From Cryptosporidium bovis (lineage: Eukaryota; Apicomplexa; Conoidasida; Eucoccidiorida; Cryptosporidiidae), in the NCBI GenBank assembly GCA_009768925.2, contig VHIT02000027.1:248001-312000 (forward strand): a stretch of 64,000 bases of DNA, read 5' to 3'. This document shows, in pieces, positions 1 to 64,000 of the stretch. The first letter of the stretch is position 1; every line of letters starts with the position of its first letter. The translations under genes were made by a program, and so were the position numbers. The notes beneath the pieces are model-generated. The model made no database searches. It was not told the origin of the DNA and saw nothing but the letters and a program-made list of their open reading frames with translations.

Positions 1-1
1 C

Positions 2-1270
2 ACCAATAATGATAATAATAATACATCTGTAATAAGAATGAAATTTTTGCAACTATGGAATATTTATTCAAATAAGAATAATATCGACAAAATAGATTAC
101 AGCGACAATAAACTAGTGGATATTATTAAAGTCATTTTTTATCTTATGTTAAATATCAAAGATAATAACGATGATAACTTAATATTTAATCACTTTAATT
201 TCAGTCCTGAATTATATAAAATATTTGATAGTGTTCAGTGTGAATTTAGCAATATAGGCAATATTAATGGTGATGTTGAAAATAGGGACAATTACCATAA
301 ATATAATTATATTCAAGAATTTTTTAAAAATGAAACAGTGTGGAAATGCATTGCCATTTTGTCAGGTTACAATCTATCAAATGCAGAACTCGTAAATAAT
401 GAGAATGGTAACATAATTGACTACTACCTTTGGCCAGAAAAAATAAGTGAACCAATACAGTGTGTAATATCAGGAAATATTGCTGACTTTATTTTATTCA
501 AATTAAGTAATATCAGTAATGTGAGCAAAAGCATTCAAAAACAAATCCATTTTTTAATGAATAAGAATAAATCAGCCGAGTTAAATTTTTACAATAATAA
601 CGGAGTCATTGTTAATAAAGTAAACATTAACGTGCCAAACAATGATCATATATTTAGCAATGTTGAATTTAACAAAGAATTTCTTGATATAAGTTACAGT
701 GACAGTAGTGGAAAATCGTCCTTTCCAAAAAACAGTTCATACTCGTTCAGTGAGTACTCCTCCGTGAATGATGAAATGTGTTGTAACTTAATTATTTGGA
801 TTTTGAATATAATTAAAGTGCAAAAGCAGTTGTCATTCATTAAGAAAACGACCTTTGACCCAAATAGAAAATGCAATAGTTTCTCATCACCTTCACAGAA
901 ACGATCGCTGTCCTCTGTTCCTTTTGAAGACAAAAATCAAAAGTGTAAACCGATCAAAAGTGCAAACTATATACATAGTAGCTACAATAGTAACAACAAT
1001 CCCAAAAGTCAGAATGTTTACGCCAATTCGAGATGCTATTGTTGCAATTACAAAACTGAGAATCGTGAAGATATAATTAAGTGCGATAATACTAGTGATT
1101 TGCATGTATGTGAAAGAAGAATATATCAGAATTGTGATCACAACAGCAGTAGTTCGTATGACGAATACAAACAACTTCCTGAAACTGTGAGCAAGCTTTA
1201 CAATGTTGTTAAAACCCAAGAAAGTTTGTTATCTGATCTTAAATATATTCTTAACACCATAAAAAGATAG
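2..1270 (+). CDS. unknown Asn/Ser-rich protein, 5' partial
   Basis: I do not recognise this protein. The first ATG is at 38, but the same frame is open back to position 2 and reads as an Asn-rich tract, so the gene probably starts left of the window and the ATG at 38 may be internal. From that ATG there are 410 residues. The first 200 or so are hydrophobic/Asn mixed. A Ser-rich stretch follows (about 220-245). Near residue 335 there is a Cys cluster with the pattern CYCC, and the C-terminus is a short Leu/Ile heptad-like helix. There is no signal peptide or membrane helix in the visible part. The stop lies only 25 bp from the stop of the convergent pseudokinase gene, typical of the tight packing here. 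That it is a real gene is fairly sure from its length and the lack of stops in AT-rich DNA; its function is unknown. Confidence 0.7.
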   Translation, partial: TNNDNNNTSVIRMKFLQLWNIYSNKNNIDKIDYSDNKLVDIIKVIFYLMLNIKDNNDDNLIFNHFNFSPELYKIFDSVQCEFSNIGNINGDVENRDNYHKYNYIQEFFKNETVWKCIAILSGYNLSNAELVNNENGNIIDYYLWPEKISEPIQCVISGNIADFILFKLSNISNVSKSIQKQIHFLMNKNKSAELNFYNNNGVIVNKVNINVPNNDHIFSNVEFNKEFLDISYSDSSGKSSFPKNSSYSFSEYSSVNDEMCCNLIIWILNIIKVQKQLSFIKKTTFDPNRKCNSFSSPSQKRSLSSVPFEDKNQKCKPIKSANYIHSSYNSNNNPKSQNVYANSRCYCCNYKTENREDIIKCDNTSDLHVCERRIYQNCDHNSSSSYDEYKQLPETVSKLYNVVKTQESLLSDLKYILNTIKR

Positions 1271-1295
1271 CGAGTACATAATTTAATTATCTTAA

Positions 1296-3587
1296 TTAAC
1301 AGTATATCAAAAAGTTTTTCAATGAACTAGGTAACAATCTTAGTGAGTATGTTCTTAACATTTCTATTATTCTTTCTCTGTACTTTGAACTAAACCCCTT
1401 GAACATATAACTAACAAATGTTTGCTTTACTATTTTTATATTTATATACATAAACTCTTTTTCAACCATCTTGTAATACAGTAATCCACTTGGAATGTTT
1501 TCATATTCAGTCATTACACTGAGTTTAGCGTTGTGATTGTAAAATTCGTCTCCAATCAATAAATAACTATTCACATTGTTTCTATATTTAGTGCTCTTCC
1601 ATTTATATAACAAGTGATAATTCCTATCAAGGTTTTCGTCATCCACATTTAGCATTATATTGCCTGATAACATGCCTTTGAAAATATCCACATTCAAACT
1701 TAATAAATAGTTTTTAAGCAAATTCTCAATTGTTTGATGGGAATTTATCAATATATTTACGTCACCTAAAAACAGGTCTATATTTGGATAAAGTAATATA
1801 TGCGGCAGATCATAATGTATGAGTACACTTTGCAGTATCTTCTGGTGTTTGATACACAATTTACACCCTAATAACAGTGTCTCGGGTCTTTCTATTGAAG
1901 CATCGCTGTTGGCTTCTTCAACCCATAGATCATTTAACCAATGATTTACAAGGTTTTCTCCTGATAATAACTCATAGTTAGTTCTACATGCCCTGAATAG
2001 TTTTTTAATTAATTTTTCTCTTATAATACTACCACTTTTATTGCCGTAAATATCAATAGCTTTATTGTTTCCGTTACTTATGTATCTTTCGCCGTTGTCG
2101 TTCCTCCTGTATTCCTTCTCACTGACGCTATCATAATCATCTTCATCACCACCACTGCTGTTGTGGTTCTTTTTCTCGCCAGCACTGCGAACAGCTAAGT
2201 CATCCTCCATGAGCGTCTCCTCATACAAATCACTGTTCATGATTGATACTAAACTTTCGCATTCTTTGTTGCATATTCCACACGTTTTTTGACAAAAGTG
2301 GAATACCATAAAGTTATATGGCAATGCTGTATTTGACGGAAGTGGTGTATTGCAATTTATCAGGTTGAAGTTATCTATTTTATAATCGATGAGTAAATCC
2401 CTACAATTAAAGTGCGTGTTGTAGTAGTCTCTAAACAAATTATTGTAATCTATACATTGTCCCGAGTACGTTGAGTCTTCTATTGTGGAAACTATATTTA
2501 TTGGTGCCAGTGATATCTTACCGAAAAAAGTCACGTCCAATGACGACAATGGAATATATGCATTAAAATCAGATAGCAAGAATGCTAATATCGGTCTTAA
2601 ATCCGGCACACACGACTGTTTAACATCTGAAAAAAATACCTGTGATGTCTCTGTGTTCCATCTTATTGAATTCGAATAATCCAATATTGTTATTTCGTCT
2701 GGATGTATACCCAATTTACCTCTCTTTATCATTATTGATGACGGGCTCATATTACAATGAATTACTCCTTTTTTTAACAATTCTATATACACATAGGATA
2801 TTGAGTTATATTGTGACAACAATAAATTAAAATAAAGGTTATTGGCGTTGCTTAAACTGTTTTCATATTTACTATCCAAGTACTCCTGTAGTTCTTTGTA
2901 TATTATACCTTTTTTTAATATCATCCTGTCTTGAAATTTATGATCGTTTTGTATTTTAATATCATCTATATCTTTGTATATTCCTTGATAAAATTCCTGC
3001 AAAGATATGCCATCATAATAACCCATTACTATCCATCCAGTATTGTTCCAATTTGAATCTATCAATCTAGGCATGTATTTATAATTCGCTTCCTGCAAAT
3101 ACTTCATTGTTTCACCCTCCTCTTTATCCACTTTTATATTAATATAATTAGTATTTGTCTCAATGCTCTCGTCTATTCTTATGTTGCTCAATCCTTCTTC
3201 TTCGGTATTATTAAGTTTTAGTGTATTTAACCCAACAGATCTTTTCAATACCACTTTTTCTTTTAATATTACTCCATTTTCTTCTACTAAGTAATCTGCC
3301 AAATACAACAGTGATGAGTGATATCTTGTATTCACATTTTTTTTATTTAATACAGCCGGATTCAACGATACACAATTTTTAAATGCACTCAACAATTCAT
3401 TATTACACGGTGATTCATCGTAATTGATGTTATTTCCGTCGCCAGGATCTATATGATTGTCCATATAGGACAAATTCTCAACGTTTATGTTACCATCTAC
3501 TGAATTTGCATTCTTCAATATTAAAAATACTACTACTAATATTAAAGTTTGTATTTTATTCCTTATTCCGTATCCCACACAAGACAT
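1296..3587 (-). CDS. secreted pseudokinase-like protein with ShK-type Cys module
   Basis: The 763-residue product begins with a charged start and a hydrophobic core (about residues 13-25), a likely signal peptide. Residues about 95-310 have the outline of a protein kinase: a VVLKR strand (K115, beta-3-like), a hinge-like segment near 186-196, then HCNMSPSSIMI at 277-287 where active kinases have HRDxKxxN, and LDYSNS at 302-307 where DFG is expected. The catalytic Asp of the HRD loop is Asn, the catalytic-loop Lys and Asn are gone, and the DFG motif is replaced, so it should be inactive. Six cysteines (378, 395, 412, 432, 436, 439) end in a CxxxCxxC pattern with TCGIC, as in ShK/ShKT domains. 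An acidic low-complexity linker (about 455-510) leads to an unrecognised 250-residue C-terminal region. Family knowledge: ShK modules are extracellular. Inference: a secreted or organelle-lumen pseudoenzyme. The ATG at 3587 is the natural start. Confidence 0.65.
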   Translation of the reverse strand: MSCVGYGIRNKIQTLILVVVFLILKNANSVDGNINVENLSYMDNHIDPGDGNNINYDESPCNNELLSAFKNCVSLNPAVLNKKNVNTRYHSSLLYLADYLVEENGVILKEKVVLKRSVGLNTLKLNNTEEEGLSNIRIDESIETNTNYINIKVDKEEGETMKYLQEANYKYMPRLIDSNWNNTGWIVMGYYDGISLQEFYQGIYKDIDDIKIQNDHKFQDRMILKKGIIYKELQEYLDSKYENSLSNANNLYFNLLLSQYNSISYVYIELLKKGVIHCNMSPSSIMIKRGKLGIHPDEITILDYSNSIRWNTETSQVFFSDVKQSCVPDLRPILAFLLSDFNAYIPLSSLDVTFFGKISLAPINIVSTIEDSTYSGQCIDYNNLFRDYYNTHFNCRDLLIDYKIDNFNLINCNTPLPSNTALPYNFMVFHFCQKTCGICNKECESLVSIMNSDLYEETLMEDDLAVRSAGEKKNHNSSGGDEDDYDSVSEKEYRRNDNGERYISNGNNKAIDIYGNKSGSIIREKLIKKLFRACRTNYELLSGENLVNHWLNDLWVEEANSDASIERPETLLLGCKLCIKHQKILQSVLIHYDLPHILLYPNIDLFLGDVNILINSHQTIENLLKNYLLSLNVDIFKGMLSGNIMLNVDDENLDRNYHLLYKWKSTKYRNNVNSYLLIGDEFYNHNAKLSVMTEYENIPSGLLYYKMVEKEFMYINIKIVKQTFVSYMFKGFSSKYRERIIEMLRTYSLRLLPSSLKNFLIYC

Positions 3588-4910
3588 TTTCTATTTTAAG
3601 TATTATAAAGCACTAATGACGACGATAAAAAGCGTACGTTTACGACGCCTGTACCTTATTTTGATTTTCAAACTCCACTTTTTTTCTATTCTCTATCTTT
3701 TCAAATGGAAGTTGTGTATCTTTGTTTACCTGTTTGATATTTTCTCCAGAAGTGCTTACTCTTACAATGAAAAATCACTTTAAACATATTATTAACAAAT
3801 ATCAATCATGATTATAATAAGCTTTCTCTACTCTCCAAAAATAGAAATATTACAAAAACATGTTTGTCTTCCTGATTATTTTTCCTTCTTGCTTATAAAT
3901 CACATCTATTGTTTTAAAATTAAGCCACCACAAGAGGCGCCAAATACTTTAAGATAATTTTTGTGTGAAATTTTGTACTTATTTATCCATTTCTACAATA
4001 TAAACACTAACAATATTGAATTGATGTATACTTGCACTGCTCAATTATAATTGAATTTGCCACCGTTTGATATGTTTTATCCTGTCTACAATGGTCATAT
4101 CCATATTATACATTAACTTGAATACGTGTATTGCCTACCCACTCCATCCAATATACTGTACAATTGATTATTTTAGGATTTACAAGCACTAATCTTATGT
4201 TTTTTGACGAATTTAGATACGGTTATACATTTAAAACAATTGCACACTCCTGAACTGGCACACTAATTTTCGTTGCTACCATAGGTTGGCAAAAAAAGCA
4301 GTTGGTTGTGAGCTCTACTGAGAATGGAAATCCATTTGCAGACTAATAGAATTTATTTTTGTTCTTTACGTCTGTATTCACCAAAATGTGAGTGTTTTCA
4401 TGCTAATCAGACGCCATTAATTAACAATACAGCTATATCCCAATTCTCTTAAAGTCAAATGTAAGTTCTACTCGACCAAATGCATTATATTTTAAGCATT
4501 TCATACCGATCTTGTTAAAAAGATGTCATCATTCTCAATAACTAATTTTTTGCCTTATTACTGACAAACATTTCTAATTTGTAACTTTTTATTTTATTCA
4601 CACGTGACTCGTCTCTAATGTAACGAGATTTAGTCGCAAAATATACACAAATAGCTTTCCATAAAGAGCAAGACAAATAAGGTGCCTTAAACAGTTAATT
4701 ACCAGTTCCTCCTTCTAAAAGTGGGAGTTGCATTTAACAAACAAATAACCTAATAACGAGAACGAAAAAGTTTCGCTACAAACGTGTAGTTTCAATGGGA
4801 AATGGGATCAAACGCTGTATTGCAATGAATTAAGGTAAAAAATGACAAATTTCTAACTACATAAACCATTTAAAAAGAAATAACTGACTAAAACTAACGT
4901 ATTTTATAAA
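3588..4910. other. intergenic, 1.3 kb; one E2F-like site
   Basis: No convincing gene. It lies upstream of the minus-strand pseudokinase and downstream of the minus-strand BolA gene, so it should hold the pseudokinase promoter. GGCGCCAAA at 3936-3944 resembles an E2F site. No tRNA-like or snRNA-like sequence was seen. Confidence 0.5.
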
Positions 4911-5162
4911 TCAAGACTTCTGGTTATACTCATCTGGAGTGTAACATTTCATTCTTAAAGAGTGTATTTTTTCATACACATCCCCAATAGATTCATTAAC
5001 TAATCTTTGCCTCTCAAGTAATTTTTTACCTGAAAACGACTCTGATACTACTGTAGCATTAAACATGTATCCACAGTTACAATTACTAACATCAATTACT
5101 TCAAGAAATGTTGGATCGAGAGAAGTCTTAATTCTGTTTGTAATCACCTCTTTAATGCTCAT
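4911..5162 (-). CDS. BolA-like protein (BOLA2 type)
   Basis: This 83-residue protein is the usual size for a small cytosolic BolA protein. It aligns by eye with eukaryotic BOLA2: N-terminal helix, a CNCGYMFNATVVSESFSGKKLLERQRLVN core, and a closing segment ending in the family's (T/L)TPDE-like signature (TPDEYNQ). BOLA2 proteins pair with monothiol glutaredoxins and bind a [2Fe-2S] cluster through a conserved His and a Cys/His loop; the CNC loop is present here at residues 28-30, but the C-terminal His usually found before the TPD motif is not obvious apart from the IHSLRMK segment (H67). Likely role: cytosolic iron-sulfur handling or iron regulation. It is divergently arranged with the CK2 beta gene, sharing a 393-bp promoter region. 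Confidence 0.85.
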   Translation of the reverse strand: MSIKEVITNRIKTSLDPTFLEVIDVSNCNCGYMFNATVVSESFSGKKLLERQRLVNESIGDVYEKIHSLRMKCYTPDEYNQKS

Positions 5163-5555
5163 AGTGCAACTAATGTGTTAATATTATAATCAAAATAAGT
5201 GTGTAGAAAAAAATGACCTAAATGAGCTTTTTCAAAATTTTAACCTCGCTTCAAATAAAATTTATTGGGTTTTATTATTAAAATTGAGATTTTAATCTAA
5301 TAAAATAACCAATAGGGCAAACATAATTTAAAGAAATGCCAAGGTTAGATGCCATCTAATAAGACAAATTTAATGCGCCCAAACCCGGTATCTAATTGAA
5401 TATTTGTTGGCTTAAATTCGCATAATATTTTAATTAAAAGTTTTAAGAAATAAGTGGAAAGGTACATCTTTTTCTGATAAAATATCAAATCTATTACATA
5501 TTTAGTTTATTTTTAAGTAAATATAAGGTGCTTTGATAGATTATAAGTTTAAGGT
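5163..5555. other. divergent promoter region BolA / CK2 beta
   Basis: AT-rich DNA between two divergent start codons. A short GC-richer patch, GCGCCCAAACCCGG, lies near 5374-5388. No other element could be supported. Confidence 0.4.
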
Positions 5556-6311
5556 ATGGATAATACCTCTGATTTAGGAGATAGTATGGAGTATTCATTT
5601 TCAGGTAATGAACTCGATTACGAAGAAGAAGTTAGTTGGATAGAATGGTTTTGCTCACTAAAAAAAAGTGAATTTTTTATTGAGGTAGATGAGGAGTATA
5701 TTATGGACGACTTTAATTTAACAGGACTAAGTGAGCATGTAATGTATTATGACGACGCATTGGATATGATATTGGATAGAATAGATGATGGGTTTAGTGA
5801 AGATGAAGTAGGAGCAATAGAGTCATCTGCCCAATTGCTTTATGGTTTGATTCATGCAAGATATATAATGACATCCAAAGGAATGCATCTAATGTCTGAA
5901 AAATATCAAACACAGAAATATGGTTTATGCCCAAATGTTTCATGCAACAACTCTCTATTGCTACCAATAGGATTGAGTGATTTACCAAATGTAAATAGTT
6001 GTAAAGTATTTTGTCCTTCGTGCAATGAAGTATATACACCCAAATCCATAAGATTGTCATCTTTAGATGGAGCTTTCTTTGGCACTAGTTTCGCCCCGTT
6101 ATTTGTATTGCAATTTGGCATTACAAATTCCAAGAGCAAGCCTACACAATATTATGTACCTAGAATATATGGGTTTGCAGTATATAGAAACAAGAGGGAT
6201 ATGCTTGCTGAGGAGGTTGAAGAAAACGATATAGAAATAGATGATTCTTCTAAAAACGTTAATAACAACAAAAGCAAATTGATTGAACCAAAAAAAAGTA
6301 CACTCAGATAG
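5556..6311 (+). CDS. casein kinase II regulatory (beta) subunit
   Basis: 251 residues. The protein begins its conserved core with VSWIEWFCSLKKSEFF followed by the typical VDEEYIMDDFNLTGL segment, then the ARYI...G(M)HLM helix and the zinc ribbon: CPNVSC (about 127-132) and CPSC (about 153-156), the four Cys ligands that make the beta-beta dimer interface. SLDGAFFGTSFAPLF matches the family's signature for docking the partner subunit. Role: dimeric scaffold of CK2 that stabilises and targets the catalytic alpha subunit in nucleus and cytoplasm. The C-terminal 35 residues are acidic then Asn/Lys-rich and are lineage-specific. The start at 5556 gives a short acidic N-terminal tail before the conserved region. 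Identification is secure. Confidence 0.95.
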   Translation: MDNTSDLGDSMEYSFSGNELDYEEEVSWIEWFCSLKKSEFFIEVDEEYIMDDFNLTGLSEHVMYYDDALDMILDRIDDGFSEDEVGAIESSAQLLYGLIHARYIMTSKGMHLMSEKYQTQKYGLCPNVSCNNSLLLPIGLSDLPNVNSCKVFCPSCNEVYTPKSIRLSSLDGAFFGTSFAPLFVLQFGITNSKSKPTQYYVPRIYGFAVYRNKRDMLAEEVEENDIEIDDSSKNVNNNKSKLIEPKKSTLR

Positions 6312-6989
6312 TGTATATTGCAGACGATTTTATACATTATTAATCTATACATGCATTATAGCTGAGACATCTAAACCTAATTTGATTTCGCACTATATGT
6401 TTAAATATTCGCATATTCAGGAATCAAAAGAACAAATCTCTACCAAAATATAACTAATTACTTATATTGAAATATTAGCTTAGGTAATCAATCATGAATA
6501 TATTTTTTTCTCAAGAATGTTGGCGCTTCTTTCTTTTTTTTCTATTTTTCCTATAAATACTGAATTTGGAAGGTAGCCAGAAAAAAGAGTAAATATTAAG
6601 TATATATGTATAGGTGTGTGTATATGTAATATATCTGTTCAACATTACTGTGAAAGGAGAAAATATTATTGATGTGTTTAGCCCTATTACCACTTTCTTC
6701 TTTGTGTGAAATATACTTTAAGATAATAACATTACTGAAAAACAAGTGAGAAGATAATAAGTTTTAATATAGATTGGTCATTAGTTTAAGGACATTTGAT
6801 ATTAATTGATATTAAGCAATTGTGGATAATAATTAATATTTAGGCAGTATAGTAATTAAATTATTACGGGAATAAGAAAATATTTAGTACATAACACAAC
6901 ACACCATATAAATTTAACACACATACCTTTTTATTAATTAGGTAGCAGAATTGGAGTTTTATATTTGCTATAAATAGGCGAAATTAGGA
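6312..6989. other. intergenic, upstream of MINDY-3-like gene
   Basis: 678 bp of very AT-rich DNA between two plus-strand genes. TTGGCGC at 6520-6526 is an E2F-like half-site about 465 bp before the next start codon. Nothing else recognised. Confidence 0.4.
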
Positions 6990-8795
6990 ATGAACCGTGA
7001 TTACTCGTCGAGAAATGACCTGGAAGACGATGAAAACTTAGATTTACAACAAGCATTGGCGGACTCCTTGAAAGAGTACAATGATAGAATGGATGTCAGT
7101 GTAAGTGATTGCAATGTAAGTGAGAAAGTAGAAAAGGAATTAGTAAATTCACCGAAAATAAATGATTTGTTGAATTACTTAAATTCAAGAAAACAAGAAT
7201 TTATGGACATCATATTATATGGTAGTAATAAAAGTAGTGAAGATGTTGGGTTTATTAGAAATATAATATGGGATGACAACATAAACAATTCTGAGAGCAA
7301 ACAAAAATATATTCTTGAAAATGAATTACATTTTAAAAATAAATATGATTGTATTAATGATTCGGAATTAAAAATGCTACCATACGAAAATTCAGCTAGA
7401 TTGCTAGAGGCAATATTTGGCAAAGGCGATAACATTTTATCTCAAAAAGAGGATATATATAGATGGGTAAATCATACGTTAAAATTTCAATTTAATAAAA
7501 ACCTAAATAGCAATAATAGTAACGACAAAAGCAATTTTGATGGATTGTTACTAATAGATAATAACATTGTAAGTATGAATAATTGTTTAATACAACAAGG
7601 AGGTGGTCCATGTGGTATAATATCATCCTTAAATGGTTTGATAATCATGCAATTAATATTTAATCAAAAAAGGATTAATAATGAATTAAATCTAATAAAT
7701 TATTTGAATAACATATCGGAAAAGAGTTGCTGGGAGTCTCTAATAGAGTCAATATGTATAATACTATTTCAATTAGCTCAAAAAAGCGAGTATAAAATCA
7801 TTCAATTTAATAATATAGATATAAATTTATTGGAATTTCAACTTTACTACGTTGAATATGATAATATTATGGATGTATATAATTACTATTGTAAAAGATT
7901 GAAAGAAGGTATATTTAACACCAAAGGATCGCTATTTTCATTATTATTAACAATAATAGAATCAAGAACAGTAGATAAAATTAAAGATGATATGGACGAC
8001 ACGTTAAATCCACTTATAGGTTTGTATGGTCAGTGTAATCAAGAATTGGTGAACTTATGTTTAACAGGAAGTTCCGTATCTAATGTTTTCGATGGTATTA
8101 AAACACTAGACGGATCAAATGACTCATTTGTACTTAAGGGTGTAAAAAAGAAGTCAATAATAGGTTATTTAACCGAACATGAAGCATTAAGGTATTGCAC
8201 TGTTGGTTTAAATTATAAATATCCATTATTTCCAATATGGATTATATGCAATAAGAATCACTATAAATGTTGTTTTACATTAAATTTTACAGAGTGTATA
8301 TTATCTCCGTATCAAGAATTAACGCAAAAAATGGAAAAGTCATTTCAAAAATATGATCCTGATAATTCTGGATTTATACTAGAACATCAAATACAACCTT
8401 ATTTAATCGATATTAATATGCAGGATTATTTATATGAAATTAAAAGAATATCCGAAAACGGTATAGTATTGTGGAACGACCTGAAAGACTATATTTTAAA
8501 TAGCAAAAGAATATATAATAACAGTAGTCACAAATTTGCACTTTGGACTACAGTTTACTTATTTGATGGACAGACAGAAAATGGCATCAGGATAATTAAA
8601 TCAACTATATTTAATTTGGATAACTTCAATATGGCTAAGAATATTTATAAGAAATACAACGGTATCGAGAATAGTGAGAATAATAATTCAAATTCTACTA
8701 AAATGCCTGAAGAAGCCGATATTATTTCTATTTTACGGACAAGATGGAACAGTGAGACAATAATCGAGACGGAATTATATACAATAAAATTATGA
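6990..8795 (+). CDS. MINDY-3-like deubiquitinase with UIM and EF-hand
   Basis: 601 residues. MINDY proteins are cysteine deubiquitinases that trim Lys48-linked ubiquitin chains. The catalytic signature is visible as QQGGGPCGI, with Cys208 as nucleophile, preceded by the Gln expected for the oxyanion hole; the catalytic His is in CNKNHYKC (His424), preceded by the YPLFPIWII strand that matches the family. Between these is the Asn-rich insertion typical of this genome. DPDNSGFILEHQI (about 452-464) is an EF-hand-like loop inside the second half of the domain, as in human MINDY-3 (FAM188A), which supports that subfamily. LQQALADSLKEYND (about 19-32) looks like a ubiquitin-interacting motif. Near the C-terminus, SILRTRWNSE matches the family's terminal RTRW motif. 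It is convergent with Prp28. Confidence 0.88.
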   Translation: MNRDYSSRNDLEDDENLDLQQALADSLKEYNDRMDVSVSDCNVSEKVEKELVNSPKINDLLNYLNSRKQEFMDIILYGSNKSSEDVGFIRNIIWDDNINNSESKQKYILENELHFKNKYDCINDSELKMLPYENSARLLEAIFGKGDNILSQKEDIYRWVNHTLKFQFNKNLNSNNSNDKSNFDGLLLIDNNIVSMNNCLIQQGGGPCGIISSLNGLIIMQLIFNQKRINNELNLINYLNNISEKSCWESLIESICIILFQLAQKSEYKIIQFNNIDINLLEFQLYYVEYDNIMDVYNYYCKRLKEGIFNTKGSLFSLLLTIIESRTVDKIKDDMDDTLNPLIGLYGQCNQELVNLCLTGSSVSNVFDGIKTLDGSNDSFVLKGVKKKSIIGYLTEHEALRYCTVGLNYKYPLFPIWIICNKNHYKCCFTLNFTECILSPYQELTQKMEKSFQKYDPDNSGFILEHQIQPYLIDINMQDYLYEIKRISENGIVLWNDLKDYILNSKRIYNNSSHKFALWTTVYLFDGQTENGIRIIKSTIFNLDNFNMAKNIYKKYNGIENSENNNSNSTKMPEEADIISILRTRWNSETIIETELYTIKL

Positions 8796-8853
8796 ATATA
8801 AGATACAAAAAGGTATCTGAAAATATGAGTATATTATATAAATATTTGCAAAT

Positions 8854-10506
8854 CTATACATTTTTTAGTTCATTAGGCACAATATTATTAGTTGATATAA
8901 GAAATTTCTTTAGGTCAGTATACAGACCTGAATCTTCAGGAGTAACAAAAGAAATGGCAATTCCGTTCTTTCCAGCTCTACCCGTTCTACCTATTCTGTG
9001 AGTATATGCTTCAATTGTTTTTGGGAGATCATAGTTGATTACGAGATTAACATTAGATATATCGATTCCACGTCCAGCAACATCAGTGGATACTAATATA
9101 TCGTACACACCATTTTTAAATTGATTTAAGTTATTTTCTCTGGTCTCCTGTATTTTACCACCATGTAGTGAAATAGCCTTAAACCCATGCGATGTTATTT
9201 CTCTACATATAATATCAACCATTTTTTTTTGATTTAAAAATATCATTATTGGAGGTACTGCCAATTCTTTATTATTTAGTGTGTTTATAAGCGTAGACTT
9301 CTTTTTATTCTCGGTGATGAAATTCAATATCTGTTGTATTGATTTTTTTCCCACACCTACATCACCAATAGTCACACTTATAGGTGAATTCAGGTACCTT
9401 TTTGCAATAATTTCAAGTTCCTTTTGCATAGTTGCACTGAACATATGCGTAACTCTTTTATCTTTAATTGGTGGTATTTGATCGAGAATATAATTAAGTG
9501 TCTCTTGAAAACCCAAGTCAATCATCCTGTCTGCTTCATCCAATACTATGTAAAAACACTGTGATAAAACAGTGAATGCCTTCTCCAAACAGTCCTTCAT
9601 TCTCCCAGGAGTAGCAATAATTATTTCGATTCCCTTTCTAAGAGTAAAAGCCTGTTGTTCTATATTTCTTCCACCTACTATGGACAATGTTCTTATACCA
9701 AGTGGATAATTAACGTTCTTACATGTTAGTTTTTGTGCTTCTTCTTCTATTTGAAGTGCCAATTCTCTAGCAGGCGCTAATATAAGCCCATATGGTCCAT
9801 CCTGACAAGTATTATAGTCAAGCCTTGGTAATTTGCTTACGTAATTCAATAATGGTATTAAAAACGCCACGGTTTTACCACTTCCTGTTTCTGCTATGCC
9901 TATCATATCTCTTCCAGATATACCTATTGGGATGCATTGCATTTGTATTGGCGTTGGCTTGTCATATTTAATATTCTTAACAAGGTCCACGTTCACACCT
10001 ATGTATATACAGTCATTCCAATTTCTTATTGGATTAACAACATTCTGTCCTTTTACATTAATAGAATTGTCTTCCCTAAATATTTTCCAACCTCTTTCGG
10101 TTATCTGATCATATTCTAACTCAATTTTGTCCAACATAGGATTCTCCTTGTCAATACTAAACTCGTCTTTGTATTTGTTCCTCGTATTATCACTTGCTAT
10201 AATAGCATCTAAATTACTACTTTTTCTTTGTTTTCTTCTCAGAAATTTATCTACATCCAATCTGTTCTTATACAAACTATTTGACTCAAACCTTGCCGTA
10301 TCTTCAATATTGCTCCATTCAAATTTCAATACATTCTTTTGTCTCTTTCTATTGTAATCCTCAATACTCTGTTCATCGTTTGTATTATTAAATTTAAAAT
10401 CATACGTTTTCCCCTCAGAAACACCTATCTCACCCTCTTCATTCTCGCTTCCATCAGGATTTCTTTCATATCTTTCCAGCCTCTTCAAACCCGGAATCCT
10501 CAACAT
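8854..10506 (-). CDS. PRP28: DEAD-box splicing helicase Prp28 (DDX23-like)
   Basis: 550 residues from the ATG at 10506; the same frame extends 24 nt further upstream without an ATG before a TGA, so this is the first usable start. Motifs, numbered from that ATG: Q motif KPTPIQMQ (about 183-190), Walker A AETGSGKT (205-212), DEADRMIDLGF (323-333), SAT (357-359), and HRIGRTGR (503-510). The linker NPIRNWNDC before the Q motif and the DRMIDLGF wording are characteristic of Prp28. The N-terminal 150 residues contain an acidic patch and a KFEW...RF segment like the Prp28 N-terminus but lack the long RS region of the human protein. Role: ATP-dependent exchange of U1 for U6 at the 5' splice site, within or near the U5 snRNP. 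Another U5 component, Snu114, lies at 54.6 kb. Confidence 0.92.
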   Translation of the reverse strand: MLRIPGLKRLERYERNPDGSENEEGEIGVSEGKTYDFKFNNTNDEQSIEDYNRKRQKNVLKFEWSNIEDTARFESNSLYKNRLDVDKFLRRKQRKSSNLDAIIASDNTRNKYKDEFSIDKENPMLDKIELEYDQITERGWKIFREDNSINVKGQNVVNPIRNWNDCIYIGVNVDLVKNIKYDKPTPIQMQCIPIGISGRDMIGIAETGSGKTVAFLIPLLNYVSKLPRLDYNTCQDGPYGLILAPARELALQIEEEAQKLTCKNVNYPLGIRTLSIVGGRNIEQQAFTLRKGIEIIIATPGRMKDCLEKAFTVLSQCFYIVLDEADRMIDLGFQETLNYILDQIPPIKDKRVTHMFSATMQKELEIIAKRYLNSPISVTIGDVGVGKKSIQQILNFITENKKKSTLINTLNNKELAVPPIMIFLNQKKMVDIICREITSHGFKAISLHGGKIQETRENNLNQFKNGVYDILVSTDVAGRGIDISNVNLVINYDLPKTIEAYTHRIGRTGRAGKNGIAISFVTPEDSGLYTDLKKFLISTNNIVPNELKNV

Positions 10507-10878
10507 TGTTTTCCACACATTTAATCCCACTCTTACTATTTGCTGATTCGCTTTTTGTCATAAAAATCTAACCGCTACTAATATAATCACAACAAGTGCC
10601 GCGCGCGCCTTGGCATTTAATATTAGTGGTTTTTGTTCCCTTGGAGAAATGTATAAAGTGGTTGTTACCGCCTAATGTTGAGTGCAAAGTGCATGTGAGG
10701 GACCTAAAACTATAAGTTACTAAAAGCAAGCAAATAAACATAGTTTAGAATACCAATATAAGATATAGGTTGCAAGTAGTTTAAAATTAGTTTTTGAACC
10801 TACGGTGCTCTATTTTTCATTATCTTTCCATTACTAATGCCATAGCGATAAGGAAATAAATACAGGTAGATTGCACTG
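10507..10878. other. divergent promoter Prp28 / secreted Cys-rich gene
   Basis: A GC-rich patch GCCGCGCGCGCC lies near 10597-10608 and a minus-strand GGCGGTAA (10665-10672) about 160 bp upstream of Prp28. The rest is AT-rich. Confidence 0.45.
10665..10672 (-). promoter_or_regulatory. GGCGGTAA motif
   Basis: Read on the minus strand as GGCGGTAA, in the Prp28 promoter. The same octamer occurs between genes at 23826, 51566 and 58721. It resembles half of an E2F site; no protein is known to bind it from this evidence. Confidence 0.35.
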
Positions 10879-13800
10879 ATGTGGTGTAACACCTGGTTAT
10901 TGTCATTCACTACTGCAATAATTGTAGTATTTAAGCAAAAACAGGCAAAGTCCATAGACATACTTAACAGAGAAAATACCTATTGTAATGAACATAATTT
11001 ACTCGATTTAGTTTGCGTTCCGGTAAGTTTAATTATAACAAGTTCGATGATAAAAAGAAAACAAAGTACTATTTAATCATGTAAACATTGTTTCAAGAGC
11101 AACGCTCTCATTAATGTTTTCTTTTTTAATTTACAAATTAACTTATATAAACCTTGTAAATCTTTTGTTAAGTAGAGGTACAATATAAATAGTCTTATTG
11201 ATGAGTTAATCGATACAAGTGAGAATGAATTAGACTTTGAGAGTCCAGAACCCCTTACTATATATAACAAATTAGAAATATTCCAGAGTCCACTCTATTC
11301 CTGTAATCATCCAAAATCAAAACTTATAGAACTCGATTCATTGCACAAATCATTCATGTGTACAAATGTTGTTGAATTGCAAAAAGTATTACAATGTGAA
11401 AGCGGATATACTTTAAAAGAAGTTTTGATCGAAAATTCAAGTAATTTATTGGGATACAAAGAATCTGAAATTAGGCTAAGAACAGAAAAGGAGAAAAAGT
11501 ATGCAATTAAGAGCGATAAACTTTGTATAAAAACCGTAATAGTTCCGGTTGAATTATCTTGTGCAGTAAGTTAATTAAAAATAAGTGGCAAACGATGCTC
11601 ATTTATGTGATTTGATAATTACAAATAAATAATTCTCAAATAATGACACTAAAAAACTCTAATTACTTAACTAATTCTGCAATAATTCAAACAATTCTTC
11701 CTTTATTTACTAATGGCTGAGCAGGAAGGGGTTATGAAAGATGGATTTTGTGTTATTGAAAAGACGACAAATGCGCTTTATGAATGTCCTGTTGGTTTAA
11801 GTGTTACACCAAAAAAATGGTGTGGTTACATAAAAAATGAGTTAAACGAAGAGTTGATAGATAATGTAATAAGGAGAACAAATCCGGGATGCAAAGTAAG
11901 AAAAGTGCACCCATGGTTCAAATCTACCGTTACAGTTGAATGCTATGATAGTAAAAAGTACACCATTGGTATAACCGAAGATGATTGGGTAAACGTAATA
12001 CCAGCAAAAGTTAAGTGTCCAAAAGACTATGAAATCGTATACCCTAAATACTCGAATAAAAAAGAAATAGATAGTATCTTTGTATTGCCACCAATTTGTG
12101 TATCAAAGAGATATTTTCCAAGAAAGTTAATGTGTCCAGGAAGGCTATTAAGAAACAATATGATTGTTAATGATAGATACATAGTTGAGAGAGAGATAAA
12201 TCCAACCCCATTTAAGCAACATGTAAATTTAACGCATTACAGTTGCGAGATCCAAGTTAGAAAAAAGCCATCGATAGTGTGTCCTTTTTATACGGACAAT
12301 AACATAGTAAGAAATAGGAATCCAGATTACACTTTGATGAACACATATTTTCAAAATGACGAATTTTTTGTTAATAAAATACAGAAATATCAAAGTGGAA
12401 TCGATGAATTAATAGATAATATGGATTATTCAGAGTACACCAATGATGATGAATTTGAACAGGATAAAAACAAAAGTATGGCTTTCTACAGTAACGAAAA
12501 CTATAAGAACTACTACCATGTTTACTATAGAGATGCAAATGAGGACGATTTAAAAAACTACCTAACGTCTAAATATGACTATAACTTAGGGTCATCCTAC
12601 TTCCCATTTAGGCTAAATTATACAAGCGCAGAAAATACACAAAAAAACAATTCTATTGAGGAAAAAGATACAATGAACAATATCAAAATGCATAGCAATT
12701 CAGAGTTGGACAACCAATATATCATCAAGGTTAAAAATACAAATAACATTAACTTAAATAGACATATTAACAATTATAAATCGTTTTTAACAAAAAATAA
12801 CAGAAGTTCGGGGGAGTTCTTTAATAATTATCAGTGGAATCTTTTAAATCGTTTTTTTAAAGTCTACGTTTCGAATCAAAACAAATTTGTTGCTAATATT
12901 CCAATTCATCCTATTTCTCACGAAGCCATGACTGTAGATAAAGAATACATTTTAAACATAAACTTAGATCCAACCTACAGGGAATTTTTGATTTTTATGT
13001 TGAATGAAATTAACAACCAAAAAACATATAGGAAAGATGGCAAAAATACTGGCTATAACGATACCTTAGTAGTGAATGAAATAATTAATAATAATGAATC
13101 TATAAAATCGCCATACAGTGAGAATAACATTTATTTGAATAACACTGAACAAGATGTGAATAATGTGAGTTTACCAAATGGTAGCACAATATTGAGAAAT
13201 TATAACGATAATATCGAGGGAAATGGCAATGAACTGAGCAATAGTAGCAACACTTTAGAGTCCATTTCAAACGAGTTTGATGTGATAGAGGAAAATGTTA
13301 ACAAACAAAACAGCACTCAAGAAAACACGAATTCAATTTACATTAATACTTTAAATTCAATAGGAACAGTGTACACCGATTGGGAAAAATCCGCTAAAAT
13401 ATACTATATGAATCTAGATTTAATGAGAAAAAATCAAATACTTTATTCAAGCATAAATAACTATTCTCACAGGAAAAGATTTCCGTATTTGTATGATTAC
13501 TATAGCGGATCACCAAGAATGGAGAATGACTTTGGGCATGTTAGAAGACCAGCTATATCCGACCATAAATACAGGTATGGTAGTCCAAGCGAACAGTATT
13601 ATGATTATACAGGTAGATACGAAAACAATAACATAAATTATTACATACACAAATACTTTAACCACACAAAACCATTTAGGCATTCACCAGGAAGTAATCA
13701 ATATTATAACTGTGTTTCTATAAATGAAACAAGTCCAATAATTACTTGTCCAAGCAATCACATTCTTCTACCTCGTTGTATCATTTTGGATTTTATATAC

Positions 13801-13890
13801 TCAAAAATAATAGATCACATTGTTCTTAAAGAAGAAGAGGAACAAGCAACAGAAAGTGTTGATGAAAGTCTAACCAATTCAGAACTTTAA
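10879..13890 (+). CDS. secreted Cys-rich protein, three exons
   Basis: Proposed exons 10879-11022, 11176-11565 and 11725-13890, all joined in phase 0 at GT-AG introns of 153 and 159 nt; the second intron ends in a TACTAAT-like branch site just before its acceptor. Total 899 residues. Exon 1 encodes a hydrophobic leader (about residues 5-17), a likely signal peptide. Cysteines are concentrated in exons 1-2 and the first 200 residues of exon 3, with CP-containing motifs (ECPVG, KCPKD, LMCPG, IVCPF) and one more near the end (ITCPS). The spacing loosely recalls oocyst-wall proteins (COWP) of Cryptosporidium but lacks their regular tandem repeats, so I do not assign it to that family. The middle of exon 3 is a long Asn/Ser-rich low-complexity region. 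No membrane helix or GPI signal is evident. Inference: exported, disulfide-bonded, perhaps wall or vacuole related. Confidence 0.7.
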
Positions 13891-15009
13891 TTTCAACTGA
13901 TGTAATAATTTGCACACATTAGTAATATGCATCCGCGGGGCTACATGTATTCTATTTATTACAGTGTTTTACTGCCTTACTGTCTTGAAATTTTGTTTAT
14001 AATTGCTATTTTTGCAATAAAATCGGCCGAATTCCGTATTTGAAAAATTAAGACAAATTATATGGATTCTTATCCGCATAATATATACATTTTGTTTAGC
14101 TTTAATTTCAAAAAGAGCAAATTGAAAACTTTAATTTACTGTATATCTAGGTATAAATCAAAAATTAATTTTACTAATTCTAATATACTAATTAACTAGA
14201 TACCTATGTTTCATTTTAATGTATAGCCATTATATTATCACAGTGAGTATTTATTTTGTAATTCTTTTAATCTTGTACTTATCAGAAACAGTCTCACAAT
14301 ATTTAAGTATAAATAGTAAATGGCGCTATATCGGTATTTATAAATAGTAATTATATATTTAGTAAAATAATGGCAAATATATAATAAAATAATGTTAAGA
14401 TGTGAGGTAAAAATAAGTACTAATGTGTAAATCAAGTGGGATAGAGTAATCTGTACAATTGTTTTTTTCTTAAATCGTGAATAATATTTAATTAAATATA
14501 AGCCTCAATAAGAGAAATACAAGCTTTTATCTGTTATTACCTGATTATTATCTCCCTTTGGTAGAAATCGGTTGCATACAATTTCACTTAAAAGGAGAAA
14601 ATCTTTTATTTTAAATACTATTTAACAAAAGAAAACGTGCATGAATTAAGTGATTGTATTATAAAATAAAAAAGTAAACCAGTAATACTGACAGGAGAAT
14701 TGATGTCATATGTTCATCTTATCTAACTCAAGATTCACCATTTACAACTTTCTAAAGTGATGTAATTTATAATTAATTAAATACTTCCTGTGTTAATTGG
14801 ATCTATGTGAAAAGAGAAGAATTTGGCTGAAAGAAGTACAAAAAACGTAAACCAGTAGCTTTAGAGATCAAATCACTTTTGGCCTATTTATTTAAATAAT
14901 TTATAAGTTTAAAGGCAGTAATAAGAATAAGTTCCACTTTATACTTGATTTTACTGAAAAAAGCAATTAGTTGAAACTTTGATATAAAATAGTCCTAAAA
15001 CGAAAAAAA
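13891..15009. other. intergenic, 1.1 kb
   Basis: Between two plus-strand genes. Two short GC patches interrupt AT-rich DNA: ATCCGCGGGGC near 13931-13941 and ATCGGCCGAATTC near 14023-14035. No gene, tRNA or repeat could be supported. Confidence 0.4.
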
Positions 15010-16569
15010 ATGAAAAATTCGGTCTCAAAAAGCCGATCTAAGATTCTTTCTATAAATCCTCTATTTCCAGTTAAGCCATTATTGTCGGTATCTTCATTAG
15101 AATTTGAGGAAATATGGAAGGAAGTGAAATGGGATACAAAGAAAGTTAACTTAGTTTTGGATTTGTATTCAAAATTTTGCAGGGAGGAATATTTTTGTGA
15201 GAGCGATTGTTTAAATAACAACAATAGTATTCAGTTAATGTCAAGTCAGAGATTGGTTAGTTTGTTGAGATCAATAGCAATAATTGGAACAGAAAGTAGT
15301 AATGTAAAATATACGGATTTTTTCTCTAGAAATGATTTGTGTTCAATAATGACAGGAATTCCGTTTATAGATAAAAAAAACTTTATGAGATTGATTTGTC
15401 TATTGGAAAGGTCAACTCCACATACAACCACTTCACCAGCTGGAATTTGTAGACTAAAGTTAGTTTTTGCTTATTATGATTGGGGTTGGAAAGGTTATTT
15501 AGATGGTTCAGACTGGAAAAGACTAAGAAGCGATATTCTTGCATCTACTTATTATGGAAAGTTATTTAATAAGGAATGTAATAAAAGCACGGTTATTTCA
15601 TCAAGAACATTTGGAAATAGGAACAATAACCCCATTCCTGAGACACTTGAAGAAGGTATAGAACAATTAAATAATGAAATGTCAATGAGATCAATTAGAA
15701 ACAATGATAACATTAGAATTATTAAAGATAATGATGAATTTAATGAAATACCATCTATGCTTCCAAATAAACAACTTATTGTAGACTTTCCATTGTTCGT
15801 TAAATTTGTTGAATACAGAGTTATCAAAGGTACTTCACAGATACTTAGAATTGAGTTACCAGGAAGAGATCAAGAAGAATCAGTAAGTTATAGCATAAAG
15901 TACAATTCTGGTAGTATCTTCCTCGATAATTCTAGGGAATCTGAGACAGGACCATCTAAGTCAAGAAATTCTGTATACAATAAAAGCAGTGCAGAGAAGT
16001 CGAATAACATCACTCAAAACAAACAACAGTCGATGAAAAGCTCTCCAAATAACAATAATGCTCTTAGCGAATTGAGAATAGCCAACGAAGACAAGCACGA
16101 CATAAATTCCCAAATAAGAGAACTTGATGAAGAAATTAACAGTCTGAAGGTATCACTTGGAAACATTTATTTAGGTGAGAACAATATCGAAAAATATCCT
16201 AAAGATGGAAACGAAAAAAGTACTCCAAACCAAAGTGATAAACTCATTGACTCGATATTTTCTCAACCAGTAGAAAATTTGGATGGGATTTTCTCAGAGA
16301 GAAATGACAGACATGTTGGTCTAAATAATAATAGTGACAAGAACAATCAAGACAATATTCCTCTCTCGTCTATTGTTATCCCGACTTCCTCAACTCCAAT
16401 CAGAAAGTCAAGGTCTTTCAGAGCAAATTTGGTCTACACTAGTAACAACGAACAGAACAGCAATTCTGTTATAGATTATGACTATAATAAAAATATGAAA
16501 GACATAAACACACCAAACTCTGCAAATAACAAAAGTGTTGACTTTGGAAGTCCGCCTGTTTTAATATAA
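15010..16569 (+). CDS. unknown protein with degenerate EF-hand-like segment
   Basis: 519 residues, not recognised. The first 300 residues are globular. Around residues 148-178, LKLVFAYYDWGWKGYLDGSDW has the helix-loop-helix look of an EF-hand (the Y-D-x-x-x-x-G-Y-L-D pattern seen in the pre-phosphatase or pre-kinase parts of several apicomplexan proteins), but its loop lacks the full set of Ca ligands. Residues about 330-360 are Ser/Asn-rich. A short coiled-coil (about 372-390, IRELDEEINSLKVSL) follows, then a low-complexity tail with a basic TPIRKSRSFR segment. No signal peptide or membrane helix. The ATG at 15010 follows a poly-A stretch and is the first in frame. It might be a regulatory subunit or scaffold; that is only a guess. 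Confidence 0.6.
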   Translation: MKNSVSKSRSKILSINPLFPVKPLLSVSSLEFEEIWKEVKWDTKKVNLVLDLYSKFCREEYFCESDCLNNNNSIQLMSSQRLVSLLRSIAIIGTESSNVKYTDFFSRNDLCSIMTGIPFIDKKNFMRLICLLERSTPHTTTSPAGICRLKLVFAYYDWGWKGYLDGSDWKRLRSDILASTYYGKLFNKECNKSTVISSRTFGNRNNNPIPETLEEGIEQLNNEMSMRSIRNNDNIRIIKDNDEFNEIPSMLPNKQLIVDFPLFVKFVEYRVIKGTSQILRIELPGRDQEESVSYSIKYNSGSIFLDNSRESETGPSKSRNSVYNKSSAEKSNNITQNKQQSMKSSPNNNNALSELRIANEDKHDINSQIRELDEEINSLKVSLGNIYLGENNIEKYPKDGNEKSTPNQSDKLIDSIFSQPVENLDGIFSERNDRHVGLNNNSDKNNQDNIPLSSIVIPTSSTPIRKSRSFRANLVYTSNNEQNSNSVIDYDYNKNMKDINTPNSANNKSVDFGSPPVLI

Positions 16570-17095
16570 ATTGTTTAAAATTATTTCCTAAACATTAGAG
16601 TTTGCTATGATAAACAAGCTTGTACTGTCTAATTTATACATATAAATTAGAATTAGAAGTCAAATTAAAAGACATCTTTTAATCTATTATTATTCGTATT
16701 TAAGTTTATGTTTCTTTGTTTTATTTCATTTTTACTTTCAAAATCCTCTGCAAATTTAGTATTATTGGTACCGCTTAATACACCTGTCCCAAAGTTCTGG
16801 TTGGCATGCAAAGTAAGTAGAAACGTCCCCGCCCAAGCTAAAAATATACTTTGGTAATGAAATAATCGGGGTGAGTTGGTTTGAACCTAGGTTTCTTTCT
16901 ATTTAGCTTCATTTAGTTGAACTTGATTAAATCTAACTATTCATTTTATATCATAAATAAGTGCATATACACTAGAGCCATAAGACATCAAATAAAACAG
17001 GTGCTACTGAATATTAAAGCTCAAGTGTGTACTTTCTGATGTCAAAATAACAGGATTGTAGTTTAAATTAAATAACTAAAATTGAAAATCAAGAA
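16570..17095. other. intergenic with a GC-rich hairpin-like patch
   Basis: The patch at 16820-16895 stands out. CCCCG at 16827-16831 can pair with CGGGG at 16867-16871, with CCAA (16833-16836) pairing inside with TTGG (16851-16854). AACCTAGGTT at 16884-16893 is a perfect palindrome. It could be a small structured RNA or a protein-binding site. Confidence 0.35.
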
Positions 17096-17669
17096 ATGAG
17101 GAGTTCAATTGGTAATGACAAGAAACAAGTGCAAATCAAAACTTTTCCAATAAAGTACCTTGGTGGTAAATACAATGAACACTTGGTACTACTTGAATTT
17201 CAGGGAAAATTGAATATTTCAAAAATAAATACAGAAACAGGCGAATTAGTTCCGTCTGAATCACCTGATGACTATAATAATGTATCAATCGGAAGACTAT
17301 CAAATTATCACAAACTATTGGGTGATGATTCAAAAAATTTAGATGATAGGGAGCTTATGGAAAGACTAATCGAACATTCAATTAATAACCACATTGAATT
17401 CGAAATAGGATATTATACATTAACCGGGAAGGTAAGTTAGAAAAGTGGCTAATTTTATATTGTAGATGTACAAATTTCTTAAATTGAACTATTAATTTAA
17501 AAAACAATTCAACTAATTAATTACTCTAACAAAAATGTAGATAATAAAGTTGGAAAAACCACTTGCGATTATACAAAATTCTACAAACGGACAAAATGGT
17601 GCACTAAATGTATACAAAATAGTATATTATAAGTTGGTTTTTGAGGAGAGACCCCACTTTTCGGTCTAA
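17096..17669 (+). CDS. CTF8: Ctf8-like subunit of the Ctf18 clamp loader
   Basis: Two exons: 17096-17431 and 17541-17669, joined in phase 0 across a 109-nt GTAAGT...TAG intron; 154 residues. Exon 1 has the family's HLVLLEFQGKL strand pair and ends in FEIGYYTLTGK; exon 2 begins IIKLEKPLAI and ends in YKLVFEERP, which together give the Ctf8 signature I-G-x-x-x-L-x-G-K...L-x-K-P-L. The intron falls exactly inside this conserved block, which supports the splice. Role: with Ctf18 and Dcc1 it forms the alternative PCNA loader for sister-chromatid cohesion and leading-strand replication. Without exon 2 the reading frame stops after two intron codons, so the intron must be removed for a complete domain. 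Convergent with the Siva-like gene, 65 bp apart. Confidence 0.82.
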
Positions 17670-17734
17670 GTCTAGCAATTAGTCTCAATCTTTATAAATT
17701 AGAAAAGGAAATATAAACAATATTTAATTAGTAT

Positions 17735-18109
17735 TCAGTGTAGATTGCAATTCGGGCAAGTAACCATTGAATTAAAAGTATCTTTTTCATAGCAATAATT
17801 TGTACATAAACTGCAAATATGAGACTCACACATATTGCATGCAACTAGTCTACATTCCGGGTTGCTGCATGTATATTTGTTGCAATAGCTGCACTTTGGT
17901 GTCTTCTCAATAACTGGATTATCAATTTTTTTTGTATTGCATAATGCACAGTATTCCTTTGTTATCTCGTTTAGATGTTTCTGTCCCTGTATTAAACACC
18001 AGATCGTATGTTTTATTTTGTCTTCCTTGTCAATAACCCTCTCTGATTTTTTTGCGTTGATACTGTTTTCATTTTCACATTCTATTTGCAAATAACGTCC
18101 TCTTTTCAT
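17735..18109 (-). CDS. Siva-like Cys-rich zinc-binding protein
   Basis: 124 residues with 16 Cys, most in the last 75 positions arranged as CxxC pairs: CALC (54-57), CSYC, CRLVACNMC, CSLC and the final CPNC. The basic start (MKRGRY), the central helix IKHTIWCLIQGQKHL and the C-terminal run of CxxC pairs separated by ACNMCESHICSLC, ending CPNC, resemble the Siva family (apoptosis regulatory protein Siva in animals; related proteins exist in plants and protists). In animals Siva binds TNF-receptor tails; what it does in protists is not known, and a general zinc-stabilised adaptor role is all that can be said. An alternative is a lineage-specific zinc finger protein. It is divergent from the copper ATPase across a 527-bp promoter. 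Confidence 0.55.
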   Translation of the reverse strand: MKRGRYLQIECENENSINAKKSERVIDKEDKIKHTIWCLIQGQKHLNEITKEYCALCNTKKIDNPVIEKTPKCSYCNKYTCSNPECRLVACNMCESHICSLCTNYCYEKDTFNSMVTCPNCNLH

Positions 18110-18636
18110 TATTCTTAAATGATATATAATTTAGTAAATGGAATATTAATAAAAAAATTTAAACTTAAATAATTACTCTTTAAATACTAGACCATTTTCG
18201 CTAGAATTACACTGCTATTTGTCGATCTTTCAATCTAAATTATGAGATCCAGTAAAAAGAAGCAGCTTTTTTGTATATTTTTTCCATTTAATATTTAGTC
18301 CCTTAAATTTATATATATATGTACTTGTGTTTCCCCTTTTTAAATTTTATTAGAAAAAAATTTCAACGAGGGGAAATGTGGGGAATACCGGTATACAAAA
18401 ATTGCAGGCACTAATTTGCATGTAAAAAGGGGTACAGGTAAATTAATGGTCATAAAATTAGAGGATAGTCTAATAAATCTATATTATTGATTTAAGTAAA
18501 TATTTATATGCATATATTTAACAATAATGGATTAAATTACTACTATTATTTAAATAGAAAAAAAATTAGATGAAAAGCAAGGTAGTATAGATTAAATCCT
18601 TATATGAAAATAAATAGTTAAGTTACGTCGAAAAAG
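18110..18636. promoter_or_regulatory. divergent promoter Siva-like / copper ATPase with G-boxes
   Basis: TTTCCCC (18330-18336) and GGGGAAA (18370-18376) form an inverted repeat around an A/T-rich 33-nt centre. A second GGGGAAT follows at 18380-18386, overlapping the palindrome ATACCGGTAT (18385-18394), and AAGGGGT lies near 18427. G-rich boxes of this kind are known upstream of apicomplexan genes; function here is inference. Confidence 0.45.
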
Positions 18637-21600
18637 ATGAGTTTTTTAGACTTGGAGGTAACAGGTATGACATGTATTTCATGTAGTAATACAATTAGGA
18701 ACATATTGCTAAAAAATTATGAATATATAGACGAGGTAGAGGTTAATATAATAATGAATAAGGTTAGGGTAGTATTAAACAGGAAAATAACATGTGAAGA
18801 GAGGAAAAACATATGTAATTCAATAAACAATGCAGGATTTAACTGCACATTAAGATCAGGAACAATGATGAGTGATAATATGTTAAGTTTAAGCATAGAT
18901 AACAATATTATTGGTAGTTTAGATGAGAAATATTATGAATTAAAGGAGAAAAGCTTAGAGAGCGAAATAATAATAGCAACTCCAAACAAAATAACTGAAG
19001 TTGGAACTAATAATAATAGATCGAATGGCAATTTAAGATTTCTTAAATTAAATAAATTGAATTCAGATAAAATAAAAAGAATGATAAAATTTCTCGAAAA
19101 TGAGAAAGGTATTGTTTCAATAATAATATATATGAAGTGGGACGAAGTTTGCATTTTATTTGATGAGAGTAATATTGACATAATAGAAATAGGTGACATA
19201 TTATCTTTAAAACTTGGAATAGATATTTTAGATTATATAAAGTTTTACACATTTTTTGATAATAATAAATTAAATTGCATGAATAGTCTGTCAATAAAAA
19301 CAAGTTATACGGTAAATGATGGAAAAAACAATAGTAAATGGAATATATTTTCAAGAGTTTTCAATAAATTTAGAATAAGAAGGGTGAAAAATGAATTTAC
19401 AAACGATTTTACAAAAAGTGTTAATTTTTTCATAAGTGGTCTATTTGGTATATATGATATAAATGTTGAAAATAGGGAAAAATACAATAGCAAAGTTAGT
19501 ATTGAATTAATTATAAACATAAAATATAATCCATACTTTATATCAAGCAAAAACATGTACAATTACTTGGTTGAACAAGTAATTAAAAATGAAAACATAA
19601 TCAAAGACAAAAAATATGAATATAAATTAATGAATTATGAGCAAATTATCGTGAATAATGATTTTAACAATAATATCGATTATAAGGAGCTGCAGAAAAT
19701 TAAAGATAAAGAGTCAAGGTATTATGTTATTCGTTTTACTATTTCGCTTATATTAACTATTCTTGTCTTATTATTAAATTATTTTGGGGATAAGATATTT
19801 GTGAATAATATAGCAAAAACATTATCATTTAACAACATAAATTCATTAAAGTATGAAGGGATAATACCAGGAATAAGTTGGAATTACCTTATTATATTCA
19901 TATTGGTTACAATTATAGTCTACTTTTGTGGATATCCATTTCATAAAAAAGGAATTTTCGGTTTAATCAATTTAAGTCCAAATATGTACACATTAATATC
20001 ATTGGGAATGAATACATGTTACGCCTATTCTTTATATATGATGATATATATTGCAATTGTATCTTTATACGATTCAAATAAAAATCCAATAATATATACA
20101 GAGAGTTTTCCAAATTTTTTCGACACTGCTTGCATGTTAAATACAATAAGTTTATTTGGAAGAATATTGGACATACAATCTAGTTTACTTATACTAAAGA
20201 TACTAAACGACAATAGGAATATTGATTCAAGTAAAGAGAATAGCAAATATAAAATTAATAACGACATTAAATTGGTGGATAATGTTACATTCAAGTCACT
20301 AAAAAAAATATATTACAGTTTTTCAAATAATAGTAGCAACGGGGCTTGCGGAAACAACTGTTTTTACCAGATATTGCCGAATTTAATAAAAGAAAATAAA
20401 ATGGAAGAATGCAATGACACTAAAGTGAATAAAGAAAGTATTGAAATAGATAACGATAGATTCTGTCACAAATCAAATCAATCACTAGAGATGAAAGAAG
20501 AGAGTTTTATTACGGAAGAAAATAAAATAAATATAGATATGGTTGATTTAGGTGATACAATAATATTAAACAAGAATGATATTGTTCCATTTGATGGAGT
20601 TAGTATTTCAAATGAAATATGTATATTGGATGAATCTATGATTACTGGAGAAACAAAAGTTATTGAAAAATTGTATGGAAATTACATCACTAGTGGTTCT
20701 AGGGTGTTATCTGAAAGATTGGTATTGTACATAACTGAAATAGGAACCGAAAGTACATTAGGAAAAATTAAAAAATTAAAAACAAATGCAAAGGAGAACC
20801 ATATACCATTACCTTCTAGCATAGATGTATTTTCAAAATATTTTATTCCAATAATACTTACAATATCGATATTATCGTTTATAATATGGTTTAGCCTGGC
20901 TTATTTCGATAAAGTAAATCCGGAGAATATAATTAGAGGCGATAAAATAGATTTTTTAATGAATGATAATAGTAATATTAATATATTTGACAGATTTCCA
21001 ATATCATCAAAAATAATGTTTGCATTGCATTTTACACTCTCAGTACTGGCAATATCATGTCCATGTGTTATTGGTTTAACTATTCCAATAGCAATATTAA
21101 TATCGACGTCAATAACGTCTAAAAAGAATATTCTAGTTCAAAATAACAATGTTATTAATGTAATGGGTTGTATTGATTATGTCATATTTGATAAAACTGG
21201 GACACTAACAAATGGGAAACCATCAGTAAAATCAATAATAGTCAATCATGATAATTTAAAGAAGATTAATTTAGATAAAGAAGAAAATTCTCATTTAATA
21301 TTTAATCCTGTTAAAATCAATGTTGAAACATTTTATGTATGCGATAAAAATGACAATATTGATGAATTATTTAATTCATTTATTAAATTGTGGTGGATTA
21401 TAGGCTCTTGTGAATACTACAACAACCATCCAGCTGGGAATGTATTAAGATCTTTTTCAATAAAAGTATCTAGACAAATAGAAACCAATCCCTCATTTTC
21501 TCAGCCAATTGATTGTAAATATCATCCAGGTTTAGGCATATCGTGTACAATTAATAAAATGAGAATATTATTAACTAATCAGTATAAAGAAGATAAACCA

Positions 21601-22800
21601 AGTGATTATCAAAATTATATATTAAAATCGTTGGATACTACTGGCTACTATAATTACATAAACAATTATAATGTAAATGTTGGATTATCTAAAAATGAGT
21701 ATAAGAACGATACAATTTGCGAAAATACTTGCATTCATTTTAATAGTAATAAAAATCGAAACCAAACTAATAATATTTGCAACAATAATGGTTGTGATAA
21801 TAACGATTTATACTTGAATAATTGGTTTAAATATTGGAAAAAACAGGGTTCAAGTGTAATATTTGTTTTTTTTAACGATAATACTTCTGAAAAATCCGAA
21901 ATGAAGTTATTAGGAGCAATTTCACTATCTGATGAACCCATGTTTGGAGTCGAATCCACTATAAATTACATTAAAAAACACATAACAAAGCAAATATGGT
22001 TATGCTCTGGTGACTCCTACTATACATCAAATTCAATAGCTTCAATGGTAAGTTTTATTTCTTCAATTAAATTAATTAACGGTTTATATATAATTCAATT
22101 ATTCGTTATACATATCCAGGTTGGAATTGATCCCGATAAAATCATGAGTAATTCGTCCCCGAATGACAAACTATCTTTAGTTCGGGATTTGCAAGTGAAT
22201 AATGATTTAAACAAAACAATAAAAATAGATTTTAATTACGACGTCAATTTAACTGAAAATATTCAGTTAGTAAAGCCACTAGAAACAGACACCTGTAATA
22301 TCAAAGCTAATCATAAGTTTGAATGTAATAAGAATGCAAACAAAAGCCATTTAAAGAAAAAAAAAAGAAAAAAAGTTATGATGATTGGAGACGGTTTAAA
22401 TGATTCAGCGTCTCTAGAAGCCTCTGATGTCGGAATACTACTTGGAAAAGGCGGAATATGCAATTTCACAAATGCAGATGTTGTCATTTTATCTAATTAC
22501 CAACACAATTTAAAGTATCTATTTAAATTATCGAGGTATGTTAAAAGATAAATTCAAAAAAACATCACTATTTTTTTAAATTAACATATTTATTCTAATT
22601 GAAAATATCTTAGAGAAACTCATAAGGTAATAATTCGAAATTTAGTATGGGCATATATGTTCAACGTAATAACTATTCCAATGGCAGCTGGAGTATTTTA
22701 TCCTAACATTATTATATCTCCAGTAATAGCATCAATTCTAATGCTGGCTAGCTCAGTGGTGATTGTATTTTCCAGTTTAATATTATACAAATTCAGGTGA
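18637..22800 (+). CDS. copper-transporting P1B-type ATPase, three exons
   Basis: Exons 18637-22047, 22120-22535 and 22614-22800 give 1337 residues. One N-terminal heavy-metal domain carries GMTCISC (10-16). Paired membrane helices follow (about 367-480), then the TGE actuator motif, SCPCVIGLTIP with the CPC ion-binding motif (Cys808, Cys810), DKTGTLTNG with phospho-Asp852, an HP motif (NNHPAG), GDGLNDSASL, and, only in exon 3, the last two membrane helices beginning RETHKVIIRNLVW, a P1B hallmark. Long Asn-rich insertions in the actuator and nucleotide-binding domains explain its size. Role: ATP-driven Cu(I) export across a membrane; C. parvum has a described heavy-metal ATPase (CpATPase2), and this may be its counterpart. 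Intron 1 (72 nt) is a multiple of three and stop-free; intron 2 (78 nt) contains an in-frame stop. Confidence 0.93.
22048..22119 (+). other. stop-free 72-nt intron in the copper ATPase
   Basis: GTAAGT at 22048 and ATCCAG ending at 22119. Removing it joins IASM to VGIDPDKIM, matching the P1B segment between GD and GDGxND motifs. Keeping it adds 24 hydrophobic residues that have no counterpart in the family. The frame is preserved either way. Confidence 0.8.
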
Positions 22801-23069
22801 CAGTGATATATATTTAACTTCATGATGAAAAGTTGTCAAGTAGAAATAGAAAATACACAAAGTGTAACAATATCAATGACTTTGTCTGTATCTAAATATA
22901 TTTATATACAAGGGAACCAATAGACTTTATAGAAAAGTAACCTAAATCCTTAAGGGAAGGAGTAATATGGCCACATAAATAAATATCGTTTTAAGTGCGA
23001 TTGTAAACAATAAAATAACACTGCTATTCACGCCTATTTAATTGAATATCCCATAAATTAATAAGAAAG

Positions 23070-23513
23070 TCACTCAGAGGTCCTATCAGGCTTTTTTTTC
23101 GGTACTGGTCTTGGAAGGTTAACACCAAGGCAACGAGACATTTTTTGAACAAGAGCAGGATTTGGAATTGCCCTACCTGCTTCATAGTCGTTTACAACAC
23201 TTGCTTTTTCATTTATCATTTGTGCAAGTTGAGCCTGAGTGAGATTTTTCGCTACTCTTGCTTGTTGTAATGCTCTAGAAAATTCACCAGATACTCTATC
23301 CACACGGTAGTCACCTGTATCTTCATCTAATTTAGCAACATTCTGAGGCATATTAAGTTTAGTGGAAGCATTCCTTCCTCCGAGAAATTTTTTTTCTGTA
23401 ATTATTTCCTCTCCTTTCCTCCTAGCTTGATTGAGGTCTTGTTCCTTAGTTACTCCCTTAGGTCTCACCCCAGGCTTTTTCCAAACAACCTGTTCCCAAT
23501 CTTGACCACTCAT
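23070..23513 (-). CDS. MBF1: multiprotein bridging factor 1
   Basis: 147 residues, the normal length. The N-terminus has the MBF1 domain (MSGQDWEQVVWKKP..., and the NMPQNVAKLDEDTGDYRVDRV linker), followed by the Cro/C1-type helix-turn-helix at about 80-137 with ALQQARVAKNLTQAQLAQ and the INEKASVVNDYEAGRAIPN recognition region. Ends in a basic tail (PRPVPKKKPD). Role: transcription coactivator bridging TBP and bZIP-type factors in model eukaryotes, and binding stalled collided ribosomes to prevent frameshifting. It is convergent with the copper ATPase and divergent from the EF-hand gene. Identification is secure. Confidence 0.96.
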   Translation of the reverse strand: MSGQDWEQVVWKKPGVRPKGVTKEQDLNQARRKGEEIITEKKFLGGRNASTKLNMPQNVAKLDEDTGDYRVDRVSGEFSRALQQARVAKNLTQAQLAQMINEKASVVNDYEAGRAIPNPALVQKMSRCLGVNLPRPVPKKKPDRTSE

Positions 23514-23748
23514 TTTATTTCTTAAACAAGAGAAATTAACAAATTGCTACTTCGGAGTAATTCCCTCCTTTCCTTCTTGAAGTGGACGCTAAAATATAAC
23601 TAAAGAAATATTGAATAATGGGCGTAAAAAACCAAGTTATTTAGATAGACAACAAAATAACAAATTCACGGTATTTGTGTTTTTTCCTGGCAATTTTAAT
23701 CTTTTTTTTCTGCGTAATTATATTTGATTCTATATAAAAATACTTATG

Positions 23749-23775
23749 GACTGCCCGCAGACCTGGCGGGCAGTC
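23749..23775. other. perfect 10-bp GC-rich hairpin
   Basis: GACTGCCCGC (23749-23758), a 7-nt loop AGACCTG, then GCGGGCAGTC (23766-23775). The stem can be extended outward by a G-T, a T-A and an A-T pair to 13 pairs (23746-23778). Eight of ten stem pairs are G-C in a region otherwise nearly all A/T. Candidate for a structured RNA, a protein site or an insulator-like element; no T-run follows, so not a Pol III terminator. Confidence 0.5.
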
Positions 23776-23825
23776 TATTGTGTTTCAGTTCTTTATAGAA
23801 AGAAAAAAAATTGTGTGAAGAAAGT

Positions 23826-23833
23826 GGCGGTAA
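23826..23833 (+). promoter_or_regulatory. GGCGGTAA motif
   Basis: About 200 bp upstream of the EF-hand gene and 310 bp upstream of MBF1. One of at least four copies of the same octamer between genes in this window. Confidence 0.35.
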
Positions 23834-24030
23834 ATGATAACCTAAAATAATAGTTAATCATAAAATTATAATTAAAAGATAGCATGTATTGCTTTGTTCA
23901 TAAAGTTGCTATTTCATATTATGTAAATTTAATGAGATAACTTTGGTTTTAAATTTAAAGCGTTTTTGTCAGATTTTCCTGTTTAAACCTAAATTACAGT
24001 TGTTTACTAGTGCATATAGTGACAATAAAA

Positions 24031-24873
24031 ATGTCAAATAGCAAGCAAACATTGAGACTAAATGATGCACAACTGTCAGCGATAAGAGAAACATTCAATT
24101 TGGCGGATGATAACTCAGACGGAAAGATTAACTTTGATCAGGTAAGTTTTTTTAAACAGTTAAACATTCCACCAAAAAAGATTGGTAAAATGTTTTAAAT
24201 TGATGAACTAAACTCTGAATTGAAATTGCAAAACAGTGATTTATGCAATCTAACCGTTTTTTCCTTAACATTTTGCCAAAATAAAACATATTTATCTTAG
24301 CGTGCATCCACGTGTGATTTTAATTAATATCTAATAAAAGGAAATGAGGAAAAAAATAATGCAATTTCAGAGTTGGCCAGAAATGAAAAAAATGTTAATA
24401 CTGATCGGTAAAGAAGAAAGTTAACTTACATTACTCTCTAGGCGTCCATATTATTTAGAGTTTTGGGCCAGACAATAACTGACAGAGACTTGAAAGCTGC
24501 ACTTTTAGAAGGTTGGCCAGGTTTAGATTCGAATTTGGAATCAAGAGAAAAGATTGACTGTAAAAAAATAGATACAAGTAAACTAGAGCCAATAGAGTTT
24601 GATACATTTATAAAAATATTTAGAGCAAAATACAAGGTTCCGTATAATGAAAACACAATTATAGAGGCTTTCCAGGTTTTTGACCCAGATAATACAGGAA
24701 TGATGTCTTCAAGTTCATTTGTGAAATTAATGACAACTACCGGGGAACCGGTACCAAACAATGACGTTGAAGATTTGTTGCTACTTGCAAATGTAGATCA
24801 AGACGGCAAATTTGATTACACACAACTGGCCAGAAGACTTATTGAGGGGCCAAAGAACGTAAGAGTGCTTTAA
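24031..24873 (+). CDS. calmodulin/myosin-light-chain-like EF-hand protein, two exons
   Basis: Exons 24031-24141 and 24442-24873, spliced in phase 0 across a 300-nt GTAAGT...CTCTAG intron; 180 residues. The join restores the calmodulin-like reading FDQ-ASILFRVLGQ. Four-lobe layout: loop 1 DDNSDGKINFDQ, a degenerate second site, loop 3 DPDNTGMMSSSS and loop 4 NVDQDGKFDYTQ. In loops 1, 3 and 4 the twelfth position is Gln or Ser rather than the bidentate Glu, and loop 4 starts with Asn, so Ca binding should be weak. That pattern fits myosin light chains or related motor/cytoskeletal light chains better than calmodulin; the exact ortholog is open. The true start is the ATG at 24031. Confidence 0.82.
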
Positions 24874-25671
24874 AGTTGTGTGAAAAAAGTAAAACAAACA
24901 GCTCATACACTGCAAGTCATAGTTCATTTAGCTGCGTGAATTAATTTACGAAAGTCGTTCTTTCCTTAATTTTTTTACTCCGAGTTCGTTTCTTCAAGGT
25001 ACCTATGTAACGCATGCGAAGGGATATTAAAGATTGAGGGTAAAAGTAGCTAATACATTACAAACTCGGAATAGGGGAAGAGATAAACACGTGAAAACAG
25101 CAGAAAAGACCAAGCGTATGGCTTTTGGATAAATTAATATTAAAACACAAGCAAATGAAAAGTATAGCTTTAATGATTTGAATTAATATTGCACCTTTTA
25201 ATCAATGATTGAAATTGAGAATGGCGGCAACATAGGGGAGAAATAGAGAGTGGATAAGTTATTGATAAAAAAATAATAAAGCTAAATAACTTTTTTAATA
25301 TAAAATCACAGAAATTGCAACGTATATATGTAACTTTAAGTATTTATTATCTAGGGTGAATTTCATTTAATTATTTAATTAATAAAGGGGAGAAATCCAT
25401 AATGAGGGTAAATTAAAGTAGACAGGTACTTCATATTTGTCTCTAAAGGTAGTGCTAAATATTGACAATATATGCATTATAAATAAATAGTAAAATAGAC
25501 AGTAAATAATAATGATACTAGTAGAGTAGAAATTGGTTTAAAAAAGTAAACTAAAATCACTAGATTTCATTCTTAGGAATAAATTTGTTTGTATTGATTA
25601 ATCACTTACTTTATTTAAAAATAATTTACTTTTCAAGTTTCTCTGTTGATTGAATTTCAATAGGAGTAAAA
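24874..25671. promoter_or_regulatory. HSP90 promoter with three GGGGA boxes
   Basis: ATAGGGGAAG at 25071-25080, ATAGGGGAGAAAT at 25232-25244 and AAAGGGGAGAAAT at 25384-25396; the last two share an exact 11-mer AGGGGAGAAAT 152 bp apart. G-boxes are reported upstream of heat-shock genes in Plasmodium. No canonical three-unit nGAAn heat-shock element was seen. A TTTCAATAG just before the start codon could be a 3' splice site of a leader intron. Confidence 0.5.
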
Positions 25672-27780
25672 ATGGTCGAGACATTCGCATTCAATGCTGA
25701 TATTCAGCAATTAATGAGTTTAATCATTAATACATTTTACAGCAATAAGGAGATTTTTTTAAGAGAATTGATTTCCAATGCCTCAGACGCCTTGGACAAG
25801 ATAAGATACGAGTCATTGACGGACCCAGAGCAACTAAAGTCTAACGAAGAAATGCATATTAGAATTATACCAGATAAAGTCAATAATACATTGACAATAG
25901 AAGATTCAGGAATTGGTATGACAAAGAATGAATTAATAAATAACTTGGGTACAATTGCACGTTCTGGAACAAAGGCATTTATGGAGGCAATACAAGCAGG
26001 AGGTGATTTGAGTATGATAGGTCAATTCGGTGTAGGTTTTTACTCGGCATATTTGGTTGCAGACAAAGTTACTGTAATTACAAAACATAATGGCGACGAG
26101 CAATACATATGGGAATCAGCAGCAGGCGGTTCATTTACCATTACAAATGACACATCCGACAATAAATTGAAAAGAGGTACTAGAATTGTGTTGCACTTGA
26201 AGGAAGATCAATTGGACTATTTAGAAGAGCGCACATTAAGAGATCTAGTTAAGAAACACTCCGAATTTATCTCTTTCCCTATTGAACTTTCCGTTGAAAA
26301 GACAACAGAAAAAGAAATAACAGACTCTGATGTAGATGAGGAAGAGGATGATAAAGAAAAGAAGGAAGGTGAAGATGGTGAGGATGCTCCAAAAATAGAG
26401 GAAGTCAAGGAGAAAGAGCCAAAAAAGAAGAAAATAACTGAGGTAACACAATCATGGGACTTGTTGAACAAGAACAAGCCAATATGGATGAGAAAACCAG
26501 AGGACGTTACATTTGAGGAGTATTCATCATTTTACAAGTCAATATCAAATGACTGGGAGGATCCATTGGCAGTTAAGCATTTTTCAGTAGAGGGCCAGTT
26601 AGAGTTCAAGGCAATATTGTTTGTACCAAGAAGAGCACCATTTGACTTGTTTGAGACAAGAAAGAAGAGAAATAACATTAAACTCTATGTAAGACGTGTA
26701 TTTATTATGGACGACTGCGAAGAATTGATCCCAGAGTTCTTAGGATTCATAAGAGGTGTCGTTGACAGTGAGGACTTACCACTAAATATTTCAAGAGAAT
26801 CTTTACAGCAAAACAAAATCCTAAAGGTCATTAAAAAGAACATCGTTAAGAAGTGTTTGGAGTTGATATCTGAAATAACTGAAAAGTCTGAAGACTACAA
26901 GAAGTTTTATGAACAATTTAGCAAGAATCTCAAATTGGGTATCCATGAAGATACAGCAAATAGGAACAAAATAAGTGAATTATTGAGATATCAAACCTCA
27001 AAGAGTGGGGAGGAACTCATCAGTTTAAGGGAATATGTTGACAGAATGAAGGAAAATCAGAAGGAAATCTACTACATCACAGGTGAGTCAATCCAGGCAG
27101 TAAGCAACTCACCGTTTTTGGAGAAATTGAAGAAGCTAGACTATGAAGTAATTTACATGGTTGACCCAATCGATGAATATTGCGTACAACAAATGAAGGA
27201 ATTCGATGGAAAGAAGTTGAGATGCTGCACAAAGGAGGGTCTTACACTAGAAGAGACGGCGGAAGAAAAGGAGGCCTTCGAATCTTTACAAAAGGAGTTT
27301 GAGCCACTATGTCAGTTAATTAAGGAAGTATTACATGATAAGATAGACAAAGTTATCACATCTCAACGTATTTCAGACTCACCTTGCGTTTTAGTTACTT
27401 CTGAATATGGATGGTCCGCCAATATGGAGCGTATTATGAAGGCCCAGGCACTTAGAGATACAAGCATGACATCGTATATGATGTCCAAGAAGACTATGGA
27501 AATCAATCCATACAATTCAATTATGGTTGAATTGAAGACAAAGATAGCTGCTGACAAATCAGACAAAACTGTTAAGGACTTGATATGGTTACTGTATGAT
27601 ACATCTTTACTCACATCTGGTTTCTCATTGGAAGATCCAACACAATTCTCATCTAGAATAAATAGAATGATTAAGTTAGGTCTTTCTATTGAAGAGGATG
27701 ATATTGTAGATGACTTGCCGCCGCTCGAAGAAGTAAATGACTCTGAAGTACAGGCCTCAAAGATGGAGGAAGTTGACTAA
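25672..27780 (+). CDS. HSP90: cytosolic heat-shock protein 90
   Basis: 702 residues, intron-free. The GHKL ATPase domain starts at once ([43 protein letters not shown]), with the DSGIGMT and [15 protein letters not shown] nucleotide-binding motifs. An acidic-then-basic charged linker (about 218-258) follows, then the middle domain with [19 protein letters not shown] (catalytic Arg loop), and the C-terminal dimerisation domain ending in MEEVD, the TPR co-chaperone docking tail that marks the cytosolic form. Role: ATP-driven maturation of kinases and other clients. Codon use looks more varied and GC-richer than neighbours, as expected for a highly expressed gene. Identification is secure. Confidence 0.99.
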
Positions 27781-28951
27781 ATTCTATGTTTCTGTTTAAA
27801 GTTCAGTTGATAGGATGTTGGAAATTAAGGGTGCTTTAAAGTAGGTATTCAATTCAGACGTGACTTGACTTGGACTTTACAATTTATGGATGCAATAAAC
27901 AATATTCAACATTACATTGGGGACGGTTAATGGGAAGCGGGGAGGAATGAAAAGGAAGAAGTGGGAAGTATAGGTGATTGATGAGCTCTTTCCATCATTA
28001 TTGATGTTGTAACATGTATACATATTTGTATAAGCTCTGTTATATTTAACATTTAATAATGAATTGGCACGTACCTTCATCAACGTCCTTTTTTTACTTG
28101 TCATTTTTGCACTTCTTTCTTTGAGCTAGTCATCTAATTTCTAACTACCCCTTCCGCCTCCTTGGTGTTTTCCATTTGATTCCTAGTATTTCTTTTACTA
28201 ACTTGCATTGTTTAATAATACGGACTCTATCTAGATGACATTGTCTTACATGCTCTCTTCGGTACTTCAATAGTGACACGATGTAGATGAGGGAGGCCTC
28301 GTGGAAGTTTGATGGAAGTAGTGACAATAGTGACTTTATCTGGGGACTTAGGAATAGAAGTGTTCCATTATAGTTATTATTTGGTAGTAGATTGTACACA
28401 TCTGTCGTGTGTTATTCGAAGGCTGGGTTTCCCGGGATGATGTTGAACTAAATGAAGGAGGATCCCATTAAAGGTGTTTTCATAGTACATTCGTAACTTT
28501 GGTGAGGTTCGTTACTTAATCATTGCGAGATTTGTTCTTGTATTTGTAAGGTGGTGATGCACTACTTGTCGCATGTTTGAGAGAAAAGTATGTGGAGAAA
28601 TGAATAGTGACGACTGATTAATCAGGGTGATTTCTTGATCATTGAGACTTTTAGTTAAGAACCTTGTATTTTTCTTTCAAAAATAAATGAAGAATATACT
28701 AGTGAATCTAAGTTTATCTGAATTTTGCATTTACTTGTTTTTTATGCCCGTTTATTCGTCTTTACCTATTTAATTGTTTTTCTTACACAATTTTTAGGAT
28801 TTGTTAACGTTTAATATATAATTGTTGAAAGTGGCGTTTTGGAGGAAAAATATGTTCATCACGGAACTCACTAAGAGATGTAGATAAAAAGTAAATTTAT
28901 TCTTTATTAGAATAGACAGTGACAAATTGAAAAGTCAAATGAATTATTTAA
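27781..28951. other. large convergent intergenic region, candidate non-coding transcript
   Basis: 1171 bp between two gene ends, while other convergent pairs here are 25 to about 420 bp apart. Hand counts give 24/60 and 28/60 G+C in the lines starting 28141 and 28261, well above typical spacer DNA here. AATAGTGAC occurs at 28269, 28326 and 28603, with a further TAGTGAC at 28319. Only short open frames without convincing starts are present. It may encode a long non-coding RNA or a spliced gene I cannot assemble. Confidence 0.4.
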
Positions 28952-31408
28952 CTAAATCGGAATGTGAATATCAAATCTTCCTGCTCTGGTAATACTATCG
29001 TCAAGATCTGATACGTGCTTATTTGAAAAAGCAATAACAATTGCATTCTGGTTTCTTTTTTCGATATTATCTAGACAAAGCAACAATGTTGTTAAGACGG
29101 TTCTTTGGTGGTGGTCATATCCTTCATCGTCACCAGTATGTTTGTCTTTATTTTTTAAAAAATGATTGTCATCTCTACAAATAATTGAATTGAACTTATA
29201 TTTATGGTAATTTATCCTGTATTTAATATTCTTAACATTAAACAAATTAGAGATAGACATTTTATCAAAATTTACCTTCTCACTAGACTTGATATCGTTG
29301 TAGCTACTATACTCATCTATATTCGTTCTTATCTTATTGGTGCTTGCAATTATGTCAATCCCATCTAAAAAAAGGATTGTCGGCTCGTCTATATCAAACA
29401 ATTTCCTTATATTCAACTCAGACTGTCCGAAATAAGGACTAATTAAAGTTAAAGTATGCCTATACACAACACTATAATGAGAATTGTTGTTCTTAATAAA
29501 TGAATAGATATTCTTTTTTAGAAAATATAATCTATTGACCGTATTCCTGTCCCTGTATACAAGTATTCTTGAGACATATACCTGGTTAAGCAAATCATGT
29601 ACAATTTTTTGATTATTATTTATCAACATGTGAATTCTAATTTCGTTATTTATTTTCTCAATAATTTCATCAAAAATGCGACTCAAATTCGAATTCTTGC
29701 TGTATTCTGAAAATTTGTCTAAAACACTGCCTTTGTCATTGTACCCAGAAAATTGAGTACCATCTTGTTTATTTAATGAACTTTCAATATTCTTTAGATG
29801 TTTCGTGTTTGTTAGTAGGCCATACTTTGTGATTATTCTAATTATTTCGTTAGTAATTTGGTCACAGTTTCCAGATTTTAGGGAAAATACGTGCCTTATA
29901 ATCCAGGCAATTGTGTCGATAAATGTTCTGTCTGAACATTCATGCTTCTTTGAATAAAAATCAATATAGCTTAAAAGTCTCAGAAACATATTATAATTTT
30001 TAATGAGTAACTTATTTTGTATTCCACCAATTCTACTTATTTCAGTTACTACAGTAACGTAAATCAAGTAATGTTTACAATACAATTCATTTTCCACGGA
30101 TGACAATTCGTTATTTGTATTTATCAGTTTAATATAATTACTATAATAATAGTAGTTATGTCTTTTATGTTCTCTGATCAAATTCATATAATCAGAATCG
30201 CTTACTTCATTCAACAAAGAACAAAAATTAGGAGTATTGTTGTAGTCATACTCTATATATATTATTTTATTCAAGTATTCACTTTGACTCTTTAGTATAA
30301 TGTTCTTTTTAAAAGTACTTTTAAAATTGTAAAAACAAATATTTATGAATATTTTATAATCTTTTAGTATTCTATTTAGCTTAAAAATGGTATTTAGTAA
30401 AGTTGAAATATTAAAAGCTATTTTCTCATAAATATAATCAAGTAGCTTTTTTGACAAGTCACTCTCCATTACGTATCTTTTAAGTAGGTAGGCTATATCG
30501 ATATATAATGTGCACTTACAATAGTTACCATGACATGTTGGTATCTTCATTTTTTCAAAGTAATTAACTATTTCAATAGTCTCCTTAAATGTACTTGAGT
30601 AAACCACCTCCTCCTTTTCACTACCTTTAACAGTTAAGGTAGAATCCCTTTCAATTTTTGGAACCAATAATACATTATTTAGAAAGGGGAGAATACTTGC
30701 ATCATTATCACAATGAGTAAAGTTGGTGCCTTTATTATCTGAAAAGTGGTTATTCCCTAATTTTATATATATAATCTTAAAGTGATAGTATTGTTCATTA
30801 ATGACAAAAGAAACATTTTTCATGTTAAACACTCTCTCGTAATTAACTGACAAACCTAATGAACCATTGTCCTTGTATTTTAAAATAGGTAATACGTACA
30901 AATAAAATTGCCTTTTAAGTGTGTTTACAAGTAAGTTCTTGTAATTCAACATATATATACTTGTATTTTCGTAGTATTTGCTTAAAAATAAAGGTCCTGA
31001 AAAACAAATGTCTATGTATTTGTTTACGTGTTTATCTGAATCGTCAAATAAGTAGTCTGAATATAAAAGTCTAATATATACATATTTCTCACATTTAAAT
31101 ATGCCAAAACCTTTGTGAAGAACCATGAAATAGCAGTTTTCTGCGGAAGATTCATTTTCGTTGTCCACATTACCACTTATTCTAACCTTTACTAAAAATT
31201 TTTCCACTATGTCATTGTGACCGTCGCTATAGTTATTGCTCTCAGTGTTATTATCAAAGTAAACCTCACATAAATAAATAAAATCAGAGCTATTATTATT
31301 TATTTGTCTTTTATTTGGCTCAAAATTTGTGTTTATTTTTAATAAACAAATGTCATCAACCAGTTCATCGTCATCTATTTCAAAACTAACTCGTTTAACC
31401 TCGCCCAT
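28952..31408 (-). CDS. degenerate AAA-ATPase-like protein
   Basis: 818 residues from the ATG at 31408 (the frame is open six bases further, but without ATG). Most of the protein is unrecognised and Asn/Tyr/Ile-rich. Only the last 200 residues resemble an AAA module. The position of Walker A reads RDRNTVNRL after the usual hydrophobic strand (SRILVY), so the P-loop GxxGxGKT is lost. YFGQSELNIRKLF matches the conserved G-E-S-E-x-x-(I/V)-R-x-(I/L)-F helix. Walker B is TILFLDGID, with Gly in place of the catalytic Glu. The second region of homology is well kept (VIAFSNKHVSDLDDSITRAGRFD). The protein stops ten bases later, without the C-terminal lid. An inactive member of the Cdc48/NVL/SPATA5 group, or a decaying gene, both fit. 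No frameshift is visible. Confidence 0.6.
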   Translation of the reverse strand: MGEVKRVSFEIDDDELVDDICLLKINTNFEPNKRQINNNSSDFIYLCEVYFDNNTESNNYSDGHNDIVEKFLVKVRISGNVDNENESSAENCYFMVLHKGFGIFKCEKYVYIRLLYSDYLFDDSDKHVNKYIDICFSGPLFLSKYYENTSIYMLNYKNLLVNTLKRQFYLYVLPILKYKDNGSLGLSVNYERVFNMKNVSFVINEQYYHFKIIYIKLGNNHFSDNKGTNFTHCDNDASILPFLNNVLLVPKIERDSTLTVKGSEKEEVVYSSTFKETIEIVNYFEKMKIPTCHGNYCKCTLYIDIAYLLKRYVMESDLSKKLLDYIYEKIAFNISTLLNTIFKLNRILKDYKIFINICFYNFKSTFKKNIILKSQSEYLNKIIYIEYDYNNTPNFCSLLNEVSDSDYMNLIREHKRHNYYYYSNYIKLINTNNELSSVENELYCKHYLIYVTVVTEISRIGGIQNKLLIKNYNMFLRLLSYIDFYSKKHECSDRTFIDTIAWIIRHVFSLKSGNCDQITNEIIRIITKYGLLTNTKHLKNIESSLNKQDGTQFSGYNDKGSVLDKFSEYSKNSNLSRIFDEIIEKINNEIRIHMLINNNQKIVHDLLNQVYVSRILVYRDRNTVNRLYFLKKNIYSFIKNNNSHYSVVYRHTLTLISPYFGQSELNIRKLFDIDEPTILFLDGIDIIASTNKIRTNIDEYSSYNDIKSSEKVNFDKMSISNLFNVKNIKYRINYHKYKFNSIICRDDNHFLKNKDKHTGDDEGYDHHQRTVLTTLLLCLDNIEKRNQNAIVIAFSNKHVSDLDDSITRAGRFDIHIPI

Positions 31409-32413
31409 TATCAAAAATCCTTGTATACCCCTGCTATATAAAATAGTATACGCAACAAAAAATGGCGTGTTGTTTACCTTCTACCTAGTTTTTCCATATT
31501 ATTATTATTACTTCATTCATGATATAATTGCCAGACTATTTGTATCCAGTAAATATTTTAAAAGGTTTGCTGAGTGTTGTATATTGAATCAAGCAAATTA
31601 ATCCATATTTTTCTATTAAAAAAGTAGTTTTTGAAATGTTTTAAAGAATTAGCATATAAGACGCGCCAAAGGTGTAATCCCACTAGGTTATAGTCTTTTT
31701 GACTTTAACCTGTATTATTGCCACAATATATTTATTGATGGTAAAAGAGTGACTCAATAAAACGGCGTTTAAGCATTTGTAAAGTGCAGCAGTAAGCTAT
31801 GAATTATTGTTTATGGATTTCATCTACACACAATTTGGTACCATGTACCATTCTTCGTATTTCCTATTATTACACTATACTGTCATTTAATGGTTTTATT
31901 ACAATTTTTGTTGATACGTCTAACTTAGTTTTATATTATTTTAACTCGTAGTTATTCATCTAATACCTAAATGTTGCTGTTTTCTATCCGTAACCGGAAT
32001 CAATCATCTCGTTATTATCACGGCAATTCAATATTCCCACTTAGTTGAGCTCATAAACAAATAACCAACCCCACCTCATTCCACATGTCTAGAGAGACAA
32101 ATTTTAAATACAAAAAAACAGTAAACAAGTTAAATTGACGATTGCTGGTACTTAAAGTATCTATCCCAGCTAGGGATTAAGCACGAAAAGTGTCCAAACT
32201 AATTACTTCCATCTCTCCCTGGTTTATTGTAAACTAAAGGAGTAAAAAAGAAATGGGAGTCGGTGAATCTAAAAAGAAAAAAATACAGTAATAAGATAGT
32301 TCGCATTTTCTCTTTTTAATCTTCAATTTCTTTAGTTTCTCATATACCTAAATAAAGTTTCTACTATGCTCTTGTCACACCTTATTCTTCACATAAAGAA
32401 TGAGGCAAACAAT
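31409..32413. other. intergenic, 1.0 kb
   Basis: Promoter side of the AAA-like gene and 3' side of RPL19. GCGCCAAA at 31663-31670 is E2F-like, about 255 bp upstream of the AAA-like start. A pyrimidine-rich and mixed stretch at 31980-32260 shows no gene or RNA I can name. Confidence 0.4.
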
Positions 32414-33215
32414 TTAAAGTGCCTTGCGTTTCTGTTTCAAGTTGGCTGCTCTGTTTTTGCGAGCTTCTAATTGGTCCTTCAGAGCCTTCTCCTTAATATG
32501 CTCAGCCTTAGCAATATGTATGGCCTCTATCAGTACTCTCTTATTCTTAAATTGATTACCTTTGGACTTTAAATAAAATTGTTTGTACATAGTCTTGTCT
32601 ATTTTGTTCATTTCTCTGTATTTACGTAATAAACGTCTTAATACTCTTTGACGACGCATCCACAGAACTTTCTCCGGTCTCCTGGCATCCTTCGTACCTC
32701 TCCTCTTACCCAAACCCATCGAACGACCTTTTCTTTTTGCCTCGTGTACACGACTGATTCTTGCTCTTGAATGCGTAGCCACAGCCTTCTTCAATATTAA
32801 TCCATCCTTATACAGCTTTCTAATACTTTGACGAGAATTTGCTGTCAGTATTGTATCCATTTCGGTAGGATCCAACCAGACTCTGTTTGCTCCACATTTT
32901 AAGACCTCCTTTGCCAAACGCTTCTGTAATATTAAGGGCTGAAGATGAAACGTAATAGTTAATATTTGTTCATTTCAATTTGTTTCAATAAATTGACCGA
33001 GAGAATATGCAATTAAAAAAATGCAGAAACAAGTAGTGCAATGATATACCAGAACCGTTTATATATATTAATAAGTCAACAATTTACACATCGTGTAGGA
33101 GTTAACTCAAGAATTATCGCGTTGATTGTTAGTTTAACACGTACTCGCTACATTTTCCAGTAGTTTTATTGGCATCTACATTCCCTCCGTTCCGTCTAAT
33201 AAGAAAACTTACCAT
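32414..33215 (-). CDS. RPL19: 60S ribosomal protein L19 (eL19), exon 1 is a single ATG
   Basis: Exon 2 (32938-32414) encodes 174 residues that begin [16 protein letters not shown], matching eL19 from its second residue, and continue through [27 protein letters not shown] and [18 protein letters not shown]. There is no in-frame ATG at its 5' end. On the minus strand an acceptor TCTTCAG precedes CCC, and the sequence AAGATG-GTAAGT at 33215-33207 supplies the start codon directly followed by a donor. The joined reading starts [10 protein letters not shown], as expected for eL19, giving 175 residues with a 274-nt intron (33212-32939). Role: large-subunit ribosomal protein that forms the eB12 bridge. 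The C-terminal helix is shorter than in animals, as in many protists. Alternative exon 1 choices cannot be excluded, but none fits better. Confidence 0.9.
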
Positions 33216-34463
33216 CTTATTATCCAAAAAATACTATTATTATTAACTTCTTAAGATAGCTATATTTAGTGTTCTTTAAAAACAAGTGTTAATTTCTACT
33301 TCTCAACAATAATAGTACTTGTCGTATATATAAGTTCATAAAATACACCGTATATGCCGTTCCTGTACCTATATATTAGAGAGAACAAGAAAGCAATTCT
33401 GAATTAATATTTAATCCTGTCCCTTTTTTTCTATTAATATTCTATTTGAAAATTTTAAATAATTTTCGTTACCTTCTCAAATAATCCCCAAATTTATTGC
33501 TGTGTTATTCATTTTTGCCTTTTTTTGTTATTTTTTCTTCTTTTTTATGTCTCTAATATACCGCTATTTACTAGTATACATTTTTTTAAATTATTTGTCT
33601 CAATCAGGCGCCACACATTGTATAATAGAAAAATGTATATATTTATTAGTACGTATATATATAAGTAGTAAAAATATGGAGAAAATGAGATATTAGAGGC
33701 ATGGATAATACATATTGTATGGTTATTCTCATTAATGCACACAAGAAAATATTACTTTTCAAAAGATATAGTTGCAAATAAAGTGTTAATATGAACAATA
33801 GCGTTTGCTTTATTTTGTTTTTTTCACATAGTAGTGGACAGTGAAAATATATTTAAACAAACAAGGAGGTGAACAAACAAAATATTTGTATATAGATCCC
33901 AATTTTAACAGATACATTCACATAATTGCCGGCATTATAACATGAAAGAAAATATTATATGGCTATGCTAATTATAGTAATATATGGAGTCAACATTTAA
34001 ATTTGATTCCTCTTCACTTTTCTTTGTTGCTTTATTCAATTTTGTCGGTTTTTTAGTATAGTTTTCATCGAGTTTTTTTTCGTGTTAATATAATGTTACA
34101 AATTATATTTCTATTGCGTTAAGCTACTCTGTATCATCTATTAATTTGCGTTGAATATGATGAGGTTTGATAAAAAAAGTTATATTTTGTATATGTAAAT
34201 AATTAGTATTTCTTTTTTTCCGCCTACTTATTACATCGAGATTATGGGAAATAGCGTGTATTTTATTAAGAGGTTTTTTTCCTTTTTTTAGAATTAGAAA
34301 TAACAATATTATTCATTGTGCATACTCCACAAACAAGTAATTATTCTTTAATCATTTTATCAATTGGATCAACAAATAAAATACAAGAAGAAAATATATA
34401 TAGTGACGACTTAGAATTACGTTAAAAAAAATAACATTTACTTTCTTATTACTATAAAATCAG
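33216..34463. other. divergent promoter RPL19 / WD40 protein
   Basis: 1.25 kb. Contains pyrimidine-rich low-complexity DNA (33480-33560), an E2F-like GGCGCCA (33607-33613) and short TA/GTA repeats (33635-33670). No gene recognised. Confidence 0.4.
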
Positions 34464-35885
34464 ATGAGTAACGGAAAGGAGTTTCACAAGAAAATTGATT
34501 TAAATTGTAATTCCGGGATATCTTCTGTAATATTAACAGACAATTACGCTTTTACTGGGCTTATTGGCGAGGGATCTAATGTAAATGTATATAATTATAA
34601 GAAATTAGATGAAAATATTAAAAATTACGAACATTATACTCCAGATTACATTCTCGAAAATAATCATGGGGGTATTTCAAAACTTGTAATTTCACCGTGC
34701 AAAAACTTAATCCTTGGTGTAACATGCTATGGATGGATATATATATGGGATATAAGTGTCTTGCCTAATGTTAATGATGTAAATGGCAGCATAAATAATG
34801 ATGAAGGTAAAATAATTAAACCTAAAATATCATTTGTAAACAATCATCCCGGTGACTCTATTTGCGTTGACTTTATTAATTCAAATATTATTGTTACTGC
34901 AGGTATTAATCCTGGATATAGCATATCGTTCATTTCAGTTAAAACAGGTAGAAGAATTGCTCAGTATATATCAAGAAAGAACGAACTTAGTGGATTGGCA
35001 TGGCCCTTTTACTTCAAAACGGAGGAAAAGGATCCTAAAGACAATAACAACGTAGGTGATCCTAACTCTTCTGTAAATAATAACTTGGAATTGGCTATTT
35101 ATTTTTTTACCAATATAGCTATAGAAAGATCAAGTTCTAGCGGTGGATGTTGGATAGCTCTTGGATCTACCAATGGCTTCGTGACAGTTATATATTTGCC
35201 ATGCATAGTTATAAACAAGATAGAAAAGTATGTTGAAGAAAGAAATTCAACAGATAATGGTAATAATGTTTCAGAAGATGAATTGCAGCTTAAAGGTTCT
35301 GATATACTTTGGAAGTGCCAACAAATAAGTGAATTACCAACTGAGATACGTTCTTTATCCTGGAGACCAAGAAATATCTCCAGTAATAATAACTCAACGG
35401 GTTCTAATTCCAATAGTATATGTCTTGTATGTGGTACATGTGATTCTTTATTACGTTACTGTTTCATTGAGACTGAGGATAAAGAAATTATAATTAAAAA
35501 AATAAACTTGGTTAAAATCACAGATGGTACATCAAATTCAAGCGAAATTAACTCAATATCCTTCCCCCAGAATTCGGGTCACAATTCTTCCTCAATGATA
35601 GCTATTGCTTTCAATAAATTATCTTCTTCAAAAAGGCATCCTATTCTTGTGTCTTCAGACAATAGCAATAAGAAAATTCAATCCTTCTCTTCATTTAATG
35701 TTTATCTCCAAGATATAATTCCTGTTTTAAATAATTCAAATAACAATGGTGGCAGTGCGATGCAAACTTACTTTTATTGTATTGGAATTCATAATGACCT
35801 TATTACTTGTGTATTTATAAGTCCATGTTGTAACTATATTGCATCCTCATCTTTAGATGGGCACTTACACATTTATACAAGATGA
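34464..35885 (+). CDS. WD40-repeat protein
   Basis: 473 residues. WD40-type blades are visible as ISKLVISPCKNLILGVTCYGWIYIWDI (about 70-98), SICVDFINSNIIVTAGI, a GCWIALGSTNGFVTVIYL strand, EIRSLSWRPR...CLVCGTCDSLLRYCFI, and a final good blade, ITCVFISPCCNYIASSSLDGHLHIYTR, which ends the protein. Asn/Ser-rich insertions between blades are typical here. Six or seven blades would form a single propeller; some are divergent. It should be a protein-interaction scaffold, but the sequence does not point to one complex. The start ATG at 34464 is the first in frame. Convergent with the adaptor sigma gene. Confidence 0.75.
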   Translation: MSNGKEFHKKIDLNCNSGISSVILTDNYAFTGLIGEGSNVNVYNYKKLDENIKNYEHYTPDYILENNHGGISKLVISPCKNLILGVTCYGWIYIWDISVLPNVNDVNGSINNDEGKIIKPKISFVNNHPGDSICVDFINSNIIVTAGINPGYSISFISVKTGRRIAQYISRKNELSGLAWPFYFKTEEKDPKDNNNVGDPNSSVNNNLELAIYFFTNIAIERSSSSGGCWIALGSTNGFVTVIYLPCIVINKIEKYVEERNSTDNGNNVSEDELQLKGSDILWKCQQISELPTEIRSLSWRPRNISSNNNSTGSNSNSICLVCGTCDSLLRYCFIETEDKEIIIKKINLVKITDGTSNSSEINSISFPQNSGHNSSSMIAIAFNKLSSSKRHPILVSSDNSNKKIQSFSSFNVYLQDIIPVLNNSNNNGGSAMQTYFYCIGIHNDLITCVFISPCCNYIASSSLDGHLHIYTR

Positions 35886-36075
35886 TTTTAATATTCTTCA
35901 TCAAATAAAACAATTACTATTACTTTCATGTTAAAACATTTGATCTTAGTTGTTTTAGTATTTTTCACTTTTAAATTATTATTAATGAACATTTTCTTTT
36001 GTTATCGTTGGTAACAACATGTTTACGTACTTATTGCTATAGTCAATATATTGGAATAAACAAATGTAAATATAC

Positions 36076-36486
36076 TTATATTACACTTTTCCTAATATTC
36101 TTGATTGATGTTCCTATTATTTCACCTCCAAGAATAACCTCATCCATTAATTTTATCAGTTTTTTATTCTTATATATTACATCTACATCAGTTGGTTCAC
36201 GAGAATTGTTACCAAATGCTTCGTTTATTAACTGTAATGTTGCTAATATCATTAATATATTTTCACTGAAATCGACCCCTGCAATAAAAAACATCTTGGG
36301 ATACCTCTTAAATATGATTCTACTTTCGTCCAATGTGAAGTGCGACAAATCATCCTTTTCCAAATACGACAATCTTTCCTTAATCGTCTCCTGAACTTTC
36401 TTTCTTTTTTCTATATTGTCCGAGTTATACCATCTTGAGAATATTGTTTTCCCACTCAAATTCTGAATTATAAAAAAATGAATCAT
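36076..36486 (-). CDS. clathrin adaptor small (sigma) subunit-like
   Basis: 136 residues from the ATG at 36486. That start is chosen because MIHFFIIQNLSGKTIFSRWY matches the exact N-terminus of AP sigma subunits (longin fold: M-I-x-F-x-L-x-Q-N-x-x-G-K-x-R-x-x-K-W-Y); an open stretch of 17 codons upstream starts with no counterpart. RIIFKRYPKMFFIAGVD and DEVILGGEIIGTS match the conserved middle and C-terminal segments. The region between (EAFGNNSREPTDVDVIYKN) is divergent, so AP-1, AP-2, AP-3 or AP-4 cannot be told apart with confidence; the GGEI-x-x-TS ending leans to AP-1. Role: core subunit of a tetrameric adaptor for vesicle coat assembly at TGN or endosome. Confidence 0.8.
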   Translation of the reverse strand: MIHFFIIQNLSGKTIFSRWYNSDNIEKRKKVQETIKERLSYLEKDDLSHFTLDESRIIFKRYPKMFFIAGVDFSENILMILATLQLINEAFGNNSREPTDVDVIYKNKKLIKLMDEVILGGEIIGTSIKNIRKSVI

Positions 36487-37073
36487 TTCTGATTTTGTTA
36501 TGCTAAAAATGTACCATGCACATATATTTTGTAACAAAAATGTGTTTTATTAACCTATTTGCTTCTCTTTTCTTTCTTGCTATATTAGTACAAAAAAACC
36601 AAACTCCTTACCTTATTCGGGTATCTAATAAACCAAAGAAAGAAAATAGAATGTGAAAAGGGTGCATATATATTATTACATTGTTATTATTGTTAAATTG
36701 TATTTTGACAATATTCAAAATATTTCATCTCTTAAATAAACCAAAATTAGTATATTATCATTTAATTTGCACATTAAATGCTGCTTTTGCTTCCCCACAC
36801 GTGCCGCCATACGTAATATAAATATATTTGCATATGTATTTAAAACTAATCTTTTAAAAATATAAAATCCAGTTTTACAAATACTATTTATTTATTTGTA
36901 TTTAGTAAATTATGGAAACAATTTTGCCCTTGAAAAAATAATGATTTGGTGAGGCTAAATATAATAAAATAATATATATAAAAAACAAAGTTAAGTCTTG
37001 ATCTTTACCAGAGGAAGATACTACTAAATTAAGGTATATTGATAGAGTAGGTGCATACTAATAATTAGGAATA
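36487..37073. other. divergent promoter sigma adaptor / DNA ligase I
   Basis: CACACGTGCCGCC near 36796-36808 contains a CACGTG core and a GC-rich flank in otherwise AT-rich DNA. Nothing else recognised. Confidence 0.4.
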
Positions 37074-39548
37074 ATGGAAATGTGCAAGAGTGTTAATCTA
37101 TTTGACGATAATCAGTGTGTAAATGAAACTGAAGATTCGATAATAGACTCGAAGGAATCTGCTCTAGGGGAGAATATATTATTGAATAGCACAACCGGGA
37201 AAGAATTAATTAAAATGAAAGAGAATGAGGTGAAAAAGAGTAAAAAAATAAGAATTGAACATCAGGAAAAGTTGAAATTTAATAGTAATGATGTGAATTT
37301 TAAGGTTGAAGACAATAACTCAAATGAAAAAATTGAAAAAGAAACAGATCGCAGTAACGAGAAAGAAAATAATCAAAGTTCTGGTGTAACAAACAATAAA
37401 TCAAGTACAAAAAATCAAAATGTGAATATATTTTCACCATTTTCAATAGAAGTAAAAAATAGCAATAATAATATACAAAGTCCATTATTTAACCCAAGTA
37501 ATGTGACAAAAGAGTTGATAATGATTAAGAAGAAAAATGAGTCGATCGCGTTTTCAATATTAACAGATACTTTGACAAGTATAGAAAGACTAAAAGGGAG
37601 TGGATCAGGAAGCAAAAAAGGATGCATAGTTATTTTAGCAAATTTATTTAGGCTGATAATTCACCATAACCCACAGGATTTGGTTGGTGCGGTATATATA
37701 TGTATGAATAAAGTGGCACCTGATTATGAAGGACGAGAGTCTGGAGTTGGAGAGTCGCTATTAATAAAATGCATATCAGAATCATCTGACAAATCAGAGA
37801 AAAAAATTAAAGAAGATCAAATAAGTGGTAAATATGAGGATTTAGGTGAAATAGCCTCTTTATATAAAAAACAAATAAAACTATTATTTGAACCACCAAG
37901 ATTAACAATTGATGAAGTATATCGTGAATTGTATTCATTAACGGACATATCAGGTAAGAATTCACAACAGGTAAAAAAGGATAAGATAAAAAAACTACTT
38001 GTATCAGGAAAACGAGAGGAAGTAAAATTTATTGTGCGCTTCTTACAAGGGAGACTTAGAGTTGGTATTCAACAAACATCAGTATATCAAGCGTTGGCAA
38101 ATGCATTTGTATTAACAAGAAATAATGATATAGTTAGTTATTCAGATTATAGATTATTGGAAAAAGAAAAAAAAGTGTACAATGATATATATGAATTAGA
38201 TCAAATAGTTGTAAATACTGAAAAATTAATAAAAGATTGTTTATCTCAGCTACCTAATATAGAAAAAATAATTAATTCAGCGTTGAATTGTGTAGAATTA
38301 AATGATATAGAAAAGGAATGCAAATTAACAACTGGTATACCTTGCGAACCAATGCTTGCTAAGCCAACGAAAGGTATAAAGGAAGTACTTGACCGTTTTG
38401 AAAACATATTATTTACGGCAGAGTATAAATATGACGGTGAAAGAGCACAAATACATGTGACTAGTGATAATAACAATAATAGGGTGATAAAAATATTTAC
38501 GAGAAATTTAGAATCTGCTACAGAAAGGTATCCCGATTTAGTTAAATACTTGAATGAGTCATTGAGTCCGGAAGTTAAAGACTGTATATTGGATTCTGAG
38601 GTAGTTGCATATTCTCATGAAGATAATAAGATACTTCCATTTCAAGTGCTAAACACAAGAAAAAGAAAGAATGTAACAATGGACGATATACAGACAAATA
38701 TATGTCTACTTGTTTTTGACTGTATGAAGTATAATAATGAGTCGTTATTAAAAAAATCATTATTTGAAAGGAGGCAATATATGAAGAAATGTATATGTGA
38801 TAACAATTTTAAATACATAAAATTTGCTACAAGTTGCGAAACAGATAAAATAGAAATGTTGGATTCATTTTTGTCTGAATCTATTGAGAATAGTTGTGAA
38901 GGCTTGATGATCAAAACATTACATGAAAATGCAACTTATGAACCTTCAAAAAGATCGCTAAACTGGTTAAAAATTAAAAAAGACTATATAGATGGGTTAA
39001 TGGATAGTATAGATGTAGTACCTATTGCAGCTTGTTATGGTAAAGGCAAAAGAAGTGGTTTGTTTGGTACATTTTTATTAGCTGTTTACAATAGTCAAGA
39101 CGAGGTATATGAAACAATATGTAAAGCCGGAACAGGATTTAGTGATGAATTACTTCAATTGCTATTTAATAATTTAAAAGATCATATTTTAACTGAAGGA
39201 ATCCCAAAAAATTACTATAGATATGATTATTCCTCTATTTCACTTAAACAAGATGTTTGGTTTGAACCCAAATTTGTTTGGGAAATTAAAGGGGCTGATT
39301 TGTCTCTTTCGCCTGTACATACAGCAGCTCGTGGTATTGTTGATGAGAACAGGGGTATTGGCCTTAGATTTCCGAGATTTATTCGTATTAGAGATGATAA
39401 ATCTCCAGAACAGTCTACTTGTTCTATGCAGATAATTGAGTTATATCGCGATCAATTCCGCCATACCTCAAAAACTGATTTACATGAAAATAAGGACATT
39501 TTGGTGGATGGCGTTGATGATTATGAGGAAAATGGTGAGAATCCTTAA
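37074..39548 (+). CDS. LIG1: ATP-dependent DNA ligase I
   Basis: 824 residues. The N-terminal 150 residues are charged and Asn-rich, as in the unstructured region of LIG1; no clear PIP box is seen at the very start. The DNA-binding domain (about 155-400) ends in LTTGIPCEPMLAKPT. The nucleotidyltransferase motif I is EYKYDGERAQIH with the AMP-accepting Lys452. Motif III, IV and V segments follow (CILDSEVVAY, SCEGLMIKTL, LNWLKIKKDYID), then the OB-fold with KRSGLFGTFLLAVYN and RGIGLRFPRFIRIRDDKSPEQST. Role: seals Okazaki fragments and repair nicks in the nucleus. The protein is single-exon and of normal family length. The C-terminus has a short acidic tail. Confidence 0.96.
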   Translation: MEMCKSVNLFDDNQCVNETEDSIIDSKESALGENILLNSTTGKELIKMKENEVKKSKKIRIEHQEKLKFNSNDVNFKVEDNNSNEKIEKETDRSNEKENNQSSGVTNNKSSTKNQNVNIFSPFSIEVKNSNNNIQSPLFNPSNVTKELIMIKKKNESIAFSILTDTLTSIERLKGSGSGSKKGCIVILANLFRLIIHHNPQDLVGAVYICMNKVAPDYEGRESGVGESLLIKCISESSDKSEKKIKEDQISGKYEDLGEIASLYKKQIKLLFEPPRLTIDEVYRELYSLTDISGKNSQQVKKDKIKKLLVSGKREEVKFIVRFLQGRLRVGIQQTSVYQALANAFVLTRNNDIVSYSDYRLLEKEKKVYNDIYELDQIVVNTEKLIKDCLSQLPNIEKIINSALNCVELNDIEKECKLTTGIPCEPMLAKPTKGIKEVLDRFENILFTAEYKYDGERAQIHVTSDNNNNRVIKIFTRNLESATERYPDLVKYLNESLSPEVKDCILDSEVVAYSHEDNKILPFQVLNTRKRKNVTMDDIQTNICLLVFDCMKYNNESLLKKSLFERRQYMKKCICDNNFKYIKFATSCETDKIEMLDSFLSESIENSCEGLMIKTLHENATYEPSKRSLNWLKIKKDYIDGLMDSIDVVPIAACYGKGKRSGLFGTFLLAVYNSQDEVYETICKAGTGFSDELLQLLFNNLKDHILTEGIPKNYYRYDYSSISLKQDVWFEPKFVWEIKGADLSLSPVHTAARGIVDENRGIGLRFPRFIRIRDDKSPEQSTCSMQIIELYRDQFRHTSKTDLHENKDILVDGVDDYEENGENP

Positions 39549-39935
39549 AAGAAATGAATTTTTATCAATACATTTTTTTTCTGTTAATTTGCATATTTTA
39601 ATATAAAGGACAATTCAATAAGTCATGCAGTTTTTTATTCTAATTCACCTCTTTCCGGATTTGTTGTTATCAATAAACTCAATACTTTCAACACAAACAA
39701 AAAGTGAGAATATGAATTTGTAGATATTTAAGTAAATATAATATATACGTGAGCATAAACTATAAAGTTTTCACTAACACCTGTTTTTAATATTTGGAAG
39801 AGATTGGGAAAAACCAAAAAGGTGCAAATAATGATCATTTTTTCGTAGTTAAAATGGCAAAACTACAATTATTGAACTGTTGCTGTAGTGATTGTAGTAT
39901 TTGAGCATGAAGTATCATTGTAAATATGAATAAAA
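39549..39935. other. convergent intergenic region
   Basis: 387 bp between ligase I and the rhodanese/PUB gene ends. No feature seen apart from AT-rich DNA; the ligase stop is followed by a T-rich run near 39571-39582. Confidence 0.4.
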
Positions 39936-41660
39936 TTATGTTACATTGAGAGTTTGAATAATGGAGTGTTTCGACACCTCTTGTTGTATATTAGATAGTA
40001 TGATTTTAATTTTAAATAAGTCGGATTCAACAGGTAATCTAAGTTTTTTATTTCCATCTTTTTCGTCAATAACAAATCCAGCGAGTTTGAGTAATTCGAC
40101 ACCTTGTTTGTATTGGCAAACTGTTTGGTTAAATACTGAATTATCAAAATGTACAACTCTATATAGTTGATTGTTTGGAAAAGAGAGTACGTTTTCAAGT
40201 AATATATATGTATTTCTAAGACATTGAAATAACTTATAATTATCATTTTCTTCTAGATTGTTGTAATTACTTGTTGAGTCGTGATAAGTACCTTTGTTAG
40301 CATCAGAATTTGCACTTGACTGATTTATAATCTCATTCAGTAATATTTGTACTTGGTTTTCAAATTCAATGTTTTTTATTTGTCTAATAGAGGAAAAATC
40401 TATATCTGGACGGTAAGGTGTGCTGTTGTTTCTATCTTCAGACGAATTATATTTACTATAAATGTCATTAAGTAAATCAATCATATAACTATCGAAAACA
40501 AGACCAATTTTTCTTTCCTTCAAGAAACTAATAACATCTGTAGGTCTGAATCCGATTTCAACTAAAAAAAGAGCAACAATATTCATTGAGTGGTAGTCAC
40601 CCGAAGAATCCACTAGTAATACAGACTTTCTGAAATGATGACATTGTCTTATAATATTAACTGCTGACCAATAATTGGGGTTGTTGGTTCCATAACATGG
40701 AATACTGTAATATTTAATTTTAGCATTATTTGGAAAATGAAATATTTCTGGATTGTTTGTAAGATTAACAATTTTAGATATTGAAAATTTATCTCTATAT
40801 TTATCCCAATTATTTTGTGATAGAATCCCAATATCGCCTGTCAATACACAAAATGAAGTTAATAATGGGAACAATGGAATTGTTTCACACGGAAATCTAA
40901 CAGGTAACAAGTTATCAGATAATTCTGAGCATAATGGATTTTCATCTATACAACAATCGTACCTAGGACTTAACGATGCAAATCCTCCTGCTAATATGTA
41001 TATCATCTCTGGTTTGCAATTACAACAATTCATTATTTCCAAAAATGTCTTAGATTCATGTGAAACCCTATCTCCTCTAATAGACGCATTACCTTCCCAT
41101 AGGTGGTCGAATAAAACTACAATTTTATCGTTTATTTGTTCCAATAACCAATTATTTATTGTTTTAGAGTACCTTGCTATCGCGTCCAAGTGACTATTTC
41201 CATTAGAGTTGTTTATTAAAATGTTACTGTTGCATTCGTACAAAGAGGTGCTTTTCCTCGTGAAGCTTTTAAACGGCTGAATAGCACCTATTACTGTTCT
41301 TTTCATTAATGCTCCTTTAGAGGCAAGTCTTGCCATTGCTTCCTCTTCCTCTGAGTTCGCCTCCAATACCTTGACATCATAATAAAAACTTTGGGAATCC
41401 ACAAATGTTATCCCATAATTACCAAAAGGATTTGAACTCTTTGATTGTGACCAAAGATTATAAAACATACTTGGAGTTATATATCTAGCTTTATAATGCG
41501 TATCTTCTACTTGTATCTCTTTCCACTGAAATGTCAAGTCATCGAGATTCCTCCAGGGCTTTATTATCCTCTCCCTTACTGACTTGTCTGTAAAAACTGG
41601 TGGACTATGCGGCCTGTTTTCATCTTTTCCCGGGTTTCCTTTGGAACATATATGACCCAT
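39936..41660 (-). CDS. acylated rhodanese / pseudo-DSP / PUB-domain protein
   Basis: 574 residues. MGHICSKG has Gly2 and Cys5, a typical dual myristoylation-palmitoylation start, so membrane anchoring is likely. Residues about 58-240 read as a rhodanese domain (YITPSMFYNLW, ITFVDSQ, KIVVLFDHLWEGNAS, and MIYILAGGFASLSPRY), like the CH2 domain of MAP-kinase phosphatases. Residues about 258-390 resemble a dual-specificity phosphatase fold (LTGDIGILSQNNWDKYRD, IVNLTNNPE, IKYYSIPCYGTN, then LLVDSSGDYHS). At the signature HCxxGxxRS the Cys is Asp351 and the Arg His357, so it should be inactive, as in MK-STYX. Residues about 474-560 look like a PUB domain (LFQCLRNTYILLENVLSFPNNQLYRVV...ELLKLAGF), a module that binds the tail of Cdc48/p97. 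I know of no standard protein with this combination. Confidence 0.68.
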   Translation of the reverse strand: MGHICSKGNPGKDENRPHSPPVFTDKSVRERIIKPWRNLDDLTFQWKEIQVEDTHYKARYITPSMFYNLWSQSKSSNPFGNYGITFVDSQSFYYDVKVLEANSEEEEAMARLASKGALMKRTVIGAIQPFKSFTRKSTSLYECNSNILINNSNGNSHLDAIARYSKTINNWLLEQINDKIVVLFDHLWEGNASIRGDRVSHESKTFLEIMNCCNCKPEMIYILAGGFASLSPRYDCCIDENPLCSELSDNLLPVRFPCETIPLFPLLTSFCVLTGDIGILSQNNWDKYRDKFSISKIVNLTNNPEIFHFPNNAKIKYYSIPCYGTNNPNYWSAVNIIRQCHHFRKSVLLVDSSGDYHSMNIVALFLVEIGFRPTDVISFLKERKIGLVFDSYMIDLLNDIYSKYNSSEDRNNSTPYRPDIDFSSIRQIKNIEFENQVQILLNEIINQSSANSDANKGTYHDSTSNYNNLEENDNYKLFQCLRNTYILLENVLSFPNNQLYRVVHFDNSVFNQTVCQYKQGVELLKLAGFVIDEKDGNKKLRLPVESDLFKIKIILSNIQQEVSKHSIIQTLNVT

Positions 41661-41774
41661 TATTTATTCTCTACACTACTCTTTCTTCCCTTAATGTTCA
41701 CAAACAAATTGTAGCCTTTACACTTTCTACTATTATAAATTCAATTATTTTATTAAACGGTACTATTATTGACA

Positions 41775-41827
41775 GTATATGTATGTATATACATATATAT
41801 ACATATATATGTATACATGTACATATT
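41775..41827. repeat. TA/TATG/CATA microsatellite
   Basis: Alternating TATG, TATA and CATA units, partly palindromic. Simple repeat likely to vary in length. Confidence 0.7.
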
Positions 41828-42077
41828 TAACTTTTTCAAATCATAAACCAAAGTTTAGTTAGACACACGGAGAAATTCTATTTACACAACCTCGCTGTTC
41901 ATTTAGGTAAATTGTACTATTTCAGTCGGAAAGTCATTTAACGAGAAAAGTTATTCCTTTCTTCGTTTGTCTTTTTTTAAAATTTAATTACATATATATG
42001 CTTATTTATTTACTTATCTATATGAAAAATAAAGAAAAGACCACTTGGGCTTGTTTGACTATTAAAGATATTTCCTG

Positions 42078-42096
42078 TTTGGCGGGAATGCATGCA
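42078..42096 (+). promoter_or_regulatory. composite E2F-like plus TGCATGCA element
   Basis: TTTGGCGGGAATGCATGCA: TTTGGCGGGAA (42078-42088) matches the E2F/DP consensus and is directly followed by TGCATGCA (42089-42096), the palindrome bound by an ApiAP2 factor in Plasmodium. Another TGCATGCA lies at 42186-42193. It is about 860 bp before the IleRS start and 420 bp from the opposite gene start. Confidence 0.55.
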
Positions 42097-42185
42097 ATTG
42101 AGGATATTTTTTTATATAACCCGGTATTATTGCCGAGTGTGATTTTTTTCTCGGTACGCAATTTAATATTTTTTCAGATGTATGA

Positions 42186-42193
42186 TGCATGCA
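42186..42193. promoter_or_regulatory. second TGCATGCA palindrome
   Basis: Same 8-mer as in the composite element 97 bp to the left. ApiAP2-like site by sequence; binding is inference. Confidence 0.45.
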
Positions 42194-42953
42194 ATAAAAA
42201 AATGTATATAATACATATAATATGTACGTGAACTTAGGATTTCAGAGTACTGGCCCAACGAAAGGACCTAATATTAGTAAGCAGCAATTATTGCACTGTC
42301 TTTTACTGTTCGAACGGGACTAGTTTATAAAAATTGGCTTATTAGTTGTTTTATCCTTTATTTGGTGTTTTTTGACTCCCTCTTTTAGTTTATTAATGTG
42401 CTATACATTCACATAACGGGTCTATATCTCTGATATGACACGTCTTTTGTGTCATAGTTGGTAACTCATGCAAAACGTTCATTTTTAGATAGTGGTGAGG
42501 CCTGGCGGACAAGTCAGGAGGGTCAAAGGATTGAGGAGGTTGTGAATTTATATGTTCAGTTGACGTGGTGATAGCTAATGAGAGGCTAACAGTACCGAGT
42601 ATTGTTTTTTGTTGCTACTTTGGGTTTAAGTTTAAATAACTATTTATTTAAGAGTTGAATCGCAATTTTTCTGAGTTACTATTTTTCAACACTTCGGCGC
42701 TGCTTAATAAAGGCTAAATAATTCCTTTATATGCTTTCCACATTATATTTGTCTTGAGAAATATTTGAATCATTAATAACAGGAATAGTAAAATATATAA
42801 TATAAAATAAAGAAATAGTGAATAATAGCAAACAGAATACGTTATTTAGCATCAAGATTTTGAGAAATTGAATAACGGTGTTTTTCAAAAAATATAAGTG
42901 TTAGTATCAGTGTGTATAGGTTTGTTGTATAATCACTAAATACTGGTGAGGAG

Positions 42954-45900
42954 ATGAATACATTTAGAGCAGTTTCAGAGAGGCCAGATTTTCCAAAATT
43001 GGAGGAGGAGATTCTGGAATATTGGAAAAAGATAGGAATATTAGATTTAGTACTTAAAGAAACAAAAGGAAGACCAAATTACTCATTTTATGACGGTCCT
43101 CCATTTGCAACGGGTTTGCCTCATTATGGGCATATCTTGGCAGGAACGATAAAAGATATCGTGACAAGATATGCAACTCAAAAAGGTTTTTATTGCGAAA
43201 GGAGATTTGGATGGGATTGTCATGGACTACCTGTAGAGCATGAAATAGATAAGAAACTAAATATAACATCCAAGGAGGATGTATTAAAAATGGGAATAGG
43301 TGAATATAATGAAGCTTGCAGATCAATAGTTTTAAGATATACACAAGAATGGAGATCAACAATAGAAAGAGTAGGAAGATTAATAGACTTCGATAATGGC
43401 TACCGTACAATGGATAAAGGGTTTATGCAAACAGTTTGGTGGGTGTTTAAGCAGCTATTTGAAAAGAATCTGGTGTATAGAGCCTATAGAGTGATGCCGT
43501 ATTCAACAGCTTGTTCCACACCACTGTCTAATTTTGAGTGTAATCTCAACTACAAGGATGTGAGCGATCCATCAGTAATACTAACGTTTCCAAATTTGGA
43601 GGATCAAAAAATACAGTATTTGGCCTGGACAACAACACCATGGACCTTACCGTCAAATATTGGAATAGCAGTGAACCCAGAATTAAAGTATGTTTATTTC
43701 AAGCCGGAAAATTCCGAAAATACTTACGTTGTATGTGAATCTCGTTTGGAATGGGTCTTATCAGAACTTAAAATAAGTAAATATCAAATTGTGTCTGATT
43801 GTCTTGGTGCAGAATTACACAATGTAAGATATATTCCATTATTTGATTACTTTAAACAGCACAAGTCAAGTGGTAAATTTTGGAGAATATTAGCAGATAG
43901 TTATGTTGTTGATAATGCAGGCACTGGTTTAGTGCAGATGGCACCTGCATTTGGTGAGGACGATTTTAGAGTTTGTGTTGAAAATGATTTAATAGATAGT
44001 CACGGAATCACATTGCCTTCTCCTATGGACGCTAATGGAAGGTTTACGGAGCCAGTAAACGACTTTATTGGCCTTTGGTTTAAAGATGCAGACAAACCCA
44101 TAAAACAATTTTTAAAAAAAAATGGGAGACTTTTGTCTGATAATACATGTGTACACTCATATCCATTTTGTTGGAGGTCGGACACTCCATTACAGTATAG
44201 GGCAGTCCCATCTTGGTTTATAAACGTAGAATCTTTAAAGGAAAAACTTGTACATAACAATTCATTAACCAATTGGGTTCCTAATTATGTTAAAGAAAAA
44301 AGATTTCATAATTGGTTGCAAGATGCAAGAGATTGGTGCGTGAGCAGGAACAGGTTTTGGGGGACTCCCATACCTATTTGGGTATCTGAAGATTACAGCG
44401 TAACAAAGTGTATTGGAAGCGTTGATGAACTTAAAAGTCTCGCTATCAATTTACCGGAAAACGAGGATATTAACGATTTACATCGTCATTTCATAGACAA
44501 AATCGAGATTAGAGATCCTAGAGGTGACTCTTATCCTCCTTTGAGGAGAATAGAAGAGGTCTTTGATTGTTGGTTTGAGTCAGGTTCAATGCCATACGCT
44601 TCAATAGAATACCCATTTAAAAATGAGAAAGAATTTGATCATTTATTCCCAGCTGACTTTGTAGGAGAAGGGCTGGACCAAACAAGAGGTTGGTTTTACA
44701 CGTTAATGGTTCTTTCCACTGCAATTTTCGACAAACCTGCATTTGAAAATGTAATAGTTAATGGCCTCGTTCTGGCTTCTGATGGAAAAAAGATGTCGAA
44801 AAGGCTTAAAAACTATCCGGATCCCATTGAAATCGTTGATAAATATGGAGCGGATGCCTTGAGGATATTCTTAATAAACTCTCCAGTAGTCAGAGCCGAA
44901 ACTCTTAGATTCAAAGAGGAAGGTGTTAAAGATATTGTTAAAGATGTATTATTGCCTTGGTATCATTGCTATAGATTTTTCGTGCAGGAAGCCACTAGAT
45001 TTGAAAACACAAATAGTATTAGCTTTACTTCAAATAAAGATGTAATAAATACCTGTAAAAATGTTATGGATATTTGGATTTACTCTGAAGCTCAATCCCT
45101 ATTAAAATACGTCAAGACCGAAATGGATCAATATAAGCTTTATTCCGTTACTCCGCGTTTAATATCATTCTTAGACATACTTTGCAATTGGTATGTTCGT
45201 TTAAATAGGGATAGAATGCGAGGAGCATTTGGCTTTGAAGAAACGAAATCCTCACTTGAAATGTTATTTGAGATTCTAATCCTAACTGTTAAACTGCTTG
45301 CTCCAATCGCTCCGTTTACATGTGAGATACTATATTCAAATCTTAAGAATGCAATTGGTAATCAAGTAGATAGAAAAGAGACAGTTCACTTGCTTTATTT
45401 GCCTCAAGTGAATGAGAAATTTATCAATAAGGAGATAGAAGATAAAATTTTACAACTTAGAGAGATTATTGTTATGGGGCGAGCAATGAGAGAAAAAAAG
45501 AAGGTGGGACTTAAAACTCCAATTAAAAGTATATGCATTATTCACAAAGATACATCAGTCTTGGAATACTTCATTGAGGCTGGATTAATTAACTATATTA
45601 AAGATGAGTTAAATACAATTGAGGTTATTGCAGATAAAAATTTTGAATATGATAAAATAACCAAAATGGTGGCTACGCCCAACTTCAAGGTACTTGGATC
45701 TAAACTTGGAAAATCTATGAAGGAAGTAACAAAATATATCAAAAATATGTCAAATGAGGATATTCAAAAATTCATTTCAGAAGGATTCGTTTCCATATGT
45801 GGATTTGAACTTAATTCGGAAGAAATCATTGTGCAAACTGTAATTGATAATTCCTTGACCAATTCAAAATCTGATTTCCTATACGAGGGAAGTTCGCAAT

Positions 45901-46229
45901 TTGTTATTGGAATTGATTTTACATTTGATATTGAGTTCGAGAAAATGGCTTATGCTAGAGAACTAGCTAATAAAATTCAGAAAATTAGAAAAGAGAAGAA
46001 TATGGATCCAGATGCAAATGTTACTATATGCTTGGAACTCATTTCAAACAATGATAAAAGTTTATTTTCTTCTGTTATCGAGTCATATAATGACTATCTT
46101 TACAAAATTATAAGAAAGCCAATAGAAGAATATAATATTTCAAAAATTAACCAGAATAATATCATTTTTGACTATGATATCGAGGTTTCTGCTGACAGAA
46201 TTAAAGTAACAGTAGTTTGTAACAACTAA
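42954..46229 (+). CDS. cytosolic isoleucyl-tRNA synthetase
   Basis: 1091 residues. Class I signature HYGH at 57-60 in FATGLPHYGHILAGTIKDI, the usual form in eukaryotic IleRS, followed by RRFGWDCHGLPVEHEIDKKL. The editing (CP1) domain includes the TTTPWTLPSNIG loop. Then DVWFESG-like EVFDCWFESGSMPYA, the LDQTRGWFYTL motif and KMSKR at 613-617. The anticodon-binding domain follows (YRFFVQEATRF... WYVRLNRDRMRGAFG) with a long C-terminal extension as in eukaryotic cytosolic enzymes. No organelle-targeting leader. Role: charges tRNA-Ile and edits Val. Single-exon, normal length; identification is secure. Confidence 0.98.
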   Translation: MNTFRAVSERPDFPKLEEEILEYWKKIGILDLVLKETKGRPNYSFYDGPPFATGLPHYGHILAGTIKDIVTRYATQKGFYCERRFGWDCHGLPVEHEIDKKLNITSKEDVLKMGIGEYNEACRSIVLRYTQEWRSTIERVGRLIDFDNGYRTMDKGFMQTVWWVFKQLFEKNLVYRAYRVMPYSTACSTPLSNFECNLNYKDVSDPSVILTFPNLEDQKIQYLAWTTTPWTLPSNIGIAVNPELKYVYFKPENSENTYVVCESRLEWVLSELKISKYQIVSDCLGAELHNVRYIPLFDYFKQHKSSGKFWRILADSYVVDNAGTGLVQMAPAFGEDDFRVCVENDLIDSHGITLPSPMDANGRFTEPVNDFIGLWFKDADKPIKQFLKKNGRLLSDNTCVHSYPFCWRSDTPLQYRAVPSWFINVESLKEKLVHNNSLTNWVPNYVKEKRFHNWLQDARDWCVSRNRFWGTPIPIWVSEDYSVTKCIGSVDELKSLAINLPENEDINDLHRHFIDKIEIRDPRGDSYPPLRRIEEVFDCWFESGSMPYASIEYPFKNEKEFDHLFPADFVGEGLDQTRGWFYTLMVLSTAIFDKPAFENVIVNGLVLASDGKKMSKRLKNYPDPIEIVDKYGADALRIFLINSPVVRAETLRFKEEGVKDIVKDVLLPWYHCYRFFVQEATRFENTNSISFTSNKDVINTCKNVMDIWIYSEAQSLLKYVKTEMDQYKLYSVTPRLISFLDILCNWYVRLNRDRMRGAFGFEETKSSLEMLFEILILTVKLLAPIAPFTCEILYSNLKNAIGNQVDRKETVHLLYLPQVNEKFINKEIEDKILQLREIIVMGRAMREKKKVGLKTPIKSICIIHKDTSVLEYFIEAGLINYIKDELNTIEVIADKNFEYDKITKMVATPNFKVLGSKLGKSMKEVTKYIKNMSNEDIQKFISEGFVSICGFELNSEEIIVQTVIDNSLTNSKSDFLYEGSSQFVIGIDFTFDIEFEKMAYARELANKIQKIRKEKNMDPDANVTICLELISNNDKSLFSSVIESYNDYLYKIIRKPIEEYNISKINQNNIIFDYDIEVSADRIKVTVVCNN

Positions 46230-47346
46230 AATTGATAAAATTGATTATTTTACTCTATTTTAAGTGATCATTTAAAAAATGTTTCAATTTACCTACCCTA
46301 CAGTTAATATTATTTATTTTCTGTTAAAGAAAGACTTGCAAATTCAGATTACCTATTCAAACTAAATTTCGGTAGTTTTTTTTGTCACTTAGTTGCATTT
46401 CAGATGCATGTATATACACTCTTCTCCGATTCTAACAGATGTTGCCTGAAGGTAAGACTTTTTTTCTAAATCCTGCGATCTAGTCTATCCCCGAAATTCA
46501 ACCCAAATAAATTGGTTGCAGTAAATACTTGTCCGGTAAACGAAAAAATGATGATATTTTCTATCTTTACTATAGAGAAATTTCACATTCACAATAAAAG
46601 TTTCATAAGTGAAACTAAATAACAAAGCAGAGGTAAATTAAAAGTAAAATGAATCCAAAAAATGAGTAAATATTCATTTAAATTTGAATATATCATTGTC
46701 ATTTCAAGACAGTAAAAAGGCATTTTAAGCGCGCACATGTTGTCTTGAAACTGGCGGTACCGTCAAATAAATATGCTGAACAAAAAAGGGTTAAAAAAGG
46801 TAAACAAAAGAAAAAAGTCCAAAAAAGAGATAAAAGGGAAACTGGACGAATAAAAAGAATAGCGAAAGGAAGAGAGAAGAAAGGCTCAACTTGCTAATAT
46901 ATAAAGTATTCGAGGCCAGAGATAGGCGAGACTACACTTCTTTAAAAGCGCAGGCAAAATACATTATATAATCAATATTTAATTATAGATTTTTATCACG
47001 GATAATTCGCCTCGTTTATTTTTTTATATAAGCAGGGATAATATATAAAAACATTCTTTTGATTTTTCTTTTGGTCATTTCAGGAAACTTAAGGCCGATT
47101 TTCAAATATAACTTTTAGATAGCAATACTTAATACAGCTACTATTGAAATTGTTATTAGCCATTATTGTTGTTAATACTGTTCACCATTCTTGTTAGGAC
47201 TATACTATAATATTTTTATACTTCAAGCTTATAATATTAACCTGTAGCAGAAGCTTAAATAATCAGTTACATAGCAGGGCGTAAAGTTGTAATACAGCAC
47301 TGATAAACAGCAGTAAAAAAAAGCAAGAGTTGCCAGTTAATAAAAA
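46230..47346. other. intergenic, upstream of Cbf5
   Basis: 1.1 kb between two plus-strand genes. GCGCGCACATGTTG near 46729-46742 and ACTGGCGGTACCGTCA near 46750-46765 are GC-rich islands; the latter includes a near match to GGCGGTAA. The purine-rich stretch 46790-46880 is A/G-biased. No gene or RNA recognised. Confidence 0.4.
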
Positions 47347-48753
47347 ATGGTAAAAAAGAAAGATAAATATATTTTAGAAGAAAATGAGAGCAATGAGTCA
47401 GTAATTTTACCAGAAAAAAAATCTCAACCAATTGATACATCGAACTGGCCATTACTTTTAAAAAATTATTCAAAACTAAATGTAAGAACTGGCCATTATA
47501 CCCCACTTCCATTTGGAAATTCACCATTAAACAGAAATTTAAGTGATTATTTGAGTTATGGTATAATAAACCTAGATAAACCGGCAAATCCATCTTCACA
47601 TGAGGTTGTTGCGTGGATAAAAAAAATACTGAGATGTGAAAAAACAGGTCATAGTGGTACGCTGGATCCTAAAGTAACCGGTTGTTTATTGGTGTGTTTA
47701 AATAGAGCAACTAGGTTGGTTAAATCGCAACAAAGCGCAGGAAAAGAATACGTATGCATTGTTAGATTTCATTCAGCTGTATCTGGAAGATCTGCTGTAG
47801 TAAGATGTCTAGAAACGCTTACAGGAGCCCTTTTCCAGAGACCACCGGTTATTTCTGCAGTTAAACGTCAACTTAGAGTACGTTCTGTGTATGAATCAAA
47901 GTTATTAGATTACGATGAGAATAGGAATCTTGCGGTTTTTTGGGCAAAATGTGAGGCAGGAACATATATACGTACAATGTGTGTTCATATGGGACTTTTA
48001 TTGGGAGTCGGAGCTCATATGCAAGAATTAAGGCGTGTTAGAAGCGGTTGTTTATCTGAGAACGACAACCTTGTTACTATGCATGACGTTTTGGATGCAC
48101 AGTATTTATTAGATAATTTTAGGGATGAGACCTATATAAGACGTATTGTATCTCCACTAGAATTGCTATTAACTGATATGCCAAGAATAGTCGTTAAAGA
48201 TTCTTGTGTAAACGCAATATGTTATGGAGCTAAGCTTATGATTCCTGGAGTTCTTAGATTTGATAATAATATTAATGTTGGCACAGAAATTGTTATGATG
48301 ACTACCAAAGGCGAGGCAATTGCCATTGGTATTGCACAAATGACTACCGCTGTCATTGCCTCTGTAGATCATGGTGTCGTGGCGACAATTAAGAGAGTTA
48401 TTATGGAAAGAGATACTTATGAAATGAGATGGGGGCATGGTCCAAGAGCAACTGAAAAGAAGAAACTAATTATTGGTGGAAAATTAGATAAACATGGTAA
48501 ACCAAATGATCAAACCCCTGAATCTTGGCTCAAATACGAAGGATACATCCCAACTTTAACGGGTGAACCTGATAACAACATCACTAATTCATCATCGTTA
48601 CCAGCCTTGGATGAAACCAAAAAAGAGGACAAAAAAAGAACATTAGATAACTCCAAAGATAGCGACTCAAGTCCAAGTAGTGAAAGTGATGGAGAGAAGA
48701 AATCCTCTAAAGAGAAATCAAAAAAGAAAAGAAAACATAGTAGAGATTATTGA
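47347..48753 (+). CDS. CBF5: H/ACA RNP pseudouridine synthase Cbf5/dyskerin
   Basis: 468 residues. The dyskerin-like N-terminus ([28 protein letters not shown]) leads to [24 protein letters not shown], and the TruB catalytic block [11 protein letters not shown] with catalytic Asp107. [10 protein letters not shown] and [13 protein letters not shown] are the further TruB motifs. A PUA domain follows (about 270-345, with [11 protein letters not shown]), and the Lys/Glu/Ser-rich tail ends in KKKRKHS, a likely nuclear/nucleolar signal. Role: catalyses RNA-guided pseudouridylation of rRNA and snRNA and stabilises H/ACA RNAs in nucleolus and Cajal-like bodies. Normal length for protists; identification is secure. 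Confidence 0.97.
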
Positions 48754-49481
48754 TCTCTTATCTTTCTTTTACAATGTATATAACCGCTACAGTTACACCA
48801 TTAATATCTCGTTTATTTAATTTTTAGTTTATCTGATTTACTGCCGAGAATAAAGGGAGAAAAAAACAAAACAAAACTCGTGTTTTCTTTAATTGTTTCA
48901 GGAATAACAGACTAATTTGCACTTTAAAGTTAGGATTTTTTATAGAATTATTGAAAATAACTATATGTTATCAAAAGAACTGTTTCTTCTCCCCTGCCAC
49001 TTTTCAGTGTTGATATCTTACTTATTTTTCTCTTCTTTTTCAAGCCCTTTTAGAACTTATAAAAGCAATAACACTGGCACTGTCCCGCACGCGGCAAGCC
49101 ATGCAGTTAAGTGGGTTTTGCAAATACTTACAAATGAGGGGGCTGAAGGAATAAAGTAGTATATGGAGAGTTGAATAATGACAAAATAAATGTGAAAAAA
49201 AATTAAAAGATATAATGCGAAATTTTGTTATATAAATGTGGATATACACACGAAAAAGGAGATTTTCTAATAAAAATATTGATCACATTTTTCTTTAACC
49301 TTATTCTAAAAGCAAAGGTTGATTGATCAAGTGTTGGAAGGGAGCTAAATATATCTAGAAATATTTTTTCCACTTATTTGCCTTGGATAAGGAAAAGCGT
49401 TTGGAACGATAAAACTAACAAAGAGTAAATAACACGAACACTTTTTTTGATATAGTTGAAATATTTTAGAATAAGACAAAA
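48754..49481. other. intergenic with GC-rich stem-loop island
   Basis: 728 bp between Cbf5 and Nuf2, both plus strand. A sharply GC-rich island at about 49073-49107 is described separately. The rest is AT-rich, with T-rich runs. Confidence 0.45.
49073..49107. ncRNA. candidate small structured RNA (weak)
   Basis: ACTGGC at 49073-49078 can pair with GCC and AGT at 49098-49100 and 49105-49107, enclosing GCACGCGGC. GC content is far above the surroundings. It has no match to U1, U2, U4, U5, U6, SRP or RNase P that I can see. An H/ACA guide near the Cbf5 gene is only a speculation. Strand is unknown. Confidence 0.25.
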
Positions 49482-50948
49482 ATGAGACTACAGTCAAAAC
49501 AAAAATATCAGTTTCCAGATTTAGATATGGGGGAGTTAATGAACGAGTTAGATATGTTGGGGTTTGAGATATCAAGCAACTTTTGGGAGAACATAAACCA
49601 CGAGATAGCAGTAGATTTGTATATGAATTGTTTATCAATAGCACTAGAAATAGATGTAGAAGATATAAGACCGGAGGAAATGGCTGGACAGCTTCCTTTA
49701 TCAGCAGCTGGTATAATATCTGAGAATGAGAAAAGTCAGATAAAACCAATAGGAAATTTGAGGTTTCTTCGTTATTGTAAGATACTTTGGTGTATGATAG
49801 GAATTGAAGACTTTAGCATGAATGATGTTCATAGACCAACAGCAGATAGGATATACTCATTTTTATGTGGTTTTGTAAATTTGATGCGTTTTAAAGAGGA
49901 TCGTTGGATGGTGTATAAAAATGAATTTTATGAAATAGAAGAAATATTAGATCAGGTAGATAAGTCGAATGACCAAATAAAACAAAAGAAAGAGGATCTA
50001 AATAATATAAGGGCCAGATACAACGAGCTAAGTGAGGAAGTAATTAAAAGAAGGCGTGATAATCAGGAATATCAAGAAAAGATGAGAAAATTGCATGGTG
50101 AATTCCTTCAATCTCAACAGGAGCTAAAAAGATTAACTCAGCTTGACCAGGATACTCAAGAACAGTTAAAGGACGTTGAATTTAGAATCAATACAGGTAA
50201 CCAAGATATTCAAGATCTTAAGGATCAAGTAGTACAGTCTCCGGAAAGATTAAGAAATACAATAGAAGAATTAAATAGATCATTGGATAATGAAAGAAAG
50301 CAGATTGAACAAATAAGCAAAAAAAATAACGAACTTAAGGACAGACAAAATACATTACAAAGAACTGAAAAAAGATTGGACAAAGCTAAATCGTTCCTGG
50401 AACAAATAGTAAATGGAATAAAGGAGGCCAATAACATTAAGCAATCAATAAAAGAGATAGATCACCATATTGAAAAAGATAAATGGACAATAGAGCAAAC
50501 AACTGAAGAGGAAAGATTGCTTTTACAAACAGTTGAACAGATATCACTTAGAATACAAAATAATCAACAGCATTATGAAAGTCTTATTGAAGAGGCACAA
50601 ACATTACTTGATCAAGAAAAACAAAAGTTTGAGCAAGGTCAAGCATTCTTGGATCTGCAAGGAAGTGAAGCTTTCTCACTTGAAAGACAGGCTGAGTTAC
50701 TAGAAAGAGACATAAATAATTCAAAGGTCGTTCATGAGAAGACTATAAGTTTGTTGAATAATCAGCACTATGCATTATTGAATGTATTTAATAACTATAA
50801 AAGGCAGATTATTCAAAGGCTAAATGAATTAGGTTCAAATTATAATTTACAAGAACTCGATAACAAGTGCATAAATACAATAAAAAACTCAAAATCATCT
50901 ATCCATAATTTTGAACAAGATGAAAACAATTTTTCAGGAGTTAATTGA
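49482..50948 (+). CDS. NUF2: kinetochore protein Nuf2
   Basis: 488 residues. The N-terminal calponin-homology-like domain (about 8-130) begins YQFPDLDMGELMNELDMLGFEI and ends with LRFLRYCKILWCMIGIEDFSMNDVHRPTADRIYSFLCGFVNLMRFKEDRW, which is the Nuf2 hallmark (I-x-D-F-S-x-x-D-x-x-x-P-x-x-x-R). From about residue 145 to 460 the protein is a long coiled coil rich in Gln, Glu, Lys and Leu. Role: partner of Ndc80 in the Ndc80 complex that holds kinetochores to spindle microtubules. Length is near the family norm. The start at 49482 leaves only eight residues before the domain. Confidence 0.92.
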   Translation: MRLQSKQKYQFPDLDMGELMNELDMLGFEISSNFWENINHEIAVDLYMNCLSIALEIDVEDIRPEEMAGQLPLSAAGIISENEKSQIKPIGNLRFLRYCKILWCMIGIEDFSMNDVHRPTADRIYSFLCGFVNLMRFKEDRWMVYKNEFYEIEEILDQVDKSNDQIKQKKEDLNNIRARYNELSEEVIKRRRDNQEYQEKMRKLHGEFLQSQQELKRLTQLDQDTQEQLKDVEFRINTGNQDIQDLKDQVVQSPERLRNTIEELNRSLDNERKQIEQISKKNNELKDRQNTLQRTEKRLDKAKSFLEQIVNGIKEANNIKQSIKEIDHHIEKDKWTIEQTTEEERLLLQTVEQISLRIQNNQQHYESLIEEAQTLLDQEKQKFEQGQAFLDLQGSEAFSLERQAELLERDINNSKVVHEKTISLLNNQHYALLNVFNNYKRQIIQRLNELGSNYNLQELDNKCINTIKNSKSSIHNFEQDENNFSGVN

Positions 50949-51548
50949 TTTAGAAACAGTTATTTGTCATTATTTTTAGTACTAGTTACACAAAACTACG
51001 CATAACTCATTAACAATGTTACATTTATATACTATTGAAAGACAGTAATACTAGTTTCTGCGTATAAGCCACAATCATTAATGAATGTTTAATTCAAGTT
51101 TCCCTCTTCTCCACTTCCACTTTCTGATCATCCTCAGTTGATTTATTGTCCAAACATTTTCAAAAATTCAATAACTTTATGTCTAAAGTACCCGTTAGTT
51201 CCTCAAGTTATTTGCATATTTTTTTTTCAATACAGTAAAGAACAATTCTTTTCAGGATGCATGATAAGTTTTTCCAATTTACTCACGAGAAAAGTAGTAC
51301 AAAAATTTCGGTAAATCTTAAGTTTTTCGTAAAAGAAAGCTTATGTGTACGAGAGGGGAGAAAAGCACATTCGTCACAAAATCATCACGTTAGCTCACAC
51401 AAAATGAAATTGATAAACAAACATAATTGGAGACACTCAACACAGAATCAATCTCAAGTTCTAATTATAGATACTGCCAAATTTGCCAGTCCCGAAGGGC
51501 GAATTGAAGTTGCCTGATGAATACGTTAAGCAAAAAAAACAGCATGCC

Positions 51549-51573
51549 CGCCACTATTAATAGTTGGCGGTAA
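51549..51573. promoter_or_regulatory. inverted repeat with GGCGGTAA motif
   Basis: CCGCCACTATTAATAGTTGGCGG pairs its two ends (one bulged T) around a palindromic CTATTAATAG core; GGCGGTAA is at 51566-51573. A symmetric E2F-like site is one reading; a transcript hairpin another. Confidence 0.4.
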
Positions 51574-52139
51574 GACATAGCGGCTAAAAGTATTTATATT
51601 TAGAAATAAATAATTTTACGTCAAAAGATAGTGGAGGGTAAACAAGGTTTGAAGAAAAAACAAACTGAAAAGACGGTATTAATAACTCTTATGAAATTAG
51701 AGGCATCCAGAGTATTGCAAGTTACAGAGTTCTTTAAACTCTGTGGAAGTGATACCACTAATATAAAGGAGTTGGAATAATACAAATAATTAAAGGTATA
51801 AATTTGACAGAATTCTACTGTTTTAAGCAAGACTAAAAAAGATACATCAATATTACTTGTACTGATATTCTTTTTGTTTTTATTCTCGCCTCTAAGGTTT
51901 CTGCCATAGATATTATAATTGTAATCGATTTATTTTCGGTTATTTTGATTTCAATATTAAGATTTAAGAGACTTGTACTTTAATTGTCGTTTGCCAGCAA
52001 TAAGAAAAAAAAGTAAGAGTTTTATAGAACGCGAAACATAATATATCACTTACCACTACACGTCATTGATACATAGATATATACATTTACATATATGGAC
52101 TATATGCATATAAGCAGTAAGATTTGATTTTTTGCTAAA

Positions 52140-52276
52140 CTTATATACATATACATACATACATATATACATACATACATAAATACATACATAAATACAT
52201 AAATACATACATACATATATATACATATATATATGTATATATATGTATGTATGTATATATATACATATATATACAC
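52140..52276. repeat. TACA/TATA microsatellite
   Basis: Tandem TACA/CATA units turn into TATG/TATA units past about 52215, so the right half is roughly an inverted copy of the left half. It ends about 110 bp before the start codon of the HNH-like gene. Confidence 0.85.
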
Positions 52277-52387
52277 ATTGGGGTGGTATTATTCAAAAGT
52301 CAATTGTTTATTTTTTTTGAGAACTACATTACGAAGAAATTGACAAATTAGAGTTTTTTATATTCGTTAATAATACAAGTATCAGAG

Positions 52388-52978
52388 ATGTTTCGTTGTA
52401 GGGTTTGTACGGAACCACCATTTAGTCACTTTTTTAATTTAAGAATATTTAGTGGTTATTTTAATGAGGAGGCATCTAAAAAGAATATTTACCAAATAAG
52501 TGAGGGTGATTCAATATACGACACGCAATCATACGGAAGTTCATTGATAGCTACACCATCAAATTTAAATAACTTTGATCCAAGAAACCCGGAAGAAATC
52601 AATTCAATATGTCTTAAATGGGAAAAATGTGTGCATGAAAGGGGAAGAGAGTTTTGGAAAACATCGGAGTGTTTACTTGAGGTCCTATCTGCAATTGCAC
52701 GTGGAATAAACAACAATGATGACCCTATTCTTGGTGATCCTCAAAGATGCATACTTTGGTATGGTCAGGTATCCGCAATTGATGGTTGCCCAGTGATTAA
52801 AATGAAAAGGCCTGATGAGGTGGTTGAAACTCATACATATGTTAATAGAGCTCTTGTTTTTCTCTATGCTAGTGATGAATCATTTGAAGAACTACAGCTC
52901 AAACCAAGAGTTGCCTTCAATATGGCATGCGGCAATCGTAGATGTGTTCACTTGCGTCATATTTCCCTGGATGACTAA
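52388..52978 (+). CDS. HNH / His-Me-finger-like zinc-loop protein
   Basis: 196 residues. The last 75 residues resemble the zinc-binding loop of His-Me finger homing endonucleases (zf-His_Me_endon): CILWYGQVSAIDGCP (Cys121 and Cys134), a helix with YVNRALVFLYASD, and FNMACGNRRCVHLRHISL, which follows the H-x-C-x-N-x-x-C-(V)-N-P-x-H-L pattern with Cys181, Cys186 and His190. At the usual catalytic His before the first Cys the protein has Met/Ala (NMAC), so nuclease activity is doubtful and a DNA- or RNA-binding role is more likely. The N-terminus has CRVC, possibly another metal site. No intein or intron context is seen, so it is not a mobile homing element here. Family assignment is by motif only. 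Confidence 0.6.
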   Translation: MFRCRVCTEPPFSHFFNLRIFSGYFNEEASKKNIYQISEGDSIYDTQSYGSSLIATPSNLNNFDPRNPEEINSICLKWEKCVHERGREFWKTSECLLEVLSAIARGINNNDDPILGDPQRCILWYGQVSAIDGCPVIKMKRPDEVVETHTYVNRALVFLYASDESFEELQLKPRVAFNMACGNRRCVHLRHISLDD

Positions 52979-54600
52979 AAAGATACTTTATAAATAGATA
53001 ATGACGATTCTTGCGGAGTTTGAGAGGTTAAGTGAATTTTATTTTTGTATTAGTTCCTCAGGAATCAATGGAATGAAGGGCTTAACCTTTAGTGTTGAGA
53101 CTGTAGATATGTATATTTTATTCAAAGGAAAATATATTTCATACTCTATTTTTCTTGGTGCTTTACTTACAAGCCTGGAATATTTAGGAGAATAATGATA
53201 AAATTGATCAAAACAAAAATTTGGGAACCCAATTACATTAATAATTGGTGACTGTTATTTGCATTATTGTTTTTCTATTTAATTCGGTGCCTAAGTAAAT
53301 AATATTAGTTTTGGATGGATTGTAAGTTTGAATGAGTCGAGCCTATTGTAATATTATGGATTTATAATGGATGATAAAACAAAACCTCAGATAATAATTA
53401 TTGGAGTGATTTTTTTTAAGAAGTACTGGCCTTTTTGTTTGTTACTTTTACATCCTATTTAAATTCATTTTTATTCTACTGCTTTATTGTAATTTCATTT
53501 AAAAATAGTCTTATTACACTTTTTTAAGGATTCGTATCGTTGTCTCTAATTGAAGAATAATAATATAAAGTCCTTTTTTTGGAGAAGTCAATATGACTCT
53601 TATTTGAGAGAATTTGCATATTGATGTGCTTGTTCTTCGTTAATGGATAAGTTTAATTCTGACTAGAATTGATTTTTATTTTTTTGATATAATTTCACTT
53701 TCTTTCCTAGATTGGTTACCATTTAGTTGTTCTATGAGAGCAGCTCATTTAACTTTTTGTATCTGCTCTTATTCAAAGTTATTCCTTTGTTGGGAATTAC
53801 ATCGCAATTCTAGATGAATGTAGAGGTATGGAATAATAATCGATTATCTTCTCTTTCTTTCAAGACCTTTGTTCGGGAATTGTGAAGGAGAGAGTTTTAA
53901 ACTAGGAGGTTAAAAAGAGAATTGAGACTAACTCTTTTTTTGCAAAAGGATATAAATATATTAGTTTTTTCTACCCTACTTACAAGTATAGCTACTTGTT
54001 TCCTTCTATACTAATTATCTGTTTAACAAGTGGTATTTTAGTTATTTTCATTAAGTCATGTTTTATCTTCTGTTTTAAAATTAATCAAATCTGACATAAA
54101 TTTGTGTATTCAATTCATTAAACTAGTTACTTTAATAGAAGTATATCTACATTTTAATGTTTTAAAGTGTCAATTATTTAGAAATCGGTGATTCAACTCA
54201 CTGCTCTTTATTCATAGTTTTTTATGTTAATTTTTTACCAGAAATTACACACACTAAATTGTATGTCCTTGTTTTTGTGTTACACAAGTAAATTGTCGAG
54301 GAGAAAGCAATGAATCTCTAAAAAACTACAGATAATGCTATTACGAGCTAAGCAACTACTAGACTTCTATTATCAATTATAATCCTGTTAGATTCAAACT
54401 GTGTATTTTTAGTGGGAAACGTAAATTGTTGAACTACATTTTACTCGTTAATTTCCTTTCCGATACATTTAAAAGAAGTCCAAAATATTTTAGTTAAATA
54501 TTGGTGTAATAATAAAACAAATGTTGGCGCCGCATTGTGAATGTCATATAGGAGATAAAGGCAGGAGTAAAAAGTGTAAAGAGTGTAAAATAATGATAAA
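52979..54600. other. longest intergenic region, 1.6 kb
   Basis: A 64-codon frame at 53001-53195 starts just after the HNH-like gene but has no recognisable family. The remainder is AT-rich without a gene. An E2F-like TTGGCGCC lies at 54524-54531, 70 bp before the Snu114 start. Confidence 0.4.
54524..54531 (+). promoter_or_regulatory. E2F-like TTGGCGCC site
   Basis: TTGGCGCC (followed by GC) 70 bp upstream of the Snu114 start codon. GGCGCC is rare in this AT-rich sequence; I noted other copies at 3936 and 33607, all between genes. Confidence 0.45.
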
Positions 54601-57600
54601 ATGGATTTTAGTGACATTTATGATGAGTTTGGAAACTATATTGGGAAATGTGAGGATTCAGACGAGGACTTTAATAAATTAGAGGAGGAAAGTGAGCCAG
54701 ATGTCAACGATATTGATGAAAGTGAATCACATAGCAAATTTAATACACTAAAGCAAAGAAGGTGTGATAATGAAGAAGATGATGATAAAAGTGGTATTTA
54801 TGGGGATGATTTATCAAATTCGGACAATATATCTGATATAAGCATGGAAATAGACAAGGGAACAAGATTTGAAAATTCAAGCAATAATAATTTGGGGTTG
54901 GATTTAAATACAATTACGGACGGTAAAAATGACTATAATACTGGAAGCGAAATAGTACTGCATGAGGATAAGGAATATTACCCGGATGCCTCTCAAGTTT
55001 ATGGAGAGGATGTGAAAATATTAGTTGAAGAGGAGGATCAACAACACATAGATATTCCATTAATATCACCTCCGAAAATAAATAAGTTTGATCTTGTAGA
55101 AAAGAACTTGAACAAAATGGAAATAAATTTTTCATTTGAATTTTTAAGAGATTTAATGAATAACTTAGATTTTATAAGGAATGTATCTGTAATAGGTGAT
55201 TTACACTATGGTAAATCAACTCTAATAGATATGTTAATCAAAGGCACTCACTCATACGTAAATAGTGCTAAAACCAACTCCAAAGGTAAAGATGAGACTA
55301 ATTCAAAAAAAAAAATAAAACTTCCTGAAAGGTATACAGACAACAGAAAGGATGAGCAAGATAGAGGAATAAGTATAAAATCAAGTCCAATATCATTGGT
55401 AATGCAGAATACGCGAGGAAAGTCATATTTGCTGAATATAATGGACACTCCTGGACATGTTAACTTTGTTGATGAGGTTTGTTCATCAATTAGAATTTCA
55501 GATGGAATTTTATTACTTGTTGATTGTATAATAGGAGTGACCAAACATATAGAAAGACTAGTGTATTACTGTCTATCAGAAAAAAAAAAGATGTTATTGA
55601 TTATTAGTCAGATAGATAGATTTGTGCTAGAAGCGAGACTTCCTCCATACGATTGTTACTTTAAAATCAATTCAATAATAGAATATTTGAATAATACCAT
55701 AAAGGACTACTATAATACATATTGCAATAGAGATGACTTTGAATTAGATGACATCTCTTTTAGTCCTTTAAAAGGGAATGTTGGTTTCTCGTCTGGGAAA
55801 TACGGTTTCTTTTTTACCACTAACTCTTTTGCAAGAATATATCTCAAAAAAGCAGGTGTAGTTGATAATTACATATTAAGAGAAGAATCAAAGAAGTTTT
55901 CGGACAGACTATGGGGTGATGTTTATTTTAATGAGGAAAATAACACATTTGAAATGAACAATGATTCCTCTAATAAGATAGGTAAAAGGAAAAGATCATT
56001 TGTACAGTTTATTTTAGAACCAATGTACAAATTAATATTATATTCAGTATCTGAAGAAAATATCGATTTGGAAGTTTTTTTAAAAACTGTTGGAATATAT
56101 TTGACTAAAAAAGAACAATTTTTAAATATAAAAGAAAGACTAGAAATAGTATGCAGAAAATTTTTCTGTAGTCTTGGTTCATTTGTTGATTTTGTGACGG
56201 AAAACATCCCTAATCCGAAAATCGCAGCTAGGGAAATTGCAGATAGATATTATACGGGGCCTTTAAATGATTACTACTCAGAATGTGTGAGGGAAATATA
56301 CAAGGATAATTGCCCGTGTATACTGTTTATTGTTAAGCAATATCATGCAGAAGACCTCGAAAATTTTTATTCTTTTGGTAGAATATACTCGGGCAGGCTT
56401 AAAAAAGGAGATAAGGTTATGGTACTTGGAGAGTCTTATTCACCTGAGGAGGACCCTGATGACTTTGCATATAGAATAATTGATAATATATGGATCTACC
56501 AAAGCAGATATAAGATTGAGGTAAACCAAGCATCTGCAGGAAATTGGGTTCTTATTTCAGGTTTAAATAACTTGATTACAAACTCAGCAACTGTTGTGTC
56601 ATGTAACTTAAATTCAGACAGTAAATCAAGAAAAGACAATATATACAACTTTAGTAAAATAAAATATATAAATAATAGTGTTATTAAAGTAGCAATAGAA
56701 CCACACAACCCATCAGAACTTCCTAAAATGCTTCAGGGACTTAAAGGAATTAACAAAACTTATAATATATCCAAAACGAAGGTTGAGGAAAATGGTGAAC
56801 ACGTCATTTTTGGTACTGGTGAATTACACTTGGATTGTATTATGCATGATTTAAGATGTTTATACGGAAATCTAGATGTTAAAGTGTCAGATCCAATGGT
56901 TCAATTTTGTGAAACAGTAATGGATTCGTCTGTAATTAAGTGTTATGGTGAGTCAAATAACAATCTAAATAAGATTTACATTGTTGCAGAACCTCTTGAA
57001 AAAGGTATTACAGACGATCTAGAAAGTGGTATAATGAAGATAGATACTAAATTCAATTTAAATTCAAATAACAGTGAAAAACATTATTCAAATGTTCTGA
57101 TGGAAAAATATGGTTGGGACAAACTTTCAGTTAAGTCTCTTTGGGCTTTTGGACCGGATAATTTATCACCAAGTAACGTATTAATTGACGATACTATATC
57201 AATAAGAACAGATAAAAAATTACTTTATGATGTCAAGGATGATATTATACAGGGTTTTAATTGGTCGGTTAGAGAAGGGCCTTTATTGGAAGAAGGCGTG
57301 AGGAATGTTAAATTTAAGATTTTGGACATTAGTTTAGCTCCAGACAAAATAAGTAGAGGAACTGGACAAATAGTGCCTGCAACTAGGAGAGCCTGCTACA
57401 CATCCATGTTTTTAGCTTCACCTAAGATAATGGAACCTATTTATTTAGTTGAAATTATTTGTCCTTCAGATATGGAGGAATATATAAACAATGTTATTTC
57501 TAGAAGACGTGGTTATTCTGGAAAAGAAATACCAATACCAGGTTCACCGTTGGTTACTATCTTAGCTTTTATACCTGCTATTGAGTCATTTGGATTTGAG

Positions 57601-57852
57601 ACAGATTTAAGAATACATACTAGTGGTCAGGCATTCTGCACAAGTTGCTTCGATCATTGGGCCATTGTTCCAGGAAATCCCCTAGACAGAAATATCGTAT
57701 TAAAACCTCTGGAGAGGTCACCTATTCCCCACTTGGCCAGAGAATTTCTCCTAAAGACAAGAAGAAGAAAAGGAATAAGCGATGATGTTAATATACATAA
57801 TTTTATTACATCTCCAGATATAATTAAGGCTTTGAACTACAAAGTCGCGTAG
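54601..57852 (+). CDS. SNU114: U5 snRNP GTPase Snu114 (EFTUD2)
   Basis: 1083 residues; human EFTUD2 is 972. The N-terminus DIYDEFGNYIGKCEDSDED is the Snu114 signature, followed by an acidic tail. The EF-2-like G domain has GDLHYGKS (199-206), DTPGH (282-286), and where NKxD is expected SQID (336-339). Domain II (CILFIVKQYHAEDLENFYSFGRIYSGRLKKGDKV), domain III, the EF-2-type domain IV with GPLLEEGVRNVKFKILD and domain V (AFIPAIESFGFETDLRIHTSGQAFC) follow. Extra length is mostly a few Asn-rich loops and the acidic N-terminus. Role: GTP-controlled switch that regulates Brr2 during spliceosome activation and disassembly. Prp28, the other U5-linked factor, is at 8.9-10.5 kb. Start ATG gives the expected first motif. 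Confidence 0.95.
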   Translation: MDFSDIYDEFGNYIGKCEDSDEDFNKLEEESEPDVNDIDESESHSKFNTLKQRRCDNEEDDDKSGIYGDDLSNSDNISDISMEIDKGTRFENSSNNNLGLDLNTITDGKNDYNTGSEIVLHEDKEYYPDASQVYGEDVKILVEEEDQQHIDIPLISPPKINKFDLVEKNLNKMEINFSFEFLRDLMNNLDFIRNVSVIGDLHYGKSTLIDMLIKGTHSYVNSAKTNSKGKDETNSKKKIKLPERYTDNRKDEQDRGISIKSSPISLVMQNTRGKSYLLNIMDTPGHVNFVDEVCSSIRISDGILLLVDCIIGVTKHIERLVYYCLSEKKKMLLIISQIDRFVLEARLPPYDCYFKINSIIEYLNNTIKDYYNTYCNRDDFELDDISFSPLKGNVGFSSGKYGFFFTTNSFARIYLKKAGVVDNYILREESKKFSDRLWGDVYFNEENNTFEMNNDSSNKIGKRKRSFVQFILEPMYKLILYSVSEENIDLEVFLKTVGIYLTKKEQFLNIKERLEIVCRKFFCSLGSFVDFVTENIPNPKIAAREIADRYYTGPLNDYYSECVREIYKDNCPCILFIVKQYHAEDLENFYSFGRIYSGRLKKGDKVMVLGESYSPEEDPDDFAYRIIDNIWIYQSRYKIEVNQASAGNWVLISGLNNLITNSATVVSCNLNSDSKSRKDNIYNFSKIKYINNSVIKVAIEPHNPSELPKMLQGLKGINKTYNISKTKVEENGEHVIFGTGELHLDCIMHDLRCLYGNLDVKVSDPMVQFCETVMDSSVIKCYGESNNNLNKIYIVAEPLEKGITDDLESGIMKIDTKFNLNSNNSEKHYSNVLMEKYGWDKLSVKSLWAFGPDNLSPSNVLIDDTISIRTDKKLLYDVKDDIIQGFNWSVREGPLLEEGVRNVKFKILDISLAPDKISRGTGQIVPATRRACYTSMFLASPKIMEPIYLVEIICPSDMEEYINNVISRRRGYSGKEIPIPGSPLVTILAFIPAIESFGFETDLRIHTSGQAFCTSCFDHWAIVPGNPLDRNIVLKPLERSPIPHLAREFLLKTRRRKGISDDVNIHNFITSPDIIKALNYKVA

Positions 57853-58275
57853 ACGGTAATATTACTAACACCCATCCTAGGACTTTTTTTTGTATTTTGT
57901 GTAGTTAGTTATTAGGAAATATAAAAAACAATGAAATTTAGGGAAAAACGAAGCAGTATTTTTCACATAAATATAAAGATATTAAATTTTAGGAATTCTA
58001 GTTTGTTCTGAAATACTACTACTTCCACTTGTTAATATTTTACCTCGGCTGACATTACAATTGTTTTCATTACTGCATCAAATCGATGCTGAGTAATCTC
58101 GCCAGTATATATATAAGTGACATAGTAAATTTCAATAATAAGACTTAATGAACCAACTTTTGAGTATATAGTAGACACGAATGGACATTCCCATTATGCA
58201 ATATATACTCGAAAATAAACCAAAAATCGAAACAATAGTACCTAGATACCACTCGTTTAATTAAAGCTCACCATT
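57853..58275. other. convergent intergenic region
   Basis: 423 bp between Snu114 and RPL30 gene ends. Snu114 is followed by a T-run near 57883-57890. No other feature. Confidence 0.4.
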
Positions 58276-58605
58276 CTACTCATATGATCTTATGATATCT
58301 GAGTCACCTGGATCAGTAACCGTCATGCAACTAACTCTAAATAATTTACCACAAGATGTACCTAATTCGTTATTTCCACCTTGGAAGTGATGTACACCTA
58401 TTTTAGAGAGCATTGCATAGTACTCTATTTCAGATCTTCTCAGTGGTGGGCAGTTACTTGATATTATAACCAAACGAGCAGTACCGTTTCTAATTGATTT
58501 CACTGTTGATTTATAGCCGAGGCAAACTTTACCACTTTTCATGACAAGTTGCAAGCGACTCGTCATACCTTCGGTCTTACCCTTTGATGAACTTTTCTTC
58601 ACCAT
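58276..58605 (-). CDS. RPL30: 60S ribosomal protein L30 (eL30)
   Basis: 109 residues, normal size. [105 protein letters not shown] is the L7Ae/L30e fold with the family's [22 protein letters not shown] and ELGTACGK-type RNA-binding loop (here ELGTSCGK). Role: large ribosomal subunit protein; in some eukaryotes it also binds its own transcript (kink-turn). Intron-free here. Divergent from the repeat-protein gene across 690 bp, with GGCGGTAA at 58721. Confidence 0.98.
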
Positions 58606-59295
58606 CTTAGATACCTTTTATAATAACTTCAGATAGATAAATGTCCTAATTACTTGAAAACAAGCACTTGTTTCAAAAAGAAAACTCCCTGAAAACACTT
58701 ATTTTGTCTAAATAATTTTCGGCGGTAAATTATTTCTAAACTATTTATCAAATCCATTATTTACTAATGTATTCGTTTTTTAATTGTTAATCAAATTTAG
58801 GCTCTATATTAGTTAATCATTTATTAGTTATTGTACGATTACTGCTTATTTATTATTATTGAGACGCCAATCATTATTATTAATCTATTACTAGTTACCC
58901 GCCGAAACGTGTCTTTTGTTGAGCGGGCTTTATTTGGAAAGTAGTAATTACAAAAAAAATTAGTGGCACTAATTACATGCAAACTACACACAGAAATAGC
59001 TTTGTTTTTTTTTTTGACATTCTTTTTTAATTAATCAATTAAACAATCATATATACGGGTAAATACTAAGTTTACTTTGGTTTTGTGTTAATTCGATTTT
59101 TTTAATAGAATTGTTAGCCATTTTTTCCAAATAGTTAGCCACAAAGATAAGGTTTAGTAATTGGGAAATTTCCATGGGATTAGGAAGTAATAAGGTATTA
59201 ATTAGTTTGTTTGCATGTTTTGAAAGAGTCATATGGGATTTAATTAATTAAACAAGTCATAAATAATAACAATAGACATATAGTAGTGGAAAAAA
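58606..59295. other. divergent promoter RPL30 / repeat protein
   Basis: 690 bp with GGCGGTAA at 58721-58728 (116 bp from the RPL30 start) and the GC patch CCCGCCGAAAC near 58899-58909, both E2F-like. A 13-nt T-run lies near 59005-59018. Confidence 0.4.
58721..58728 (+). promoter_or_regulatory. GGCGGTAA motif
   Basis: In the promoter between RPL30 and the repeat-protein gene. See the motif set at 10665, 23826 and 51566. Confidence 0.35.
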
Positions 59296-61839
59296 ATGTT
59301 AGATAATTCAAGTATTGAAGATAACGACAATGCAAATAGCGGATGTTCAAAGGAAAATAACGGTTGTATTTTGATTAGTTCGGATAAAATTAGCAATGAT
59401 AATAAAATTCACTGTGAAGATGATAATAATGAAATAAAAAGAGCACTTGAAAGATGTAGAATAAAAGTATCATCTGCGGGGGTATATGAGTCAGTTCCAT
59501 TAATAAGAGAAAATATAGATGCAAAGTTTGGAGAGGTGAATATACACAATATAGAGAAAAATACAGTATTTGAGGTACTTCCAAGAAGTGAATCAAATGC
59601 AGATGCAAAATATGATAAACATGTAGAAAGAGAAAAAAATGAGAAGGTAATTTATGAATCATTACCTATAGAAAGTTCAAATGCAGACTATAAATATAAT
59701 GAAAAGGTAGAGTTGATCCAAAATAAGGTGGTTTATGAAGCTTTACCAAATTTGAAAAGTATCGTTTACAATGAGGATGAAATAGTTTCTAATATTAATG
59801 TTAGTGAAATTGTAAGGGAAAAAGAATTAATTACAAGCACAGATAAAAATAATAATAATGATCTATATGATAGTTGTTTGTCAATAAATAATATGAATAT
59901 AAACAATGAGGACTCGGTTTTACCACCATCTGAGGCATCATTAACAATATTTGAAAATCTACCAAAAAAAATAAAGGATAGTGACGAAACTATACCAAAA
60001 AAAGATGAATATGAAAATAGTCAAACAATATTTGAGACTGCCACGTTATCCAAAACAAACAGCTATAATATATTGGATAATTTAATAACAGCAGGTGATG
60101 AATTACATACTAGTAATGAAATCAGTGAAATGAAAAGTTCTATAGGGAGTGTTGATATGGTATATTTAATTAATGAAGATAAAGGCAACAATAGCAATAA
60201 CGATAATAATGAACTCATCAGAGAACCGGTTGCAGATTATGGTTATAGAAAGAAGATAGAAACAAAAGAGCAAGAAAAATCAGTATATGAGTCAATTCCG
60301 ATAAAGGAATCAAACGCAGATGTTAGTTACAATAAAAAGTCAGAAAATATTAAGCAGGAAAAATCAACTTATGAATCAATACCTACTAAAGAGTCTGGTG
60401 CAGATGTTAGTTATGACACAAAATTAGTTCATATACAAGAAAAATCAGTATATGAATCGATACCTGCAAAAAAATCAACTGCAGATGTTAGTTACAATAA
60501 AAAGTCAGAAAATGTTAAGCAGGAAAAATCAACTTATGAATCAATACCAGTGAAGGAATCAACTGCGGATGTTAGTTACAATAGGAAAGTGCAGACAAAT
60601 AAACAAGAGAGATCAACTTACGAATCTATACCTAACAGAGAATCCAATGCAGATGTTAAATATGATTCAAAAATTATTCATATACAAGAAAAATCAGTAT
60701 ATGAGTCAGAACCAGTTAATGGGTCCTTTGCAGATGCAAGGCATGATTCGAAAGTGGGACTAAATACAGAAGAAAAATCAGTATTCGAATCAATACCAAA
60801 GAAAGAGTCAAATGCTGATACAAGATATAATTCAAAAATTATTCATATACAAGAAAAGTCAGTATATGAATCAGAACCTGTTAATGGGTCCTTTGCAGAT
60901 GTAAGGCATGATTCGAAAGTGGGATTAGATACGGAAGGAAAATCAGTATTTGAATCAATACCCAAAAAAGAGTCAAATGCAGATGTCAGTTATAATTCGA
61001 AAATTACCCATGTACAAGAAAAGTCAGTATATGAGTCAGAACCCGTTAATGGGTCCTTTGCAGATGCAAGACATGATTCAAAAATTATTCATACACAAGA
61101 AAAGTCAGTATATGAGTCAGAACCCGTTAATGGGTCCTTTGCAGATGTAAGGCATGATTCGAAAGTGGGACTAAATACAGAAGAAAAATCAGTATTCGAA
61201 TCAATACCAAAGAAAGAGTCAAATGCTGATACAAGATATAATTCAAAAATTATTCATATACAAGAAAAGTCAGTATATGAATCAGAACCTGCTAATGGGT
61301 CCTTTGCAGATGCAAGGCATGATTCGAAAGTGGGACTAAATACAGAAGAAAAATCAGTATTCGAATCAATACCAAAGAAAGGGTCAAATGCAGATGTCAG
61401 TTATAATTCGGAAATTACTCATATACAAGAGAAATCAGTGTATGAATCAGAACCAAACAAAGAATTAAATGTAGATGCAAGACATGACTCGAACATTATT
61501 ACTGTACAGGAAGAGTCAGTATATGAATCAAACCCGTCGTCCGGAATGGGAATAGATGCTAGATTCACTGATGAAATAAGAAACCAAGAAGAAAAAGCCG
61601 TTTTTGTCTCACTTCCGAGAGCAAGTGCAGTGACAGATGCTAGTTATTATTTGGATAATGAATGTAAACAAGAAAAAACGGTATTTGAGTCAATGCCGAG
61701 CGACAGTATAAAAATAGATGCAAGATCGTCAGATGCGATAGATCAAGATGGTGTGAGAGCAATGGGATTAAAGTTTGAAAGGACAATATATGAGTCGCAG
61801 CCAAGTGAGTCATATGCTGATGCAAAAAGCGGTGAATAA
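59296..61839 (+). CDS. 27/28-residue repeat protein, probable cytoskeletal
   Basis: 847 residues, no signal peptide or membrane helix. From about residue 60 the protein is built of at least twenty repeats with the core (V/T)(Y/F)ES(I/E/L)P(x5)(A/V)D(A/V)(x)(Y/H)(D/N)SK...Q/E. The first four and the last four copies are diverged; those between about 320 and 710 are near-identical. In this array two kinds alternate: a 28-residue form with ESEPVNGSFAD and a 27-residue form with ESIPKKESNAD. Spacer residues are mostly charged. This is reminiscent of apicomplexan pellicle, alveolin or microtubule-associated repeat proteins, but I do not recognise a named family; a faint likeness to the FExxP core of Xin actin-binding repeats is noted only. 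Likely filament or microtubule binding. Repeat copy number may vary between isolates. Confidence 0.8.
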   Translation: MLDNSSIEDNDNANSGCSKENNGCILISSDKISNDNKIHCEDDNNEIKRALERCRIKVSSAGVYESVPLIRENIDAKFGEVNIHNIEKNTVFEVLPRSESNADAKYDKHVEREKNEKVIYESLPIESSNADYKYNEKVELIQNKVVYEALPNLKSIVYNEDEIVSNINVSEIVREKELITSTDKNNNNDLYDSCLSINNMNINNEDSVLPPSEASLTIFENLPKKIKDSDETIPKKDEYENSQTIFETATLSKTNSYNILDNLITAGDELHTSNEISEMKSSIGSVDMVYLINEDKGNNSNNDNNELIREPVADYGYRKKIETKEQEKSVYESIPIKESNADVSYNKKSENIKQEKSTYESIPTKESGADVSYDTKLVHIQEKSVYESIPAKKSTADVSYNKKSENVKQEKSTYESIPVKESTADVSYNRKVQTNKQERSTYESIPNRESNADVKYDSKIIHIQEKSVYESEPVNGSFADARHDSKVGLNTEEKSVFESIPKKESNADTRYNSKIIHIQEKSVYESEPVNGSFADVRHDSKVGLDTEGKSVFESIPKKESNADVSYNSKITHVQEKSVYESEPVNGSFADARHDSKIIHTQEKSVYESEPVNGSFADVRHDSKVGLNTEEKSVFESIPKKESNADTRYNSKIIHIQEKSVYESEPANGSFADARHDSKVGLNTEEKSVFESIPKKGSNADVSYNSEITHIQEKSVYESEPNKELNVDARHDSNIITVQEESVYESNPSSGMGIDARFTDEIRNQEEKAVFVSLPRASAVTDASYYLDNECKQEKTVFESMPSDSIKIDARSSDAIDQDGVRAMGLKFERTIYESQPSESYADAKSGE
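60685..61440. repeat. tandem 165-nt higher-order repeat array
   Basis: Inside the repeat gene. Each 165-nt unit codes for one 28-residue plus one 27-residue repeat. The EPVNGSFAD module (nucleotides of the form GTTAATGGGTCCTTTGCAGAT) appears at about 60714, 60879, 61044, 61122 and 61287 (the last with GCTAAT); the 78-nt gap from 61044 to 61122 shows that one 27-residue partner is missing there. The near-identical DNA indicates recent duplication. Confidence 0.85.
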
Positions 61840-62026
61840 ATTTAGGTGGTAAAGATATTTCGCGCCTAATAGCATTGATTTTGACATGATTATATCTATT
61901 CGAAAATAGTGGTGACTAAATTGTCTAATAGTAAAAAGCTACATTGAAGCTCACTTAGATGTATATTTTACCACAATCTTTACTATTGTTTATCACAAAT
62001 TGTGCTAAATTGTCACTTCATTTTTT

Positions 62027-63994
62027 TTACTTATTGTTTATAGTATAAGAAATTTGACTAATAGTTTTCGGATCATGAATAATATCATTGCTGTTATCAC
62101 TGGTGTCAATTTGAATAACTTGTTTCATTGCTAAAGAAGCTTCATACTGAAGCCTGACTGGCTCTTTATTAATATGCAAGTACAAAAGATAAGAGGAAAT
62201 ATCGGAGTCGGCTTTTTGTTCAGTTTTGTCCCCACCTGGTTTTTGAATCTTGCTCACGGCGTGGACAGTTGTGTAATCAAGTTTACCTTGAGAATCAATG
62301 TTTGGCCAGACAACAGCAAACCCTTTTTTTGGTTTAATTCTAATTCCAGCGTAAGGAAAGTCGAGCTCACCACCATTTTCCACATCCGAAAGGAATACAG
62401 CGATTGTGTGTGTTCTAGTATCACCATCATGATGTTCTTTAATGTAGTCGTTGACTGAGTACTTATGTACCAAGATGGGTTCCATATGTTGCGTATTTGA
62501 ATCGACTAAAAGTCCAAGTCTGCCTTCTATTTCTTTTATTAAACTAGTTTCTTCCGGATTTATACAAGCCGTAGTTGATCTACAAAATTCATCATCCATG
62601 TCCTCTTCTGTTTTACACCCTTCGTTAGTATTACAGTTATTATCGTCCCCCTCACTGGGAGAATTAGGTTTTTCACTATTTCTCGAAATTGAGACTTTTG
62701 ATGCTTCTAAGCGATCTCTTATAAGTTCTATGATATTATCACACTCTTCAAATGTAAGTGCATTTGGAACCACAAATATCTCTGGGTTTACCTTGCTTGC
62801 CACTATCCTTTGTAATATACTCGGCTTCTTACTTTTTGAAAGTAAATCACCACCATTATAACTTGAGTCTATCGTAGCTTGAATACCGTGTTGTCTTAAT
62901 AACTGAGCTGCTGCTGATAACTGATTATTCACATAATTTTCTTGGTATTGTTTAATCATTGCATCCACATTAGACATATTGCCTGTAATTGATTGTTGCA
63001 TAAGGTTTGATGTTACGCTTTGCAATAACTTTGCGTTTGCATCTTCACCTGTAACACCAATTCCTCCTCCGAATCCAGGTATCCCTCCCAAAATTCCGGG
63101 TGCTGCTCCAATTCCACCCGAAATTTGTCCAAATCCTTGTGCAGTCCCAGGTACTTGCAACCCCGCTGTTACTCCTGTTGTCGGAACTAAATTGGGATTA
63201 CCCAAAAAGGCTGCTAATTGTGGCGTAAGTTGGCTCTGAGTTGCAGAGGGAACTGCTGTTCCAGGGATAGAATTGTTTTGGGCATCAATTAATCTGTCGT
63301 GCTGGCCTTCCGTATTATTTAAACCCCCTGTTAGACCACCCTCTCCCTTGGTAAGATCACTCGATATTTGCTTATCTTGATTTTGTTGCATTTGAGAAAG
63401 TGCTAGAGCTATCTTTTGCTTTTGCATCCAAGCTGCCAAGTTTAAATCTTGCCCTTGAATACCACACAAATTAGGCACCCCTGCTTGCATGTTTGGAAAT
63501 TGAATTGGCTGTAATGTCGGTTTTTGAACATTTAAACCTAGAGATGCTAGAATATTAGGATCTAGTGCTCCAACAGGAGGTACCAAAGCACTTCCAGAAT
63601 TTTTCATCATTGTATCTATGGTATTTGTTTCATTGATACCCGGTACTTGAGTTCCAAATACTGTAGTTCCCAATCCCGTAGTTCCAAGTCCATTAACGCC
63701 TAACCCATTATTTTGACCCTTCGTATCATTAAGTCTCATTTTTGCCATAAATTGTTGAATTTGTTCCAGATTCATTGCAGATAACGGAAATTGAGAAGTC
63801 GGCACTGATCCATTTGAATATGCAGTTTGATTTGAAGTCGGTTGTTGCATGTTATCTAGTGGCTGCTGAGTCAAATTAGTGTCAGAAATAGGAACCATGT
63901 TAATGTATGTATTTACTACCTTTGGTTCTGGGGGTGTTACTCCCTTAATAACGTTTTTGGTCTTGTCATTAATATTTGACGAATTTTCAGACAT
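62027..63994 (-). CDS. prolyl-4-hydroxylase-like 2OG-Fe(II) dioxygenase with long N-terminal tail
   Basis: 655 residues. The last 250 carry a double-stranded beta-helix dioxygenase: EIFVVPNALTFEECDNIIELI begins the domain, and VHKYSVNDYIKEHHDGDTRTHTIAVFLSDVENGGELDFP holds the HxD iron ligands (His521 and Asp523) and the family's GGExxFP. PKKGFAVVWPN and TTVHAVSKI follow, with the distal iron ligand His578. Role: hydroxylates a target, classically proline; in protists cytosolic relatives modify Skp1. The first 330 residues are Gln/Pro/Gly/Asn-rich with repeated GLG and PG patches and no signal peptide, unusual for this family. Ends with a short neutral tail. Complete: the ATG is at 63994 just inside the window. 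Convergent with the repeat protein. Confidence 0.85.
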   Translation of the reverse strand: MSENSSNINDKTKNVIKGVTPPEPKVVNTYINMVPISDTNLTQQPLDNMQQPTSNQTAYSNGSVPTSQFPLSAMNLEQIQQFMAKMRLNDTKGQNNGLGVNGLGTTGLGTTVFGTQVPGINETNTIDTMMKNSGSALVPPVGALDPNILASLGLNVQKPTLQPIQFPNMQAGVPNLCGIQGQDLNLAAWMQKQKIALALSQMQQNQDKQISSDLTKGEGGLTGGLNNTEGQHDRLIDAQNNSIPGTAVPSATQSQLTPQLAAFLGNPNLVPTTGVTAGLQVPGTAQGFGQISGGIGAAPGILGGIPGFGGGIGVTGEDANAKLLQSVTSNLMQQSITGNMSNVDAMIKQYQENYVNNQLSAAAQLLRQHGIQATIDSSYNGGDLLSKSKKPSILQRIVASKVNPEIFVVPNALTFEECDNIIELIRDRLEASKVSISRNSEKPNSPSEGDDNNCNTNEGCKTEEDMDDEFCRSTTACINPEETSLIKEIEGRLGLLVDSNTQHMEPILVHKYSVNDYIKEHHDGDTRTHTIAVFLSDVENGGELDFPYAGIRIKPKKGFAVVWPNIDSQGKLDYTTVHAVSKIQKPGGDKTEQKADSDISSYLLYLHINKEPVRLQYEASLAMKQVIQIDTSDNSNDIIHDPKTISQISYTINNK

Positions 63995-64000
63995 TTTTTC

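Follow-up and report, generated by a model that had tools for sequence, protein, structure and literature searches.

What might a single protein do that begins with a lipidation signal, continues through a rhodanese-like domain and a dead dual-specificity phosphatase (DSP) domain, and ends, after a linker, in a PUB domain of the family that binds Cdc48/p97? The question is raised by a 574-amino-acid (aa) protein of Cryptosporidium bovis. The observation made in an earlier note, that a rhodanese domain, a dead phosphatase and a PUB domain occur together in this one protein, was confirmed by the analysis described here.

Gene organization and domain architecture

The protein is encoded by a complete open reading frame (ORF) that requires no intron and lies within the window, the whole stretch of 64,000 nucleotides that was analyzed. 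The features of the protein and its two flanking genes are collected in Table 1. AT-rich near-palindromic repeats occupy window positions 41777-41826, approximately 117-166 bp upstream of the start codon, and the other repeats near the gene are short, weak inverted pairs. No RNA family scored above the gathering score in positions 36000-48000, and an NCBIfam search with the 574-aa protein returned no match.

Table 1 Features of the 574-aa protein and its gene, with positions given for the window
Feature	Residues	Position	Strand	Remarks
DNA ligase gene		37074-39548	plus	flanking
Complete ORF	1-574	39936..41660	minus	574 aa
PUB domain	473-565	39966..40244	minus	Pfam PF09409, E=3.5e-11, and structure
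PIM-binding pocket	487-507	40140..40202	minus	mapped onto PNGase, UBXD1 and HOIP residues (PMC6995525, PMC4017264)
Linker	409-472	40245..40436	minus	4/64 positions invariant; includes helix 431-454; the structural match to PUB starts there, at residue 434
DSP fold of MKP type	258-408	40437..40889	minus	catalytic residues lost
Degenerate P-loop, D-S-S-G-D-Y-H for C-x-x-G-x-S-R	351-357	40590..40610	minus	10-sequence alignment
Rhodanese-like domain (CDC25/MKP type)	44-240	40941..41531	minus	no active-site Cys
Loop at the rhodanese active-site position, VLFDHLWEGNASIRGDRVSHES	182-203	41052..41117	minus	top-conserved stretch of the domain
Predicted N-myristoylation (G2) and S-palmitoylation (C5) signal, MGHICS	1-6	41643..41660	minus	10-sequence alignment
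Class I tRNA synthetase gene		42954-46229	plus	flanking

Structural comparison of the three domain regions, which the earlier note had proposed as a check, gave strong support for an MKP catalytic domain fold in residues 258-408 and for a PUB fold in residues ~434-564, where the best match was the p97-binding PUB domain of PNGase. Support was moderate for a fold resembling the MKP/CDC25 rhodanese domain in residues ~50-240. The protein thus shows the MKP-type architecture, in which an N-terminal CDC25/rhodanese-like domain is followed by a DUSP domain.

Conservation across Cryptosporidium

A database search with the window's protein returned 11 entries, counting all those listed at E-values up to 1: the protein itself, its counterparts in C. 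ryanae, chipmunk genotype I, C. ubiquitum, C. canis, C. felis and C. muris, two from C. hominis (one partial), and two further entries. The alignment used throughout comprised 10 sequences, including that of the window, and omitted P0010 (417 aa), the incomplete entry from C. hominis TU502. A profile search built from this alignment and extended to E=10 recovered the same 11 entries and no others; because the method requires shared 5-residue words, distant apicomplexan relatives may exist beyond these entries. The earlier note had held that absence from all other Cryptosporidium genomes would speak against its reading; orthologs were found in other Cryptosporidium taxa, and the whole architecture is present in all 10 aligned sequences. 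The gene is conserved between C. muris and C. hominis, and so far it is known in the genus Cryptosporidium only. Its name in C. parvum is presumed to be cgd3_3830, by inference from CHM_3g3830 of C. hominis.

The nine other proteins share 45-85% identity with that of C. bovis (84% for C. ryanae). By region, identity amounts to 56-90% in the rhodanese domain, 54-93% in the DSP domain, 15-57% in the linker and 36-80% in the PUB domain, the lowest among the three domains.

The N-terminal pattern M-G-x-x-C is fixed, with M1, G2 and C5 invariant in 10/10 sequences and S6 present in nine, C. muris having Leu6, against a background of just 6 invariant positions among the 33 at the N-terminus. N-termini with a Met-Gly start, Ser or Thr at position 6 and a nearby Cys are commonly myristoylated and palmitoylated, and the C. 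bovis sequence has all of these elements. Within the genus, mass spectrometry found both myristate and palmitate on C. parvum Cp23, a protein with Gly-Cys as its mature N-terminus (PMC5549699). Since the invariant G2 and C5 fit the common acylation pattern and Cp23 provides a precedent, a membrane anchor is likely for the 574-aa protein. The motif recognized in the earlier note holds across the alignment, as a predicted modification signal. None of the results favors the pellicle in particular, which the earlier note had named as a site alongside other membranes.

The rhodanese-like and DSP domains

Neither the rhodanese domain nor the DSP domain was detected by a Pfam sequence search of the 574-aa protein. 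Searches of the PDB by phmmer gave 11 matches, seven of them PUB chains and none a rhodanese or DSP chain, and a search with the full profile gave 14, of which 13 were PUB chains (best UBXD1, E=0.0024) and the remaining one RecO. Among the three matches obtained with the rhodanese profile (best E=0.12), none was a rhodanese, and Foldseek on the rhodanese-only model produced no match at E ≤ 0.001. Viral macrodomains and RNase H led the best 50 of 802 Foldseek rows (probability ≤0.30) and were discarded as noise, because VIA-align re-examination of the same candidates ranked rhodanese-type chains first. The top 11 of the 39 rows in the VIA-align list were rhodanese-like: eight are titled as rhodanese, CDC25 or MKP domains, and the remaining three are 4f67, 3fnj and 3flh, which we take to be rhodanese-like chains. 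Within the domain, the loop at the active-site position (residues 182-203) is invariant at 19 of 22 positions, compared with 89 of 197 across the domain, and is the best of 176 windows of equal length, its limits having been picked after viewing the alignment. At residues 131-137 (KSFTRKS), judged by eye to be the equivalent of the kinase-interaction motif, none of the 10 sequences has two consecutive Arg residues.

In the DSP domain, the HCX5R loop and the general-acid Asp of active MKPs are both missing as conserved elements. The replacements reported in the earlier note, Asp351 for the catalytic Cys and His357 for the loop Arg, were each recovered in 10/10 sequences, as were G354 and D355; the general-acid position is Asp in just one of the 10. 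Residues 348-361 form the most conserved 14-residue segment of the domain, with limits again chosen after inspection of the alignment, and residues 351-357 alone (4/7 invariant, P=0.20) do not rise above the domain background. A cystathionine-beta-synthase match spanning the P-loop in the PDB phmmer search (E=0.052) was taken as chance, since it was absent from the profile search. The earlier note had also described the phosphatase as substrate-reading. Loss of the phosphate-binding Arg, together with the gain of two invariant Asp residues in the loop, argues against the reading of phospho-substrates through this pocket.

The PUB domain and its pocket

The C-terminal assignment to the PUB family, also made in the earlier note, proved secure: the profile score exceeds the curated PF09409 cut-off in all 10 aligned sequences, that of C. 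bovis included, and the fold agrees. The pocket is altered. Six PUB residues that contact the Cdc48 tail were mapped, of which three are kept and three, corresponding to Y38, R55 and R64 of PNGase, are replaced in 10/10 sequences. The kept residues, N490, Y500 and N507, are invariant throughout, against 13 invariant positions among 93 in the PUB domain overall. In place of the Tyr that stacks on the tail tyrosine (PNGase Y38), the C. bovis protein has L487 (L, V, I or M in all sequences), so that the pocket core YxxN(x)9Y described in PMC6995525 lacks its first Tyr. The Lys or Arg facing the tail carboxylate (PNGase R55) is replaced by H504 (H, N or S in all sequences), which leaves the K/RxxN motif with its Asn (N507) and without its basic residue, and at the position of PNGase R64 the basic residue has become Thr (T or S in all sequences). 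Mutation of Arg55 in PNGase abolishes p97 binding, and HOIP Y82A abolishes OTULIN binding (PMC6995525, PMC4017264). Loss of the basic pocket residue has uneven consequences, strong in PNGase and just 3.5-fold in UBXD1 (PMC6995525). For UBXD1 and HOIP, dissociation constants for p97 are reported to lie near 10 uM (PMC6995525, PMC4017264).

Cdc48 and other PUB or rhodanese proteins of C. bovis

The C. bovis genome holds one CDC48_N gene, and its product ends in DDGDDLYS. Because this Cdc48 ends in DDLYS, the DDLY-type tail that p97/Cdc48-binding PUB domains recognize, it is available as a candidate partner. Both C. parvum and C. hominis are predicted to have orthologs of CDC48, Ufd1 and Npl4 (PMC2408969).

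Further PUB proteins are encoded in the same genome. A UBA-PUB protein (L001:1441-2394, in G000:C14:319088-322297, minus strand) lies on the same contig, some 32 kb away from the gene of the 574-aa protein, and has the complete five-residue Cdc48-type pocket; it looks the more obvious Cdc48 binder of the two. A PPPDE-type peptidase is fused to a PUB domain (L002:841-2064, G000:C31, plus strand) and shows a weak C-terminal UBA-like match below the Pfam cut-off. Another protein (L003:610-2043, G000:C13, minus strand) has a PUB domain alone by Pfam, with a C-terminal stretch that appears UBX-like by eye and a pocket lacking Y38, N41 and Y51. A weak PUB match below the cut-off, running across one in-frame TAA (L005:1501-1665, G000:C13:345507-345671), may represent a spliced or decayed PUB copy.

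A second C. bovis rhodanese protein, FG379_001055 (402 aa; L012:832-2040, in G000:C13:282338-285709, minus strand), has a Pfam rhodanese match at E=4.7e-6. Its protein, encoded in the same assembly as the window, is 100% identical to a C. bovis record, in line with the assignment of the genome to C. bovis. The region after the rhodanese match resembles a dead DSP by eye, with neither Cys nor Arg in the expected loop, and its C. ryanae counterpart carries the name 'dual specificity phosphatase'. Searching the PDB with a profile of these two proteins yielded five weak matches, the best to titin (E=0.017) and one to CDC25C (E=0.033 over 24 positions). A second rhodanese-DSP in C. bovis and C. ryanae is possible. 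Sequence kinship between FG379_001055 and the window's protein was not found by profile comparison (probability 2.2 over 18 columns around a GGF motif), and a two-sequence MAFFT alignment of them was not meaningful.

Proposed function and alternative explanations

We favor, tentatively and at somewhat less than even confidence, a scaffold peculiar to Cryptosporidium: a lipid-anchored pseudophosphatase that brings in Cdc48, or some other protein with a PIM, through its altered PUB domain. Myristate at G2 and palmitate at C5 would hold the protein on a cytosol-facing membrane, where the rhodanese-like and dead DSP domains would serve as an MKP/MK-STYX-like docking platform for a protein partner. 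With the catalytic Cys and Arg lost in every aligned copy, the protein should act by binding, the platform presumably working through its conserved loops rather than by catalysis or phosphate binding; conservation of residues 348-361 and 182-203 despite the dead loop is what would be expected of binding surfaces. The flexible linker would present the PUB domain, which would capture a short peptide of the PIM type (Asp-hydrophobic-Tyr); the tail of the parasite Cdc48 is the most plausible such peptide. Cdc48 is our first candidate for the PUB partner; given the changes in the pocket, a different ubiquitin-pathway protein with a PIM might take its place. As a result, a Cdc48/ubiquitin machine would be concentrated at the membrane, beside the partner of the platform. 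A more specific formulation, which we regard as rather doubtful, is that of a genus-specific membrane adaptor in which the dead MKP-like pair, with an invariant acidic D-x-x-G-D-x-H binding site, and a re-tuned PUB domain station a Cdc48/PIM machine at a lipid-defined membrane domain.

The altered pocket also bears on another explanation, in which the scaffold is the same and its PUB domain, no longer binding Cdc48, instead recognizes a PIM-like peptide lying within some other parasite protein, much as the HOIP PUB prefers OTULIN over p97 (PMC4017264). Absence in all 10 sequences of the basic residue that faces a free C-terminal carboxylate, with the Asn cornerstone N507 kept, is consistent with such a shift, as is the complete Cdc48-type pocket retained by the UBA-PUB protein of the same genome. 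The closest structural match remains a p97-binding PUB, however, and the C. bovis Cdc48 keeps its tail motif, and we consider a switch to internal peptides unlikely, if worth keeping in view.

Two further explanations place the function in the N-terminal half. The protein could be a MAP-kinase (MAPK) docking decoy, its rhodanese-like domain holding a MAPK as in MKPs and the dead DSP shielding it, with a secondary role for the PUB domain. Both N-terminal domains do match MKP structures, and pseudophosphatases are treated as MAPK regulators in PMC8622459. Docking by MKPs, however, requires consecutive arginines, and MK-STYX, which has none, is not reported to bind ERKs (PMC8907265). The region judged by eye to be equivalent in the Cryptosporidium proteins has no such pair, and we consider a decoy improbable. 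Alternatively, the D-x-x-G-D-x-H loop might be a new catalytic or metal-binding site with a different chemistry, an idea to which its four invariant residues, set inside the most conserved 14-residue segment, lend some appeal. Yet the seven residues of the loop are no more conserved than the domain around them, and Asp and His may just replace lost residues of a binding loop; we give this explanation very little credence.

Comparison with known systems

Searches of the open-licence literature for Cryptosporidium PUB, PUB with dual specificity phosphatase, PUB with pseudophosphatase, and cgd3_3830 found no description of such a protein; a match to Cryptosporidium and 'PUB domain' on calpains was unrelated. 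The literature consulted on the P. falciparum phosphatome, N-myristoyltransferase and Cdc48 likewise offered nothing specific to this gene. The claim that no protein of this order had been described thus stands for the full order within that literature, with the caveat that one C. felis record is already titled 'Protein-tyrosine phosphatase-like protein with PUB domain'. It does not stand for the N-terminal half, as a rhodanese domain followed by a dead or doubtful DUSP is the order of MK-STYX and PfMKP1.

Signaling in Cryptosporidium has been little studied. In the review PMC8949495, as far as excerpted, PfMKP1 has a rhodanese-like domain and then a DUSP-like one whose catalytic residues are poorly preserved, and is proposed as a possible pseudophosphatase; two RHOD DSPs are counted in P. 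falciparum and four in T. gondii, and C. parvum is given five DSPs, with the RHOD type not named. The Cryptosporidium protein shares the order of rhodanese and degraded DUSP with these apicomplexan RHOD DSPs and has in addition a PUB domain and a lipidation motif, neither of which is mentioned for them in those excerpts. Since Cryptosporidium has at least one rhodanese-DSP, the C. parvum phosphatome may need refining, and the gene of the 574-aa protein may or may not be among the five DSPs of the review. If the proposed scaffold is correct, it would link the MKP-type pseudophosphatase fold to the p97/PUB system, a link not found described in the open-licence literature, and would offer a testable pseudophosphatase-Cdc48/PUB connection in Cryptosporidium.

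To our knowledge, MKPs have no PUB domain, MK-STYX has neither a PUB domain nor a lipidation motif, and STYX has just one DUSP-like domain and no rhodanese domain, PUB domain or lipid motif. MK-STYX (STYXL1), in which the kinase-interaction motif is degenerate (PMC8907265), resembles the Cryptosporidium protein in its CH2/rhodanese domain and dead DUSP. MAP kinase phosphatases, DUSP10/MKP5 and DUSP16/MKP7 among them, have the catalytic Cys, Arg and Asp (PMC8907265), the first two of which the Cryptosporidium protein lacks. Replacement of the catalytic Cys, here by Asp351, is shared with the STYX/MK-STYX type; both STYX (HGX5R) and MK-STYX (FSX5R) are described as retaining the phosphate-loop Arg (PMC8907265), which is His357 in the Cryptosporidium protein. 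STYX also provides a pseudophosphatase with a tie to ubiquitin biology, through the F-box proteins FBXO31 and FBXW7. The PUB domains of PNGase, UBXD1 and HOIP are hosted by a glycanase, a UBX cofactor and an E3 ligase, respectively, whereas the Cryptosporidium host is a pseudophosphatase. The order of rhodanese and dead DUSP is thus already known, and what is new is the PUB domain and the probable lipid anchor.
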